Positions 1 through 64,000 of a stretch of DNA of 64,000 nucleotides are shown here, in pieces. Location: assembly GCF_002688565.1 (NCBI RefSeq), contig NZ_CP024011.1, positions 434,001-498,000 of the forward strand, given 5' to 3'. This DNA comes from Acinetobacter sp. LoGeW2-3 (GTDB lineage Bacteria; Pseudomonadota; Gammaproteobacteria; Pseudomonadales; Moraxellaceae). Position numbers and translations under genes: made by a program. The stretch's first letter is position 1, and each line of letters starts with the position of its first letter. The notes beneath the pieces were generated by a model. It worked only from the letters and a program-made list of their open reading frames with translations, ran no database searches and was not told the DNA's origin.

Positions 1-368
1 TTCAATAAATCAAAGTCAATTTGAGCAGCATCGATAAATGGATAAACCTCCTCCAAACGGCCAAGTCGACCATTAAAGCCTGCGATCAGTACCAGCTGCT
101 TGATCTTTTGCTGTTTCAATCTATGCGATAAGTAATGCAAAGCCGCAATAGTGCCTAGACTGTGGGCGATAAAAATACTGTTTTCATCTATACCATCAAT
201 CTGTTCCTGCATCTGCTTTTGCCAGATTTCCAGTTGAGGTGTCGTAGATGGATCAAGTCGTAAAACTTTTAGGCTGATACGTTCTTCCTTAGCTTTTTGC
301 TGAATCCAGGGATACCAATTTTCCTCTGGGCTCGCTGTATAACCATGCACCACAATCACTTGCGTCAT
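1..368 (-). CDS. RBBP9/YdeN-type serine alpha/beta hydrolase (C-terminus outside window)
   Basis: Reading leftwards from ATG at 368, about 122 codons are open to the window edge. The N-terminus MTQVIVVHGY is the first beta strand and oxyanion region of a small alpha/beta hydrolase, and an AHSLGT nucleophile elbow carries the presumed catalytic Ser. The pattern of about 60 residues between the N-terminal HG and the HSLG elbow fits the RBBP9/YdeN family (small cytoplasmic esterase-like proteins, usually about 180-200 residues). Substrate is unknown. The acid and His of the triad lie off the window. Confidence 0.8.
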   Translation of the reverse strand, partial: MTQVIVVHGYTASPEENWYPWIQQKAKEERISLKVLRLDPSTTPQLEIWQKQMQEQIDGIDENSIFIAHSLGTIAALHYLSHRLKQQKIKQLVLIAGFNGRLGRLEEVYPFIDAAQIDFDLL

Positions 369-471
369 TTATTCACTCCTGTATTTTCATTTTTTTAAGA
401 GTTTGCCTGAGCTGGCTACAAGATTGGGTAAGTAAATGTATGCTTTGATTAAGCCGTAGATCCCAAAAAGC

Positions 472-498
472 AAAAAGGCGCATGAAGCGCCTTTTTTT
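472..498 (-). terminator. Rho-independent terminator of ffh
   Basis: GGCGC/GCGCC stem with a 5-base loop and a T run on the minus strand, 13 bp after the ffh stop codon. Confidence 0.85.
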
Positions 499-510
499 GA
501 AAGAGAAAAC

Positions 511-1917
511 TTATTTCTTGTCGTTCCCGCCGAACAGTGGGCCCATGCCACCGCCGCCACCAAACTGTTTCTGTAGACCACCCAATGATTTCATCATTTT
601 TGCCATACCCGATGGATTAGCAAATTTTTTCATCATTTTCGCCATCTGGGCATGCTGCTTGATTAGTTTGTTGACTTCAGCAACATCCATACCACAGCCC
701 GCTGCGATACGTTTTTTACGGCTTGGATTCATCAAGTCAGGGTTACGACGCTCTTTCACAGTCATCGACTGGATAATCGCTTCCATTTTTTTGATTTGCT
801 TTTCAGGATTTGCCTGCGCAATCGCATCCTGAAGGCCAGCACTGCTCATGCCTGGAAGTTTATCCAGGAAGCCCATCATACCGCCCATCTTGTTCATTTG
901 CTCAAACTGCATCAGCATGTCTTCAAAGTTGAAGCTACCGCCTTTCTGCAGCTTTTTCGCCATTTTTTCGGCTTTTTCTTTGTCGATCTTGCGTTCAACT
1001 TCTTCGACCAAAGAAAGCACGTCACCCATGCCGAGAATACGCTGTGCCACACGTTCCGGATGGAATGGTTCAAGCGCATCAAGTTTTTCGCCCATACCGA
1101 GGAATTTGATTGGCTTACCGGTAATGGCACGAACAGAAAGCGCTGCACCACCACGGGCATCACCATCAGTCTTGGTCAGGATCACACCGGTCAATGGCAA
1201 GGCATCATTAAAGGCTTTTGCTGTGTTTGCCGCATCCTGACCGGTCATGGCATCTACCACGAATAAGGTTTCGGTTGGGCTAATTGCAGCGTGCAACTCT
1301 TTAATCTCGTCCATCATGTCATCATCGACATGCAAACGACCTGCGGTATCAACAATCAGGACATCAGCAAACTGGATTTTTGCCTGCTCAATTGCACGGT
1401 TAGCAATATCAATTGGACGTTCATTGGCATTCGATTCAAAGAAAATTGCACCGACTTCGCCCGCAACAGTTTGTAGCTGCTTGATCGCTGCTGGTCGATA
1501 AACGTCGGCAGACACCATCGCCACTTTTTTCTTTTGACGTTCTTGCAAGAAGCGCGCAAGTTTAGCAGCAGTGGTGGTTTTACCCGCGCCCTGCAAACCG
1601 GCAAGCAGCACAACTACAGGTGGTTTTGCTGCAAGGTCGAGGCTTTCGTTAGCCGCGCCCATCATTTTGGTCAATTCGTCATAGACGATTTTGACGAAGG
1701 CCTGACCCGGAGATAACTGAGACATTACTTCCTGGCCTAATGCTTCTTCCTTAACTTTCGCGATAAATTCACGAGTTACAGGTAACGCAACGTCGGCTTC
1801 AAGAAGTGCCATACGTACTTCACGTAACGTATCTTTAATATTGTCTTCGGTTAGCTGCCCTGAGCCAGTAACATTTCTTAAACTCTGCGTGAGTCGTTCT
1901 GTTAAGGTATCAAACAT
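511..1917 (-). CDS. ffh: Signal recognition particle protein Ffh (SRP54 GTPase)
   Basis: Cytoplasmic GTPase that, with 4.5S RNA, recognises hydrophobic signal sequences on ribosomes and delivers them to FtsY and the Sec translocon. The 468-residue product has the N-terminal four-helix N domain (1-90), the G domain with GLQGAGKT (107-114), DTAGR (190-194) and TKTD (248-251), and a Met-rich M domain (about 330-455) with a Gly-rich tail. Length is typical of the family. It is divergent from the ypjD homologue, the same neighbour it has in E. coli. Identification is secure. Confidence 0.98.
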   Translation of the reverse strand: MFDTLTERLTQSLRNVTGSGQLTEDNIKDTLREVRMALLEADVALPVTREFIAKVKEEALGQEVMSQLSPGQAFVKIVYDELTKMMGAANESLDLAAKPPVVVLLAGLQGAGKTTTAAKLARFLQERQKKKVAMVSADVYRPAAIKQLQTVAGEVGAIFFESNANERPIDIANRAIEQAKIQFADVLIVDTAGRLHVDDDMMDEIKELHAAISPTETLFVVDAMTGQDAANTAKAFNDALPLTGVILTKTDGDARGGAALSVRAITGKPIKFLGMGEKLDALEPFHPERVAQRILGMGDVLSLVEEVERKIDKEKAEKMAKKLQKGGSFNFEDMLMQFEQMNKMGGMMGFLDKLPGMSSAGLQDAIAQANPEKQIKKMEAIIQSMTVKERRNPDLMNPSRKKRIAAGCGMDVAEVNKLIKQHAQMAKMMKKFANPSGMAKMMKSLGGLQKQFGGGGGMGPLFGGNDKK

Positions 1918-2055
1918 TGCAAAATCCGCTTAAAATAGCCAGTAGCAAAAAACTTTTTCTTAAAATAGAAAATTTATGCATAGAATGCTATAGGATACTG
2001 TAGTTCGCACCGAATTTATATAAATGAATATTCATCACCCTTAAAAAGGTTAGAC

Positions 2056-2862
2056 ATGGTTAGCCTCCCACTGGTTTATACAATCTTGGCATTAGTCGCC
2101 TATACCGCATCCTTCTGGTATTTGTTTGTTCATTTAATGTCGAAACGTATTCCCAATCAGTGGTTTGTTGGTATTACTGCTGCACTTGGCCTTGTGTTAC
2201 ATGGCATGGTGCTTTATGGCGACATGCACACCCCGATGGGAATGAATTACGATGTCTTTGTTCTGGTTTCGTTTACTTCAGGACTGATGCTGTTACTCAG
2301 TCTGGCTTATAGTACCTATCGCCCAATTCTGCCGCTGAATCTGATCGGCATTCCTGTTGCAGCGACTGGGTTAATTTTAGGCTTTACCTTTACGCCGCAA
2401 GCCAAGATTATTGTGCAAAACTCATTAGGTGTGGATATTCATATCATCCTGTCACTGTCTGCTTATGCGGTACTGCTGATGGCAACCATTCAAGCCGTTA
2501 TTCTGCGCTTTCAAGATCGTGAACTGAAAAAGAAGCAGAAACGCCTTTGGGTCAATCTACTGCCATCCTATCAGGATATGGAATCCCTGCTATTTGATAT
2601 GCTGATGACCGGTTTTGTCTTACTAACCATTGCCCTTGGTTTCGGCTTCTTTACCATTGATGATTTCTTTGCTCAACACCTCGCACATAAAACCGCGTTT
2701 AGTATTATCTCCTGGCTGGTTTATGGTGCCCTTCTTATTGGGCACTGGAAATTTGGCTGGCGTGGACAGAAAGCGGTACGTTTTACTTTGATTGGTTTTG
2801 GTTTGCTAGCTGTAGGTTTTATTGGGTCTAAGTTTGTGCTGGAAATGCTGCTCAATAAATAA
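2056..2862 (+). CDS. ypjD: YpjD/CcsA-like inner-membrane protein (cytochrome c assembly family)
   Basis: A 268-residue polytopic membrane protein with about eight hydrophobic segments and the CcsA/HemX-type arrangement, including conserved His residues in LVLHGMVLYG and DIHIILSLSAYA. Family members relate to haem handling and cytochrome c assembly, but YpjD itself has no firmly established reaction. ATG at 2056 is preceded by AAGG about 8 bases upstream. It is divergent from ffh, an arrangement conserved in other gammaproteobacteria, and shares a short terminator with the convergent methyltransferase gene. Confidence 0.85.
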   Translation: MVSLPLVYTILALVAYTASFWYLFVHLMSKRIPNQWFVGITAALGLVLHGMVLYGDMHTPMGMNYDVFVLVSFTSGLMLLLSLAYSTYRPILPLNLIGIPVAATGLILGFTFTPQAKIIVQNSLGVDIHIILSLSAYAVLLMATIQAVILRFQDRELKKKQKRLWVNLLPSYQDMESLLFDMLMTGFVLLTIALGFGFFTIDDFFAQHLAHKTAFSIISWLVYGALLIGHWKFGWRGQKAVRFTLIGFGLLAVGFIGSKFVLEMLLNK

Positions 2863-2893
2863 GTTTAAGATTTTCTCTAAAGTTAATATTTTT

Positions 2894-2920
2894 AAAAACC
2901 CAATTACTGGGCTTTTTATT
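2894..2920. terminator. Shared terminator between convergent genes
   Basis: CCCA/TGGG stem with an ATTAC loop flanked by an A run and a T run, between the ypjD and methyltransferase stops. Confidence 0.55.
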
Positions 2921-2930
2921 TGCCACATAA

Positions 2931-3695
2931 TTAATCTGGATTCACCCTACCCACTCGTACCGACAACGGCCAAGTAATCACTCTTGGCAATTCTGGATCT
3001 TCCCATTCCGGCAACAAAGCATCTGCCAGTACATTTAACGGATTATGACCTAATGCTTTGGTGGCTGCTTTCACTGCTGACCAGGTGCTCATATAACCAA
3101 TCACCTGATAAAAATTCCACTCCACCTGCAATACAGGTGGTTGGATAACAATTTCTTGAAAGGGAAATGACAGAGTTTTGTAGCCTTCATCCACATGATG
3201 TCGTTCCGGTGGCCAATATGGAGCAATAGTGACTTCATAAAAATACTGGAAATAATGATTTAGGTGCTCTTCATCGACACTGAATACGCCATAAGTAATT
3301 AAAGCCAGAATGGCATTCGGTTTCGCAACACGACGAACCTCTGTATAGAAATTGTCCAGATCCAGCCAATGCGCTGCCTGAGCTACTGAAATCAGGTCAA
3401 CAGTGTTATCAGCCAAAGGAATATTTTCGGCGAAGGCTTGGCGATATTGAATTTTAGGATGTGGTTTGGCTTGGGTAATCTGTTCAGCACTGCCATCAAT
3501 CGCAATGACCTGATCAAAATAATTCGTCAAGACTTCGGAAAACTGCCCAGTACCACAACCGACATCAAGAGCCAATTTCGTACTGGGTGACAGTTCTGCC
3601 AGTATCTTGCCTAAAGCATCTGGATAATGCGGACGGAACAAGGCATAGTCCTGTGACTGCTGAGAGAAATGATCCTTAAAGCTAGGCTGCTCCAT
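2931..3695 (-). CDS. Class I SAM-dependent methyltransferase
   Basis: A 254-residue protein with the SAM-binding motif I LALDVGCGTGQF, the acidic motif II residue in VIAIDGSAEQ, and a post-I region DLISVAQAAHWLD typical of the Methyltransf_11/25 families. It resembles yeast TMT1/trans-aconitate-type and other small-molecule methyltransferases, but the substrate cannot be named. I chose the ATG at 3695 (MEQPSFKDHF) because it has AGGA 7-8 bases upstream. An in-frame ATG at 3743 would add a poorly family-like 16-residue extension. Confidence 0.85.
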   Translation of the reverse strand: MEQPSFKDHFSQQSQDYALFRPHYPDALGKILAELSPSTKLALDVGCGTGQFSEVLTNYFDQVIAIDGSAEQITQAKPHPKIQYRQAFAENIPLADNTVDLISVAQAAHWLDLDNFYTEVRRVAKPNAILALITYGVFSVDEEHLNHYFQYFYEVTIAPYWPPERHHVDEGYKTLSFPFQEIVIQPPVLQVEWNFYQVIGYMSTWSAVKAATKALGHNPLNVLADALLPEWEDPELPRVITWPLSVRVGRVNPD

Positions 3696-3896
3696 ACTGC
3701 CATCCTGAGTATTTCTTGTTCTTTTCAATATAGCAATCAGCATTTAAAACTCTATTATTTTATTGTGCAAAAGACCTTACTTCTGCCGATATAGAACTTG
3801 CTTCCACTTGAATCCTCTTTCCCAATAAACATGAAATTTAAACTGCCTGGACATTCAGGTGAAAAAGCCGTATAACACCGTTTTTCTCATTCACAG

Positions 3897-4841
3897 GTGA
3901 ACACGTTGAAACTTGTTCTTGCACCCATGGAAGGCTTAACTGACCCGATTATGCGTGATGTACTGACATCCGTCGGGAGTTTTGATTGGTGTGTGACCGA
4001 GTTTATTCGTGTCACGGATTCGGTACTACCCGATCATATCTACCATACCTACTGCCCTGAACTATTAAATGGCGGAAAAACCGCGGCCGGCACACCTGTG
4101 CATGTGCAATTTTTGGGAAATAATCCGGAAATGCTGGCAGCCAATGCAGTCAAAGTTGCTGCTATGGGTGCACCTGTGATCGATATGAACTTTGGCTGTC
4201 CGGCTAAAACCGTCAATCGTCACCGTGGCGGTTCAGTTCTGCTGGATGAGCCGGAAGTCGTGTATGAACTGGTGAAAACCGTTCGAGATGCTGTTCCAGC
4301 CCATATTCCGGTATCAGCAAAAATGCGCCTCGGTTATATGGACCGTAACTTCATGCTGGAAAATGCCCACGCCATTGAAGATGCAGGCGCTGCCTGGGTC
4401 ACCGTGCATGCACGAACCAAAGCGGATGGTTATACTCCACCGGCCTTCTGGGATCAGCTGCAACCCATTCGTGAAGCCTTGAAAATTAATGTCATTGCCA
4501 ATGGTGAAATCTGGACCAATGCCGATGCTAAACAATGCCAACTGGAATCCGGCTGTGAAGACTTAATGATTGGTCGCGGTGCGGTGACTACTCCTGATTT
4601 GACTCAATGTATTCGTAAGAATAGTGATGACCCGCTGATTAGCTGGAATGAGCTGCTTGGTCTGCAAATCCGTTTTCTGAATGGTTCCTATAAAAAGGAA
4701 ATGAATATGGTGGGACGTTACAAACAATGGCTTGGGATGATGTCTAAACATTATCCAGAAGCCAAGGCGCTCTGGGATGAAGTAAAACGGGTCAAACCGC
4801 TGGAAGAAATTACTGAAAAGCTCAAAGCTGCGCAGAATTAA
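3897..4841 (+). CDS. dusC: tRNA-dihydrouridine(16) synthase DusC
   Basis: FMN- and NADPH-dependent reductase that makes dihydrouridine in the tRNA D-loop. The 314-residue TIM barrel starts with LVLAPMEGLTD (FMN binding), has catalytic Cys101 in MNFGCPAKTVN, HARTK for tRNA and FMN contacts, and ANGEIW and MIGRGA near the phosphate site. The CPAKTVN and GEIW signatures match DusC rather than DusA or DusB. The start is GTG at 3897 (TTG at 3906 is an alternative); no ATG fits the family N-terminus. Confidence 0.92.
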   Translation: MNTLKLVLAPMEGLTDPIMRDVLTSVGSFDWCVTEFIRVTDSVLPDHIYHTYCPELLNGGKTAAGTPVHVQFLGNNPEMLAANAVKVAAMGAPVIDMNFGCPAKTVNRHRGGSVLLDEPEVVYELVKTVRDAVPAHIPVSAKMRLGYMDRNFMLENAHAIEDAGAAWVTVHARTKADGYTPPAFWDQLQPIREALKINVIANGEIWTNADAKQCQLESGCEDLMIGRGAVTTPDLTQCIRKNSDDPLISWNELLGLQIRFLNGSYKKEMNMVGRYKQWLGMMSKHYPEAKALWDEVKRVKPLEEITEKLKAAQN

Positions 4842-4844
4842 GCT

Positions 4845-4874
4845 AAAAATCCCTGAAATGTTCAGGGATTTTTT
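4845..4874. terminator. Bidirectional terminator dusC / NERD gene
   Basis: Strong hairpin AAATCCCTGAA / TTCAGGGATTT flanked by A and T runs, serving both convergent genes. It overlaps the stop of the NERD gene. Confidence 0.85.
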
Positions 4875-5526
4875 ATTTGGCCTGTTTTCGCTGTTTTAAA
4901 TTCTCTACATGCTGACGATTGGTCTGCCAGGATTTCTCCAGCATGACTTTTTCCAGCTGCAGCTGAATCCGCTTCAGTTTAGTTTCAGAAATCACTGACT
5001 CCTGAAAGCTTTTTACATAGTCGGTCCAGCTTGCACCATGAAATACATTTTCCGACATAGCTGTTTTAAATTCAGCTTCTGGCATAAATACCACCAGCGA
5101 ATGAATATATTCCGGACTGAGGATCTCCGCTAGAATCTGTTCCAGCACTTTGATGTGTTTATAGTTCTGATGCAGTGGATTCTGGAATTTATAACTCTGT
5201 TTATAAATCTTTTGCGTCCACATCTTTTGCCGTTCACCACCAAAAATCCAGCCTTTATAGTTCTTGGTTTCAATCACAAACAGCCCAAATGGGCTTAGCA
5301 GTAAATGATCAATCTGGGTTGTGGTGCCTTGCTCGTCTTCAAAAGTCAGGTTATTCATTAGAATATAATGAGGCTGCTTTAAGTAGAGTTTGACATGCAT
5401 GGCAACGGCGAACTCGCCAAACCTCCCCTTGAAATAAGGCTTAAACAGTTTAAGTAAGGCTGCTAAAGACAATAAAAGAAACAGCCACCAGAAATTTTCA
5501 ATCACCGGGGCAAGCATAGGATTCAT
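4873..5526 (-). CDS. NERD domain-containing membrane-anchored protein
   Basis: A 217-residue protein with one N-terminal membrane segment (about residues 10-28, FWWLFLLLSLAALLKLF), followed by a NERD (nuclease-related) domain: GRFGEFAV at the domain start, then IDHLLLSPFGLFVIETKNYKG, where the D...E-x-K pattern matches the restriction-endonuclease-like active site. The tail is charged and helical. NERD proteins are suspected nucleases or DNA-processing proteins; no specific role is known. It lies 36 bp downstream of ogt on the same strand, so co-transcription is likely, which is loosely consistent with a DNA-related function. Confidence 0.82.
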   Translation of the reverse strand: MNPMLAPVIENFWWLFLLLSLAALLKLFKPYFKGRFGEFAVAMHVKLYLKQPHYILMNNLTFEDEQGTTTQIDHLLLSPFGLFVIETKNYKGWIFGGERQKMWTQKIYKQSYKFQNPLHQNYKHIKVLEQILAEILSPEYIHSLVVFMPEAEFKTAMSENVFHGASWTDYVKSFQESVISETKLKRIQLQLEKVMLEKSWQTNRQHVENLKQRKQAK

Positions 5527-5562
5527 TTCGACTGGAATAGTTTTTATTTAGATGTGAATATC

Positions 5563-6045
5563 TTACTTATTTTGTTCAATATTTAACAGAATTTCCTTTC
5601 GCTCCAGACCACCAGCAAAGCCCACTAAAGTACCATTGGTACCAATCACACGGTGACATGGGGCGATAATCGAAATCGGATTACGGCCATTGGCAGCCCC
5701 CACGGCACGAACCGCTTTCGGATTGCCAATCTCGAGAGCAATTTCACGATAGGTTCGGGTTTCACCATAGGGAATATTCAGTAAAGCTTGCCAGACACTT
5801 TTTTGAAATGCTGTACCGGCAAAGTCTAGCGGCACATCAAAACAGGTCCGTTGACCAGCAAAATATTGCTCTAACTGGGCTTTGGCTGTGACTAGAATAG
5901 GATGCTCGGGATCTTCAATTAAGGTGGCCAGTTTGACCCGGTTTGGCTTTTCACAATCCCAAAGTACCGCAACCAGTGCATCTGCACTCGCCACCAACTG
6001 CAGTTGACCTACGGGTGAATCCATATAGATATAACTTAAATTCAT
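5563..6045 (-). CDS. ogt: Methylated-DNA--[protein]-cysteine S-methyltransferase (Ogt type)
   Basis: Suicide repair protein that moves alkyl groups from O6-alkylguanine or O4-alkylthymine to its own Cys. In the 160-residue form the active site PCHRVIG places the acceptor Cys at about 130, with the helix-turn-helix region IPYGETRTYREIA and the GRNPISIIAPC loop ahead of it. Length suits Ogt rather than the fused Ada. The ATG at 6045 is preferred (AGGGTGA upstream, family-like MNLSYIY start); an ATG 8 codons earlier is possible. Confidence 0.93.
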   Translation of the reverse strand: MNLSYIYMDSPVGQLQLVASADALVAVLWDCEKPNRVKLATLIEDPEHPILVTAKAQLEQYFAGQRTCFDVPLDFAGTAFQKSVWQALLNIPYGETRTYREIALEIGNPKAVRAVGAANGRNPISIIAPCHRVIGTNGTLVGFAGGLERKEILLNIEQNK

Positions 6046-6155
6046 GTCTTCACCCTGTTGCAGTGCCATAGAATGATTATTTTAACGCAGTGATCGAAAA
6101 GTGGCTTATATAAATAAATGCTGACACATTTAAGTTCTGATGCACTATGCAAACT

Positions 6156-6473
6156 TTAGGAAGATGAAAGCTTCATTAAAACCAAACCAGAAATAATCAA
6201 CACAGCCGCCAGCATGCGCATCGCACTCGCTGGTTCTCCCAGAATAAGAATACCAATCAGAAAAGAACCGACGGCACCAATTCCTGTCCAGATTGTGTAA
6301 GCGGTTCCTAACGGTAATGTACGCATGGCGTAAGCCAGCAGTGCAAAACTCAGAAACATGAAAAGAATAGTAATAATGCTTGGGGTCAATTTACTAAAAC
6401 CTTCCGATAGCTTCATCGAATAGGCCCAAACGACTTCAAAAAGACCTGCCAGTATCAATAAAAACCAGGCCAT
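6156..6473 (-). CDS. gdx: Guanidinium exporter Gdx (SugE-type small multidrug resistance protein)
   Basis: A 105-residue, four-helix SMR transporter that works as an antiparallel dimer, exporting guanidinium in exchange for protons. Catalytic Glu13 lies in LAGLFEVVWAYSMKLSEGF, and WTGIGAVGSFLIGILILGEP matches the Gdx/SugE branch rather than the EmrE branch. Start at 6473 is fixed by a very strong ribosome site, GGAGGAGGG at 6477-6485. A guanidine-II riboswitch directly upstream independently supports the guanidinium substrate. Confidence 0.95.
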   Translation of the reverse strand: MAWFLLILAGLFEVVWAYSMKLSEGFSKLTPSIITILFMFLSFALLAYAMRTLPLGTAYTIWTGIGAVGSFLIGILILGEPASAMRMLAAVLIISGLVLMKLSSS

Positions 6474-6476
6474 ATG

Positions 6477-6570
6477 CCCTCCTCCATTATTTAAGAAGTC
6501 AGGCCGTCCTGACGATTTTTCCTGAGCAAAAGCAATATTTTGCATCAAGGGAGGTCGTTCCTCCTGAAAC
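6477..6570 (-). promoter_or_regulatory. Guanidine-II (mini-ykkC) riboswitch controlling gdx
   Basis: Two short hairpins on the minus-strand RNA, each with the ACGR loop diagnostic of mini-ykkC: first at 6550-6564 (GGAGG, loop AACGA, CCTCC), second at 6498-6513 (GTCAGG, loop ACGG, CCTGAC). The ribosome site GGAGGAGGG is at 6477-6485. The 3' arm of hairpin 1 (CCTCCC) is complementary to the ribosome site, so a plausible switch is: without guanidine the arm masks the site; ligand-stabilised hairpins free it. The motif is read directly; the mechanism is inferred from the known class. Confidence 0.9.
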
Positions 6571-6781
6571 TGTGCAGATTGTATAAAATCACTTGCAAAA
6601 ATACAGCGCAAATTACAAAAGATGACGGTATGAGATGCAACTTAACCGAGCTTAACTTAAGCACTCAAGACACACCCCGGAAAAGTCGCTACCTTAAGTA
6701 CCCAGTTGAGAACAAAACGGAGTTCTCAATCACTTTAAAAATGACAACAATGTACTTTAGCACCGCTCCAAAACAAGAAGA

Positions 6782-7105
6782 TTATCCACATCAAATAATT
6801 AAGTTATGCACATCAATTAAATTTAAAATTGTTCGGAGAAGTTACACAATGAAACATAAAATTAAGATAAGTTGATCACTTTTTATAAAGCTTGATTAAT
6901 AAGCATTGGTGAATAAAACACCAGAATTTGCAAGACTTTCAAAATAGAAAAAGAACCCTATTTGAGTTCTTTTTATACATATTTTGTATAATGCTTAAAC
7001 AACCAAGCTACAATTGATTACAATTTATGCTGGATATCCATAGGGTTACCCACATAGATATCCATATACTTATCCATAAAGTTATCCACAAGCTACTGTG
7101 AATAA
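6782..7105. promoter_or_regulatory. Cluster of DnaA-box-like 9-mers with a 12-bp periodic array
   Basis: The rpe-gdx gap has no convincing gene. It holds four exact matches to TTATNCACA: 6782-6790, 6804-6812 and 7082-7090 (plus strand) and 7097-7105 (minus strand). In addition 7034-7090 is five tandem 9-mers at an exact 12-bp period (starts 7034, 7046, 7058, 7070, 7082): ATATCCATA, TTACCCACA, ATATCCATA, TTATCCATA, TTATCCACA. DnaA binding is inferred from the consensus. No dnaA, dnaN or rpmH is near, so this is not the expected oriC. Confidence 0.6.
6948..6974. terminator. AT-rich hairpin, possible weak terminator downstream of rpe
   Basis: AAAAAGAAC / GTTCTTTTT stem with a 9-base loop; low GC makes termination uncertain. 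Confidence 0.4.
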
Positions 7106-7118
7106 CATAAAATTCCGA

Positions 7119-7805
7119 TTAGACAGTGAGCTGACCCACTTTTGCCAGCTCAGCACGCATTTCATCAATCACAGCTTTATAATCCGGCTTACCGAAGATC
7201 GCTGAACCTGCTACAAACATGTCTGCACCCGCTTCGGCAATTTCACGAATATTGGCTGGTCCAACACCACCATCCACTTCCAGACGAATATCACGACCTG
7301 AAGCATCAATGATCTTGCGTGCCTGACGCAACTTGTCCAAAGTCATCGGAATGAATTTCTGACCACCAAAACCCGGGTTTACACTCATCAACAGGATCTG
7401 ATCCACTTTATCCAGTACATAATCCAGATAATGCAATGGAGTTGCCGGGTTAAACACCAGACCAGCCTGAGCGCCGCCAGATTTGATCAACTGTAAAGAA
7501 CGGTCGATATGATCCGATGCTTCCGGGTGGAAAGTAATAATGTCCGCACCTGCTTCAAGGAAATCACCAATCATACGATCGACCGGTTTGACCATCAGAT
7601 GCACATCAATCGGTGCCTTGGTGCCATATTTTTTCAGTGCCTTACATACCCCTGCACCAAAAGTCAGGTTGGGTACATAGTGGTTATCCATCACATCAAA
7701 ATGAACAACATCAGCACCTGATGCCAGTACATTTTCAACTTCTTCACCGAGACGGGCGAAGTCAGCAGACAAAATAGAAGGTGCAATTAAATATGGCTTG
7801 GACAT
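7119..7805 (-). CDS. rpe: Ribulose-phosphate 3-epimerase
   Basis: Pentose-phosphate pathway enzyme interconverting ribulose 5-phosphate and xylulose 5-phosphate. The 228-residue TIM barrel shows [14 protein letters not shown], the metal ligands in [12 protein letters not shown] and DVHLMV, the NPGFGGQ loop, and LEVDGG / FVAGSAIF for phosphate binding. ATG at 7805 gives the family N-terminus [12 protein letters not shown]; 12 further in-frame codons upstream look unrelated. Its 3' end borders the DnaA-box-like array. Confidence 0.96.
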
Positions 7806-7940
7806 GGAAGAACCTGGCTGAATATGAGATGAATAGCGCATTATAACAAATTGTCCGAGTGGCTGCGCCTGTTGCGTATTGCCTTAACCGATACTCAAGC
7901 CTTCTCTAAGCGATCAACATTCAGTAATCATTTGAATATA

Positions 7941-7970
7941 GAAAAACAAAAGCCACACTAAGCGTGGCTG
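7941..7970 (-). terminator. Terminator of the M48 peptidase/DUF898 operon
   Basis: AGCCAC/GTGGCT stem followed by a T-rich tract on the minus strand, about 28 bp past the M48 gene stop. Confidence 0.7.
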
Positions 7971-7997
7971 TCTTGTCATAAAATATGATGAGGACAT

Positions 7998-9029
7998 TTA
8001 ATGCGAGTGGTTAGACTCAAATGCTTTCACTGCCTTAATCCGATCCTGAGTTGCAGGATGGCTGCTAAAGAAATCCCATACAGAGCTTTCAGCCTCTTTC
8101 TCTTCACCAGATTCTTTGGCTAGGCGTTCCAGAAAGTTAGCAAAATGAATGGTAGGAATTTGCTGAGCCTGCATGGCCTTTAATGCATAGTCATCCGCTT
8201 CAGCCTCAAAGTTACGCGAATAGCTGGCTCCGACCATCGCAACTGGCAAGTTTGTCAGCAAGTCTGAACCATCGCCTGTAATCATGATCAAAATTACGCT
8301 AAAACCTAAACTAGATAATGCCTGTTGCAGGCTATGTCGCTGGACTAGATGCCCCTGTTCATGTGCCAGTACACCAATAATTTCCCGGTCATCTTTGGCT
8401 AGTGCGACCAGCTCATCAGTCAAGATAATAGTATTGTTTGGAATCGCTAACGCATTGGCACCAATTGCGCCACCTTGACGGAAAACCACCTTCGCCGGGT
8501 TATCTCCTGCTACCAGTTGCTGATATTGCGCCACAATCTTCTGCTGACGAGCTTTCGGTAGTTTGGTGTCGTCAGTCATCTTCAGGACATAGCTTTCTGC
8601 TTCATCGCCCATACGTGTCAGGGTATTGGCTGGCAGATGATTTGCCACATGATAGGAAGCTACTGGAATGCCCCATTTAATCGTCGCAAAGCCTAGTGCC
8701 AGCACAAATGCAACACTAAACAAGATCAAAGCCGGTGTGCGTTCCAGCTTCCAGACCGAATGCTGCAATCCTTTACGCTGTAAATTAAACCATTCCGGTA
8801 ATTCAGTAGAAAATTCTAGCCGCGCATCATCTTTCATGTCCACCACAGGCTGAATTTTTCCGAGTGCTCCAATTAGCTGCATGTCTGCATACTTGTAATG
8901 TCGCTGCTGTGCATACGCCTCGCCATACCGAACCAGTACCGACTGATCATCAATCGCAAAGACCTGTGCAGGTTGCGGTTTCGAGACAATACCATCATAG
9001 AAAATGGCATCGATCACTTGAGCAGACAT
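7998..9029 (-). CDS. M48 family zinc metallopeptidase, membrane-anchored
   Basis: A 343-residue protein with a cytosolic-looking N-terminal region (1-90), one membrane segment (about 98-118) and an M48 peptidase domain with the zinc motif HEQGH (223-227) and the downstream Glu ligand in SRNFEAEADDYAL. M48 proteins such as HtpX and BepA act in membrane or envelope protein quality control; the target here is unknown. It starts 12 bp after the DUF898 gene, and this pairing recurs in proteobacteria, suggesting joint function. Confidence 0.88.
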   Translation of the reverse strand: MSAQVIDAIFYDGIVSKPQPAQVFAIDDQSVLVRYGEAYAQQRHYKYADMQLIGALGKIQPVVDMKDDARLEFSTELPEWFNLQRKGLQHSVWKLERTPALILFSVAFVLALGFATIKWGIPVASYHVANHLPANTLTRMGDEAESYVLKMTDDTKLPKARQQKIVAQYQQLVAGDNPAKVVFRQGGAIGANALAIPNNTIILTDELVALAKDDREIIGVLAHEQGHLVQRHSLQQALSSLGFSVILIMITGDGSDLLTNLPVAMVGASYSRNFEAEADDYALKAMQAQQIPTIHFANFLERLAKESGEEKEAESSVWDFFSSHPATQDRIKAVKAFESNHSH

Positions 9030-9041
9030 GCTTCTCTCCTG

Positions 9042-10160
9042 TTATAACGACACATCAATATCGAAGATGTCGCTGATCTCTTCCGCTAGCGCACTGTGAT
9101 CCTGCTGTGCCCGGTTCATCATCATGTCTGGATCATTACGCAAATTCAGGGTTAATGATTCCACTTGATAGCGATACAGTCGAATGGCTGCCCAAGGTGT
9201 AAGCAAACCTAAACTCAGAATACGTGCAATCCAGTTGGTGACAATAATCCAGGTATAGTGCCACTGAGTACATTCAGTCTTAAACTGACTCCGGCTGATA
9301 GATGTATTGTTCCAGGTAGTAATAAAAATCCGTGCCTGCATCAGTGGAAAAATGATAAAAAAGCCAAACAGGTAAATCGCTACAATCCAGCCAATCAGTG
9401 AGCTTAACACTGCAGGATTACCCAGATTGGCAAAGCTGGAACCAATACCAAACACCATCACAGCGGCTAAAAAACCCATGAAAATGAACAGTGGGACATA
9501 CATGGCTTTCATGTAATCGCCCCAAGTGGCATTCAGCTTGAATTTCAGCTGCCCTGCATAGAGATGATCAAAACAATAACGCTTATATAGCCAGACCAGC
9601 ACCGGAAAAAAGATGCCTAAGGTAGCGATATAAACCACAACCCCCTTCAGAAAGGTCCAGTAAGCTTCCTTGTTTGTCCCGCCAAAGTAAAAACGGGCAT
9701 TGCCAAATTTACTGTTGCGGGCATTAAATCGTAATGTTGCTCGGATCAGCCAAGGTACCGCTAGATAAAGAATCAGCAAGCCGACTAATGTCGCTGTAGT
9801 CGACAAGTTTGAAGCCACCGAAATAGCAAAATATAGCCCCAGCGCGATCAAACGCCCCATCAGAATTTTGGCTGGCACCCCGGTAAAGTCAAAACGGCGT
9901 CGCGCAAATTCAGTATTGCCATAAAAATAACGTAAACGGCGCACCTTGGCCCAAGGTGAATACAAGCCCAAAGTGACAATGGTCAGCAGGATATTCACAA
10001 TCCAGATGCCGAAATATTCACTGGCTGTCCCATGAAAACGGAAACGCTGTAATCCACCGACTCGTACAGGCATTACTTCCGGCGTGGCTGGAATATCAGG
10101 TGGGAATGGTGGAATAACTGGAGGAATGATAGACGCGTCTATATCGCTGGTATTTTGCAT
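9042..10160 (-). CDS. DUF898 (YjgN family) multipass inner-membrane protein
   Basis: A 372-residue membrane protein with a Pro-rich N-terminal tail (about 1-40) and two similar halves of several helices. Each half carries the family pattern TLGLYSPWAKVRRLRY / SLGLLTPWAAIRLYRY, and GTASEYFGIWI / KGVVVYIATLGIFFPV segments also fit DUF898. Function is not established. ATG at 10160 (MQNTSD) is favoured by AAGG upstream. It heads an operon with the M48 peptidase, so a substrate, scaffold or regulator relationship is plausible but unproven. Confidence 0.85.
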   Translation of the reverse strand: MQNTSDIDASIIPPVIPPFPPDIPATPEVMPVRVGGLQRFRFHGTASEYFGIWIVNILLTIVTLGLYSPWAKVRRLRYFYGNTEFARRRFDFTGVPAKILMGRLIALGLYFAISVASNLSTTATLVGLLILYLAVPWLIRATLRFNARNSKFGNARFYFGGTNKEAYWTFLKGVVVYIATLGIFFPVLVWLYKRYCFDHLYAGQLKFKLNATWGDYMKAMYVPLFIFMGFLAAVMVFGIGSSFANLGNPAVLSSLIGWIVAIYLFGFFIIFPLMQARIFITTWNNTSISRSQFKTECTQWHYTWIIVTNWIARILSLGLLTPWAAIRLYRYQVESLTLNLRNDPDMMMNRAQQDHSALAEEISDIFDIDVSL

Positions 10161-10274
10161 AAAAAGCCTTGTTTTTATTATATAAATCTTTGCAAGCATA
10201 GCGCATGACCAGACATAGATGCCAGTATTTTTGCATCCATGCCCTGAGTCATCTGCTTTGGGTAACAGCTAAAA

Positions 10275-11114
10275 TTAGTTTTCTAGCTGTACCGCATGGA
10301 ACTGTAAATGGTCATCGACAAAGCTTTGAATAAAGTAATAACCATGGTCATAACCCTGATGTTCACGCAAGTTCAGCTTTTGTCCCGCAGCATCACAAGC
10401 CTGCTGGAATAAGGCAGGATTTAGCTGGCTATAGAACTGATCATTGAAACCTTGGTCAATCAAAATATCTGGATAAAGTGCACCTTTGGCTTTGACCAGT
10501 TCAGTTGCATCATGTTTGGCCCATTCTGCACGATCATCGCCTAAATAATTTGAAAATGCTTTTTCACCCCATGGGCATTGGCTTGGTGCACAGATCGGCG
10601 CAAAGGCAGAAACAGAGACAAATTTTTCTGGATATTTAAATGCTAGGGTTAATGCACCATGACCACCCATGGAATGTCCGAAGATGCCAATCTTGCCGGG
10701 TTGAATCTCAAACTCTTCATTTACCAATGGATACAGCTCATCCATGATAAAGCTCTCCATCTGGAAATGTTCAGCCCAAGGTAACTGTGTGGCATTGATA
10801 TAGAAACCCGCACCTTGACCGATGTCCCAGTTATCCCCCTCTGCCACGCCTTCACCACGCGGAGAGGTATCTGGTGTAATCAGAATCAGTCCGAGCTGCG
10901 CTGCTAGACGCTGTGCATGTGCCTTGATCGCGAAGGTTTCCTCGGTACAGGTCAGACCCGCCAAGTAGAATAGTGCTGGACAGCTTTGTCCTGCCAAGGC
11001 TTGAGGCGGCAAATAGATCCCGAAACGTGCCGGATTTTTCAGCACTTTAGAATCAAAGCGATAGATCCGCTGTTCACCCTCAAAACTTCTATTATTCTGT
11101 ACCAGTTCCATCAT
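10275..11114 (-). CDS. fghA: S-formylglutathione hydrolase
   Basis: Hydrolyses S-formylglutathione to formate and glutathione in glutathione-dependent formaldehyde detoxification. The 279-residue esterase-D-fold protein has the nucleophile elbow GHSMGGHGAL (Ser148), the Asp in ILIDQGFNDQF, the His in GYDHGYYFI, and the conserved DTSPRG and GAGFYINAT segments. The formaldehyde dehydrogenase that usually partners it is not in the window. Identification is strong; symbol follows FghA/FrmB naming. Confidence 0.93.
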   Translation of the reverse strand: MMELVQNNRSFEGEQRIYRFDSKVLKNPARFGIYLPPQALAGQSCPALFYLAGLTCTEETFAIKAHAQRLAAQLGLILITPDTSPRGEGVAEGDNWDIGQGAGFYINATQLPWAEHFQMESFIMDELYPLVNEEFEIQPGKIGIFGHSMGGHGALTLAFKYPEKFVSVSAFAPICAPSQCPWGEKAFSNYLGDDRAEWAKHDATELVKAKGALYPDILIDQGFNDQFYSQLNPALFQQACDAAGQKLNLREHQGYDHGYYFIQSFVDDHLQFHAVQLEN

Positions 11115-11150
11115 GATTCCTTTTTCTATTTTCTAAAGTCATTGATCAGT

Positions 11151-12551
11151 TTATGGCGTCACAGCGAGAGACTGAGAAGTTGTAGCTGTCGTCGCTGGCG
11201 GGAAAAGATGTTGCTCAAGCTGCGGCAACATCAATTCCATATTCTTACCGATCACCCACTGCGGTTCTGAAGGTTCAAAGCCCTGTGCACTTTCCCATTT
11301 CGCTACGGTCTGGCTGGCTTGCGCAAAAGCGCCTTTTAAGCTGTTTTGCTCACGCATTGCTTCATCAAAGAAGGCACGGCCAAAATAGGTATAATCCGCT
11401 TCATTGGAACAGCCAAAGGACTGGCGATCTGCTGCTGAAGCAGTAATTACCAAGGTATTTTCATTTTGCAGCGCAGAGACAAAGCTGCCTGAGTAACATG
11501 CAGAAATGACAATCACTCGCCAGCGAATACCGGAGGCATCCAGCGTATCACGTAACCATTTCGGATCGACCTGCGCCAGATCCAGCGGTGCATTTTCCAT
11601 TTCAAATACGTTTGGCAAACCATGCGAGGTCATGTACAGGAACAGCACATCGCTTTCCCGGTTCATCTGCTGACCGATACGGCGCAAAGCCAGCTCCATA
11701 CTGGTTTTTGAGGCAATCGGCATTTCAGTGCGCGCTGCTGGATGGTTTACCAACGCAATCGAACGACCAAAAGTACCAAAGCGGGTGTCAAACTGTTCCT
11801 TGATCCGTTCAATTTCCGAATAGAACACATCCTGATAACTTGCACCTGCCACACCCAGGAAATACCAGTGCGACTGGGCAAACTCGCCATATTCAATAGA
11901 ATCCAGCGCTTTATTCAGTAAATTCGGTTGGGCATAGAAAGCATCTTCGGCAAAGCTTGGCGGTACTTCTTCCACTTTCCAGATCGGTTGATCCTTGACA
12001 GAGATCTGCCAAACAACCAAGGTAAACAGCGTAGCTAACATGATTAGCGCACGTTCCCACCACGGCCATTTCAATTCACGTGAGAATACCCAAACCACGG
12101 CCAGACTTTGCCAGACAAACAGCATGACGAATAAGGTCGGGATATAGTCATACAGGAGGTATGGCAGATAATCGAGATCGCCCAGATACTGAATCAGGCA
12201 CTGGAACAACATGATATGGGTGTCCAGCACCAGCCAGAGCAAAGCCGGTACCAGCATCAGACGCGGATTATTAATCCGCTGTGATAGGAAAATCCCGACA
12301 ATCAAGGCAATAAACGGCCACAATGCGTAGCTGACCAGACCTTGGGAATTAAATTCGCCGATCCGGCCTGAACTGAGCCAGCTAAATAGACTATTGGCAC
12401 AGCCACCCAGAATGCCCCAGAACACCAGTTGTAGAATGGAGGGACGTACCATTTGTAGGGAACGCCTCGACCCCAGAAACAACCACATTCCGGCAATTTG
12501 ATTGCTCTTAAAATCGTGCCAAAAATTAATGGATGGTTTGAAGTCGATCAT
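11151..12551 (-). CDS. Membrane-anchored C13 (legumain/caspase-like) cysteine peptidase
   Basis: A 466-residue protein with several hydrophobic helices in the first half (about 38-60, 70-92, 98-120, 128-155, 165-185) and a C-terminal peptidase C13 domain. The catalytic dyad is visible: His310 in YMTSHGLPN and Cys352 in VISACYSGSF, the clan CD signatures shared with legumain and caspases. Bacterial C13 membrane proteins are common in Acinetobacter but uncharacterised. It lies 36 bp upstream of fghA on the same strand. Role and substrate are unknown. Confidence 0.85.
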   Translation of the reverse strand: MIDFKPSINFWHDFKSNQIAGMWLFLGSRRSLQMVRPSILQLVFWGILGGCANSLFSWLSSGRIGEFNSQGLVSYALWPFIALIVGIFLSQRINNPRLMLVPALLWLVLDTHIMLFQCLIQYLGDLDYLPYLLYDYIPTLFVMLFVWQSLAVVWVFSRELKWPWWERALIMLATLFTLVVWQISVKDQPIWKVEEVPPSFAEDAFYAQPNLLNKALDSIEYGEFAQSHWYFLGVAGASYQDVFYSEIERIKEQFDTRFGTFGRSIALVNHPAARTEMPIASKTSMELALRRIGQQMNRESDVLFLYMTSHGLPNVFEMENAPLDLAQVDPKWLRDTLDASGIRWRVIVISACYSGSFVSALQNENTLVITASAADRQSFGCSNEADYTYFGRAFFDEAMREQNSLKGAFAQASQTVAKWESAQGFEPSEPQWVIGKNMELMLPQLEQHLFPPATTATTSQSLAVTP

Positions 12552-12673
12552 AGGATTTCGGGGAGATGAAGTGGCTCGCTAATTCGCAGAATAAGTTTAT
12601 GCTTGATAGGACTTTTATCAATGCTATTTTTTAACTATATAACAAATCCTTGGCGAATAATGAAGCAATTATC

Positions 12674-13495
12674 TTATTCGGCTACAAGATCATGCTGAAA
12701 ATACGCATCAAAGCGACAAGCGTCCCCTTGCCATTGATGATCCGGTGCTTTATCAGCCAGAAAAACAGCAAGACGCGGACGTTTCACCACAACCCGTTTG
12801 GCAATTTTCTGTGCCAATTCTAACAGGTTATCGCCGAGGTCCATTTCACCATCCTCAGGCAAGAGCATATGCAGCAGCTGCATCTGTTTTTTCACCTGCG
12901 CCTGTTTCTTAGGTGCTTGTTGATTCTGATCACGCTGCGGGAACATTGGGTCCAGATAAACCACATCCACCACAGTATTTTGTGAGCCCCGCTGGATTAA
13001 ATAGTCAGCAGAATCAGAGAAGACCAGTTGAATACGATTCACTACTGGATTTAAAAATGCATCACTCTGCGCACGCGCATGGGTATCTTCCAGCAAGGTA
13101 AATAGAATCGGATGACGCTCGACTAGAGTTACCTGCGCACCGAGGTGGGCCATCAATAGACTGTCATGACCAAGACCGGCTGTGGCGTCGATCAAGCTTG
13201 GCTTTTCACTCAGATTACAGGCACGCGCAATCATTTCTGACTTGAGTGAAGCACGTTTTAAGCGCCCGACTTCTGCCTTCCAGTCCGGCTGCATTTTCAT
13301 GCCATTGGCACATAGCCATAAACCGTCCACATCGACACAGAGTGCCAGTTCAGGATTCAGGCGGAAGAAACGCGCATTGAGCTTTTCAACGGTTTCAATC
13401 TGAGCTTGTACACCACGAGAAGAAAGCACAGCCTCAAAGTGCTGTGCTTTCTCGATATATTCAGCTTCGGTATATAAGCGAATTTCGCTTACCAT
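12674..13495 (-). CDS. rsmJ: 16S rRNA (guanine1516-N2)-methyltransferase RsmJ
   Basis: Methylates G1516 of 16S rRNA. The 273-residue protein has the RsmJ-specific SAM motif [16 protein letters not shown], the acidic LVERHPILF, and the catalytic [10 protein letters not shown], followed by [14 protein letters not shown] and VVKRPRLA, all matching E. coli RsmJ. It overlaps the start-side gene uppP by 7 bp on the same strand, so translation is probably coupled. Confidence 0.93.
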
Positions 13496-14313
13496 AATGT
13501 CCAGCCTGTATATGCAAACAATAAAATGAGCAGACCCGATACAATGCGGTACCAGGCAAAAATCATGAAATCACGCTTCGCTACATAAGCGACTAAAGCA
13601 CGGATCAACAGCAATGCTGAAATAAAAGACACTAAAAGGCCAATGATAAGTACCGCCAAGTCCTGTGTACCACTAAATACGTCAAAGCTTTGATACAAGT
13701 CTAACAGGCCTGCACCGACAATCACCGGAATACCGAGGAAGAACGAAAACTCGGTTGCAGCTTTACGCGATACACCCAGGAACATGGCACCAATAATGGT
13801 GGCACCAGAACGTGAAGTCCCCGGAATCAAAGATAAAACTTGGATCAGACCAATCCAGATAGCATCTTTAATGGTCAGGTCTTCAACTTCCTGCGCACGG
13901 ACCTGAGGTGGATGCTTTTCAATCCAGATGATGATCAGACCACCGACAATCAAGCCAATCGCAATCGCAATATTGTTGAACAGCAGCTCTTTCACAGTCT
14001 GACCAAACGTCAGCCCGATGAGTACGATTGGAATTGAAGCCAGGATCAAACCAATACCCAGACGGCGACCTTGAGGCTCACCGCTGAAAATCCCGGTTGC
14101 TGCACCCCAGAGACGTGCCCAGTATTCATAAATCACTGCTGCGATTGCACCCATCTGGATGGCAATCACGAAAACATCACTCTTTTCCTTGGTCCAGAAG
14201 TTCATCAGTTCTGAAGCCAGAATCAAATGCCCTGTACTGGAAATCGGTAAAAACTCAGTAATACCCTCAACAATACCCATGATTGCCGCTTTCAGCAGCA
14301 GTAATAGATCCAT
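13489..14313 (-). CDS. uppP: Undecaprenyl-diphosphate phosphatase UppP (BacA)
   Basis: Inner-membrane enzyme that recycles undecaprenyl pyrophosphate to the monophosphate carrier for peptidoglycan synthesis; overexpression gives bacitracin resistance. The 274-residue polytopic protein has the two family motifs [17 protein letters not shown] (about 13-30, with the essential Glu residues) and [10 protein letters not shown] (about 172-181). It sits between tsaB and rsmJ, overlapping rsmJ by 7 bp. Confidence 0.96.
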
Positions 14314-14329
14314 GCTTAATCCTGATTAA

Positions 14330-14995
14330 TTATGCTTTGCCTTGTTCTGGAATTTTCTTCCATGCGTTATCGCGTAAATACACTGGCAGTGCCAATTCAG
14401 CACTGACCCAGTTTTCTGATGCTACTGCCACACGAGCAATCGTTGCGATATCCTGTGCTGTCGTGGTGACATCTTTGTATTCAGAAACTTCCTTTTGCAC
14501 CAGATGAGCACCAGAACCAACGACAGTAAATTTGACTGCGGCACTGCCCTGTTCATAACTGAGTAGCTGTTCTTCATCGACTGGCTGCATGATGCCTTGG
14601 GCATCTAGTTGGTAGCTGGCGATATACACTTCATTCATGCGTGCATCAAGTACCGCAGTCACTTCAGTCAGGCCATGCAAACGGTATGCCGCCTGTGCCA
14701 AAGCCTGTAGCGTCGATACCGGCACCACAGGCAGGTCATTCGACCAAGCCAAAGCCTGAGTCACCGCAGCATTAATACGCACACCGCTGAATGAACCTGG
14801 TCCACGACTAAATGCAATCGCAGTCAAATCAGAAATCGCCAGGCTCAAATCTTGTAAAGCCTGCTCGATCATGGGGAGAATTGTTTGCGTTTGTGCCTTT
14901 GCGCGCGCATCAAGTTGAAAAAATAATTCTTGAGTGTCATTAATCACAGAAACGGAACACTGCTCATTGGCAGTTTCCAATGCCAGCACTTTCAT
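14330..14995 (-). CDS. tsaB: tRNA threonylcarbamoyladenosine biosynthesis protein TsaB
   Basis: Non-catalytic partner of TsaD in making t6A37 on ANN-decoding tRNAs. The 221-residue ASKHA-fold protein starts MKVLALETANEQCSV and carries FSRGPGSFSGVRI (the conserved GPGSFTG-like loop) and VLDARMNEVYIA. ATG at 14995 is preferred over the TTG two codons upstream. It is 16 bp upstream of uppP on the same strand. Confidence 0.94.
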   Translation of the reverse strand: MKVLALETANEQCSVSVINDTQELFFQLDARAKAQTQTILPMIEQALQDLSLAISDLTAIAFSRGPGSFSGVRINAAVTQALAWSNDLPVVPVSTLQALAQAAYRLHGLTEVTAVLDARMNEVYIASYQLDAQGIMQPVDEEQLLSYEQGSAAVKFTVVGSGAHLVQKEVSEYKDVTTTAQDIATIARVAVASENWVSAELALPVYLRDNAWKKIPEQGKA

Positions 14996-15081
14996 GCACA
15001 ACCTTAATTCAGAGAATATAAAAAATGTCGAATATCATACTCCACTCCCCAGCATGACGCGAGATATTCAAACAACAGATA

Positions 15082-15106
15082 CAAAAAACCTGGCCATCGC
15101 CAGGTT
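15082..15106 (-). terminator. Terminator of the Nudix / carbonic anhydrase unit
   Basis: AACCTGG/CCAGGTT hairpin with a T run on the minus strand, just past the carbonic anhydrase stop. Confidence 0.8.
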
Positions 15107-15130
15107 AATAAATACAGGGAGAAGAACTGC

Positions 15131-15661
15131 TTAAAGCTCGATTTGTTCTAATTGCTGGAACTTCTGAAAATGATTGGCATAGTGCAGCGCACTCATTTTT
15201 AGCTTTTGTACAGCATCTTCATCCAGAGTTTTCACGACTTTACCTGGAGATCCCATTACCACAGAATTGTCTGGAATGACCTTACCTTCAGGAATCAGCG
15301 CATTTGCACCGATAATACAGTTCTTGCCAATTACCGCATTGTTCAGAATCACTGCCTGAATACCAATCAGAGAGTTATCCCCAATGGTGCAGCCATGCAG
15401 CATCGCTTGATGGCCAATGGTCACATAGTCGCCAATATGCATTTTAATGCCAGCATCGGTATGCAGCACGGCATTTTCCTGAACGTTGGTATAGTCGCCA
15501 AGGTGGATTTTGCAATTATCACCTCTTACCACGGCACCAAACCAGACACTGACCCGTTTACCCATTTCCACCTGACCAATTACCGTCGCGGTCGGTGCCA
15601 CCCAGCCATCCCACGGTTGATGCAATGCTTTTGGTGAATATCCCTGAAATTTGTACAACAT
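15131..15661 (-). CDS. Gamma carbonic anhydrase family protein (YrdA/PaaY-like)
   Basis: A 176-residue left-handed beta-helix protein built of hexapeptide repeats (for example VWFGAVVRGDN, IGDNSLIGIQAVILNNAVIG). The three metal-ligand His residues of the gamma-class site can be placed in NAVLHTDAG, TIGHQAMLHG and the same loop. Relatives include YrdA, CaiE and PaaY (a thioesterase), so carbonic anhydrase activity is not guaranteed. It is 14 bp downstream of the NudL-like gene. Confidence 0.87.
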   Translation of the reverse strand: MLYKFQGYSPKALHQPWDGWVAPTATVIGQVEMGKRVSVWFGAVVRGDNCKIHLGDYTNVQENAVLHTDAGIKMHIGDYVTIGHQAMLHGCTIGDNSLIGIQAVILNNAVIGKNCIIGANALIPEGKVIPDNSVVMGSPGKVVKTLDEDAVQKLKMSALHYANHFQKFQQLEQIEL

Positions 15662-15675
15662 GCCTGAATATCCTT

Positions 15676-16290
15676 TTAGTCCTTAAAGAATTTTGATCGT
15701 TTAAATACCGGTGAGTTAAGTAGAAATGGCCAGTCTTTTTTATAGTCGAGGCCATATTGAAATAAAGAAATCAGCATACGCGCAGTGAGTCCCCAGACCA
15801 CTTCATTTTCAACACGCATACTCGGGAAATAGAGTGACTGTTGGGCAAAGCGCACTTCATACGGTGTGGGTTTGGCTTCAAGTAAATTTCTAAGAGAAGC
15901 AAAGAAGATCCGGTCGATTTCAGTCGGCTGTGGAACTAGTTGAACCTTAGGGGGAATCAAGCCAACAATCGGTTTGACCAGCATGCCATTACGGGCTTTT
16001 TGCATCGGCAGATCACCGATTAAATGTACATCGAAGGGATTCAGTGCAGTTTCCTCATAAGCTTCTCTTAAAGCCACAACAATATTGCTGGTGTCCTGCG
16101 GATCACGCTTACCGCCAGGAAAAGAAACCTCACCGGCATGATTGGTCATATAAGCCGAACGGCGGGTGAGCAAAACCTTGGGATTCGTTTCATCGGTAAT
16201 CGCAATTAACACGGCAGCATGCGCGGGTTGAATCCGCCTAGAAAAACGCAAACGCTGCTGTAATTTATGTGTTAAATCGCGGTCATCCAT
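15676..16290 (-). CDS. Nudix hydrolase, CoA pyrophosphatase type (NudL/YeaB)
   Basis: A 204-residue protein whose Nudix box GGKRDPQD...ALREAYEETAL preserves the metal-binding REXXEE core. The upstream LLTRRSAYMTNHAGEVSFPGG matches the extra CoA-pyrophosphatase motif of the NudL/PCD1 branch. These enzymes cleave CoA to 3',5'-ADP and phosphopantetheine. In E. coli NudL the first Glu of the box is also altered, so the Asp is not damaging. Activity is inferred from the motif only. Confidence 0.86.
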   Translation of the reverse strand: MDDRDLTHKLQQRLRFSRRIQPAHAAVLIAITDETNPKVLLTRRSAYMTNHAGEVSFPGGKRDPQDTSNIVVALREAYEETALNPFDVHLIGDLPMQKARNGMLVKPIVGLIPPKVQLVPQPTEIDRIFFASLRNLLEAKPTPYEVRFAQQSLYFPSMRVENEVVWGLTARMLISLFQYGLDYKKDWPFLLNSPVFKRSKFFKD

Positions 16291-16405
16291 TCACGCTTTC
16301 CTCATTCTCATTATGATTTCATCATAGCTGATTTTTAATTCCTGAGGATAGAATTGATGCCAAATTTCAATTTTTCAGTTATTCTGAGTCTACTTTTTGT
16401 CATTG

Positions 16406-16963
16406 ATGATGAATATGAACTTCTGTACGGCCTGTGGACATAAGACAACTGAAAAAGTACCTTTAGGTGACCAAAAAATTCGTCAAGTCTGTGGTTCCTG
16501 TGGCTTTATTCATTACATCAATCCAAAGGTGATCTGCGGCTCATTGGTAATCTGGGAAGATAAAGTACTGTTGTGCCGACGTGCGATTGAACCACGTTAT
16601 GGTCTGTGGACCCTGCCGGCCGGTTATATGGAACTGTTTGAAACCATGGAGCAAGGAGCTGCACGTGAAACGCGTGAGGAAGCCGAAGCGGAAGTGGAAA
16701 TCGAACAACTATACTGCATGTACAATATTCCACGTATTGGCCAGATTTATGTGCTGTTCAAAACCCAGCTAATTGAAGGCAAATTTGGCGCGGGTGAAGA
16801 AACTATTGAATCACGTCTGTTCGATGAAGCCGATATTCCTTGGGCTGAACTGGCATTCCCAAGTGTAGAACGTACTCTGCGTCATTACTTTGAAGATCGT
16901 AAAAATAATGTTTTCCCAATGCATCTCGAAACCTTGGGCTCACGTCTGGATCACACCGGTTAA
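16406..16963 (+). CDS. Nudix hydrolase with N-terminal zinc ribbon
   Basis: An 185-residue protein with a small zinc ribbon (CTACG then CGSCG) followed by a Nudix domain with box AGYMELFETMEQ...ARETREEAEAEV, a complete GX5EX7REXXEE pattern. The ribbon-plus-Nudix arrangement is like NudC-type NADH/ADP-ribose hydrolases, but the NudC SQPWPFPxS motif is absent, so the substrate is uncertain. Start is ambiguous among ATGs at 16406, 16409 and 16415; none has a good ribosome site, and 16415 (MNFCTACG) is most family-like. Confidence 0.85.
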   Translation: MMNMNFCTACGHKTTEKVPLGDQKIRQVCGSCGFIHYINPKVICGSLVIWEDKVLLCRRAIEPRYGLWTLPAGYMELFETMEQGAARETREEAEAEVEIEQLYCMYNIPRIGQIYVLFKTQLIEGKFGAGEETIESRLFDEADIPWAELAFPSVERTLRHYFEDRKNNVFPMHLETLGSRLDHTG

Positions 16964-16987
16964 AAGAAATTACTAAATACTGAAAAT

Positions 16988-17016
16988 AAAAATGAGCGCT
17001 AATAAGCGCTCATTTT
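16988..17016. terminator. Bidirectional terminator between convergent genes
   Basis: Strong AAAATGAGCGCT / AGCGCTCATTTT hairpin between the Nudix gene and the acyltransferase gene. Confidence 0.85.
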
Positions 17017-17044
17017 AGTTTGTAGAAAAGTTTTTTCGTGCTGC

Positions 17045-17959
17045 TTATGAAACTGATGCGGTGACTTCTGCTGGGTTTTTCAGGATTTTATTCTGTAAAT
17101 ATTTCAGCCCTTCATTCATCTTTTCTTGCACCAACGGCGTCAGTGTATCCACCGTATGACCTTCTGTAGAAATCTGGGGTAATGCCATCAAGTGCGCGGT
17201 GACATTTGGCATTTCCAACACTTTACGAACATGCGCTGCGAAACTGATCTGACCAATAAAAGGCGCAACGGTATCCAGCTCACCCTGCTGATTCACATAG
17301 CAGATCAGGCAAATCTGTACCGGACGCTTCGCTTCAATCGCCGCGCCCAGAATCCGGCCATGGACTTTCTTGATCGCACGTCCATCTGAAGTTGTGGCTT
17401 CAGGGAAAAACAGCACTGGAATATCCTGTTTTAAGAATTCAGTAATCTGTTCACGGATACGCACTGAATCTCCCGATCCACGTTTAATGAATAAGGTTCC
17501 CCCGCCCTTGGCCAGTTTGCCAAGTAATGGCCACTGTTCAATTTCAGCTTTCGCCAGGAAGAATACCCGTGCACCTGAACCAAGTACCGCAATATCTACC
17601 CAAGACACATGATTACTGACCCAAAGCGCAGGTTCTCGTGGAATCGTGCCATGTACCTGCACTTCAATATTGAACACCTTACAGAGCTGACGACAGAAAT
17701 ATTGTACATATCGTGTGTTATGTGGATTATTCGGATTCTTATATAAACCGTGTCGATAAACCAGATAGAATCCTTCACTCACCGCTGCGACAGAGGCAGC
17801 TATTTTTCTGCTATACAGCAGGAATTTTGCTAAACCACGAATTTCAGGTGTTTCATTATTTACACTCGGTTGCATACAAGGATCACTATTTTCCGGGCCG
17901 ATCAGGTCATCATTTTCACGTATCTTTACCATTCTATACTGTTCATTCTGAACATGCAT
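17045..17959 (-). CDS. Lysophospholipid acyltransferase, PlsC family
   Basis: A 304-residue membrane-associated acyltransferase with the catalytic NHVSWVD (HX4D box), the glycerophosphate-binding FIKRGSG and the PEATTSDGR motif of 1-acyl-sn-glycerol-3-phosphate acyltransferases, plus a hydrophobic N-terminal segment (about 45-65). It would acylate lysophosphatidic acid or a related lysolipid in membrane lipid synthesis. Acinetobacter genomes carry several paralogues, so I do not assign plsC outright. The N-terminal 25 residues are poorly conserved and the start may lie downstream. Confidence 0.87.
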   Translation of the reverse strand: MHVQNEQYRMVKIRENDDLIGPENSDPCMQPSVNNETPEIRGLAKFLLYSRKIAASVAAVSEGFYLVYRHGLYKNPNNPHNTRYVQYFCRQLCKVFNIEVQVHGTIPREPALWVSNHVSWVDIAVLGSGARVFFLAKAEIEQWPLLGKLAKGGGTLFIKRGSGDSVRIREQITEFLKQDIPVLFFPEATTSDGRAIKKVHGRILGAAIEAKRPVQICLICYVNQQGELDTVAPFIGQISFAAHVRKVLEMPNVTAHLMALPQISTEGHTVDTLTPLVQEKMNEGLKYLQNKILKNPAEVTASVS

Positions 17960-18062
17960 TGATTATAAAAACCGTTCAGACAGATTAAATTTTGCAATTT
18001 TTATTTAACACCTCGGCTAATTATTATCTTTTTATTGAATGCGTAAATTATGGAGTTTTATC

Positions 18063-18194
18063 ATGCAGCAAGATCAAAATGTTAGCGTTGATGCCATTCA
18101 ACCTGCACAAGCATTGAAATATATTTTTATTGCCAGCACATTCTACGCTGCTGTTTTAGTCGGTCTAGCTCAACTTTTTGTTGCCGCACTCTAA
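18063..18194 (+). CDS. Small single-pass membrane protein (43 aa), function unknown
   Basis: Short frame MQQDQNVSVDAIQPAQALKY... with one hydrophobic helix in the second half (residues about 20-43) ending FVAAL. ATG at 18063 has GGAG about 10 bases upstream, and the frame fills the plsC-hflX gap without overlapping anything. Composition (polar N-terminus, Ala/Leu/Phe helix) looks like a real inner-membrane micropeptide. I recognise no family. Conservation in other Acinetobacter would decide whether it is translated. Confidence 0.55.
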   Translation: MQQDQNVSVDAIQPAQALKYIFIASTFYAAVLVGLAQLFVAAL

Positions 18195-18283
18195 CCAAAA
18201 CTCACAGAGCACTGCTATCTGTCCCTGCCTTTTTCAACTAAAATGAGTTTCATTAAAAAATTTTAAAGTAGAGTGTGGACTGA

Positions 18284-19624
18284 GTGGAATATTTTGAACA
18301 GCATCGTGCCAAAGATCGTGTCATTCTGGTCAGCGTGACCGTGCAGATGCTGGAGGATCTGGATGCAGAAGAGTTTCACCTGTTGGCAAGTTCAGCAGGC
18401 GCAGAAATTCTTGAGCATATGCATGCTCAGCGTTTAAGACCCGATCCTAAATATTTTATCGGTTCCGGCAAGGCTGAAGAAATTGCAGAAAAAGTCGAAG
18501 CCCTCGAAGCCGATCTGGTGATTTTTGATCATACCCTCACCCCGGCTCAGGCGCGTAACCTTGAACGCGTTGTTAAATGTCGTGTTGTGGATCGAACTGA
18601 ACTTATTCTGGATATCTTCGCGCTGCGTGCTCGTACCTATGAAGGTAAGTTACAAGTCGAACTGGCCCAGCTACAGCACCTATCCTCCCGGTTAATTCGT
18701 AGTCGTGGCAATCTGGATAGCCAAAAGGGTGGTATCGGTTTACGTGGACCAGGTGAAACTTTACTGGAAACCGATCGCCGTTTGCTGCGTGTACGTATGG
18801 GACAATTGAAAGCTCGTTTAGATAAAGTCCGTCAGACCCGGATGCAAGGTCGTGTGGCCCGTCAAAAAGCTGCCGTCCCTACGATTTCCTTAGTTGGTTA
18901 TACCAATGCCGGCAAATCCACCCTGTTTAACATCCTCGCAGATAGCGATGTCTATGCAGCTGATCAATTATTTGCCACACTCGATCCGACTTTACGTCGT
19001 TTAGACTGGGAAGGAATCGGTACGGTGGTACTGGCAGATACAGTAGGGTTTGTGCGTAATCTGTCCCACTCTCTGGTGGAATCGTTTAAGGCGACTTTAG
19101 AAGAAACTTTAGAAGCAACTTTACTACTCCATGTGATTGACTCCAGTAGCCCAGAAATTCTGGAACAGATTGATGCTGTAGAAAGTGTGCTTAAGGAAAT
19201 CGGTGCAAATGTACCGGTACTTCGTGTCTACAATAAAATTGACCGAAGCGGTGAAGAAGCCAAGATTGTCTATCACAAACCCAATCAGCCAGAACGGGTG
19301 TATATGTCTGCCCATACTGGAGAAGGTATTGACCTGTTACGTAAGGCAGTACATGAAGCATTGATGGGAGAACTGCAAAAGTTTGACCTGAAGTTACAGC
19401 CTGCACATGGCAAATTACGTAATCAACTTTATGATCTAAATGTGATTCAATCCGAGCATTATGACGAGCAAGGTCAATTACATTTACAGGTCAGTATTGC
19501 CCCGCAGAAACTGGCACAAATCATCCGTCGGGCACATTTATCACTAGAAGATATCCTGGGTGACCAAGCAGTTCAGTTTCAACGACCACTTGAAGAATTT
19601 GAAATACAAGATAAGATCGATTAA
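18284..19624 (+). CDS. hflX: GTPase HflX (ribosome-splitting factor)
   Basis: A 446-residue TRAFAC-class GTPase with an N-terminal HflX domain (DPKYFIGSGKAEEI, VIFDHTLTPAQARNLE), a coiled-coil linker (about 155-190), and the G domain VGYTNAGKST, DTVGF and YNKID. It rescues stalled ribosomes after heat stress in E. coli. Start is GTG at 18284. In E. coli hflX follows hfq; here hfq is absent from the vicinity and a CidA/CidB pair follows 32 bp downstream. Confidence 0.95.
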   Translation: MEYFEQHRAKDRVILVSVTVQMLEDLDAEEFHLLASSAGAEILEHMHAQRLRPDPKYFIGSGKAEEIAEKVEALEADLVIFDHTLTPAQARNLERVVKCRVVDRTELILDIFALRARTYEGKLQVELAQLQHLSSRLIRSRGNLDSQKGGIGLRGPGETLLETDRRLLRVRMGQLKARLDKVRQTRMQGRVARQKAAVPTISLVGYTNAGKSTLFNILADSDVYAADQLFATLDPTLRRLDWEGIGTVVLADTVGFVRNLSHSLVESFKATLEETLEATLLLHVIDSSSPEILEQIDAVESVLKEIGANVPVLRVYNKIDRSGEEAKIVYHKPNQPERVYMSAHTGEGIDLLRKAVHEALMGELQKFDLKLQPAHGKLRNQLYDLNVIQSEHYDEQGQLHLQVSIAPQKLAQIIRRAHLSLEDILGDQAVQFQRPLEEFEIQDKID

Positions 19625-19656
19625 AACTTGATAAATCAAATTAAATAGACCCCAAA

Positions 19657-20028
19657 ATGAACTGGATTAAACGTATAGATTGGCCAGCATGGATCGGCAC
19701 GCTGCTTCTTATTATTGTCTTTCGGGAAGCAGCTGTATGGATTATGACTCAGCTAAATCACCCTGAGTTAGGTAACCTGGTCGGCTTAATCAGCCTGCTC
19801 ATTGTCCTATTCACTTGGCGCCGCTGGAGCAAACTTCCTGTCCGCCTAGTGGATACCAACAACAAGATTATGAAAGAAAGTGCTTTTGCATTTTTACCTG
19901 TCAGTGCTGGCTCACTGATGATGCTGGTGCATATGGGACATAAAATTCCGGCCTTTCTACTCATTTTATTTGTGAGCACGCTCATCCCATTATGGGTCTA
20001 TGCAAAAATGGCCAAGCGCTGGCTTTAG
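19657..20028 (+). CDS. CidA/LrgA family membrane protein
   Basis: A 123-residue protein with four hydrophobic segments and the LrgA/CidA pattern: PELGNLVGLISLLIVLF, then KESAFAFLPVSAGSLMML. These holin-like proteins modulate murein hydrolase activity, and some related systems move small organic acids; role here is undetermined. It is followed 9 bp later by the LrgB/CidB gene, the standard two-gene unit. Confidence 0.85.
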   Translation: MNWIKRIDWPAWIGTLLLIIVFREAAVWIMTQLNHPELGNLVGLISLLIVLFTWRRWSKLPVRLVDTNNKIMKESAFAFLPVSAGSLMMLVHMGHKIPAFLLILFVSTLIPLWVYAKMAKRWL

Positions 20029-20037
20029 GAGATCACT

Positions 20038-20712
20038 ATGTTATCTATACTTTATGGTTTCCTGATCACGCTGGTGGCCTATCTTGCAGCAAAACCATGT
20101 AACCGCGTGGTTCCGAAAATTCCAGTAATTGTCTTCGGCATGTTCTTCGTATTGGCGATTCTGTTTGTACTCGGTGTGCCTTATGAACATTATACTCAAG
20201 ACACCAATCCCCTATTTAACCGTCTTTTAGGCTACGTTACAGTTGCCCTGGCAATTCCTCTAGCAGCGATGCGTTATGATGACCTGCCATTAAAAGGGGT
20301 GATTGGAATTCTGATCTTTGCCAGTATCAGTGCGGTGGCTCTGCCAATGGGACTTGCTTACCTGTTACATATGGCATCTGGCGACATCATGGCCTTTGCC
20401 ACTCGTGCAGTGACTACACCGATTGCGATTAACATTGCGACTTTACTGGATGCTCCAATTAGTCTGGTAATTCTGATTGTAATTTTGTCTGGCGTTATTG
20501 GCGCCGCATTTTCACCGCTGATTCTGCGTCATATCAATGATGAACGCGCTTCTGGTCTTGCCCTAGGTTTAGCAGCACATGCGATCGGGACGGCGCAGGC
20601 TTGGCAACGTGGTAGTGTGGCGGGTCGATATGCTGCATTCGGCATGGCAGTGAATGCCGTCTTTACAGCTCTGTGGCTACCGACCTTTATTTTATATCTT
20701 CAACATCTCTAA
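20038..20712 (+). CDS. CidB/LrgB family membrane protein
   Basis: A 224-residue multipass protein with the LrgB signature: ALAIPLAAMRYDDLPL, then RAVTTPIAINIATLLDAPISL (conserved TTPIA), and GLAAHAIGTAQAWQ near the C-terminus. GGAG lies 7-8 bases upstream of ATG 20038. Partner of the preceding CidA-like protein; known systems influence autolysis or pyruvate handling. No LytSR- or CidR-type regulator is adjacent. Confidence 0.9.
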   Translation: MLSILYGFLITLVAYLAAKPCNRVVPKIPVIVFGMFFVLAILFVLGVPYEHYTQDTNPLFNRLLGYVTVALAIPLAAMRYDDLPLKGVIGILIFASISAVALPMGLAYLLHMASGDIMAFATRAVTTPIAINIATLLDAPISLVILIVILSGVIGAAFSPLILRHINDERASGLALGLAAHAIGTAQAWQRGSVAGRYAAFGMAVNAVFTALWLPTFILYLQHL

Positions 20713-20733
20713 TCTGACTGCATCGTCACTCCT

Positions 20734-20762
20734 AGATGACTATATGATTTATATAGTCATCT
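20734..20762 (+). terminator. Hairpin downstream of cidB-like gene, probable terminator
   Basis: Perfect 11-bp inverted repeat AGATGACTATA / TATAGTCATCT, followed by a T-rich but interrupted tract. Confidence 0.5.
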
Positions 20763-21132
20763 TATTCTTATATCAACGTACATAAAAAACATTAGGTTTA
20801 AGCTTTTAATGGCAAATGAGCCACTTTATAAACCTCACTTAAGTTTCATATTCATGATTCAAGTGACTTAAATGACAAGTTTAAATTGAGTAATTTTATG
20901 GATTTATCACACTTAAAGTCATTTTAGTATTGCAAAATCCACCTCATTTTCTCTTAAATTATAATCTGTCTCTCAAGTCACTTATTTTTTATATTTTTAT
21001 TTCACTTTCTTACACTTAACTCAATGTGTGATGAAAATCACATTTCTATTTCCAAGAAAATTGCTATACTCTCTCAGACTTAAGTATGAGTCTCTGCCTA
21101 TATTCAACTTGCATTTTTTTATATAAGGTTGT

Positions 21133-21204
21133 ATGAATAATAAACATATCGATTTTTTAAAATCTTTATGGATTAAAACTTCATATGCAGCAAGAATGAA
21201 GTAA
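21133..21204 (+). CDS. Possible leader or micropeptide ORF (23 aa)
   Basis: ATG at 21133 with AAGG 5 bases upstream opens MNNKHIDFLKSLWIKTSYAARMK and stops 39 bp before the next gene. Short, basic, no family. It could be chance. Confidence 0.22.
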   Translation: MNNKHIDFLKSLWIKTSYAARMK

Positions 21205-21243
21205 ATCAAATGGATATTTGATTTTGAAATATAGGGAATTTAA

Positions 21244-21684
21244 ATGAAAACAATGAGTGTTTTCAGGACATCAGGTGCTGCTTGGTCATTGGGTTCAATT
21301 TCTTGTGGAGAGGAATATGGAACCATCTGGCAACAGATGCTTGACAAGACAGATTCAGCCATGGTCCTGATTGAACTGGTGAAGCATAAAGATGGCTTAC
21401 TTGGAGATTTAAGCAGATCTTTGTCTAATCCACGTCTTGGTCATAAACCAATGAGAGGAAATGCAGATCATTTGCTATCTACTCAGAACTCATTTGAAAT
21501 ACTGGAGCGAAAAGCCTTCAATAACTTGAATTTTACTACATTACCTCATGCTGAAAATGCTTCGCTGCAAACAGCATTTGATCTACATATTCATGACCTG
21601 ATTCAACAGGTCGCTATCAATGGCAATCCCTTAAATTTATATGACCATACTCAAATTTCGGTCATGGGACTTAAACACAACTGA
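21244..21684 (+). CDS. Diverged or decaying DUF2147-like paralogue
   Basis: The 146-residue product matches no family cleanly but aligns with the next gene's DUF2147 protein: GTIWQQMLDKTDS against GTWQQIDDKTGSP, shared ...IE..K...G...G... and P-R-G spacing, and a C-terminal DLHIHD...NGNPLNLYDHTQISVMGL against DPLAGK...NASGKRLTLRGYVGVSALG. The signal peptide and the Cys-x2-Cys are lost. A good ribosome site (AGGG) remains. I infer a tandem duplicate under relaxed selection; it may not be functional. Confidence 0.55.
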   Translation: MKTMSVFRTSGAAWSLGSISCGEEYGTIWQQMLDKTDSAMVLIELVKHKDGLLGDLSRSLSNPRLGHKPMRGNADHLLSTQNSFEILERKAFNNLNFTTLPHAENASLQTAFDLHIHDLIQQVAINGNPLNLYDHTQISVMGLKHN

Positions 21685-21753
21685 ATTTTTACTGCAGACT
21701 GATCGAAAAATAATTAGTGACCGTCTGTAATAAACAACATGGGGATGATTAAT

Positions 21754-22203
21754 ATGAAAAAATCTAAAATCGCAATGATGCTAATGGGTGCTTGTATGAC
21801 TGTGTCAGCTTTTGCACAGGACTTGACAGGAACTTGGCAACAAATTGATGATAAAACTGGCTCCCCTAAAGCCATCATTGAAATTCGCAAAGAAACTAAT
21901 GGTACTTTCGTGGGTAAAATCGTTAAAGTAACGCCTCGCCCAGGTTATACACCTCAAAAAAGCTGTAATAACTGCCCGGCACCATATACCAATCAACCGA
22001 TTCTCGGTATGGATGTTCTTACGGGTTTGAAGCATGTAGAAGGCACCAATAACTACGAAAAAGGCCGTGTGATTGATCCATTGGCAGGCAAAATCTATGA
22101 TGCCAAAGTTCGTTTGAATGCCAGTGGCAAACGTTTAACCCTGCGTGGTTATGTGGGTGTATCTGCTTTAGGTCGTAGCCAGACCTGGATTCGTCAAGAC
22201 TAA
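21754..22203 (+). CDS. Exported DUF2147 protein
   Basis: A 149-residue protein with a signal peptide (MKKSKIAMMLMGACMTVSAFA, cleavage before QDL) and one DUF2147 domain: LTGTWQQIDDKTGSPKAI, GKIVKVTPRPGY, a Cys-x2-Cys in KSCNNCPAP that may form a disulfide, and LTLRGYVGVSALGRSQTW. The family is a small periplasmic beta-barrel-like domain of unknown function, common in Acinetobacter. ATG at 21754 has GGGGA 8 bases upstream; ATGs at 21739 and 21745 are alternatives. Confidence 0.85.
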   Translation: MKKSKIAMMLMGACMTVSAFAQDLTGTWQQIDDKTGSPKAIIEIRKETNGTFVGKIVKVTPRPGYTPQKSCNNCPAPYTNQPILGMDVLTGLKHVEGTNNYEKGRVIDPLAGKIYDAKVRLNASGKRLTLRGYVGVSALGRSQTWIRQD

Positions 22204-22225
22204 TCCACAGCTGGTTGAGCAAAAT

Positions 22226-22256
22226 AAAAAAGCCACGTTTTCACGTGGCTTTTTTT
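22226..22256. terminator. Bidirectional terminator between DUF2147 gene and apaH
   Basis: AGCCACGT / ACGTGGCT stem with a TTTC loop and A/T runs on both sides. Confidence 0.88.
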
Positions 22257-22268
22257 GATTTGAATAGC

Positions 22269-23114
22269 TTAAAACACTGGATTATCAACCGCGAACATCT
22301 GCTGGTCTTCCAAACGAAAAGCCATCAGCTGATTTCCCCAGACACAGCCACCATCAACGTTCTGGATTCGATCCGAGATTTTCTTGCCTTGTAGGCCTGC
22401 CCAGTGACCAAATACGATCTGATGGGTCTGCGCCGCTTTAGATTTAAACTCAAACCACGGCTTAAAGCCTTCCGGCATTGGATCATCCAGTGATTCCTTA
22501 AAGCTGTATTCCAAGCGCCCTTCTGCATCGGTCAAACGCATCCGGGTCAGATAGTTCACAATACAGCGTAGACGCTCATGACCCTGCAAATCATCTGACC
22601 AGAGTGTAGGTTCTTTCCCGAACATCTCTTTTAGGAATGCATCCACCACTTCGAAATCTTCATGCGCAATGATGGCTTCTACTTCTTTCGCAAGCTGTGC
22701 CGTTTTCTCTGCATCCCAGATGTTAGGAATACCTGAATGCGTCAACACCGTCTGTTCGTTAGGGAACAGGCACATCGGCTGTTTACGCAACCAGTCAATC
22801 AGGTCATCACTGTCGATCGCATCAATCACATCACGCACATTATCTTTGTCTTTAACAGGTTTAATCCCACGCGCGCAGGCTAATAAAGTTAAGTCGTGGT
22901 TGCCCAGCACTGTTGCAGCCACACCATTATCAACCAGCTTTTTAATGAAGCGTAGTGCACCCAGCGAGTTTTCACCTCGCGCCACCAGATCACCAGCAAA
23001 CCAAATAAAGTCCTGATCAGCATCAAAACGGATTTCTTTCAGCAATGCCTTCAAGGCCTCAAAACAGCCTTGTACATCACCAATCACATAGTTGTATCGA
23101 ACAGTGCGGGTCAT
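22269..23114 (-). CDS. apaH: Symmetrical bis(5'-nucleosyl)-tetraphosphatase ApaH
   Basis: Hydrolyses Ap4A to two ADP and removes Np4 caps from RNA in E. coli. The 281-residue metallophosphatase shows GDVQGC (12-17), WFAGDLVARGENS and LGNHD metal-ligand motifs, then LTHSGIPNIW and GHWAGL. It is the last gene of a pdxA-rsmA-apaH operon, 5 bp after rsmA, an arrangement also seen in enterobacteria. Confidence 0.96.
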   Translation of the reverse strand: MTRTVRYNYVIGDVQGCFEALKALLKEIRFDADQDFIWFAGDLVARGENSLGALRFIKKLVDNGVAATVLGNHDLTLLACARGIKPVKDKDNVRDVIDAIDSDDLIDWLRKQPMCLFPNEQTVLTHSGIPNIWDAEKTAQLAKEVEAIIAHEDFEVVDAFLKEMFGKEPTLWSDDLQGHERLRCIVNYLTRMRLTDAEGRLEYSFKESLDDPMPEGFKPWFEFKSKAAQTHQIVFGHWAGLQGKKISDRIQNVDGGCVWGNQLMAFRLEDQQMFAVDNPVF

Positions 23115-23119
23115 TATTT

Positions 23120-23932
23120 TTAAGCTACCATTTGATCAGATAAAGCAACGAATTGAGCAAGAGTTAAAGTCTCGGGACGTGCCATTGGATCTACGCCAGC
23201 ATTCTCAAAACCGTCTTCAACCAGCATACCTTTTAAGCTATTACGCAAAGTTTTACGACGTTGGGTAAATACATGCGAAACCAGACGTGCCAAGGCTTTC
23301 TCATCTTTCGCCACAATCGGTTTCACATCGTATGGCTCTAAACGGAACACCGCTGAAGTCACTTTTGGTGGTGGATTGAAAGAGCCCGGTGGCACCTCAA
23401 ACAGGAAAGTTGGCTTGCAGTAATACTGAATCATCACTGACAAACGACCATACTCTTTAGTATTTGGAGAAGCTGTAATACGATCAACCACTTCTTTTTG
23501 CAGCATGAAGTGCATGTCTTTAACTTTGTCACCGAATTCCAAGAGATGGAACAACAATGGTGTCGAGATGTTATAAGGCAGGTTCCCAACTACACGTAAC
23601 GGACGACCTTCTTCAAATAAGTTAGTGAAGTCGTATTTCAGCGCATCTGTTTCGACAATCGTTAAACGTTCAGGATGTGGCACACGACCCGGCAAGCCTG
23701 CAGCCAAGTCACGGTCAAGCTCGATCACGGTTAAAGCATCACATTCACCAATTAAAGGTGAGGTTAAAGCAGCCAGACCCGGACCAATTTCAACAATATT
23801 TTCGCCTGCACGCGGATTCACTGAACGCACAATTTTGGCAATGACACGTTGGTCATGTAAGAAGTTTTGACCAAAACGCTTACGCGTGTGATGCCCTTCA
23901 TCTTTTGGGTTTAAGGCATTAATCTGATACAT
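23120..23932 (-). CDS. rsmA: 16S rRNA dimethyladenosine transferase RsmA (KsgA)
   Basis: Dimethylates A1518 and A1519 of 16S rRNA late in 30S assembly; loss gives kasugamycin resistance. The 270-residue protein has RKRFGQNFLHD, the SAM motif VEIGPGLAALT, catalytic NLPYNIS and the PPPKVTSAV segment. ATG at 23932 (MYQINAL) has GGAAA 7 bases upstream and fits homologues; ATG 23938 or TTG 23944 would add a few residues. It lies in the pdxA-rsmA-apaH operon. Confidence 0.96.
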   Translation of the reverse strand: MYQINALNPKDEGHHTRKRFGQNFLHDQRVIAKIVRSVNPRAGENIVEIGPGLAALTSPLIGECDALTVIELDRDLAAGLPGRVPHPERLTIVETDALKYDFTNLFEEGRPLRVVGNLPYNISTPLLFHLLEFGDKVKDMHFMLQKEVVDRITASPNTKEYGRLSVMIQYYCKPTFLFEVPPGSFNPPPKVTSAVFRLEPYDVKPIVAKDEKALARLVSHVFTQRRKTLRNSLKGMLVEDGFENAGVDPMARPETLTLAQFVALSDQMVA

Positions 23933-23962
23933 AGACATTTCCAACGTGTAATAAAGACGAGA

Positions 23963-24931
23963 TCATTGACGCGCTAAATCCAGCGCCAAATCCACAGCCA
24001 CATGTAAGCTTGAGCTTTTCGCAAGACCTGTACCTGCGAGGGAGAGTGCTGTGCCGTGATCGACAGAAGTTCGGATAAACGGTAAGCCCAAAGTAATATT
24101 GATGGCTTCACCAAAGCCCTGAGATTTTAACACAGGTAAACCCTGATCGTGATACATCGCCAGAACAGCATCAGCATCTTTTAAATTTTCAGGAGTAAAT
24201 AAAGTATCGGCAGGCAGGCTTAAACTCATGTTGATGCCTTGCGCACGATAAGTTTCCAGTACTGGATTGATCACTTCAATCTCTTCCATGCCCAAATAAC
24301 CACCCTCACCTGCATGCGGATTTAAACCACAAACCAGAATATGTGGATGTTCGATTTTAAATTTGGATCTCAGGTCGTGAATCAGGATATCAATCACCTG
24401 ATGGAGACGTTCCGAAGTAATGGCATCAGCGACTGCACGAAGTGGAAGATGGGTCGTTGCTAGAGCCACACGTAAAGTTTTAGTCGCTAGCATCATCACC
24501 ACACGCGGTACACCAGCAAATTCCTGGTAATACTCGGTATGACCGCTGAAATGAATCCCAGCATCATTAATTACCGACTTCTGTACCGGTGCTGTGGCGA
24601 CACCGACACTTTTGCCTGTCATGGCATAATCAGCTGAACGACGTAATTGTTCCAGCACATAAGCTGCGTTATGGTGGTTTAGCTCACCCAATACTACTGG
24701 TTCTTTTAAAGGCACATGCTCGACATAGAGCTGACCTTTTTCTGAGGAAGATATCTGTCCATTATATTCAACCAGCTCTATGGCCAGATTTAATTGTTGG
24801 GCGCGCTGTTGCAGCATTTCCAGATCTGCCAGTATCACAATCGGACGCTCATCGACACGATCTGCAAGGCTTAAACAGATATCAGGACCAATTCCGGCAG
24901 GCTCACCACTGGTGACATATAAAGACAGCAT
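23963..24931 (-). CDS. pdxA: 4-hydroxythreonine-4-phosphate dehydrogenase PdxA
   Basis: NAD-dependent enzyme of DXP-dependent pyridoxal 5'-phosphate synthesis. The 322-residue protein has SGEPAGIGPDICL at the N-terminus, metal-ligand His residues in GHTEYYQEF, NPHAGEGG and MYHDQGLPVLK, and FIRTSVDHGTALSLAGTG near the C-terminus. It is the first gene of the operon with rsmA and apaH and is divergent from rplM. Confidence 0.96.
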   Translation of the reverse strand: MLSLYVTSGEPAGIGPDICLSLADRVDERPIVILADLEMLQQRAQQLNLAIELVEYNGQISSSEKGQLYVEHVPLKEPVVLGELNHHNAAYVLEQLRRSADYAMTGKSVGVATAPVQKSVINDAGIHFSGHTEYYQEFAGVPRVVMMLATKTLRVALATTHLPLRAVADAITSERLHQVIDILIHDLRSKFKIEHPHILVCGLNPHAGEGGYLGMEEIEVINPVLETYRAQGINMSLSLPADTLFTPENLKDADAVLAMYHDQGLPVLKSQGFGEAINITLGLPFIRTSVDHGTALSLAGTGLAKSSSLHVAVDLALDLARQ

Positions 24932-25141
24932 TTTCTTCTCAATTCACTAAGGCCTTCAATAGTATAGCCGTTTCAATCAGGCTTGCGTGCAGCGATCTGT
25001 ACAGTGTTTTGGTCTGTTGTTATTTAAAGAAAAATCTGGGTTACAAATCTTGTCCGCTATTTTTATATTTTCTGCTTAATTTTTCTTCCCTTATGCGTCT
25101 AGATTATATAAAATACAGCGCTTGAAATTTTTAATTTTCAT

Positions 25142-25170
25142 TTGTGATTCTTCACGTATTCGTTTAGAAT
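25142..25170 (+). promoter_or_regulatory. Probable rplM-rpsI promoter
   Basis: TTGTGA (25142-25147), 17-bp spacer, TAGAAT (25165-25170), about 60 bp upstream of rplM in the 301-bp pdxA-rplM gap. Confidence 0.55.
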
Positions 25171-25184
25171 CTCGTCTCCTTTTT

Positions 25185-25209
25185 GTTTGGACTGTTTCTT
25201 AGTCCAAAC
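25185..25209 (+). promoter_or_regulatory. Hairpin in the rplM leader
   Basis: GTTTGGACT / AGTCCAAAC stem with a 7-base loop, 24 bp before the rplM start. Autoregulatory leaders are known for rplM operons in other bacteria; L13 binding here is only inferred. Confidence 0.45.
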
Positions 25210-25232
25210 CAACTATAATAGGTAGTGGTTTA

Positions 25233-25661
25233 ATGAAAACTCTCAGCGCTAAGCCAGCTGAAGTTCAACACGACTGGTACGTTGTTGATGCTTCTGGCAA
25301 AACTCTAGGTCGCCTTGCGACGGAAATCGCTCGTCGTTTACGCGGTAAGCACAAGACTTCTTATACTCCTCACGTTGACACTGGCGACTACATCGTTGTT
25401 ATCAATGCTGAGCAAGTTCAAGTGACTGGTAACAAATCACTTGATAAGAAATACTATCGCCACACTGGTTTCCCTGGTGGTATCCGTGAAACTAACTTCG
25501 AAAAATTAGTTGCTCACAAACCAGAAGAAATCTTCCAACGTGCTGTTAAAGGCATGTTACCAAAAGGTCCTCTTGGTTACGCAATGATCAAGAAAATGAA
25601 AGTGTACGCTGGTACTGAGCATCCTCATACAGCTCAACAGCCACAAGTTTTGGACATCTAA
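25233..25661 (+). CDS. rplM: 50S ribosomal protein L13
   Basis: The 142-residue sequence [41 protein letters not shown] is that of bacterial L13, an early-assembling 50S protein. [16 protein letters not shown] and [19 protein letters not shown] are conserved. It starts the rplM-rpsI operon, 12 bp before rpsI. Codon use is strongly biased, as expected for a highly expressed gene. Confidence 0.99.
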
Positions 25662-25673
25662 GGGATACAGCAC

Positions 25674-26060
25674 ATGGCTACTAACTATGGTACAGGTCGC
25701 CGTAAGACCGCAACTGCACGTGTTTTCCTATCAGCTGGTACTGGTAAACTCGTAATTAACAACCGTTCTTTAGAACAATACTTCGGTCGTGAGACTGCTC
25801 GTATGGTTGTTAACCAACCGCTTGAGCTTCTTGAAGCGACTAACAAATATGACCTTTACATCACTGTTGCTGGTGGTGGTATCGGTGGTCAAGCAGGCGC
25901 TATCCGTCACGGTATTACTCGTGCACTAATTGCTGCTGACGAAACTCTTAAACCTGCTCTTCGTCAAGCTGGTTTCGTTACTCGTGATGCTCGTGAAGTT
26001 GAACGTAAGAAACTTGGTTTACGTAAAGCTCGTAAACGTCCTCAATTCTCTAAACGTTAA
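25674..26060 (+). CDS. rpsI: 30S ribosomal protein S9
   Basis: A 128-residue S9 protein starting [14 protein letters not shown] and ending in the basic tail [12 protein letters not shown], whose final Arg reaches the P-site tRNA. Middle motifs [15 protein letters not shown] are canonical. Second gene of the rplM-rpsI operon; a strong terminator follows. Confidence 0.99.
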
Positions 26061-26079
26061 TTCGTTTACCGAATCGGAC

Positions 26080-26109
26080 AAAAACCCTGGTGTATTCCAG
26101 GGTTTTTTT
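26080..26109 (+). terminator. Terminator of rplM-rpsI
   Basis: ACCCTGG / CCAGGGT hairpin followed by a seven-T run, 20 bp after rpsI. Confidence 0.9.
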
Positions 26110-26145
26110 ATGGCTTTAAATTGACCACTTAGTAGGATTTTAAAA

Positions 26146-26265
26146 TTATTGTTCATGAACATCCTTACCCCATACCCCTTCATGACACCAGAAGGACTTG
26201 GTTAGATAATAGTTGGCTATGCCTATAATAATAAACACGATGATTAAGCCTAAATTCATGATCAT
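26146..26265 (-). CDS. Small membrane protein (39 aa), function unknown
   Basis: Minus-strand ATG at 26265 has AGGAG 9 bases upstream and opens a frame MIMNLGLIIVFIIIGIANYY followed by LTKSFWCHEGVWGKDVHEQ: one strong transmembrane helix and a short polar tail with Trp, Cys and His. It occupies the rpsI-sspA gap, antisense to neither neighbour. The clean ribosome site and amphipathic tail argue for a real gene; no family recognised. Confidence 0.55.
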   Translation of the reverse strand: MIMNLGLIIVFIIIGIANYYLTKSFWCHEGVWGKDVHEQ

Positions 26266-26392
26266 CTTATTCTGCTCCTGTCATTTTTTCTTATAATCTA
26301 CCCTGCCGAAAGCCAATTGGTCCTTTATGCTTCGTGCTTTTTAGGTTGATTTTTAGTATCCTATTCTACTCACTAAAATTTGCTCAGGATTT

Positions 26393-27043
26393 ATGTCAGT
26401 CGAAAGCGCGCCACTTCAAGGAATCACCTTATATAGCCATGCCGATGACTTTCGTTCCCATTGGATTCGCTACGTTCTTGCCGAAAAACAAATTAAATAT
26501 CATTTAATCTTGGTCGATAGTGACGATGAGGACCTGGCCAGTCTGAATCCTTATAATCAGCTGCCCATGCTGATTGAAAATGATCTTAAATTATTTATTA
26601 CCCAGATCATCTCTGAATATATAGATGATCGCTATCGTCAAACCAAGCTCTACGCCGATGCACCGATGCCGCGAGCAGAGCAACGACAATATCTATGGCG
26701 CTTTGAACATGACTGGCTCAAGCTTGCCGATATTATGCTTAAACATCCGGATTCTTTAGATCCCGCTGCAAAAGCTCAGGCACAAAAACAGCTTCGCGAT
26801 ATTCTGGTGTCGCTGATGCCACTGTTTCAGCACTTCCCATATTTCATGTCGGAACAGTTTAGTATCCTGGACTGCATGCTTGCGCCAATCTTTATCCGTC
26901 TACACAGTATGGGTGTAGAATTGCCTAAACAGCAATGCCGTCCGTTCTATCTGTATTGCCAGCGGATCTTTAGCCGTCCTGCTTTTATCAAATCGATGAC
27001 CCTGCAGGAAAAGAATCACTACGCTGCCCAGTTATCAAATTAA
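26393..27043 (+). CDS. sspA: Stringent starvation protein A (GST-fold RNA polymerase-associated protein)
   Basis: A 216-residue glutathione-S-transferase-fold protein: thioredoxin-like N-terminus (ITLYSHADDFRSHWIRYVLAEKQI, LPMLIENDLKLF) and an all-helical C-terminal domain (FPYFMSEQFSILDCMLAPIF). SspA binds RNA polymerase and affects stress and stationary-phase transcription and does not conjugate glutathione. The sspB gene follows 13 bp later, the conserved pairing downstream of rplM-rpsI in gammaproteobacteria. Confidence 0.93.
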   Translation: MSVESAPLQGITLYSHADDFRSHWIRYVLAEKQIKYHLILVDSDDEDLASLNPYNQLPMLIENDLKLFITQIISEYIDDRYRQTKLYADAPMPRAEQRQYLWRFEHDWLKLADIMLKHPDSLDPAAKAQAQKQLRDILVSLMPLFQHFPYFMSEQFSILDCMLAPIFIRLHSMGVELPKQQCRPFYLYCQRIFSRPAFIKSMTLQEKNHYAAQLSN

Positions 27044-27056
27044 TCGAGTAATCATT

Positions 27057-27485
27057 ATGTCTGAACAGGAATTCAACCTCACGCCTACACGTCCTTATAT
27101 GTCTCGTGCGATTTATGAATGGATCTGTGATAACAATATGACACCATACTTGTTGGTCGATGCTACGCGTCCAAATACCATGGTTCCAGAACAGTTTATT
27201 AAAGATGGCCAGATTATTCTGAATATCGTGCCACATGCCGTACATGCGTTGAATATGAGCAATGATGCGATTACATTCTCAGCACGTTTTGGTGGCGTAT
27301 CACGTGATATTTATGTACCAATGGCTGCAGTACTCGGGATCTATGCACGTGAAAATGGTCAAGGATTATTCTTTGATCCAAATGAATATGAGCATACACA
27401 AACCGAAGAAGATGCTTTAAAATCGAACACTGAAGAACAACCTGAAAAACCTAAGAAAAAACCAAGCTTAAGGTTATTAGATTAA
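27057..27485 (+). CDS. sspB: ClpXP protease specificity-enhancing factor SspB
   Basis: Adaptor that tethers ssrA-tagged proteins to ClpXP. The 142-residue protein has the folded domain with TRPYMSRAIYEWICDNNMTPYLLVDA and FGGVSRDIYVPMAAVLGIYARENGQG, an acidic flexible linker, and a basic-hydrophobic C-terminal tail (KKKPSLRLLD) that serves as the ClpX-binding XB motif. It is in an operon with sspA. Confidence 0.95.
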   Translation: MSEQEFNLTPTRPYMSRAIYEWICDNNMTPYLLVDATRPNTMVPEQFIKDGQIILNIVPHAVHALNMSNDAITFSARFGGVSRDIYVPMAAVLGIYARENGQGLFFDPNEYEHTQTEEDALKSNTEEQPEKPKKKPSLRLLD

Positions 27486-27505
27486 ATAAAAAATGGAGTA
27501 AGTGA

Positions 27506-28159
27506 ATGGCTTTTGATTTAGTGCAATATTTTGTTGAACAGATAGAAACTCAAAAGCCTGAGCTTCTAAGTCAGTATCCTAAGCAGGAACGTCGTGCCTA
27601 TATTACCGAAATCAGTGCGCTGACTTTAGGTAAGCTGATCAGCGAATGGAAGCTTAATCCGAACAAAATCTATAATGAAATCAATCATCCTGACGAACTC
27701 TATATTCAGGAAATTGCGCGTCATCTGAGCACGCTTAAATCCAATCAGTCTACTCTTTCTTTAGAAGAGCAAGAAGCCAGTATTTATGAGATTTTCAAAC
27801 TCCAACTAATAGAACTTAAACAACTGCATGATACCGGGAATCACAACCTGAACAGCATTCAAGAACTATTATATGGTCAGATTGAACACCTCTATGGTAA
27901 AGCAGATGATTGGGTTTGGACAACAAATAATCTATTGGAACTAAAAGGCTCTAAACCAATGCCACAAGAAGAGCTATCATTAGAGGCAACGATGAAGGAG
28001 TTTAATCAGATGGTCAGCCAAAATACTCAGCACCAGGAACATGACGTTGAAGAAGTTACTGTAATCAATGCTCCAGCTTGGTCTAAAATTGTAGAACCAA
28101 TTGTTGCAATTGCCATCCTATGGGTACTCGTAGATCAGGTTACGAAAGTATTTGCTTAA
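27506..28159 (+). CDS. Uncharacterised tail-anchored protein downstream of sspAB
   Basis: A 217-residue protein I do not recognise. Residues 1-170 are helix-rich and polar (LVQYFVEQIETQKPELL, ALTLGKLISEWKLNPNKIYNEI); a C-terminal hydrophobic helix (about 190-212, IVEPIVAIAILWVLVDQVTKV) suggests a tail anchor in the inner membrane with the bulk in the cytoplasm. It starts 20 bp after sspB with GGAG upstream, and a terminator follows, so it is probably the last gene of the sspAB unit. Confidence 0.6.
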   Translation: MAFDLVQYFVEQIETQKPELLSQYPKQERRAYITEISALTLGKLISEWKLNPNKIYNEINHPDELYIQEIARHLSTLKSNQSTLSLEEQEASIYEIFKLQLIELKQLHDTGNHNLNSIQELLYGQIEHLYGKADDWVWTTNNLLELKGSKPMPQEELSLEATMKEFNQMVSQNTQHQEHDVEEVTVINAPAWSKIVEPIVAIAILWVLVDQVTKVFA

Positions 28160-28174
28160 GCTTATATATTTGAT

Positions 28175-28202
28175 AAAAAACCAGCTTTAGGCTGGTTTTT
28201 TA
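28175..28202 (+). terminator. Terminator of the sspAB unit
   Basis: AACCAGC / GCTGGTT stem with a TTTAG loop and flanking A and T runs. Confidence 0.85.
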
Positions 28203-28206
28203 TTTT

Positions 28207-28579
28207 TACGCACATGTACAGAATATGAGTAGATAAAAAAATCTATAATTTTTTTTAATAAATAAAACCTGTAAATACTACTCTGCTTCATACAAGGCGT
28301 TAAAAATTCTTAATTTTCTAAGTAACACAATCAATTTCTTTTATAGTTACGTAAGACCTTATATTCCCATTAATAGAGGGCCTGATAACCTGATAAGACT
28401 AAAGCCATTCACTTCCCATCTGATGTCCATCTGCTTCTGAAAGAAGCATTTAATGGTGATAAAAGCATTTATATAATGAGTTCAATACTACTGTTAAAAT
28501 TAATTATGGCAAAGTCACCCTAGAAGGTGACTCTACTACTAGCACCACCTAGTACTTCTTCAGAAAAAATTCCCCGCAT
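28207..28579. other. Intergenic region between sspAB unit and rrn operon
   Basis: About 370 AT-rich bases. One clear AGTCACC / GGTGACT hairpin near 28512-28532; no frame with coding character or ribosome site. Confidence 0.5.
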
Positions 28580-28610
28580 AAAAAAAACCCCCTGGCTAGC
28601 AGGGGGCTTT
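28580..28610 (-). terminator. Rho-independent terminator of the rrn operon
   Basis: GCCCCCTG / CAGGGGG hairpin followed by a long T run on the minus strand, 11 bp beyond the 5S gene. Confidence 0.9.
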
Positions 28611-28620
28611 TGGAATAATG

Positions 28621-28735
28621 AGCTGGCGATGACTTACTCTCACATGGGAAACCCCACACTACCATCAGCGCTAAGAGGTTTCACTTCTGAGTTCGGGAAG
28701 GGATCAGGTGGTTCACTCTTGCTATGGTCGCCAGC
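28621..28735 (-). rRNA. rrf: 5S ribosomal RNA
   Basis: Complementary ends GCTGGCGACCAT...TCGCCAGCT close the helix I of 5S; internal segments CTGATCCCTTCCCGAACTC and ATGTGAGAGTAAGTCA are characteristic. About 115 nt, last gene of the rrn operon. Confidence 0.95.
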
Positions 28736-28926
28736 ACAACTGGTATGCTTACTCGCTATGGTCTTATCTACGTTGCTTACGCTTCGTGTGCCTAGCTTTC
28801 TTCAAATAGAATTCATTAACAGATGTATCTGAGTTGTCGTAGTTTGCGCTTTAGCGTTCACTAAATCAAGTTTTTGTCTGATCGTTAGATCAATATGAAA
28901 TCAATTGATGCTCACTTCTTTCGAAG

Positions 28927-31870
<2,944 letters not shown>

Positions 31871-32230
31871 CCCTACAAGTAGGATAAACAACATAATCAA
31901 CCGATCACTCAGTTAATTACACAGTTAGAGTTTCGTGAACTTAATCACTGTACAGCTTCAATTAGATTCATATACCAAAACGCTTGATTCAGTTTAATCG
32001 CTAGAACTCATTTAATCACTTCACAGTTGCCTGTGTTGCTTTCAACGAGTTTGAACAAATTATTTCAACTCAAATATATTCTGTTAATGATTTAATGCAT
32101 CCTCGTCGGACTGCATTACTGTGATAAATCACAGAGATTATCAAGTGGTGCGTATCTTAACGCTTCTACTTGTTAATCTCTAGGATCTACGCACTTGATC
32201 GCTTAGGAACTAAACAACATCGCTGCCGTA

Positions 32231-32305
32231 TGTTCACATACTGCGCGAAGCGTAGCTTCTTGCTTAAATTTCAAGTAAAAGCCTTAAAGCAGTGCTTTAA
32301 GTTTT
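32231..32305 (-). repeat. Hairpin repeat in the rRNA spacer related to the 42.7-kb repeat
   Basis: Between tRNA-Ala and 23S. Contains the perfect palindrome CTTAAAGCA-G-TGCTTTAAG (32283-32301) and GAAGC-gta-GCTTC (32247-32259) next to GCGC, the same building blocks as at 42680-42843. Confidence 0.4.
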
Positions 32306-32319
32306 ATGATCTTGAAATT

Positions 32320-32395
32320 TGGTGGAGACTAGGAGAGTCGAACTCCTGACCTCCTGCGTGCAAAGCAGGCGCTCTACCAACTAAGCTAAGTCCCC
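32320..32395 (-). tRNA. tRNA-Ala (anticodon TGC)
   Basis: 76 nt with encoded CCA; anticodon loop TTTGCAC, acceptor GGGGACT pairs at both ends. In the 16S-23S spacer. Confidence 0.96.
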
Positions 32396-32452
32396 AGCTT
32401 ATCAATAAGTCAATGTATCGTTCCGTTTCTGTATGAATTGCTTCGTCAGTAG

Positions 32453-32529
<77 letters not shown>

Positions 32530-32545
32530 TCAGATACATCGTCAT

Positions 32546-34280
<1,735 letters not shown>

Positions 34281-34333
34281 ATAATCTCTTAATGATCTTC
34301 TCACTACTTCGTCAGTAGCAAGCTAGGTCGGCT

Positions 34334-34361
34334 ATATTACTCTCTATCTCTAGAAAGTCAA
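34334..34361 (-). promoter_or_regulatory. rrn promoter (proximal)
   Basis: Minus strand TTGACT (34361-34356), 16-bp spacer, TAATAT (34339-34334), about 205 bp upstream of 16S. Confidence 0.75.
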
Positions 34362-34473
34362 CCAGTAAATCAAATTATTTTTAAACTTTCTTTCTAAAAC
34401 CCAACTTAACCACTCTGTGCTAAGTTACTGTTTTATCAGAAGTTTTAATCTTCATCACCGCCGATGGATGTGC

Positions 34474-34501
34474 ATTCTACAGCATTTCAGAGCCCTTGCA
34501 A
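34474..34501 (-). promoter_or_regulatory. rrn promoter (distal)
   Basis: Minus strand TTGCAA (34501-34496), 16-bp spacer, TAGAAT (34479-34474), followed by GCACA. The same TAGAATGCACA start-site context occurs at the tRNA operon promoter, suggesting shared stringent/growth-rate control. Confidence 0.7.
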
Positions 34502-35054
34502 CCCCCTTTTTCATCAAAAATCACTGTCTGTTTATTTATTCTACAGAAATGGCCACTTTTTCTATTTTTTGACTAAAAATGGCACAGAATTACCCACATT
34601 ACTTAAGAATTTCTTTGTCCGCTTTGTAGAAAAATAACTCTGTGTCTCTAAAGCACATATAAAATTACTCTTTACGTGATTTTTTATTCAAATCTCTTTT
34701 TCCCTAGATCCTCCCTCTCATATTCTTCATCAATAATTTTTTCTGCATTTATTAAAAGCATCTCTTCAAAAAATAATTCTGACAAATATTCATTAATGAT
34801 TAGCAGAAAGATACTTCGACTCTCTTACTTTAGATAACCAATATTTTGGTTTTAGGGTCGGTACGAGTCATAGTAATCAAGCTAATGTTTTGGACAAGTT
34901 ATTGCATTAAGCAGATCCGGCAATGAATAAGGCAAAGTAATGCGGAGAATGCTGTGCGATACACAATGCTGAATATTTAGAAAACCCGACAGCGAATTGA
35001 GAATTTATTTAAAAGGACATTCTGATTTTATTTAGATTATTAAATTTTAGGCAT
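34502..35054. other. Intergenic region upstream of the rrn promoters
   Basis: About 550 AT-rich bases. The part next to the distal promoter is rich in A and T tracts, suitable as UP-element or Fis-binding region. No coding frame, tRNA or strong repeat seen. Confidence 0.45.
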
Positions 35055-35076
35055 AAAAAAACCGCTTAACGCGGTA
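35055..35076 (-). terminator. Terminator after tRNA-Pro copy 1
   Basis: ACCGC / GCGGT hairpin followed by a T run on the minus strand; end of the tRNA operon. Confidence 0.8.
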
Positions 35077-35104
35077 TCCATATATTCGACCATCTTTAGA
35101 TAGA

Positions 35105-35181
35105 TGGTCGGAGCAGTAGGATTCGAACCTACGACCCCCTGGTCCCAAACCAGGTGCACTACCAGGCTGTGCTATGCTCCG
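35105..35181 (-). tRNA. tRNA-Pro (anticodon TGG), copy 1
   Basis: 77 nt with encoded CCA; anticodon loop TTTGGGA within CCTGG/CCAGG stem; identical in the gene body to the other two Pro copies. Confidence 0.96.
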
Positions 35182-35200
35182 ATATTTAACTCATAAGAGT

Positions 35201-35277
35201 TGGGGTGAATGATGGGATTCGAACCCACGACAACCGGAATCACAATCCGGGGCTCTACCAACTGAGCTACATCCACC
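35201..35277 (-). tRNA. tRNA-His (anticodon GTG), copy 1
   Basis: 77 nt with encoded CCA, anticodon loop TTGTGAT, and the extra 5' G (G-1) opposite C73 typical of tRNA-His. Confidence 0.96.
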
Positions 35278-35304
35278 ATCACGGTGTCTTCATTATTTAG
35301 GCAT

Positions 35305-35324
35305 AAAAAAACCGCTTACGCGGT
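35305..35324 (-). terminator. Internal terminator between tRNA-Pro copy 2 and tRNA-His copy 1
   Basis: ACCGC / GCGGT hairpin with T run, near-identical to the one at 35055; carried along in the tandem duplication. Confidence 0.7.
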
Positions 35325-35353
35325 ATCATTTATTCTAACCACCCTGAAGAAGA

Positions 35354-35430
35354 TGGTCGGAGCAGTAGGATTCGAACCTACGACCCCCTGGTCCCAAACC
35401 AGGTGCACTACCAGGCTGTGCTATGCTCCG
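35354..35430 (-). tRNA. tRNA-Pro (anticodon TGG), copy 2
   Basis: 77 nt, encoded CCA; same sequence as copies 1 and 3. Confidence 0.96.
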
Positions 35431-35449
35431 ATGTTCAACTCATAAGAGT

Positions 35450-35526
35450 TGGGGTGAATGATGGGATTCGAACCCACGACAACCGGAATCACAATCCGGG
35501 GCTCTACCAACTGAGCTACATCCACC
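35450..35526 (-). tRNA. tRNA-His (anticodon GTG), copy 2
   Basis: 77 nt, encoded CCA, G-1 present; same sequence as copy 1. Confidence 0.96.
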
Positions 35527-35560
35527 ATTGCCTTGGTTCTTAAAATCAAGCTACCAAAAA

Positions 35561-35637
35561 TGGCGCGCCTGACAGGATTCGAACCTGTGACCATCCGCTT
35601 AGAAGGCGGATGCTCTATCCAACTGAGCTACAAGCGC
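35561..35637 (-). tRNA. tRNA-Arg (anticodon TCT)
   Basis: 77 nt with encoded CCA; acceptor GCGCTTG / CAGGCGC, anticodon loop CTTCTAA, so it reads AGA/AGG. Confidence 0.95.
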
Positions 35638-35672
35638 TTTACTGATGATTTTCACCATCCGCCTTGAAGAAT

Positions 35673-35749
35673 TGGTCGGAGCAGTAGGATTCGAACCTAC
35701 GACCCCCTGGTCCCAAACCAGGTGCACTACCAGGCTGTGCTATGCTCCG
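35673..35749 (-). tRNA. tRNA-Pro (anticodon TGG), copy 3
   Basis: 77 nt with encoded CCA; first gene of the six-tRNA operon. Confidence 0.96.
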
Positions 35750-35795
35750 ATTCATCTCAGCTTTCGTATCAAGCTTATCGCTTGGTACGGTGTGC

Positions 35796-35824
35796 ATTCT
35801 AGGCGTGACGCCCTGAGACGTCAA
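35796..35824 (-). promoter_or_regulatory. Promoter of the tRNA operon
   Basis: Minus strand TTGACG (35824-35819), 17-bp spacer, TAGAAT (35801-35796). The spacer contains GGCGT-CA-CGCC, and GCACACC follows the -10 as a GC-rich discriminator. Confidence 0.8.
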
Positions 35825-35902
35825 CACCTATATTTAAAAAAAATCAAAAATTCGCTTCAAGCGTATATTTATCAAGCATTTCAGACATTTTTTATACAAA
35901 TT

Positions 35903-36970
35903 CTAACGTTTTAGACTCGCACTAAAGTCCAGCATACGATCCAGTGGTAATTTTGCCCGTTCTGCCAATACAGGATCGACATGAATTTCCTGATCTCCAT
36001 GTTGCAACACATGCAAAATGCCATCCAGTTCATTCATCGCCATCCAAGGACAATGCGCACATGAACGGCAGGTTGCCCCTTCTCCGGCAGTTGGTGCTTC
36101 AATCAGGATCTTGTTTGGTACTGCCTGCTGCATTTTATAGAAAATCCCGCGATCCGTTGCCACGATCAGACGCTCATTCGGTAAAGTCTGCGCAGCTTTG
36201 ATTAATTGCGAAGTACTGCCTACTGCATCTGCAATTTCCACCACAGATTCTGGAGATTCAGGATGAACCAGTACCGCAGCATCTGGGTACAGCGCCTTCA
36301 TATTCACAATGCCGCGTGAGCGGAATTCTTCATGCACGATACATGCGCCATCCCACAACAACATATCTGCGCCAGTTTTCTTCTGAATATAGCGACCAAG
36401 GTGCTGATCCGGTGCCCAAATGATTTTTTCCCCCAAGCTATCCAGATGCTCAACAATTTCAACCGCACAGCTTGAAGTCACCACCCAATCGGCACGTGCT
36501 TTCACAGCTGCCGAAGTATTGGCATAAACCACCACGGTATGGTCAGGATGAGCATCACAGAATTTGGTGAATTCATCTACTGGACAGCCAAGATCCAGTG
36601 AACAGGTAGCTTCTAACGTTGGCATTAACACGGTTTTATTTGGCGATAAAATTTTTGAAGTTTCCCCCATAAATTTCACACCGGCTACAACTAGAGTAGA
36701 TGCTGGATGGTCACGACCAAAACGTGCCATTTCCAATGAATCAGATACACAACCACCAGTGAGCTCTGCCAGCTCCTGCACTTCCGGATCACAGTAATAA
36801 TGTGCGACCAATACAGCATCACGCTTTTTAAGCTCCGCCTGAATCTGTGCAAACTTTTCCTGCTTGGCCTGTTCACTCAACTGATGCTCTTTGGTCTCAC
36901 CTAAGCGGTCTAAATGTGCCTGCACAATTGATTTGGCTTCATTGGCTATCAGTTTGGTTGCATCATTCAT
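35903..36970 (-). CDS. nadA: Quinolinate synthase NadA
   Basis: Iron-sulfur enzyme condensing iminoaspartate with dihydroxyacetone phosphate to quinolinate in NAD synthesis. The 355-residue product has [26 protein letters not shown] at the N-terminus, the Cys in VTSSCAVE and the C-terminal [10 protein letters not shown] cluster motif, giving the three cluster ligands expected of the family. ATG at 36970 (MNDATKL) is preferred; an ATG at 37015 with AGGGTGG adjacent would add 15 residues. Confidence 0.96.
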
Positions 36971-37090
36971 AACAACGTCTTCTCTTTTCCTATATGCCTG
37001 CCTTTCAACAGACATCCACCCTACATCACATACTGGTCAGTTTTGGCAATCTGCCTTTTTGACCATTTAATAAAAAATAAAAAGTATAAA

Positions 37091-37114
37091 AAAAGCCTCC
37101 AGACGGAGGCTTTT
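37091..37114 (-). terminator. Terminator of argJ
   Basis: AAAGCCTCC / GGAGGCTTT hairpin with an AGAC loop and T-rich downstream on the minus strand, 15 bp past argJ. Confidence 0.88.
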
Positions 37115-37128
37115 GAATTAAATCAGCA

Positions 37129-38349
37129 TTATGAGCGATAGTCCGCATTGATTCGAACATAGTCATAAGACAGGTCACAGGTATACACCGTATCTTTCGC
37201 TTGACCTCGTCCAAGGTCAACACGAATGGTCATTTCTGCCTGAGACATCACTCGCGCACCAGCTTCTTCCGTGTAGTCTGCCGCTGCACCACCATCTTTA
37301 CAGATTTGTACATCATCTAACCAAACCTGAATTTTTGCAACGTCTAAGTTTGGCACACCTGCATAACCAATCGCAGCCAAGATACGGCCCCAGTTTGGAT
37401 CAGAGGCAAAAATTGCAGTTTTCACCAATGGTGAATGAGCAATACTATAAGCAATATCACAGCATTCCTGAGTATTGGCACCACCTTCAACTGCTACTGT
37501 AATGAACTTGGTCGCGCCTTCACCATCACGCACGATCAGTTGAGCCAGACGTTTCATGGTACGTGTCAGCACTTCAAGAACGACTGCATAACGTGGATCT
37601 TCGCTAGAGCTGATTTCAGCACCGCCCGCTTGACCAGTGGCAATGAAGATACAAGAGTCATTGGTTGAGGTATCACCATCGATAGTAATACGGTTGAATG
37701 ACACGTTCACTGTAGTCGAAAGCAGCTGTTGAACCAGTTCACGGCTAATCGGTGCATCAGTGGCTACATAGCCCAACATGGTCGCCATGTTTGGACGGAT
37801 CATGCCCGCACCTTTAGAGATACCAGTCATGGTATAAGTGATGCCATCCAGTTCGAACTGTTCAGAAGCACCTTTTGGCGTGGTATCTGTGGTCATAATC
37901 CCGGTCGCTGCATCGCCCCATGCATCATCACGCAATGAGTCTAGTGCTGGCTGTAAACCACTGAGCAGACGCTCCATTGGCAGTTGTTCACCAATCACAC
38001 CCGTCGAAAATGGCAGGATTTCAGCTGCATTCACACCTGCAAGTTCTGCCAGTTTGGCGCAAGTTGCTTCAGCGTTCGCCATACCTGTTGGACCAGTACC
38101 CGCATTGGCATTCCCGGTATTAATCACCAGGTAACGCGGATTACCTACCGCCAAATGTGCCTTAGATACATGAACCGGTGCCGCACAGAAAGCATTCTGG
38201 GTAAATACACCCGCAACATTGGAGCCTTCAGCCAGTTCAAATATCACCAGGTCACGTCGGTTCTGATAGCGCACATACGCTTCTGCCGAACCAATTTTCA
38301 CCCCTTTCACCACATGCATCTGTGGCATAGATACGTCACCAACTGCCAT
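37129..38349 (-). CDS. argJ: Bifunctional ornithine acetyltransferase / N-acetylglutamate synthase ArgJ
   Basis: Cyclic arginine pathway enzyme that moves acetyl from N-acetylornithine to glutamate. The 406-residue precursor self-cleaves before the Thr of the conserved [11 protein letters not shown] region into alpha and beta chains. Other family segments are [34 protein letters not shown] and [10 protein letters not shown]. Whether it is mono- or bifunctional cannot be told from sequence alone. Confidence 0.95.
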
Positions 38350-38459
38350 TTTTAAATGTCCAATATTGAAGTTTCAGAAAAATACAGCTTAGTTGATCTG
38401 AGACAAAAAATCGAGCCAAAGCCCGATAGACACTCACTTTTATTATGGGTTTTCACAAT

Positions 38460-38484
38460 AAAAAACCAGTCATGGCGACTGGTT
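38460..38484 (-). terminator. Terminator of the small secreted-protein gene
   Basis: AACCAGTC / GACTGGTT hairpin followed by a T run on the minus strand. Confidence 0.85.
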
Positions 38485-38503
38485 TGATTAAGTTCAGCAA
38501 AAC

Positions 38504-38857
38504 TTAGTTTTTTGCCAGCTGGGTAGCTTCATTGAGTAGTGCTTCTTTCGCCTGTTGCTGACTAGTCGCAGACAATGCCGGATTAGACGCTACGATACGA
38601 TCTGCATTGGCAGCATTCGCCGCAGTAATCGCCGCAGTTTGCAGTACGATTGGACGGTTCGGATTGGCAAAAGTGTAACGAATGCCAGTACGTGGGCTTT
38701 CCACAGTCACCTGACCATTAGCATCGACCTGAACAGGTGCAGTGGTTGGGCCAATGGCTTGTTTTACTTTATCTACAGTTGTGGTTTCTGAAGCTGCAAA
38801 ACTCAATGTAGGGATTGCCAAAGCAGCAATCATCAACGGTTTTAATACTTTTTTCAT
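38504..38857 (-). CDS. Small exported protein, function unknown
   Basis: A 117-residue protein with a clear signal peptide (MKKVLKPLMIAALAIPTLSFA, cleavage before ASE). The mature part is Ala/Thr/Asn-rich, with VTVESPRTGIRYTFANPNRPIV and a helical Ala-rich C-terminus. No cysteines or known domain. ATG at 38857 is chosen because it creates the signal peptide and has GGA upstream. It sits between secA and argJ with its own terminator. Confidence 0.7.
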   Translation of the reverse strand: MKKVLKPLMIAALAIPTLSFAASETTTVDKVKQAIGPTTAPVQVDANGQVTVESPRTGIRYTFANPNRPIVLQTAAITAANAANADRIVASNPALSATSQQQAKEALLNEATQLAKN

Positions 38858-38952
38858 TGTCTGTCCGCAATTTGATGTCCAATGAGCAACTAAATAACAC
38901 TTAATGCTGTGGACTGCAATTCGAAATATGCATTTGCAAAACTTTTTCACAT

Positions 38953-38981
38953 AAAAAAATCAGAGCCCTAGAGCTCTGATT
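38953..38981 (-). terminator. Terminator of secA
   Basis: ATCAGAGC / GCTCTGAT hairpin followed by a T run on the minus strand, directly after secA. Confidence 0.88.
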
Positions 38982-38994
38982 CTGTTTATGTCAC

Positions 38995-41721
38995 TTAAAT
39001 TTTACCGTGACACTGTTTGTATTTCAGACCTGAACCACATGGACATGGTGCATTACGGCTTGCTGGCGCTTCAAATACCGGTGCAACTGAGGTTGCATTG
39101 GCATTTTGCTGAGTCGTATCTTCTTCCCCATCTTCCAGCAGGCTGTCGAATTCCTGATGAGATAACTGGATACGCATTGCTTCAGCTTGAGCTTGTTGCT
39201 GTGCTTCCATCTCAGCCAGTTCTTCAGCCGTTGGTACATGGATACGAGAAAGATCCATCACCACATCAGACTTGATCACACCCAGCATATTCACGAACAG
39301 GTTGTACGCTTCTTTCTTGTATTCCTGTTCTGGGTTCTTCTGTGCATAACCACGTAAATGGATACCTTGGCGTAGGTAGTCCATCGCAGCCAGATGCTCT
39401 TTCCAGTGACGATCTAGAGAATTTAACAGGAAGTGACGTTCCAGAGTCGCTGCAGATTCAGCACCCATTTGTTCACGACGTTCGCGGTAGCGATTAATCA
39501 CTTCATCGGTAATACGTTCAACCAGACCTTCTTCGTCCAGACGGCGGTCTTGCTCTAACCATTGACCTACTGGCAATTCGAAGTTCAAGTCTTCAAGCAA
39601 TGCTTGTTCCAGACCTTCGATATCCCACTGATCGTGAATCGACTCAGGCGGAACATAGTTGGCAATCATACCTTTCATCACATCACGGATCATTTCTTCA
39701 ATGTAATCTTGCAGAGAGCTTTCAGCCAGAATGTCATCACGTTGAGAATAGATGATCTTACGCTGTTCGTTATTTACGTCATCGTATTTCAACAGGTTCT
39801 TACGAATGTCAAAGTTACGTGCTTCAACTTTACGCTGCGCATTTTCAATTGAGCGCGACACCATCTTATGCTCAATCGCTTCATCTTCTTGCAGACCCAT
39901 GGCACGCATCATGGAAATGATACGGTCGCCAGCGAAGATACGCATTAAGTCATCTTCAAGCGATAGGTAGAAACGCGATACACCCGGGTCACCTTGACGA
40001 CCCGCACGACCACGGAGCTGGTTATCGATACGGCGTGATTCGTGACGCTCAGAACCGATAATGTGCAGACCACCAGAAGCCAGTACGGCTTCGTGATTCT
40101 CTTCCCATTCTGCTTTCAGACGCACTTCATCTTCAGGCGTTGGATTTTCTATCTTAGCCAGTTTGGCTTTCCAGTTACCGCCCAGCAAAATATCGGTACC
40201 ACGACCTGCCATGTTTGTGGCAATCGTTACGGCGCGTGGTGCACCCGCTTGAGCAATAATATCTGCTTCACGTTCGTGCTGTTTCGCGTTCAGAACTTCG
40301 TGAGCAATACCTGCTTCTTTCAATTTTTCAGAAAGAATTTCAGACGCTTCAATGGTCGCAGTACCAATCAAGATTGGTGCTACGCCAGCTTCATGAACAC
40401 GTTGAATTTCCTGAATGATTGCGTTGTATTTACCTTCACGATTCAGGTAGATCAAGTCATTCTGGTCATTACGGATCATTGGACGATGCGTTGGAATAAG
40501 TACCACATCCAGACCGTAAATTTCTTTCATTTCCGCAGCTTCAGTATCCGCTGTACCGGTCATACCCGACAGTTTTTTGTAAAGACGGAAATAGTTCTGG
40601 AAAGTTGTCGTTGCCAGTGTCTGGTTTTCAGGTTGAATTTCCAGACCTTCTTTTGCTTCTACTGCTTGATGCAGACCTTCAGACCAGCGACGGCCCGGCA
40701 TGGTACGGCCTGTATTCTCATCGACGATGATTACTTCACCTTCATGAATGATGTAATGCACGTTGCGTTGATACAGGTAATGCGCACGAATGGCTGCTGT
40801 TACGTGATGCACAAGATTGAGGTTAGACGCTGAATATAGACTCTCACCTTCAGCCAATAGGCCCATGGCGATTAGTTCATTTTCAACGAATTCAAAACCG
40901 GTTTCGGTAATTTCTACAGAACGCTGTTTTTCATCAATCCAGAAATGTCCACCATCCGGCACTTTTTCTTCTTTCTGTGCATGCAATTTTGGTGGAATGT
41001 TGTTGATTGCAGCATAAAGCTGAGAAGAGTCTTCACTTTGACCAGAAATGATCAATGGTGTACGTGCTTCATCGATCAGGATCGAATCGACCTCATCGAT
41101 AATGGCATAGGCCAGGCCACGCTGTTTTTTCTCTGCCAGCGAGAACACCATGTTGTCACGCAGATAGTCAAAACCAAATTCGTTGTTGGTACCGTAAGTA
41201 ATATCAGCTTTATACGCTTCTGCTTTTTCTGTCGGGTTTTGCATCGAGTAAATAATACCAATACTTAAACCCAGGAATTCGAACAGCGGACGGTTAAGCT
41301 CAGCGTCACGTTGTGCCAGATAGTCGTTCACGGTAATCACATGCACACCCTGTCCGCTTAAAGCATTCAGGTAACAGGCCAAGGTACCCATTAGGGTTTT
41401 ACCTTCACCAGTACGCATCTCGGCAATCTTGCCTTCATGCAGGGTGATACCACCGATCAGCTGTACATCATAGTGACGCATCCCCATGACACGCTTACCG
41501 GCTTCACGGCAGACTGCAAACGCTTCAGGAAGTAATTTGTCTAGACTTTCGCCCTTATTATATCGTTGTTTGAATTCTTCAGTTTTTGCAGATAAGTCTG
41601 CATCGCTTAGGGCTGATATCGTCGGCTCGAGCGCATTAATCTTGTCTACGATTTTACGCATGCGTTTAAGTTCGCGCTCATTTTTGGTACCGAAGATTCC
41701 TCCGATCAGACTTGCCAACAT
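38995..41721 (-). CDS. secA: Protein translocase ATPase SecA
   Basis: Motor that drives preproteins through SecYEG. The 908-residue protein has Walker A MRTGEGKT (102-109), the DEVDS Walker B region, the preprotein crosslinking domain, the second ATPase fold ([25 protein letters not shown]) and a C-terminal zinc motif [13 protein letters not shown] that binds SecB and phospholipid. Full length and intact. Confidence 0.99.
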
Positions 41722-42044
41722 GAATAGACTCTCTAAATCTTGCTTGTCAAATGAATATGTTCTTAGTCGTTATTATGGTGCTAGAAATTTGAACTACAAG
41801 GTTTTTAGCAAAAAAAACTGATCCCTGATTCCAGCCCGAAGACTTAAGGCAAGCTAATGTAGCAAATTTTAGACAGCCAACATAGTCAAATAGATGTCTG
41901 TTTGATTCAAAAACGGATAGATGGGTTCAGCTTTTTTAGCACTTATATTCATAAGCAAAGCCAAAAACACTATTTTTAATTATAAAAAAATTGGTTCATA
42001 GTCATTTTATCAAAACCAATAACAGATCTTTTGAGGCACACATC
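41722..42044. other. Divergent intergenic region secA / peroxiredoxin
   Basis: AT-rich promoter region. ATTGGTT / AACCAAT inverted repeat at 41990-42020 with a 17-bp spacer lies 24 bp before the peroxiredoxin ATG and could be a regulator site. Nothing coding. Confidence 0.4.
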
Positions 42045-42686
42045 ATGACTTTACGTTTAGGCGATACCGCACCCAATTTTGAGCAGCAATCTAGTGCAGG
42101 CTTAATCAATTTCTATGACTTTTTAGGCGACAGCTGGGGCATTCTGTTCTCGCATCCAGCGGACTACACACCGGTATGTACCACTGAACTGGGCTATACC
42201 GCGAAGCTGAAAGATGAATTTGCAAAACGTGGTGTCAAAGCGATTGCACTTTCTGTAGATGATGTTGAATCCCATCATGGCTGGATTAAAGACATCAATG
42301 AAACCCAGAACACAACCATAAACTTCCCGATCATCGCGGATCAGGACCGTAAAGTGTCTACGCTGTATGACTTCATTCATCCAAATGCGAGTGAAACTCT
42401 GACTGTACGTTCTCTGGTGATCATTGACCCAAACAAGAAAGTACGCCTGATCATTACTTATCCAGCATCAACCGGACGTAACTTCCATGAAATCTTGCGT
42501 GTCGTCGATTCACTGCAACTGACTGACAACCATAAAGTCGCAACACCAGCCAACTGGCAGCATGGTGATGATGTCGTGATTGTGCCTTCACTGAAAGATG
42601 AGCAAGAAATCAAGCAACGCTTCCCTAAAGGTTATAAGGCTGTAACTCCTTACCTGCGTTTGACGCCACAGCCTGAGACAAACTAA
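42045..42686 (+). CDS. 1-Cys peroxiredoxin (Prx6/LsfA type)
   Basis: Thiol peroxidase reducing hydrogen peroxide and organic peroxides. The 213-residue protein has the peroxidatic Cys45 in HPADYTPVCTTELG, the long Prx6 C-terminal domain, and no resolving Cys in the usual place, matching the LsfA/Prx6 group that in Pseudomonas links to sulfur starvation and virulence. ATG at 42045 has GAGG 9 bases upstream; upstream in-frame codons to 41991 are unlikely. Confidence 0.93.
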   Translation: MTLRLGDTAPNFEQQSSAGLINFYDFLGDSWGILFSHPADYTPVCTTELGYTAKLKDEFAKRGVKAIALSVDDVESHHGWIKDINETQNTTINFPIIADQDRKVSTLYDFIHPNASETLTVRSLVIIDPNKKVRLIITYPASTGRNFHEILRVVDSLQLTDNHKVATPANWQHGDDVVIVPSLKDEQEIKQRFPKGYKAVTPYLRLTPQPETN

Positions 42687-42843
42687 GACACTGTCTTAGT
42701 TTGGCGCAAGACAAGCGAAGCGCGTAGTACAGGATTCGTGAAGGACTGCTCTGCCCTTGCGCAAGACGAGAAGCTATGCTTCAAGTGACAAAACTAAAAG
42801 CACTGCTTTTCAGTTTTGCGCAAGACAAGCGAAGCGCGTAGTA
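42680..42843 (+). repeat. Modular hairpin + GCGCAAGAC repeats after the peroxiredoxin gene
   Basis: Three modules. A 26-bp sequence beginning GCGCAAGACAAGCGAAGCGC is present twice exactly (42704-42729, 42818-42843); each copy follows a palindrome (42680-42702, AAACTAAGACA / TGTCTTAGTTT, overlapping the stop codon; 42790-42817, AAAACT-AAAAGCA / TGCTTTT-CAGTTTT). A shorter third copy of GCGCAAGAC at 42759 is followed by GAAGC-tat-GCTTC. Confidence 0.75.
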
Positions 42844-42982
42844 GCAGTTAAACGAAGTACTACTTTTTAATAAAACCGTAATCAACTCTCCACCATGAAA
42901 ATGAGGATTAGTCACAATCATAAACACTCATTTCCATGTGTTGATCGAAACCCATTGACGAGCCGGGTTTTCGAACTTTCTA

Positions 42983-43012
42983 TAAAGCCTGTCTTCGGAC
43001 AGGCTTTTCTTT
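42983..43012 (+). terminator. Rho-independent terminator with TTCG tetraloop
   Basis: AAAGCCTGTC-TTCG-GACAGGCTTT and trailing T's, between the repeat block and the phosphatase gene. Probably ends the peroxiredoxin transcript. A second stem TCGAAACCC / GGGTTTTCGA lies at 42945-42974. Confidence 0.85.
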
Positions 43013-43066
43013 ATCTAGAACTTTATTCTGTTTAAGATAGTCATTAAAACTACAATTTCGCGTCCT

Positions 43067-43639
43067 ATGAAAAATTATTATTCACTTGTTCTCATTTCTA
43101 CGCTTATTTTATCAGGCTGCACTCCGGCTCTGCCTGAACATCTACGTCCGAATCATTGGGGACAAGAACTACATGAACAACATAATTTTTATCAGATCAG
43201 CGATGAGCTGTACCGCAGTGAACAGCCTAGCCAAGAATTAAAGCCTTTGCTGAAACAGTATGATATTGGTGTGGTGATTAACCTGCGTTCACGTGACAAA
43301 GATTCAGAAGTACTCGTCAATGAAAATCTGAAACTGAAACATGTACCGATTCACACCTGGGCTATGCAACGTGAGGATTTACTGGAAGTCATGCGGTTGA
43401 TTCAACAGGCACGACAAAATAATGAAAAGGTATTATTACACTGCTATCACGGTTCCGACCGTACGGGAGCTAGTGTAGCCATGTACCGGATTATTTTTCA
43501 GAACTGGAACATTGAAGATGCAGTTAAAGAAATGAAGCATGGCGGTTATGGCTTTCACAGCATCTGGCGTAATATCGAAAAATTATTTACCCCTGAAAAT
43601 GTAAAATGGATCCGGGAGCAACTCTCGGATCCATCTTGA
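43067..43639 (+). CDS. Lipoprotein dual-specificity/tyrosine phosphatase
   Basis: A 190-residue protein with a lipoprotein signal peptide (LILSGCTPA, lipid Cys18) and a cysteine-based phosphatase domain with P-loop HCYHGSDRTG (Cys126, Arg132). The general-acid loop is probably around HTWAMQRE. The fold resembles DSP/DUF442-like phosphatases. Lipidation implies a periplasm-facing enzyme, where a protein phosphotyrosine or a phospho-sugar or lipid could be the substrate. No ATG-proximal ribosome site is obvious. Confidence 0.83.
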   Translation: MKNYYSLVLISTLILSGCTPALPEHLRPNHWGQELHEQHNFYQISDELYRSEQPSQELKPLLKQYDIGVVINLRSRDKDSEVLVNENLKLKHVPIHTWAMQREDLLEVMRLIQQARQNNEKVLLHCYHGSDRTGASVAMYRIIFQNWNIEDAVKEMKHGGYGFHSIWRNIEKLFTPENVKWIREQLSDPS

Positions 43640-43658
43640 AGTTTAGAGCGGGTTTAGA

Positions 43659-44708
43659 TTAATTACGTTTATCCAAAGGCACCCAATCGTTAACCCAAGC
43701 TGATTTCATGTTCAGGCTGGCATCAGAAGCGATTTTCTTACGGATCGCATCAGCAGCTTCGCGGTCTTTAGACGGACCGACCATAATCCGTACCCCTTTT
43801 GAGGTTTGGCTCTTGGTCACCTTATAACCTTTGGCACGAAGTTTCGCTGCAATTGCATCTGCATTGGCTTCATTGGCAGCCAGTGCCACCTGAACCATCC
43901 ATTGCTTGTCATCTTCGCCTTCCAGCAATTTACGTGCTTTTTCAGCTTCAGCCTTTTTCTTAGCTTCTTCAGCTTTACGTTTTTCCTCAGCTTTATGCTT
44001 TTCTTCTGCCTTACGTTTCTCTTCAGCAGCTTTATGTTCAGCTTCTTTCTTTGCAGCAGCTTTACGCTGTTCTTCTGCTTTGTGCTGTTCAGCTTTACGT
44101 TTTTCTTCAGCGGCCTTGTGCTCAGCTGCTTTCTTCTCAGCCGCTTTACGCTCTTCTGCTTTGCGTTTTTCCTCGGCAGCTTTACGTTCAGCTTCTTTCT
44201 TCGCAGTATCCGAAGAAGATTGCTGCTGAGTTAATTTCTGCTGTTCAATTTTTTGCAGCTCAAGCTTTTTTTGCGCAGCCGCTTTATCCTCAGCTAAACG
44301 CTTTTGTTTGGCCTGTTCATCTTCCACTAGTTCTGGCGGAATATTGTCTGAGCTTTGCTGTCCCATACGGTGTGCATTTAGCGCCGCATATTCTTCAGCC
44401 GCTTTACGCGCAGCATCTGCTTCAGCTTGTTGTTGCATCGCCAGGAATTCTGCCGCACGTGCTTCCTGCTCAGCCACCGCCTTTTCACGGTCACGGCGCT
44501 GTTGTTCTAATAGACGTTTTTCAGTTTCAACATCCACGGTCAGTGAACTTGGTCCACCTACAGCTTGACTTTCAACCTGAGCGGATTGTTCCGGTACATT
44601 TACACTGTGATGATCAATTTCTGCTTTGCCTTTCAGGAGTAATGCTGCCAATAAAACACCACCACCTAATAAAACAACGCCTCCCATCCAGCGTTGTTTG
44701 TTATTCAT
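43659..44708 (-). CDS. SPOR domain cell-division-type protein (DedD-like)
   Basis: A 349-residue inner-membrane protein with one N-terminal membrane helix (about 7-27), a long Lys/Glu/Ala-rich region (about 65-265, repeated KAEEKRKAEE units, predicted extended helix like TolA) and a C-terminal SPOR domain (WMVQVALAANEANADAIAAKL, GVRIMVGPSKDREAA) that binds denuded peptidoglycan at the septum. ATG at 44708 overlaps the folC stop (ATGA). Position after accD-folC matches dedD in other gammaproteobacteria. Confidence 0.85.
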   Translation of the reverse strand: MNNKQRWMGGVVLLGGGVLLAALLLKGKAEIDHHSVNVPEQSAQVESQAVGGPSSLTVDVETEKRLLEQQRRDREKAVAEQEARAAEFLAMQQQAEADAARKAAEEYAALNAHRMGQQSSDNIPPELVEDEQAKQKRLAEDKAAAQKKLELQKIEQQKLTQQQSSSDTAKKEAERKAAEEKRKAEERKAAEKKAAEHKAAEEKRKAEQHKAEEQRKAAAKKEAEHKAAEEKRKAEEKHKAEEKRKAEEAKKKAEAEKARKLLEGEDDKQWMVQVALAANEANADAIAAKLRAKGYKVTKSQTSKGVRIMVGPSKDREAADAIRKKIASDASLNMKSAWVNDWVPLDKRN

Positions 44709-45991
44709 TGACATTCTTCCAAATACTCCCATACCGCTTCTAACGTATGAAATGAACCACACACCAAGATCAGCTGATTATTATTCGTTTCATTTAGCGC
44801 TGATTGAAAAGCTAATTTAACATTGTCGTAAATTTCCACCTCCTGCCCAGCCAAAGCGTCGTTCAATACTGATAGCTCTGCTGCACGTGGAACATTTAAT
44901 GGTGCAATTTTCCACGATCGGATACTGTCTTTCAATAACCCGACCACAGAATTTATATCTTTATCACCTAACATCGAGAAGACGCAAACGACTTCAGAAA
45001 TCTGTGAATGATGATTTAAATAGTGACGTAATTGTCTTAACAGAAATTCGACCCCGTGCGGATTATGCCCGGCATCAAAAATCACAGTTTTATTGGCGAT
45101 TTCACGAACTTCAAAACGACCTGGTAATTTTGCCGTTTGGATCCCTTGTGCAATAGCTTGCTGACTGACTTCTAGACCACTGAGCAAAATCGCGGCTACA
45201 GCAGTGGAGATATTATCCAATGCCAGTGCGCCTGTTGGCAGTTTTAGGGTTGTACCCGAAGAGGCAAAGCCCCAAGACTGACCATCTTCAAAAGCTTCAT
45301 AAAAATAATCACGATTGATCGCATACAACGGCGCAGTACATTCAGCAGCTTTGTCCAAAATCGCTTGAGGAATCTGCTGTTGTCCACCAAATATTACTGG
45401 AATATTTGGACGGATAATGCCGGCTTTTTCAAAGGCAATTTTTTCGATGGTGTCGCCGAGCCAGTCAGTATGATCCAGACCAATATTGGTAATGACTGCA
45501 ATATCTGGATTAACCACATTAACTACGTCTAGACGACCACCCAAGCCAACTTCCAGCACCCACACATCACATGCTTCATTTTTAAAAATCACGAAGGCAG
45601 CAAGTGTAGTCGCTTCAAAGAAGGACAGACTCAAACCACATTCGCGGCGAGCCTGATCTACTTCAACAAAAGCATCAATCAGCAACTGATCTTCAACTTC
45701 AATGCCACGCAGTTTGACGCGCTCATTAAAGCGATACACATGCGGGGATTGATACAGTCCAACCTTAAAGCCTTGCGCATTTAGAATGGCGGCTAAGGTG
45801 GTCGTGGTCGAGCCTTTGCCATTGGTTCCGGCAACGGTCAGCACTTTGGCTGCAGGTTGCGTAACACCCAGCTTCTCAGCGACTGGAATCACACGCTCCA
45901 GACCTAAATCAATACCCGTAACGTGAACATGGCTCCAATAATCGAGCCATGTATCTAAAGAATCTGTTGCTAAAGGTGCTGCTGTGTTCAA
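44705..45991 (-). CDS. folC: Dihydrofolate synthase / folylpolyglutamate synthase FolC
   Basis: Adds glutamate to dihydropteroate and to folates. The 428-residue Mur-ligase-fold protein has the P-loop VAGTNGKGST, the omega-loop region SPHVYRFNERV, LEVGLGGRLDVVN and the ITNIGLDHTDWLG metal/ATP motif, with FDAGHNPHG in the C-terminal domain. It starts with TTG at 45991 overlapping the accD stop (TTGA), and its own stop overlaps the SPOR gene, so three genes are translationally coupled. Confidence 0.96.
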   Translation of the reverse strand: MNTAAPLATDSLDTWLDYWSHVHVTGIDLGLERVIPVAEKLGVTQPAAKVLTVAGTNGKGSTTTTLAAILNAQGFKVGLYQSPHVYRFNERVKLRGIEVEDQLLIDAFVEVDQARRECGLSLSFFEATTLAAFVIFKNEACDVWVLEVGLGGRLDVVNVVNPDIAVITNIGLDHTDWLGDTIEKIAFEKAGIIRPNIPVIFGGQQQIPQAILDKAAECTAPLYAINRDYFYEAFEDGQSWGFASSGTTLKLPTGALALDNISTAVAAILLSGLEVSQQAIAQGIQTAKLPGRFEVREIANKTVIFDAGHNPHGVEFLLRQLRHYLNHHSQISEVVCVFSMLGDKDINSVVGLLKDSIRSWKIAPLNVPRAAELSVLNDALAGQEVEIYDNVKLAFQSALNETNNNQLILVCGSFHTLEAVWEYLEECQ

Positions 45992-46884
45992 GGCAAATTC
46001 ATCAATTTGGTCACAATACGAGAGACTGTATCACGTAATGCGTGACGGTGAACAATTTGGTCGATCACACCATGATCAAGCAAATATTCTGCACGTTGGA
46101 ACGGTTCTTCCAGTTTTTCACGTACAGTTTGTTCGATCACACGTTTCCCTGCAAAACCAATCATTGCTTTCGGTTCAGCCAGATGAACATCGCCTAACAT
46201 TGCCAGAGATGCAGTTACACCACCATACACCGGATGAGTCAGTACAACCACGTATGGCAGACCTGCTTCTTTCAGACGCTGGATCGCTGCTGATGTACGT
46301 GCCATCTGCATTAAAGACAACATGCCTTCCTGCATACGCGCACCACCTGAAGCGGCAAAACAGATCAATGGCTGTTGCAGTTCAATTGCACGTTCAGCAG
46401 CTTGTACAAAACGGTCACCAACTACAGTACCCATTGAACCGCCCATAAAGTCGAATTCAAAAGCACAAGCAATCATTGTCACGCCTTTCAGCTGACCTTG
46501 CATTACAACTAATGCTTCAGTTTCGCCAGTTTTTTTCTGTGCTTCAGACATACGGTCTGGATAGGCTTTACTGTCGACAAATTTTAGTGGATCTTTGGCC
46601 TTAAATTCCTGACCCATTTCAGTCTGTACCTGGTCAAAGAACCAGTTCAGACGGTCACGCGCCTTCATTCTCAAATGTTCATCACATTGTGGACAAACAT
46701 AGGCATTAAATGACATCGCGGTACGTGTCACCAAAGCATGACATTCTGGGCACTCAACTGTTGGCTCAGTAAATGTCGCCTTAAGTGCGGTTTGCTCATC
46801 AGGAACCTCAATACCTGGAACTGTACGCTCCGTCCATGGGGTCGATGGGCTCAGAATTTTGCCTAATTTGACTGGTTGACTCAT
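45988..46884 (-). CDS. accD: Acetyl-CoA carboxylase carboxyltransferase subunit beta
   Basis: Transfers CO2 from carboxybiotin to acetyl-CoA, first step of fatty-acid synthesis, with AccA. The 298-residue protein has the N-terminal zinc ribbon (CPECHALV...CPQCDEHL), and crotonase-fold motifs FDFMGGSMGTVVGDRF, ASGGARMQEG and THPVYGGVTASLAMLGD. ATG overlaps the trpA stop by 4 bp. Confidence 0.97.
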   Translation of the reverse strand: MSQPVKLGKILSPSTPWTERTVPGIEVPDEQTALKATFTEPTVECPECHALVTRTAMSFNAYVCPQCDEHLRMKARDRLNWFFDQVQTEMGQEFKAKDPLKFVDSKAYPDRMSEAQKKTGETEALVVMQGQLKGVTMIACAFEFDFMGGSMGTVVGDRFVQAAERAIELQQPLICFAASGGARMQEGMLSLMQMARTSAAIQRLKEAGLPYVVVLTHPVYGGVTASLAMLGDVHLAEPKAMIGFAGKRVIEQTVREKLEEPFQRAEYLLDHGVIDQIVHRHALRDTVSRIVTKLMNLP

Positions 46885-47684
46885 ACTAACTCATCGAGCG
46901 CTGCTCGAAGCTCCTTGACTTTATTCACCGTTTCGACAACGGCTTGTTCTGGCGCGAGCGTTGCAAATTGCTTCACGAACGCACTTCCTACAATCACTGC
47001 ATCGGCAGCAACACCCATCGCTTTCGCAGATGCAGCATCACTGATACCAAAACCAACGCCAACAGGAACATCTGTCACAGCTTTAATCTTCTGAATGCGG
47101 GCTGCAGCTTCAGACACGTCTAAAGTTGCTGCACCGGTCACCCCTTTCAGCGATACATAGTAAATAAAGCCACTGGCCTGTTTTACCACGTGCTGAATAC
47201 GGGAATCAGTTGAAGTCGGTGCCAGCAGGAAGATTTGATCCATATCGTATTTTTGCAATACGATTTTCAAATTATCTGCTTCTTCAGGTGGTAGATCCAC
47301 CAGAAGTACACCATCGACTCCACATTCATGAGCATAAGCTACGAACTTTTCATAGCCAATCACTTCAACAGGGTTTAAATAACCCATCAGAACCACAGGA
47401 GTTTCATTATCTTTCTGACGAAACTCTTTCACCATTTCCAGAGCATTCAGCGTATTGGTTCCACCTGCAAGTGCGCGTTCAGCAGCAAGTGCAATCACGG
47501 GACCATCCGCCATCGGATCTGAAAATGGAAGACCCAGTTCAATCACATCGACACCGGCATCCACCATCTGATGGAGCAGAGGCACAGTTACCTCAGGATG
47601 CGGGTCACCAGCCATGACATAAGAAACTAAAGCTTTACGCTGTTGAGATTTAAGTTGTCCAAATCGTGTGGCTAAACGTGACAT
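46881..47684 (-). CDS. trpA: Tryptophan synthase alpha chain
   Basis: Cleaves indole-3-glycerol phosphate to indole and glyceraldehyde 3-phosphate. The 267-residue TIM barrel has catalytic Glu in VIELGLPFSDPMADGP, the Asp in VLLVDLPPEE, and GVTGA, VGVGFGI and VIVGSAFV phosphate-site loops. It leads the trpA-accD-folC-SPOR unit; trpB and trpF lie 5.5 kb away on the same strand. Confidence 0.97.
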   Translation of the reverse strand: MSRLATRFGQLKSQQRKALVSYVMAGDPHPEVTVPLLHQMVDAGVDVIELGLPFSDPMADGPVIALAAERALAGGTNTLNALEMVKEFRQKDNETPVVLMGYLNPVEVIGYEKFVAYAHECGVDGVLLVDLPPEEADNLKIVLQKYDMDQIFLLAPTSTDSRIQHVVKQASGFIYYVSLKGVTGAATLDVSEAAARIQKIKAVTDVPVGVGFGISDAASAKAMGVAADAVIVGSAFVKQFATLAPEQAVVETVNKVKELRAALDELV

Positions 47685-48051
47685 AGGGTTGTGCGTTCCT
47701 TAACGTGTTTTCAAACTTGAAGCGTTGACTATTGTAGAAATACAAGACACCGCATTGTAACGCTATTTTTTGTCCATTGAACAGTACACAGCGAAGCGGT
47801 ATTGCATTTCATTTCCTGCGCGAAGATTTCAGAACAACCCGAAAGACAGTATTTACGAATATTTTGATTTTTTTCTCAATGATCAAAGATGACTAATTTC
47901 GCTATTCTGTAAAATAATGAATGTTTAGATAAACTTATTTTTATCACCAAAAACTGAATAAAAACACAGGTATTAGCGCATATATTTAAAGTTTTCTGAA
48001 ATTGCAAAACCTGCTTTATACTACGCGCACTTTTTTACTTTCCTATCTCCT
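47685..48051. other. Divergent intergenic region trpA / nhaC
   Basis: Promoter region. An ATTGTA-gaaa-TACAA palindrome near 47731 (trpA side) and TATACT at about 48016-48021 (antiporter side) are the only notable sites. No coding frame. Confidence 0.4.
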
Positions 48052-49386
48052 ATGCAGACTGATTCAGAAGCTACAGTGCAGGCACGGGCCATTGCACTGT
48101 TGCCGCTTATTGTATTTTTAACAATCTTTTTAGGCAGCGGGATTTATCACACCATGATCGGAACCGAGTTCGCGTTCTATCAGGTAAAAGCCCCTGTTGC
48201 TGCTCTGCCTGCGATTATCTTGGCTGCATTAGTGTATCGCGGCAAACTCAACCAAGGTATTGAAGAATTTCTTAAAGGTGCCAGCCATCCCAACCTGATC
48301 CTGATGTTCATGGTGTTTATGCTGGCCGGTGCATTTGCCAGTGTCAGCAGTGCCATTGGCAGTGTCGACGCCACCGTGCAAATGGGCCTGTCGGTGATTC
48401 CACCAGAATTTGTCTTGCCGATGCTATTTATCATTTCGGCATTCATTGCCACCGCAATGGGCACTTCCATGGGTACGATTGCTGCCTGTGCCCCGATTGC
48501 TTTTGGCTTTACCCAAGCCACCGATATTACCGTGATTCATGCCATTGGGGCTGTCGTTGGCGGTGCGATGTTTGGTGATAACCTGTCGATGATCTCGGAT
48601 ACCACCATCGCTGCGACCAGCAGCCAAAAAGTTCAACTGCGGGATAAGTTCCGGGTCAATGTTTGGATTGCAGTCCCCGCATCAATTATTACCATTGCGA
48701 TTTACTTCTTCCATACCAGCACAGCAAGTGGTGTGGAATATAAGGACTTTAATTGGCTATTGGTACTGCCTTATATCGCCGTCTTTGTGTTGGCCTTTAG
48801 CCGCTTGCATGTACTTGCAGTTTTGGCGATTGGCGTGCTGCTGTCTGGCCTGTTTGGTCTGTTCGCCACTCCAGAATTTGACCTGCTTAAATTGAATACT
48901 TCAATTTATGACGGTTTTGTAGGTATGTTCGAAGTGGCTTTGCTGTCCATGTTCCTCGGTGGTTTATCAGCCATCATGCAACGTGAAGGTGGCTTGCGCT
49001 GGTTGATTGAACGCATCTATGCCCTGACCCGTTTATTTAAAGTGGGACGTCAACGTGCTGGTGAAATCGGGATTAGTTTTTTGGTGATATTCTCGAATCT
49101 ATTTGTGGCAAATAACACGGTTGCGATTATTTTATCTGGTGATATGGCACGTGAAGTTGCCAAAGAATATGGGGTTGATCCGAAACGTTCTGCGGCTTTG
49201 ATGGATATTTTCTCTTGTGTGGTACAAGGTTTGATTCCCTACGGCGCTCAGCTATTACTGGCCTGTTCAATTGCCAAGCTATCTCCAGTGGAACTGATTG
49301 GTGGTGTGTATTACTGCTGGATTCTAGCCATCTTTGCAGTATTAGCAATTGCCTTTAGATTTCCCAAACTCAAAGCAAATGCTTAA
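48052..49386 (+). CDS. NhaC-family Na+/H+ antiporter-like transporter
   Basis: A 444-residue protein with about 11-12 membrane helices. Family motifs are GTSMGTIAACAPIAFG, GAVVGGAMFGDNLSMISDTT and LFVANNTVAIILSGDMAREVAKEYGVDPKRSAALMDIFS, which match NhaC-type antiporters. Substrate could be sodium, lactate/malate or another anion, since this superfamily is broad. Convergent with the AraC-family gene through a shared terminator. Confidence 0.87.
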   Translation: MQTDSEATVQARAIALLPLIVFLTIFLGSGIYHTMIGTEFAFYQVKAPVAALPAIILAALVYRGKLNQGIEEFLKGASHPNLILMFMVFMLAGAFASVSSAIGSVDATVQMGLSVIPPEFVLPMLFIISAFIATAMGTSMGTIAACAPIAFGFTQATDITVIHAIGAVVGGAMFGDNLSMISDTTIAATSSQKVQLRDKFRVNVWIAVPASIITIAIYFFHTSTASGVEYKDFNWLLVLPYIAVFVLAFSRLHVLAVLAIGVLLSGLFGLFATPEFDLLKLNTSIYDGFVGMFEVALLSMFLGGLSAIMQREGGLRWLIERIYALTRLFKVGRQRAGEIGISFLVIFSNLFVANNTVAIILSGDMAREVAKEYGVDPKRSAALMDIFSCVVQGLIPYGAQLLLACSIAKLSPVELIGGVYYCWILAIFAVLAIAFRFPKLKANA

Positions 49387-49406
49387 GCAGTAAAAGTGAA
49401 AAATGG

Positions 49407-49434
49407 GCGATCCTTATGGGTCGCTTTTTTTATT
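49407..49434. terminator. Terminator between nhaC and araC-family gene
   Basis: GCGATCC / GGGTCGC stem (one G-T pair) with TTAT loop and a T run. Confidence 0.8.
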
Positions 49435-50473
49435 TCTTTTCTTCTTCAATTTTCAGTTGTTTTCGTGCTTGCAACAAAGTTTGTCCAGTTGCCGCTTTAT
49501 AGGCACGTGCCAATGCTGATTGATCGGAATAGTCCAGCTGCTGGGCAATTTCAGTCAGACTGATTCCTTGCTGTAACAACATCTCACAGCGTTTCATACG
49601 TTCCTGTTCCAGTAGTTTTTTAAAGGAACTGCCCTGTTCGCTCAAATAACGCTGTAGGCTACGTGATGACATCCATAGCTGTTGTGCCAACTGTTCAATT
49701 TTAATCGCTTGCTGTTCAGTACGCAGATGATCAGCGATAATTTTTCTTGCCTGTTGTAAGGTTGATTCATTGGAAGATTTGGCAGCAATGGCTTCTTCTG
49801 CCTGACGGATGAGAAGTTGCAATAGCATCGGATCCGCCTGTTCAGATTTGAGCTTCAGATCATGTAGATCCAGTTCAAAACCATAATAGGCCTGAGAAAA
49901 ATGTACGTCTAAGCCAAAGAATTTCTGATAATGCCGTTGTGTCATCAACGGCGCATGAGCAAATCGAACGCAGCGTAATACCAGCGGATGATCCTGCAAA
50001 ATATAACGACCCAGTTGTACCATTGCTGCAATAGTGAGTTCATTCAGTAACTGATATTTTTCATGGATAAAATCCCAGTACAATTCAATACTATATTCAT
50101 GCTGTTTTATTTGTAGAGGAACAAACTCACTGCCATCCACCACTAGCCGTTGAAAACGCATGATATAACCGATCATCTCGGAAATACTGCTGCTTTTCGA
50201 GGCCATATAACCCAATACCCCAAAGTGTTCAGGACGAATGGATTGGACGATTTCAAAGATCAATTGTGGACAATGTAGATGAGCTTGGGTTCGCTCAATC
50301 ACTAAATTTAATAGTTCAAGAGGCACTTCAGTATCAAAAGGCTGATCAATCAGATGGCTCAATGGTGTATGCAGATCTTGAAGAAAATCAGCTTGCAGCG
50401 GCTCTATATTCAGGCTTCGCAGATGCGTAGCCCAAAGCTGAATATAACCATTGGATATTCTTATGTCCTGCAT
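49430..50473 (-). CDS. AraC family transcriptional regulator (OruR/ArgR-like arrangement)
   Basis: A 347-residue regulator: an N-terminal Arabinose_bd-like domain (HFGVLGYMASKSSSISEMIGYIMRF) and a C-terminal pair of helix-turn-helix motifs (IEQLAQQLWMSSRSLQRYLSEQGSSFKKLLEQERM, GISLTEIAQQLDYSDQSALARAYKAATG). ATG at 50473 is chosen; upstream in-frame TTG at 50506 is weaker. It is divergent from the ExxH protein gene by 143 bp and is its most likely regulatory target. Confidence 0.88.
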   Translation of the reverse strand: MQDIRISNGYIQLWATHLRSLNIEPLQADFLQDLHTPLSHLIDQPFDTEVPLELLNLVIERTQAHLHCPQLIFEIVQSIRPEHFGVLGYMASKSSSISEMIGYIMRFQRLVVDGSEFVPLQIKQHEYSIELYWDFIHEKYQLLNELTIAAMVQLGRYILQDHPLVLRCVRFAHAPLMTQRHYQKFFGLDVHFSQAYYGFELDLHDLKLKSEQADPMLLQLLIRQAEEAIAAKSSNESTLQQARKIIADHLRTEQQAIKIEQLAQQLWMSSRSLQRYLSEQGSSFKKLLEQERMKRCEMLLQQGISLTEIAQQLDYSDQSALARAYKAATGQTLLQARKQLKIEEEKK

Positions 50474-50616
50474 ATGTAATTCTCTATGAGCGCAGCAATT
50501 TGACAAGTTTTATTTTCATTTGGCGTAAAATGTATAAAAATTGGCAACAACTGTCAAAACAATTTGTGTAATGGTGGACATACTGTCAGCATCGACATCA
50601 ACAAGAATGACAAAAG

Positions 50617-51495
50617 ATGAATGCACCATTAAAAACGACTGTACAACCGGTGGTTCGCACCAATCTTGATTTTAAACTTGATGAAATTCCTCGCTTCTGG
50701 TTTGGCGGCGACCCATTCCTGACCCGTATGTTTGATGCGCTGAGCCTGACTTTTCCAGACGGCGAACGCTACTTCATTCAAAGCGTACGTCTATTCCGCG
50801 ACAAGATTACCGATCCTGATCTGCAAAAACGTGTGGCAGACTTTATCCGCCAGGAAGCACAGCACGGCATCGCGCATGAAAAGATGAATCAGGTCATGAA
50901 ACAGCAAGGTATGCCAGTCGACCAATTTATTCAGCGGTTAAACAAGATTTTTAAATTCGAACTGGAAAAACGTTCTCCTCAATACAATATTGCCATGACC
51001 GCTGCAGCTGAGCATATGACTGCCCTGATGGCAGAAACTTTCTATACTTATAAAGACACCTTGAGAGAGGCACATCCTTATGTGCGTGCCCTGTTTGCCT
51101 GGCATGCGATTGAGGAAATGGAACATCGTGATGTTGCCTTTGACGTCATGCAACAGGTCGGCGATGTACCGGAAAATCTACGCAAATTTACCTTGGCATG
51201 GACCAGTGCATTGATGATCGGCTTTACTATTTATCGTGCCAATGTGATGTTAAAGCATGATGGATTTACACCACGCCAACGTCTGCAGATGAATATCCGA
51301 GGCCTGCCATGGTTCTTTGGTAAAAAAGGCACACTGACCCGGATGAGCAAACAGTATCGTGACTGGTTTAAAAAAGATTTTCATCCAAGTCAGCATCCGG
51401 TGATTGCTCAATATGATATCTGGGTAAAAACACTGGCTGAAACCGGTGATCCGATTCAGGCGGGTGAAGCGCTCTGGCAAGCTGCAAAAGATTAA
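50617..51495 (+). CDS. PF10118-type 'metal-dependent hydrolase', ferritin-like di-iron candidate
   Basis: A 292-residue protein of the family annotated as predicted metal-dependent hydrolases. Two ExxH motifs, E80-A-Q-H83 and E167-M-E-H170, with Glu50 and Glu132/Glu140 in the intervening helices, give the spacing of a ferritin-like di-iron carboxylate site. That would fit an oxidase or desaturase-like chemistry better than hydrolysis, but this is inference. It is next to and divergent from an AraC regulator, so probably inducible. Confidence 0.82.
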   Translation: MNAPLKTTVQPVVRTNLDFKLDEIPRFWFGGDPFLTRMFDALSLTFPDGERYFIQSVRLFRDKITDPDLQKRVADFIRQEAQHGIAHEKMNQVMKQQGMPVDQFIQRLNKIFKFELEKRSPQYNIAMTAAAEHMTALMAETFYTYKDTLREAHPYVRALFAWHAIEEMEHRDVAFDVMQQVGDVPENLRKFTLAWTSALMIGFTIYRANVMLKHDGFTPRQRLQMNIRGLPWFFGKKGTLTRMSKQYRDWFKKDFHPSQHPVIAQYDIWVKTLAETGDPIQAGEALWQAAKD

Positions 51496-51515
51496 AGATT
51501 TAGAATATCCTAAAT

Positions 51516-51543
51516 AAAAAAACCTTCAATTGAAGGTTTTTTT
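51516..51543. terminator. Bidirectional terminator
   Basis: AAACCTTCAATTGAAGGTTT palindrome with A and T runs, between the ExxH protein gene and the DUF2804 gene. Confidence 0.88.
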
Positions 51544-51554
51544 ATTACTAATGA

Positions 51555-52556
51555 TTACCACTTAGCGTAATGCTGCTCAAGTAAAGCATATTCATCCAAT
51601 AGTACATATTCCTGATTATCCTGCTGAATGGTCCCGGATACCCTTGCCTGCCACTGGCTAAACTGGCTACCTACGAGGCGCAGGTTCAGGTTTTCATAAC
51701 GACGCCAGCCCGTAGTCACTTGCAGATTTAGCTTGTCATCTAGTGAACGGATACTCCACTGGTTGTCTGATTCCTGCTGAAACAACACATCGCTTAATGC
51801 ATAAATTTTGCCATTCACCCACAAACAGTTTTCATTGCCAAAACTTTCATTCACGCCTGAAGCCAGATTGAGTCCGATCCGGTTCTGTTTTGCATCCCAG
51901 AAATTACAGGATAGCCAGAACCATGCAGTTTCAGGACGTAAGAACCCACAGGTGTCATCCAGTGAAGCAAAGGTACGTTCATTAAACTGAATGGTCTGCC
52001 CTTGTCTTGTAACGAAATGCCCTTCACAGCCCAAAGTTGTTAACTTCTGAGTATAAGTCCAGCCATTGATTCCTGTTGGGCTACACATGCTCAGCGGATC
52101 AGTTCCGGCACAGAAAATACGGGCACTGAGTTTGATATCGCCGTATTTGGTCACGGTGATATAACGCACGCCATTGGCATGTTGAATTTCGATCTGGTAC
52201 GGAGATTTATGGAAATAACTGTGATTAAACAGCGGCTGTTCATCTAAAACCGTATGCCGTGACAGGAAATTAATCGCGTTCCATTCTCGTACTTCATTGG
52301 TTTGATGGTCATAGATATAGAAAAAACCATGCCCTGCCCAAGCGATATCGGCAATCGCTACACCAATGCTGTAATGCTCATGCTGGATACTACAGAATTT
52401 GAATTTTTTGTATTTGAGATTTTTACGCCAGCCAGCAACCACCTGTCCATAGGGAGTTTTGTACTGATAAGCGTTGTAATCGATACTTTTGGGAATTTCT
52501 TTAAAACGTCCGTAACGTGGTTGTCCATTTGCCTGAATTAAATCCATGTAAGGCAT
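51555..52556 (-). CDS. DUF2804 domain protein
   Basis: A 333-residue soluble protein matching DUF2804 in layout: N-terminal GQPRYGRFKEIPKSIDYN, then WRKNLKYKKFKFCSIQHEHYSIGVAIADIAWAG, and the NFWDAKQNRIGLNLASGVNESFGNEN segment near the end. Predicted all-beta, related to the AttH/tocopherol cyclase-like lipocalin group, so a lipid or hydroxysteroid-like ligand is conceivable. No experimental role known to me. Confidence 0.8.
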   Translation of the reverse strand: MPYMDLIQANGQPRYGRFKEIPKSIDYNAYQYKTPYGQVVAGWRKNLKYKKFKFCSIQHEHYSIGVAIADIAWAGHGFFYIYDHQTNEVREWNAINFLSRHTVLDEQPLFNHSYFHKSPYQIEIQHANGVRYITVTKYGDIKLSARIFCAGTDPLSMCSPTGINGWTYTQKLTTLGCEGHFVTRQGQTIQFNERTFASLDDTCGFLRPETAWFWLSCNFWDAKQNRIGLNLASGVNESFGNENCLWVNGKIYALSDVLFQQESDNQWSIRSLDDKLNLQVTTGWRRYENLNLRLVGSQFSQWQARVSGTIQQDNQEYVLLDEYALLEQHYAKW

Positions 52557-52739
52557 TCCATATAAGTAGGAGAGTTTATACAGCCGGGTTCAATATTATG
52601 CTAATTCCTTAGTCTTGATAAGGAATTTTTTATACCGTTTATCGCCAAATTATGAGCAAGGATTTGATTTCATTTGAATCTTATTCTTTTTTAAAGACCC
52701 TACTTTAAAGAAATCAGAAAGAAGAATAAAAAGGTTTCA
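52557..52739. other. AT-rich spacer upstream of DUF2804
   Basis: Promoter-side spacer with no recognisable gene. Confidence 0.4.
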
Positions 52740-53060
52740 ATATTTTTTAGTTAGCTCTCTATGACACGTGATAGCGACACGGATGTCGCTCGTTTGTCAG
52801 GGATACAGGATGTATCCTCTGACAAACAAAGGGGTTTAGTCTTGCGGAGACATGCTCCTCATACCCCGTCAAAAGTAAATAACACTTAGGGATGGAAAGA
52901 AAATCTATCCAAATTTTGAAGTGCATTAGCCTTAATCTAAAGCTAATAAGCAGCCAATATTAATGTTACTTTGGAAAAGCCCAAAGTAACCAAAGGCTTT
53001 TTGTTGAGCAGACATTACCTCCCTGTAATGCTGCTCAACGGACGACATCCATGTCGTCTT
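52740..53060. ncRNA. Run of six hairpins with GGA loops: palindromic repeat element or CsrA/RsmA-binding RNA candidate
   Basis: Hairpins: 52773-52790 (GACA-CGGA-TGTC), 52792-52827 (inner ATACA-GGA-TGTAT), 52831-52867 (GGGGT/ACCCC), 52966-52990 (TTACTTTGG/CCAAAGTAA), 53004-53038 (GAGCAG/CTGCTC, inner ATTAC/GTAAT), 53041-53058 (GACGACAT/ATGTCGTC). Loops of the first (plus strand), fifth and sixth (minus strand) match ACANGGANGT, the CsrA/RsmA SELEX core. Similar palindromic stretches occur as dispersed repeats in proteobacteria, so the repeat interpretation may be the simpler one. No coding frame. Confidence 0.35.
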
Positions 53061-53112
53061 CTAAATATTCTTATTACTAGAAGAAATTCGCTCACATAAT
53101 TCTAAGGTTCAT

Positions 53113-53149
53113 AAAAAAATCGTGCCGAATTGCTTCAACACGATTTTTA
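53113..53149 (-). terminator. Terminator downstream of trpB
   Basis: AAAAATCGTG / CACGATTTTT stem, 14-base loop, T run on both strands. A second potential stem CCTCTCC / GGAGAGG spans 53160-53205, closer to trpB. Confidence 0.7.
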
Positions 53150-53217
53150 TTAAATATAACCTCTCCCCTTGCGAAGCTGTTCTTCTCATCTCCTGCGAGG
53201 AGAGGGCTTAAAGGAAG

Positions 53218-54447
53218 TTACATCTCAACCATTTCCACGCCATCAATACGTGCAACAGTCATCAAGTCCTTATCACCACGACCTGAAACAGTCGCAATGA
53301 TAATTTGGTCCTTGTCCATAGTCGGAGCAAGTTTAGTTACGTATGCCATGGCATGTGAGCTTTCCAGCGCAGGGATAATACCTTCAATCTTGGTAAGATC
53401 ACGGAAACCTTGTAGTGCTTCTTGATCATTGATTGGTACGTATTTCACACGATCCATATCTTTCAAGAAGCTGTGTTCTGGCCCTACACCTGGATAATCC
53501 AGACCTGCAGAGATCGAATGTGTTTCAATGATCTGACCTTGTTCATCAGACATCAGATAAGTACGGTTACCGTGTAGTACACCGACATGACCAGCATTCA
53601 ATGGTGCAGAATGTTTACCACTTTCAATACCATGACCTGCTGCTTCAACTCCGTACATTTTCACGTCTTGATCATTCAGGAATGGATAGAACAAGCCCAT
53701 CGCATTTGAGCCACCACCCACGCAAGCAACCAATGCATCTGGAAGGCGGCCAGCTTGCTCCAGAATTTGACGACGTGCTTCACGACCAATGATCGACTGG
53801 AAATCACGTACCAATTGTGGATATGGGTGTGGACCTGCAACCGTACCAATTACATAGTAAGTAGAGTCGACGTTAGTCACCCAGTCACGCATCGCTTCAT
53901 TCATGGCATCTTTCAGGGTTTTAGAGCCACTTTCGACCGGTACCACAGTCGCGCCCAGTAAACGCATACGATATACGTTCATGGCTTGACGTTTCACATC
54001 TTCAGCACCCATGAACACGACACATTCAAGGCCTAAACGTGCTGCGATAGTTGCAGTTGCTACACCGTGCTGACCAGCACCAGTTTCCGCAATAATACGT
54101 TTTTTACCTGACAGTTTCGCAAGCAATGCCTGACCAATCGTGTTATTTACTTTGTGAGAACCGGTATGGTTTAAGTCTTCACGCTTCAAGTAAATCTGCG
54201 CACCACCCAACTCTTTAGACCATCGCTCAGCATGATAAAGCGGACTTGGACGACCTACGTAGTAAGCGAGGTCACGGTCGAATTCTGCCAAAAACTGTTC
54301 GTCATTTTTCATACGGAAATACAGCTTCTCCAGATCTTCCAGAGCTGCCATAAGAGTTTCTGACACAAAACGTCCGCCATGGATACCGAAATGCCCGCGT
54401 TCATCCGGGAATTGGGTATAGTCAATCACATTATTTTGCTGATCCAC
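53218..54447 (-). CDS. trpB: Tryptophan synthase beta chain
   Basis: PLP enzyme condensing indole with serine to tryptophan. The 409-residue protein has the PLP lysine in HTGSHKVNN (Lys99), the loop [12 protein letters not shown], the phosphate loop [10 protein letters not shown] and the [16 protein letters not shown] segment. The start is GTG at 54447, fixed by AAGGAG 6-7 bases upstream, and overlaps trpF by 17 bp. trpA is separated by a five-gene-sized block. Confidence 0.97.
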
Positions 54448-55072
54448 GATGGACTCCTTGCATAAAGCGTTCTATGAGTTGTTGGTCTTTAATACCTTTT
54501 GCGGACTCGACACCGCCACTCACATCGACGGCGTACGCCTGTGTGGTGTGAATTGCCTGTTCGATATTGTCAGGGTTTAAACCACCTGCCAAGATCAAAG
54601 GAATATTGAGTTTAGGGAATGTGGCCCAGTCAAAGCTATGCCCGGTTCCACCTTTTAGGTCAGGATGCCATGCGTCTAATAGCACTGCGCTTGCGCCTGC
54701 ATCCTGATATTTTTGAATTTCAGCCACTACATCCAGATTCGGTTTGACCTGAATGGCTTTGTACCAACGGCGTCCCACCTGTTTGGCAATCGTCTGACAT
54801 TGTTCAGGTGTTTCATCACCATGAAATTGCAGAATATCTAACGGCACCGTTTTTAAAATAGTCTGTATTTCATCGGCATTGCTATTTACGAATAAACCCA
54901 CTACCTGTACATAAGCTGCAACTGCTTGAACCAGTGTTTCAGCCTGTTCCAATGTCACACTGCGTGGGCTCGGTGGATAAAATACAAATCCAATCGCATC
55001 ACAGCCGGCATTCACTACGGCATGTACATCTTCAACTCGGGTGATTCCACAAATTTTGGCACGGGTTCGCAT
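54431..55072 (-). CDS. trpF: Phosphoribosylanthranilate isomerase
   Basis: Third step of tryptophan synthesis. The 213-residue TIM barrel begins [16 protein letters not shown] (catalytic Cys in KICG), then [24 protein letters not shown], catalytic Asp in VDVSGGVES and LAGGL. ATG at 55072 fits homologues; an ATG at 55105 would add 11 residues. Standalone TrpF (not fused to TrpC) is normal in Acinetobacter. Overlaps trpB by 17 bp. Confidence 0.96.
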
Positions 55073-55230
55073 ATTGATTTGGCTCGAAAATTTTCTCAAT
55101 GTCATAGCCGATCTATGAAATTGAGCGAATCATTGTAAAGCAATTTATAGGGCTTGCGTAAAGTTCGATCTGATATTTATTTATTCAGATTGTGTAAATG
55201 AGATGCTCATCTTATACTGCGCTCACCTTG

Positions 55231-55423
55231 CAACAAGTCAAAGCCTCCTGCTTTAGGGAAGCTGGTGTAAATCCAGCACTGCCCCCGCAACGGTAAAAAT
55301 GAAACGTCAATCAATTTAAACCTCTGGTTTACACCACTGCATAGAAAAATATGAATATGTGGGAAGGTGGATTGGCAGCATGGCAATAGCCCTGCACATT
55401 TAAGTCCGGATACCTGCTTGTTG
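55231..55423 (+). promoter_or_regulatory. Cobalamin (AdoCbl) riboswitch
   Basis: Closed by CAACAAG (55231) and CTTGTTG (55417-55423). Contains the conserved GGGAAGCTGGTGTAAATCC, the core GCACTGCCCCCGCAACGGTA and the B12-box-like AGTCCGGATACCTGC. It precedes the TonB-dependent receptor gene, consistent with repression of B12 uptake when cobalamin is plentiful. Confidence 0.96.
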
Positions 55424-55473
55424 TGTTCTTTAACTCAATCGTTCACGGGGAGTGAATGTATGGAGCACATATC

Positions 55474-57336
55474 ATGACTATTCAATTTCAGCCTGCTGCC
55501 TTAGCGGGTTCGATCGCACTTGCGTTGGGTTTCACATCTTCTGTTCATGCTGCAGAGCAAAAAGTAGCGAAAGCCTCTTTAGATACAATTGTCGTTACAG
55601 CGACACGGTCTGAAGAAAAAATTGAAAATGTGCCTGCACGGATCAATGTCATTGAACCAACAAAATTGAAACAATCTCCTATCGCATCATTGCCTCACCT
55701 ATTAATCGATGATGCCTCCATTAATATGGTACAAACGGGCGGTCACGGGCAACAGGCTTCTATTTTCCTACGCGGAACTGAATCTGATCACACACTAATC
55801 ATGCGTGATGGAGTTCGTCTAAATACTCCATCTCAAGGCTCTGCTTCTATTCAATTTGTTGATACGACAGATCTAAAACAGATTGAGATTTTAAAAGGAC
55901 CTGCTTCTGTTCTATATGGCACTGATGCAATTGGTGGTGCAATCCAACTCGTTTCTAAAACTCCTGATAAAACTGGAGGTTTTATTACAGGTGAAGTGGG
56001 TGAAAATAACACTTATAAATCAATTGTTGGAGCTGACCTCACTGAAAATGGATTTTATGCTCAAATCCGTGGCCAACGTCTTGAGTCAGATGGCGATATT
56101 ATTTTGAATAATGACGACCGTAAGTATAACTATGATCAGAAAGGCTACAGTGCCAAAGTTGGTGTAGATAAAAAGCATTTTTCAACTTCTTTAGATTACA
56201 GCCAAAATGAAGGAAATGGTGCTTACAATTTAAATGGAAATCTTGTTTCTCAAGATTTTAAAAATGAAATTATTAACCTCAAAGGCAAAGCTCAGATTTC
56301 ATCAAATATTGAATTAATTGCCCATCTCTCTCAATTCAAAGATGATTTAGATCAGCTCAATAAACCGGATTTTGTCCATAATACTGCTCGAGAAGCTGAA
56401 TTATATGGCAAATGGCAATTTACACCTGTACAAAATATTTTGGCCGGCATCACACATAAACAGATGAAAGCTGATACCTTTTCTCAGGGAGAAGGATATG
56501 AATGGAATGGTGTTTTCTACCCTGGGGAAGATGTCTTTTATGATAAAAAGATCAACTCTACTGGTTACTTTGCTCAACACCAATATCAGACTGACAAAAT
56601 TCAGACTCAAGTCGGAATTCGTGTAGAAGATAACGAACGATTTGGCTCGCATACTGTAGGCCAAGGTGCTATCCGCTATCATTTAACCCCATCAACTAGT
56701 ATATATAGCAATATTGGCAGTTCATTTAGAGCACCAAGCATGAATGACTTATATGCACTCAGCTGGGGTGGAAATCCAGATTTAAAACCAGAAGAAGGCT
56801 TTGCTTATGAGATAGGTTTGGATCAAGAACTTACAGATAATTCGGCCCTAGGTTTATCCATATACCGCAATGAAGTAGATAACCTAATCACTTCCAAAGC
56901 GGGGAAATTGGTGAATGTGAATAAATCAGAATTCACTGGTAGCGAACTTTCCTATAAATGGAAAGCAAATGATCTATTCTTGAATGCATCTTATGCTTAT
57001 GTACAGGCAAAAGATGCTGACCTCAAAGAAGATCTACAAAAAAGACCACGTCAAAAAGTTACGCTTTCAACAGGTATTCAAAAAGAAGTATATGGTTTGA
57101 GTGCTTCAGTTGTTGGAAGCTCAAAATCCAAAAGCTGGGACAGCCGATACAAAAATCCAGGTTATGCCACTATCGATTTAAATGCTTACTGGAATATCAC
57201 TCCATCTGTCAAAGTTTTCACAAATATTGAAAATATTGGTGATGTCCAATATGAGACAGAATATTTTGGTGGGAATGGTACTTACTATATCAACGGCGGT
57301 CGCCTTGCCTCTGCCGGTGTCACCTTTAAATACTAA
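55474..57336 (+). CDS. btuB: TonB-dependent vitamin B12 receptor (BtuB-like)
   Basis: Outer-membrane barrel importing cobalamin using TonB energy. A signal peptide (ALAGSIALALGFTSSVHA) is followed by a TonB box-like LDTIVVTATRSEE, a plug domain (ARINVIEPTKL to LVSKTPDKTGG) and a 22-strand barrel ending in SAGVTFKY. About 620 residues, as for BtuB. Start is ATG 55474 or ATG 55456; the latter has GGGGAG closer. The upstream cobalamin riboswitch and the adenosyltransferase downstream fix the substrate as a corrinoid. Confidence 0.93.
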   Translation: MTIQFQPAALAGSIALALGFTSSVHAAEQKVAKASLDTIVVTATRSEEKIENVPARINVIEPTKLKQSPIASLPHLLIDDASINMVQTGGHGQQASIFLRGTESDHTLIMRDGVRLNTPSQGSASIQFVDTTDLKQIEILKGPASVLYGTDAIGGAIQLVSKTPDKTGGFITGEVGENNTYKSIVGADLTENGFYAQIRGQRLESDGDIILNNDDRKYNYDQKGYSAKVGVDKKHFSTSLDYSQNEGNGAYNLNGNLVSQDFKNEIINLKGKAQISSNIELIAHLSQFKDDLDQLNKPDFVHNTAREAELYGKWQFTPVQNILAGITHKQMKADTFSQGEGYEWNGVFYPGEDVFYDKKINSTGYFAQHQYQTDKIQTQVGIRVEDNERFGSHTVGQGAIRYHLTPSTSIYSNIGSSFRAPSMNDLYALSWGGNPDLKPEEGFAYEIGLDQELTDNSALGLSIYRNEVDNLITSKAGKLVNVNKSEFTGSELSYKWKANDLFLNASYAYVQAKDADLKEDLQKRPRQKVTLSTGIQKEVYGLSASVVGSSKSKSWDSRYKNPGYATIDLNAYWNITPSVKVFTNIENIGDVQYETEYFGGNGTYYINGGRLASAGVTFKY

Positions 57337-57427
57337 ATCCCCTTTTAGCTAAATACTTTTGAGGATAATGTCCTGCTTATGGCATTATCCTTTTTAAATT
57401 GAGATATCAGAATATTAAGGAAACTAT

Positions 57428-58012
57428 ATGGGCCACCGTTTAAGTAAAATCTATACTCGTACCGGCGACTCAGGCACTACAGGTCTCGGTGATGGCTCAC
57501 GCGTTGCCAAGGACGACCTGCGTATTACTGCTTTAGGTGATGTCGATGAACTCAATGCAACAATTGGTGTATTACGTTCACAAATTGCAGTCAGTTCAAT
57601 TATAGATAAAGCAACTTGGGATAAATCTCTCAGCCTGATCCAACACTGGCTCTTTGACCTTGGAGGTGAAGTCTGTATTCCCGGCTTTAATCTAGTTCAA
57701 CCCGTATCAATTGATTTTTTAGAAAATGACATTGACCGGATGAACGAAGCTTTGCCAATGCTGAAAGACTTTATTCTGCCAGCAGGTTCATTGGCTTGTA
57801 GCTTTGCTCATCAGGCACGTGCAGTTTGCCGTCGTGCTGAACGTAGTGTCATGTCTGTGCATAGCCGTGACCAGAATATTCAAGCCACATCACTTCAGTT
57901 ACTGAACCGTCTATCAGACTGGTTATTTGTTGCTTCACGTACTTTGCAACGCGCTGAAAGTGGCTCTGAGGTGCTTTGGCAAAAAAATATCAATGAAACC
58001 ATTGATCAATAA
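57428..58012 (+). CDS. Corrinoid adenosyltransferase, PduO type
   Basis: Converts cob(I)alamin and ATP to adenosylcobalamin. The 194-residue five-helix protein has the ATP-binding RTGDSGTTGLGDGSRVAKDD at the N-terminus, GDVDELNATIG, LFDLGGEV and FAHQARAVCRRAERSVM, the PduO/MMAB pattern rather than the CobA pattern. It is 91 bp downstream of btuB and may share the riboswitch-controlled transcript. Confidence 0.94.
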   Translation: MGHRLSKIYTRTGDSGTTGLGDGSRVAKDDLRITALGDVDELNATIGVLRSQIAVSSIIDKATWDKSLSLIQHWLFDLGGEVCIPGFNLVQPVSIDFLENDIDRMNEALPMLKDFILPAGSLACSFAHQARAVCRRAERSVMSVHSRDQNIQATSLQLLNRLSDWLFVASRTLQRAESGSEVLWQKNINETIDQ

Positions 58013-58157
58013 AACCGCTAAAACTTCTTAAATTCCCCAGAAAAATCTGCGCCAGCGATCTTTGCAACAAAGTATTTCAGGCGCAGAATATCGTCATTGT
58101 TTCGTCACATCTATTCGACACCATGTATTTATCTTTATTTTCTGGGGTTATTACAAC

Positions 58158-58871
58158 ATGCGCATAATCGGCCATCGTGGTGCGCGTGGGGAAGCACCAG
58201 AAAACACTCTCGGTGGATTCCAATATATTCAAGATATTGGGATACGCGCGGTTGAATTTGACGTACGTCAACTCAAAGATAATGCTCTGATTATTATGCA
58301 TGATGATGATTTTGTCCGTACTACAGGTCAGAAAAAATCTCTCTATGAATGTAGCCGTGAAGAGCTGTCTCCATACAACCATGCAGTGAAATGGTCTGAC
58401 TGGAATCGGGTTGAACCAACTCCTCTGCTCAATCAGACTTTAAATGTAATTCAGAACTTTGATCATATTGAAGTCGAAATCAAAGAAGTTACTTCCGAAG
58501 CTGCCGCAGAGCAACTCACACTGGAATTACAGCAACAACTCAAAGGTTTTGAACACTCAGCCATCATCACCAGTTTTGATGCCAAAATTCATGCGGCACT
58601 ACAACAACAAAAATCACAGTTTAAACGTGGGCTATTAATTGAAACTGACCTTAAAAACAAAGCCATTGATCAAGCACTTGAACTGGGCTGTTGTCAAATC
58701 GGTTGGATGAATGAACTAGCCAACAAAGATATGATTAAGGCGACTCAAGCTGCCAAGCTGAATATCAGTGTGTGGACAGTCAATGATATTGAGCGTGCCA
58801 AAGAATTGCGTGATTTAGGTGTACAAGGTTTAATCACTGATTATCCTAAACTTATGCTACAGCAGCTCTAA
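58158..58871 (+). CDS. Glycerophosphodiester phosphodiesterase
   Basis: Hydrolyses glycerophosphodiesters to sn-glycerol 3-phosphate and an alcohol. The 237-residue TIM barrel begins MRIIGHRGARGEAPENT, with catalytic His/Arg and ENT, then VEFDVRQLKDNALIIMHDDDFVRTTG with the second His and metal-binding Glu/Asp, and WTVNDIERAKELRDLGVQGLITDYP at the end. No signal peptide, so cytoplasmic, UgpQ-like. ATG at 58158 gives the family start. Confidence 0.92.
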   Translation: MRIIGHRGARGEAPENTLGGFQYIQDIGIRAVEFDVRQLKDNALIIMHDDDFVRTTGQKKSLYECSREELSPYNHAVKWSDWNRVEPTPLLNQTLNVIQNFDHIEVEIKEVTSEAAAEQLTLELQQQLKGFEHSAIITSFDAKIHAALQQQKSQFKRGLLIETDLKNKAIDQALELGCCQIGWMNELANKDMIKATQAAKLNISVWTVNDIERAKELRDLGVQGLITDYPKLMLQQL

Positions 58872-58892
58872 AATAAAATTTATGTTTTCTCA

Positions 58893-58927
58893 GCCTCCTT
58901 AGAATTAAGGGGCTTAATTTTTTTTTG
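58893..58927 (+). terminator. Terminator downstream of the GDPD gene
   Basis: AGCC-CCTTA / TAAGG-GGCT stem (one bulge) followed by a nine-T run. Confidence 0.8.
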
Positions 58928-59331
58928 TGAACTAGTGAACAGCCGAGTAAACACATTGCTATACATCTGTATCTAATCTTATTAACAATGTACTCATTAT
59001 GAAGGTCTTCTAGGAAAGCTCAGTCCGATTTTCGTGGCTATTCATAGCTTTTCTATAACCAGTTATAGAGACTTTATCCTTATATGAATAATTCTGATAC
59101 ATCCATGAACTAAATATTAATTTTCTGATTTTTAACTGGTTAAATTCCTCATTTTAACCCTCAAAAATTGCACCCAGTCACAGCTTAAAAATGTCATATT
59201 TCGTTTTAATTATTCTGTTACTCATAAGTACAATACAGCTGTGCAATAAAGCTAGTGCCACCCTATTGCCCATGTTAATATGCATAAGTTCAATCCCCTA
59301 TAAATCGTAGAGGATTTGGCTTTTTAGATAT

Positions 59332-59363
59332 ATCTTCCTAGGTTCAGAAACATCTTCCTAGGT
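59332..59363 (+). promoter_or_regulatory. Twin direct repeats upstream of desaturase, putative operator
   Basis: ATCTTCCTAGGT at 59332-59343 and again at 59352-59363, exactly 20 bp apart start to start, each containing the palindrome CCTAGG and ending 19 bp before the ATG. The regulator is unknown. Confidence 0.45.
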
Positions 59364-59382
59364 ACCAGGAGTGCTGTTGGAG

Positions 59383-60549
59383 ATGAATGCTCCCTTACCT
59401 CAAGCCCCAATTAACTGGGTTGCCATGTTTGCTCTGGTTGTATTACCAATCGTAGCTGTTATTGCACTTCCGTTGTATGCGTATCACTATGATTTCAGTC
59501 TTGCTGCCTGGATCAGTATGTTTGTTTTACTTGGCGTTAGTAGCCTCGGTATTACAGCGGGTTACCATCGTCTTTGGGCACATCGTGCTTATGAAGCGAC
59601 TTTAACATTAAAAATCATTCTGATGATCATGGGTACATTTGCTGTACAAAACAGTATTTTGTATTGGGGTTCAGGTCACCGTACCCATCACCGCCATGTT
59701 GATGATGTCGAAAAAGATCCATACTCTATCAACAATGGTTTTTGGTATGCGCATTTGGGCTGGATGCTACGTGATTATCCTGCAGCAGAACCGAACTATA
59801 AGAATGCACCTGACTTACAGAATGACAAAGTAGTGATGTTCCAGCATAAGTACTATGTACCGCTGGTGATTGCTGTGCATGCTGCTATTCTGCTACCAAT
59901 TGGCTGGGCTGTAGGCGATGTCTGGGGTGTATTATTACTCGGCGGTTTAGTCCGTCTGATCCTGAGCCATCATGTGACTTTCTTTATTAACTCATTGTGT
60001 CATATGTGGGGATCACGTCCATATACAGATGAAAATACAGCACGTGATAACTTCTGGTTAGCTATTGCAACTTGGGGCGAGGGTTACCATAACTATCATC
60101 ATATCTTCCAATATGATTACCGTAATGGTGTGAAATGGTGGCAGTATGATCCAACAAAATGGTTAATTTGGACTTGTTCCAAATTAGGCTTGGCGAAAAA
60201 TCTACGTCGTATTCCAAGCTTTAATATCAAAAAAGCTGAACTGGCGATGAAGTTCAAATATGCCGAGCAAGATTTGGCAGTGTATGGTCATGATGTCAAT
60301 GAAGACATTGCCAATGTTAAAAGCAAGATTGCTCTTGAATATGATGCTTTCACGCAGACCTTGAATGACTGGGCTAAGTTGAAAGAAAAAGAAATTCAAG
60401 TGAAAAAGGCAGCGGTTGCTGAGAAAATTCATCAGATGGATGACAAGCTTAAAGTTGAATTCCAACTGGTAGAGCAACGTCTGTCTCATCACCGTGAAAC
60501 ATTGAATTTGCTGGTACGTAATCTGAAAAAAACACCAGTATCTGAATAA
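59383..60549 (+). CDS. Membrane fatty-acid (acyl-CoA delta-9-type) desaturase with C-terminal coiled coil
   Basis: A 388-residue integral-membrane di-iron desaturase with the three His boxes HRLWAH (62-67), HRTHHRH (99-105) and HNYHH (about 235-239), and four hydrophobic helices. It would insert a double bond in a fatty acyl chain, adjusting membrane fluidity. The C-terminal 100 residues (about 285-388) form a charged coiled-coil-like extension (KSKIALEYDAFTQTLNDWAKL, VEQRLSHHRETLNLL), longer than the minimal family. ATG 59383 is chosen; GTG 59371 is possible. Confidence 0.9.
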   Translation: MNAPLPQAPINWVAMFALVVLPIVAVIALPLYAYHYDFSLAAWISMFVLLGVSSLGITAGYHRLWAHRAYEATLTLKIILMIMGTFAVQNSILYWGSGHRTHHRHVDDVEKDPYSINNGFWYAHLGWMLRDYPAAEPNYKNAPDLQNDKVVMFQHKYYVPLVIAVHAAILLPIGWAVGDVWGVLLLGGLVRLILSHHVTFFINSLCHMWGSRPYTDENTARDNFWLAIATWGEGYHNYHHIFQYDYRNGVKWWQYDPTKWLIWTCSKLGLAKNLRRIPSFNIKKAELAMKFKYAEQDLAVYGHDVNEDIANVKSKIALEYDAFTQTLNDWAKLKEKEIQVKKAAVAEKIHQMDDKLKVEFQLVEQRLSHHRETLNLLVRNLKKTPVSE

Positions 60550-60564
60550 TTTAAATACTGTACA

Positions 60565-60590
60565 AACGCTCCGAATTCGGGGCGTTTTTA
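60565..60590 (+). terminator. Terminator of the desaturase gene
   Basis: AACGCTCCG / CGGGGCGTT stem with AATT loop and T run. Confidence 0.85.
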
Positions 60591-60673
60591 TTTTTAACTA
60601 GTCAAAAATGATCAACAGTTTTCATTAACATTCTTTGTTATAGTGAACTAAATACACGCTAAATTTGATTGCT

Positions 60674-62119
60674 ATGCACTTTAATGCCCGTTATAACACC
60701 CTCCCTTCCCGTTTCTATCATCATCAACAACCAGTTCCATTAAAAGGCCCTAAAGCCGGGCATTTTAATGAAGCTTTAGCTGATCAGCTGCAATGGACAG
60801 AACAAGACAAAGCTGAATGGGTCGAAATTTGCAGTGGTCAAAAAACCTTTGCTGAATTTGAGCCACTAGCGATGGTGTATGCTGGACATCAGTTTGGTCA
60901 ATGGGCTGGCCAACTTGGGGATGGACGTGGACTTTTAATTGCGCAAATTCTAGATCAAAATAATCAGACTATTGATTTGCATTTGAAAGGTGCTGGATCT
61001 ACACCTTATTCCCGTATGGGTGATGGTCGTGCCGTACTACGTTCGGTGATTCGTGAATATCTTGCAGGTCATGCTTTAAACTCCTTGGGCATCGCATCTA
61101 GTAATGCTGTTGGCTTTACCTCATCGACGCAAGGGATCCAGCGTGAAAGGCTTGAACCTGGAGCGATGATGTTACGGACTTCTGACTGTCATATCCGTTT
61201 TGGTCATTTTGAATGGATCAATCAGTATCAGCCTGATCTACTCACCGAATTTACGCAAAAATGTATCGAGTGGCATTATCCAGAATGCCAGCAAGCAGAA
61301 CAACCAGTACTGGCTTTTGCAACTCAGGCTATTCAACGTACAGCCGTCATGATCGCGAAATGGCAATTGGTGGGTTTTGCACATGGCGTGATGAATACCG
61401 ATAACCTAAATATTACCGGTTCCACATTGGACTTTGGTCCTTATGGTTTTATGGAACGCTTCCGGCCGAACTGGATCAACAACCATTCGGATTATCAAGG
61501 GCGTTATACCTACCAACAGCAGCCCAGTATTGCGCACTGGAACCTATGGACCTGGCTGAACAATCTGGTTCCACTCTGCCCTGCTGACTATGATAAAGAG
61601 CAATGGAAACAGGATTTATCTGATTGTCTTGAACATTTTGAGCCAACCTTCCTAGAACATTATAAGTTGGGTCTTACCCAAAAAATGGGTCTGCCAGGTT
61701 TCCATAAAGACAGTTTTGACTGTGCTATGGCTTTCTTGAGAATCCTGCAAAGCGAACAACTAGATTATACCCAAAGCTTTATCCGTCTGCAGAATAAGGA
61801 GTATGAAGCGATCAAAGATGATTGCTTGGATCGCCGCAGCTTTGAAAGTTTCCTGAGTCAGTATCAGAGCATCCGTGAATATCAGGACACTGATGAATTA
61901 GATGCTGAGATGACTAAAGCCAATCCACATTATATTCTACGTAATCATATGGCTCAGAAAGCAATTGAACTTGCCGAAGCAGATGACTTTTCAGAAGTAG
62001 ATCGCCTGTTTAAGCTATTGAGTCAGCCATTTATCAAGCAATCTGAGCTGGAACAGCCTGAAGATCTAGGCCCATTACCAAGTGATGTTCCGGAAGTCAT
62101 GGTGAGCTGTTCATCTTAA
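60674..62119 (+). CDS. selO: Protein adenylyltransferase SelO (YdiU)
   Basis: Pseudokinase-fold enzyme that AMPylates Ser/Thr/Tyr of proteins, linked to redox stress. The 481-residue protein has YAGHQFGQWAGQLGDGRG, LKGAGSTPYSRMGDGRAVLRS (nucleotide and regulatory loops), HGVMNTDNLNITG (catalytic region) and LDFGPYGFMERF (metal Asp). The C-terminal Cys residues (VSCSS) match the family's conserved tail, where the eukaryotic form carries selenocysteine. ATG 60674 is chosen over TTG 60665. Confidence 0.94.
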   Translation: MHFNARYNTLPSRFYHHQQPVPLKGPKAGHFNEALADQLQWTEQDKAEWVEICSGQKTFAEFEPLAMVYAGHQFGQWAGQLGDGRGLLIAQILDQNNQTIDLHLKGAGSTPYSRMGDGRAVLRSVIREYLAGHALNSLGIASSNAVGFTSSTQGIQRERLEPGAMMLRTSDCHIRFGHFEWINQYQPDLLTEFTQKCIEWHYPECQQAEQPVLAFATQAIQRTAVMIAKWQLVGFAHGVMNTDNLNITGSTLDFGPYGFMERFRPNWINNHSDYQGRYTYQQQPSIAHWNLWTWLNNLVPLCPADYDKEQWKQDLSDCLEHFEPTFLEHYKLGLTQKMGLPGFHKDSFDCAMAFLRILQSEQLDYTQSFIRLQNKEYEAIKDDCLDRRSFESFLSQYQSIREYQDTDELDAEMTKANPHYILRNHMAQKAIELAEADDFSEVDRLFKLLSQPFIKQSELEQPEDLGPLPSDVPEVMVSCSS

Positions 62120-62140
62120 TTTATTCACAAGTCATTCCAA

Positions 62141-62175
62141 AACTGTGGATAATTTAGACATTATCCACAGTTTTT
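62141..62175 (+). terminator. selO terminator formed by inverted DnaA-box-like sequences
   Basis: AACTGTGGATAAT / ATTATCCACAGTT (13-bp stem, 6-base loop) followed by T's. The arms contain perfect TTATCCACA boxes in opposite orientation (62144-62152 minus, 62161-62169 plus); a third, TTATTCACA, is at 62121-62129. Confidence 0.8.
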
Positions 62176-62195
62176 CTTTGAATTATTCATCGCTT

Positions 62196-62564
62196 ATGAC
62201 CTTACCCTCAATCGCCAATCAAACCGCACTCTCCTTTCCAGAGGTGAGTTGTACCCAGCCATTTGGTGAAGGCTGCGATGTGTATAAGGTGCTGGATAAA
62301 GTGTTTATGCTGCAGTTTCATCTGCAAGGCAAAGCAGCGATTAACTTGAAAGTTGAACCTGAGCATGGCGACATGCTACGGGATATTTATCCTTATATTC
62401 GTACTGGCTGGCATATGAATAAACGGCATTGGATTACCATATTTGAGGATGATGAATTGGATGAATCTTTGGTAAAAGATCTGATATTTAATTCTTATGA
62501 GCTGGTTGTGTCTAAATTACGTAAGGCTGAACGGCAACGTATTGAGCTGATTAAAAATATCTAA
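62196..62564 (+). CDS. MmcQ/YjbR family protein
   Basis: A 122-residue protein with the YjbR fold markers: SFPEVSCTQPFGEGCDVYKVLDKVFMLQF, NLKVEPEHGDMLRDIYPYIRTGWHMNKRHWITI, and a C-terminal helix SYELVVSKLRKAER. The family has a CyaY-like alpha/beta fold; DNA binding has been proposed but the function is unknown. ATG at 62196 gives the expected size; an upstream GTG at 62145 lies inside the selO terminator and is unlikely. Confidence 0.85.
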   Translation: MTLPSIANQTALSFPEVSCTQPFGEGCDVYKVLDKVFMLQFHLQGKAAINLKVEPEHGDMLRDIYPYIRTGWHMNKRHWITIFEDDELDESLVKDLIFNSYELVVSKLRKAERQRIELIKNI

Positions 62565-62565
62565 T

Positions 62566-62601
62566 AAAAAAGCGAATAGCACTGTTGCTACTCGCTTTTT
62601 T
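62566..62601. terminator. Bidirectional terminator yjbR-like gene / permease pseudogene
   Basis: AAAAAGCGA-TAGCA / TGCTA-TCGCTTTTT long stem with one mismatch and flanking A and T runs. Confidence 0.88.
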
Positions 62602-62673
62602 CATTTGAAGAAAATATTTATTAATGAGTAAATTTTGGTGTTTGTACTTTCTATTAAGTTTTACCTCTAAGAT

Positions 62674-64000
62674 TTATACCTTCTTCCTATGCAAAAATTT
62701 AAACAAAACAAATAGTAACATGATCCACACCGGCAACATCAGCACTGACAACATAAAACCTTGATCCCACATGATATACAGTACCGTGAACATAAAGGCT
62801 AAAACCAGATAGTTACTTAGAGGTGAAAACAATGCGGAGAATCTGGTCTGTATGGCTTGTATCCGAATAGCTTGCTTAAATTTAAGATGAATCAGAGTGA
62901 TTATGATCCAGTTCAATACCGCTGCCGCAACTACAATATAAATCAGATAGCTTAAGGCTTTTTCAGGTATAAAGTAGTTCAGCACTACGCAACCGAAAAT
63001 CAGCAACGACAAGAATAGCACTGCAGGAACAGGAATCCCTCGTGCATTCACTTTTTTAAAGGCTTTCAGTGCATTACCGTGTTCCGCCCGACCCAACAGC
63101 ATCCGGCTATTAGCATACATCCCACTCTTACACACAGAAAGTGACGCCGCCAGAATAATGAAATTGAGTAAATGTGCTGCCCAATCTATACCGATCAGAT
63201 TAAAGATCATTACAAATGGACTATGGTCTAAGTCACCTAAGTTCAACTGATTCCAAGGTACAAGTGACAATAAAACCGCTAAAGAACAGATATAAAATAG
63301 AAACACGCGAATCACGGTCTGATTCACGGCCTTGGGAATATTCTGTTCTGGATTTTCTGTTTCGGCAGCCGCCATACTAATCAGTTCAATCCCGCCGAAT
63401 GCGAACATCATAAAGGTAAGCATATAAAACAGGCCTTCAAAGCCATTGGGGACCCCCCCATGTGCCCATAAATTTGTTATTGAAGCTGTAGAATTTGCAT
63501 CTGCGGTAAACAGTAAATAGATCCCAAATAAAATCATCGCGACGATCGCAAGGACTTTAATCATCGACAGCCAAAATTCCGACTCCCCATAAATTTTGAC
63601 ATTGGTGAGATTCATGGCGGTGACAGGAATGAAGAAAAATAATACCGAAGCCCATGCGGGAATCTCTGACCACCAGTAATTGATGTATTTACCAATTGCA
63701 GTCAGTTCCGTCATCGCCACGAGAATATACAGAATCCAGTAATTCCAGCCGGTTAAGAATCCTGGAAACTCACATCAATATTTAAAGGAAAAATAGCTGA
63801 ATGAACCAGTTACAGGTTCATGCACAATGATTTCACCGAGTTGGCACATGATCAGAAAGGCAATCAGACCACCAATCAGGTAACCTAAAAATAATGAACG
63901 GACCAGCAGACTGAATGATATGAGCTGAACCTAAAAATAGGCCAGTACCAATGGCACCGCCCAGGGCTATCAATTGGATATGATGATTCTTCAAACGGCG
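62674..64000 (-). pseudogene. aroP-like amino-acid permease, disrupted (5' end beyond window)
   Basis: Conceptual reading from the right edge gives RRLKNHHIQLIALGGAIGTG..., the N-terminus of an APC-family AroP/AnsP-type permease. Near 63896-63903 one extra base breaks the frame after QSAGP; after correction the frame runs ...HEPVTGSFSYFSFKY and meets TGA at 63777-63775 where the family has Trp (KYWG). Past that stop, the remaining 348-plus residues (MTELTAIGKYINYWW..., about nine helices) are intact and most like E. coli AroP. Two lesions suggest a true pseudogene; sequencing error at both is less likely. Confidence 0.8.

Follow-up and report, generated by a model that had tools for sequence, protein, structure and literature searches.

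To our knowledge, the prevention of re-initiation is poorly known outside the E. coli group, and the closest described counterparts of the locus presented here are the DnaA-binding sites of E. coli. The datA and DARS sites are described as holding conserved relative positions in E. coli (PMC4585315), where DnaA is reported to bind in vivo mainly at pairs of boxes 2–3 bp apart (PMC11317965). Arrays of weak boxes of the same direction beside a strong box load DnaA cooperatively at oriC, according to the account in PMC4451416, and DARS2 is likewise depicted with a strong box next to which weak boxes of the same direction take up ATP-DnaA (PMC8682772). The DnaA boxes of E. coli have also been described as crowding towards oriC, a layout presented as suited to titration (PMC12371093).

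The window analysed here, a stretch of 64,000 nucleotides from Acinetobacter sp. LoGeW2-3 (C1:434001-498000), contains five DnaA-box-like 9-mers of one direction, spaced at exactly 12 bp and lying approximately 654 kb from dnaA (C1:1094935-1096314). No title or abstract among the matches listed in literature searches describes such an array in Acinetobacter, which does not establish its absence from print. When each box is scored by its matches to TTATCCACA out of 9, the five-box sum is 39 out of 45. Box 1, the anchor (TTATCCACA, 7082..7090, 9/9), is accompanied on the same plus strand by box 2 (TTATCCATA, 7070..7078, 8/9), box 3 (ATATCCATA, 7058..7066, 7/9), box 4 (TTACCCACA, 7046..7054, 8/9) and box 5 (ATATCCATA, 7034..7042, 7/9). 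These five starts, as well as an inverted box (TTATTCACA, 7097..7105, minus strand), lie exactly where the first-pass annotation had placed them. Its claim of regular phasing is borne out, as the five-box score at this pitch averaged 25.8 and peaked at 30 in 200 first-order Markov copies of the window, while control pitches of 9–11 and 13–24 in the real window did not exceed 29. Its claim of rising box quality holds for the final box, which is the best, but the order of 7, 8, 7, 8, 9 alternates and shows no steady climb. Single boxes carrying no more than one mismatch are frequent (101 observed in the window versus 77 expected), so that the evidential weight rests on register and conservation. 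As in an extra-origin array in general, several close DnaA boxes, not attributable to chance, are found here at a distance from dnaA.

The array adjoins the 3' end of the ribulose-phosphate 3-epimerase gene rpe (7119..7805, minus strand; TIGR01163, 322 bits against a cut-off of 212.6; start codon picked by eye), which ends at 7119. Beyond the array lies a terminator-like hairpin in the same sense as rpe (6948..6974, minus strand), such that the array may sit within the rpe transcript, and the distal neighbour is a gene encoding a SugE-type SMR transporter (6156..6473, minus strand; NF008512, 130.5 bits against a cut-off of 126). Across the 96 aligned arrays from the genus, the median distance from the rpe stop to the array is 28 bp. 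The distal gene, tallied as the longest reading frame and possibly not the nearest gene, encodes a multicopper oxidase in 64, an Ogt-like protein in 15, a HAD hydrolase in 10 and another kind in 3, with four singletons. Two further boxes on the plus strand, a perfect TTATCCACA (6782..6790) and TTATGCACA (6804..6812), start 22 bp apart, approximately 270–300 bp from the array. The latter is common among relatives, with a TTATNCACA box 240–320 bp past box 1 in 55/96. At the place of the former, a 500-base scan found a second TGTGGATAA at L001, the window's own locus, and at the duplicate L031 but at none of L002–L004. Elsewhere in the window (62121-62170), TTATTCACA is followed by TGTGGATAA and TTATCCACA as hairpin arms and then by a T run, forming a terminator-like hairpin built of DnaA boxes immediately following a gene judged by eye to be YdiU/SelO-like.

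A search of 119 Acinetobacter genomes found Rpe in 117, and 110 of those loci were read. An array 3' of rpe with a score of at least 33 is present in 96 of the 110, the remaining 14 scoring at most 26; one degenerate array (L078) scores 33 and the other 95 score at least 37. Profile R1, built from 49 of the rpe-side arrays and searched against all 119 genomes, matches beside rpe in at least 100 of them by hand count among the matches listed (98 at E <=3.7e-16, plus G094 at 1.7e-12 and G022 at 1.4e-11). The alignment of the rpe-side gap across the genus, proposed in the first-pass annotation with absence from sister species as its test, therefore came out in favour of the array, which is the best-conserved stretch between rpe and the distal genes. 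Nineteen of the 119 genomes have no rpe-side match among those listed (G001, G014, G015, G020, G026, G050, G055, G073, G077, G090, G092, G098, G099 and G103, as well as G012, G030, G031, G032 and G046, which were left out of the rpe-locus reading), indicating that the array is dispensable to the genus. One of these, G012, is a single-contig genome, 99% complete, with neither an Rpe match nor an array beside rpe among the matches listed. Eleven of 12 named Acinetobacter loci carry the array, including those of A. lwoffii, A. nosocomialis and A. ihumii; it is absent from the rpe locus of A. pollinis, and 68 other rpe loci have five-box scores of at most 30. At E <=0.01, individual genomes have as many as four R1 matches; in the genome of the window, a weak third match (C1:1960929) scores 25/45 and is not an array. 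In an rpe nucleotide tree with the root chosen on L117, the array is missing from the early-branching loci and was apparently lost by several that branch later. Many branches have low support, which makes an early gain no more than likely.

The conserved unit consists of one strong and four weak boxes. In the orientation of rpe, box 1 reads TGTGGATAA in all 96 arrays, a count favoured by the anchoring rule, which prefers a perfect first box when arrays are picked; outside this set, L229 has a box 1 of 8/9. Boxes 2–5 are perfect in 1, 0, 0 and 0 of the 96, respectively, and reach at least 7/9 in 96, 96, 95 and 92, in a constant 12-bp register. The weak forms swap among lineages (TGTTTATAA, TATGGATAA, GGTGGATAA, TGTTGATAA and others), almost never turning strong. 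One pitch past box 5 the mean match is 3.0/9, and one pitch before box 1 it is 3.9/9, yet 19/96 reach 7 there. The inverted cap proposed at 7097-7105 is present in the window but falls outside this unit, as a TTATNCACA box in the 40 nt preceding box 1 is found in 6/96, confined to a few close relatives. The 96 arrays comprise 62 distinct 57-mers; coming from non-independent relatives, they do not amount to 96 separate tests. With the same reservation about relatedness, the occurrence in at least 100 of 119 genomes, the constant register and the identity of the weak boxes indicate that the array is kept by selection.

The R1 scan also revealed a second locus in many genomes. Among 28 non-rpe match loci fetched from the genus, 27 lie at the recB-recD junction, while the 28th (L199, from the window's own genome and weakly matched) is without the array. 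The recB-recD arrays score at least 36 in 25 cases, 33 in L312, and 32 in the genome of the window, where three boxes are good. Here recD was assigned by TIGR01447 above its cut-off, and the RecB fragment by TIGR00609 under the whole-protein cut-off. A profile of the recB-recD array (R2), applied to the 119 genomes at E <=1e-5 with stricter filters, matched 114 of them among the matches listed, 102 with two matches, 12 with one and none with more. Locations could be assigned to some of the second matches. One genome carries two recB-recD-type arrays of equal score on opposite strands, 51 kb apart (G026:C14:174085-174163 and 225473-225551), as if the region had been duplicated and inverted.

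Both arrays hold regular positions with respect to the origin. Measured from dnaA in 33 chosen genomes where the two genes share one large contig, rpe is found at 0.197 +/- 0.017 of the contig and is co-directional with the fork in 33/33; the recB-recD array lies at 0.106 +/- 0.013 and is co-directional in 21/21. These positions bring to mind those of datA and DARS in E. coli, where the DARS2 fraction is close to the 0.197 of rpe. Such distances from oriC may, however, reflect no more than gene order.

Box runs of the same pitch are also found at origins. The rpmH-dnaA gap contains a three-box 12-bp run in 12 of 20 Acinetobacter genomes, against 0 of 136 control stretches, and the other 8 of these origins are without one. 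In other Moraxellaceae, nine genomes match R1 at E <=1e-6, five of the loci being at dnaA. The remaining four, from one genus (L301, L303, L304 and L306), have 12-bp box runs with five-box scores of 28–36; in the 5 kb read they are not adjacent to oriC, and DnaA, RecB, RecD and Rpe were unmatched. At L301 and L304, a nearby response-regulator gene is most like RstA, under the cut-off of that model. A profile search at the level of the order matched 47 of 76 genomes at E <=0.1, the window's own genome included, and the best match outside the genus (1.7e-5) is a locus without the array (27/45). Among 19 order-level loci (L161–L179), three were placed at dnaA by eye, and the others are without a comparable five-box array, except for a coding repeat (L164, 37).

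The next best-conserved element after the array is an adjoining dyad (6995..7021, no strand assigned), with the fullest form ATAAACAA-N11-TTGTTTAT. The mean complementarity of its arms over the 96 copies is 0.76 (best of the placements tried), versus 0.29 +/- 0.04 with a maximum of 0.50 elsewhere, and the window's own copy has 6/8 pairs. In seven copies inspected, one arm often varies alone. In sequence the arms are similar to TGTTTATAA, the form most often taken by box 2. In other species the dyad overlaps an IHF-like site, a match to the IHF consensus at +82 with no more than one mismatch being present in 47/96, whereas the window's own copy has three mismatches at best; IHF-alpha is encoded in the same genome. 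A second peak of the IHF consensus (40/96, opposite strand) falls inside the last box of the array itself, which makes the consensus alone weak evidence.

On the strength of its sequence, register, conservation and position, from which we infer DnaA binding, nucleotide preference and an effect on initiation, the array is very probably a site of cooperative DnaA assembly. The earlier likening to filament-loading arrays, at a place away from dnaA, dnaN and rpmH, is well supported by the sequence, namely by the 12-bp register, the single strong box with four weak ones, the rpe-side conservation and the shorter run at oriC in 12 of 20 genomes. The strong box 1 would anchor one DnaA molecule, and the four weak boxes, 3 bp apart and in the same direction, would allow more DnaA, probably ATP-DnaA, to assemble head to tail as a short filament. 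Replicated part-way along the arm, and with its recB-recD partner nearer the origin, the array would most likely lower the DnaA available for a second round, whether by titration or by promoted inactivation, as at E. coli datA. That the main effect is to leave less DnaA free to re-initiate seems an evenly balanced proposition. There is likewise about an even chance that the array is a conserved extra-origin DnaA assembly site with titration or inactivation as its main role, datA-like in effect.

The array resembles datA as a non-coding cluster of DnaA boxes away from oriC and perhaps also in the IHF-like site of approximately half of the Acinetobacter relatives; it differs in its single direction, its 12-bp pitch, its one leading strong box and the missing IHF-like site of the window's own copy, the two sites being likened here by description. 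With the R5M-tau2-I1-I2 boxes of E. coli oriC and the Acinetobacter rpmH-dnaA run it shares close, weak boxes of one direction and, with the latter in 12 of 20 genomes, the 12-bp pitch. However, the weak sites of E. coli oriC are described as 2 bp apart (PMC4451416) versus 3 bp here, and the rpe site is not an origin. The E. coli double boxes at purH, polA and mutH/DARS2 have the same 3-bp spacing, the purH pair being given as one perfect and one 7/9 box (PMC11317965), whereas the rpe array has five boxes and lies 3' of its gene.

The chief rival is local regulation, in which DnaA on the array would form a roadblock to transcription, help to terminate it or repress it, at rpe or an adjacent gene and, for the recB-recD array, at recD. 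The position of the array between the rpe stop and, in 52/96, a terminator-like hairpin would fit such control, and both arrays read with their genes as well as with the fork. At recB-recD the partner array overlaps the start of recD, which suits local control, and the rival is stronger there than at rpe, where the array lies past the 3' end of the gene. The distance between rpe and the array, which exceeds 60 bp in 9/96, also argues against it, as does the changing kind of distal reading frame. Since that kind differs among lineages, the DnaA-controlled promoter suggested in the first-pass annotation is unlikely for the distal gene, although transcription of rpe itself might be affected. As the main role of the array, local gene control is on balance unlikely, if a serious contender.

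The suggestion of a DARS-like site, promoting ADP release from DnaA, is improbable. DARS2 likewise has a strong box with weak same-direction neighbours in its regulatory part, as described in PMC8682772, and the boxes together with the IHF-like site would suit such a function, as would the similar relative distance from oriC. However, the DARS core is stated to require opposed boxes I and II (PMC8682772), and the DARS2 core is described as specific to E. coli relatives (PMC4245941). The window itself does carry an opposed box, but the core is lacking in 90/96 arrays, so that membership among DARS sites fails; the array is, moreover, beside rpe and not mutH.

Still more improbable is binding by a protein other than DnaA, or an RNA 3'-end element. 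The conserved dyad adjoining the array and the possible transcription of the latter would accord with this, but the anchor is an exact DnaA box, the 12-bp pitch recurs in box runs at oriC and, in other genera, next to dnaA, and Rfam gave no match at 5500-8000 of the window. A second or relic replication origin is highly implausible despite the resemblance to part of oriC, as GC skew stays negative on either side of the array, from 5 through 16 kb of the window, without changing sign around 7 kb, and the rpmH-dnaA gap shows an ordinary origin layout.

Returning to DnaA assembly that limits re-initiation, conservation so far from the origin suggests a previously undescribed site controlling DnaA. 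Rather tentatively, most Acinetobacter may possess a two-station control of DnaA that replaces datA and DARS, in which phased arrays at recB-recD (~0.11 from oriC) and 3' of rpe (~0.20), their boxes held weak by selection, would nucleate ATP-DnaA filaments on replication and time the next initiation. The combination of one strong box with four weak ones at a 12-bp pitch provides a testable grammar for locating such sites elsewhere, and the paired, gene-anchored DnaA arrays kept through most of the genus offer two exact targets for deletion.
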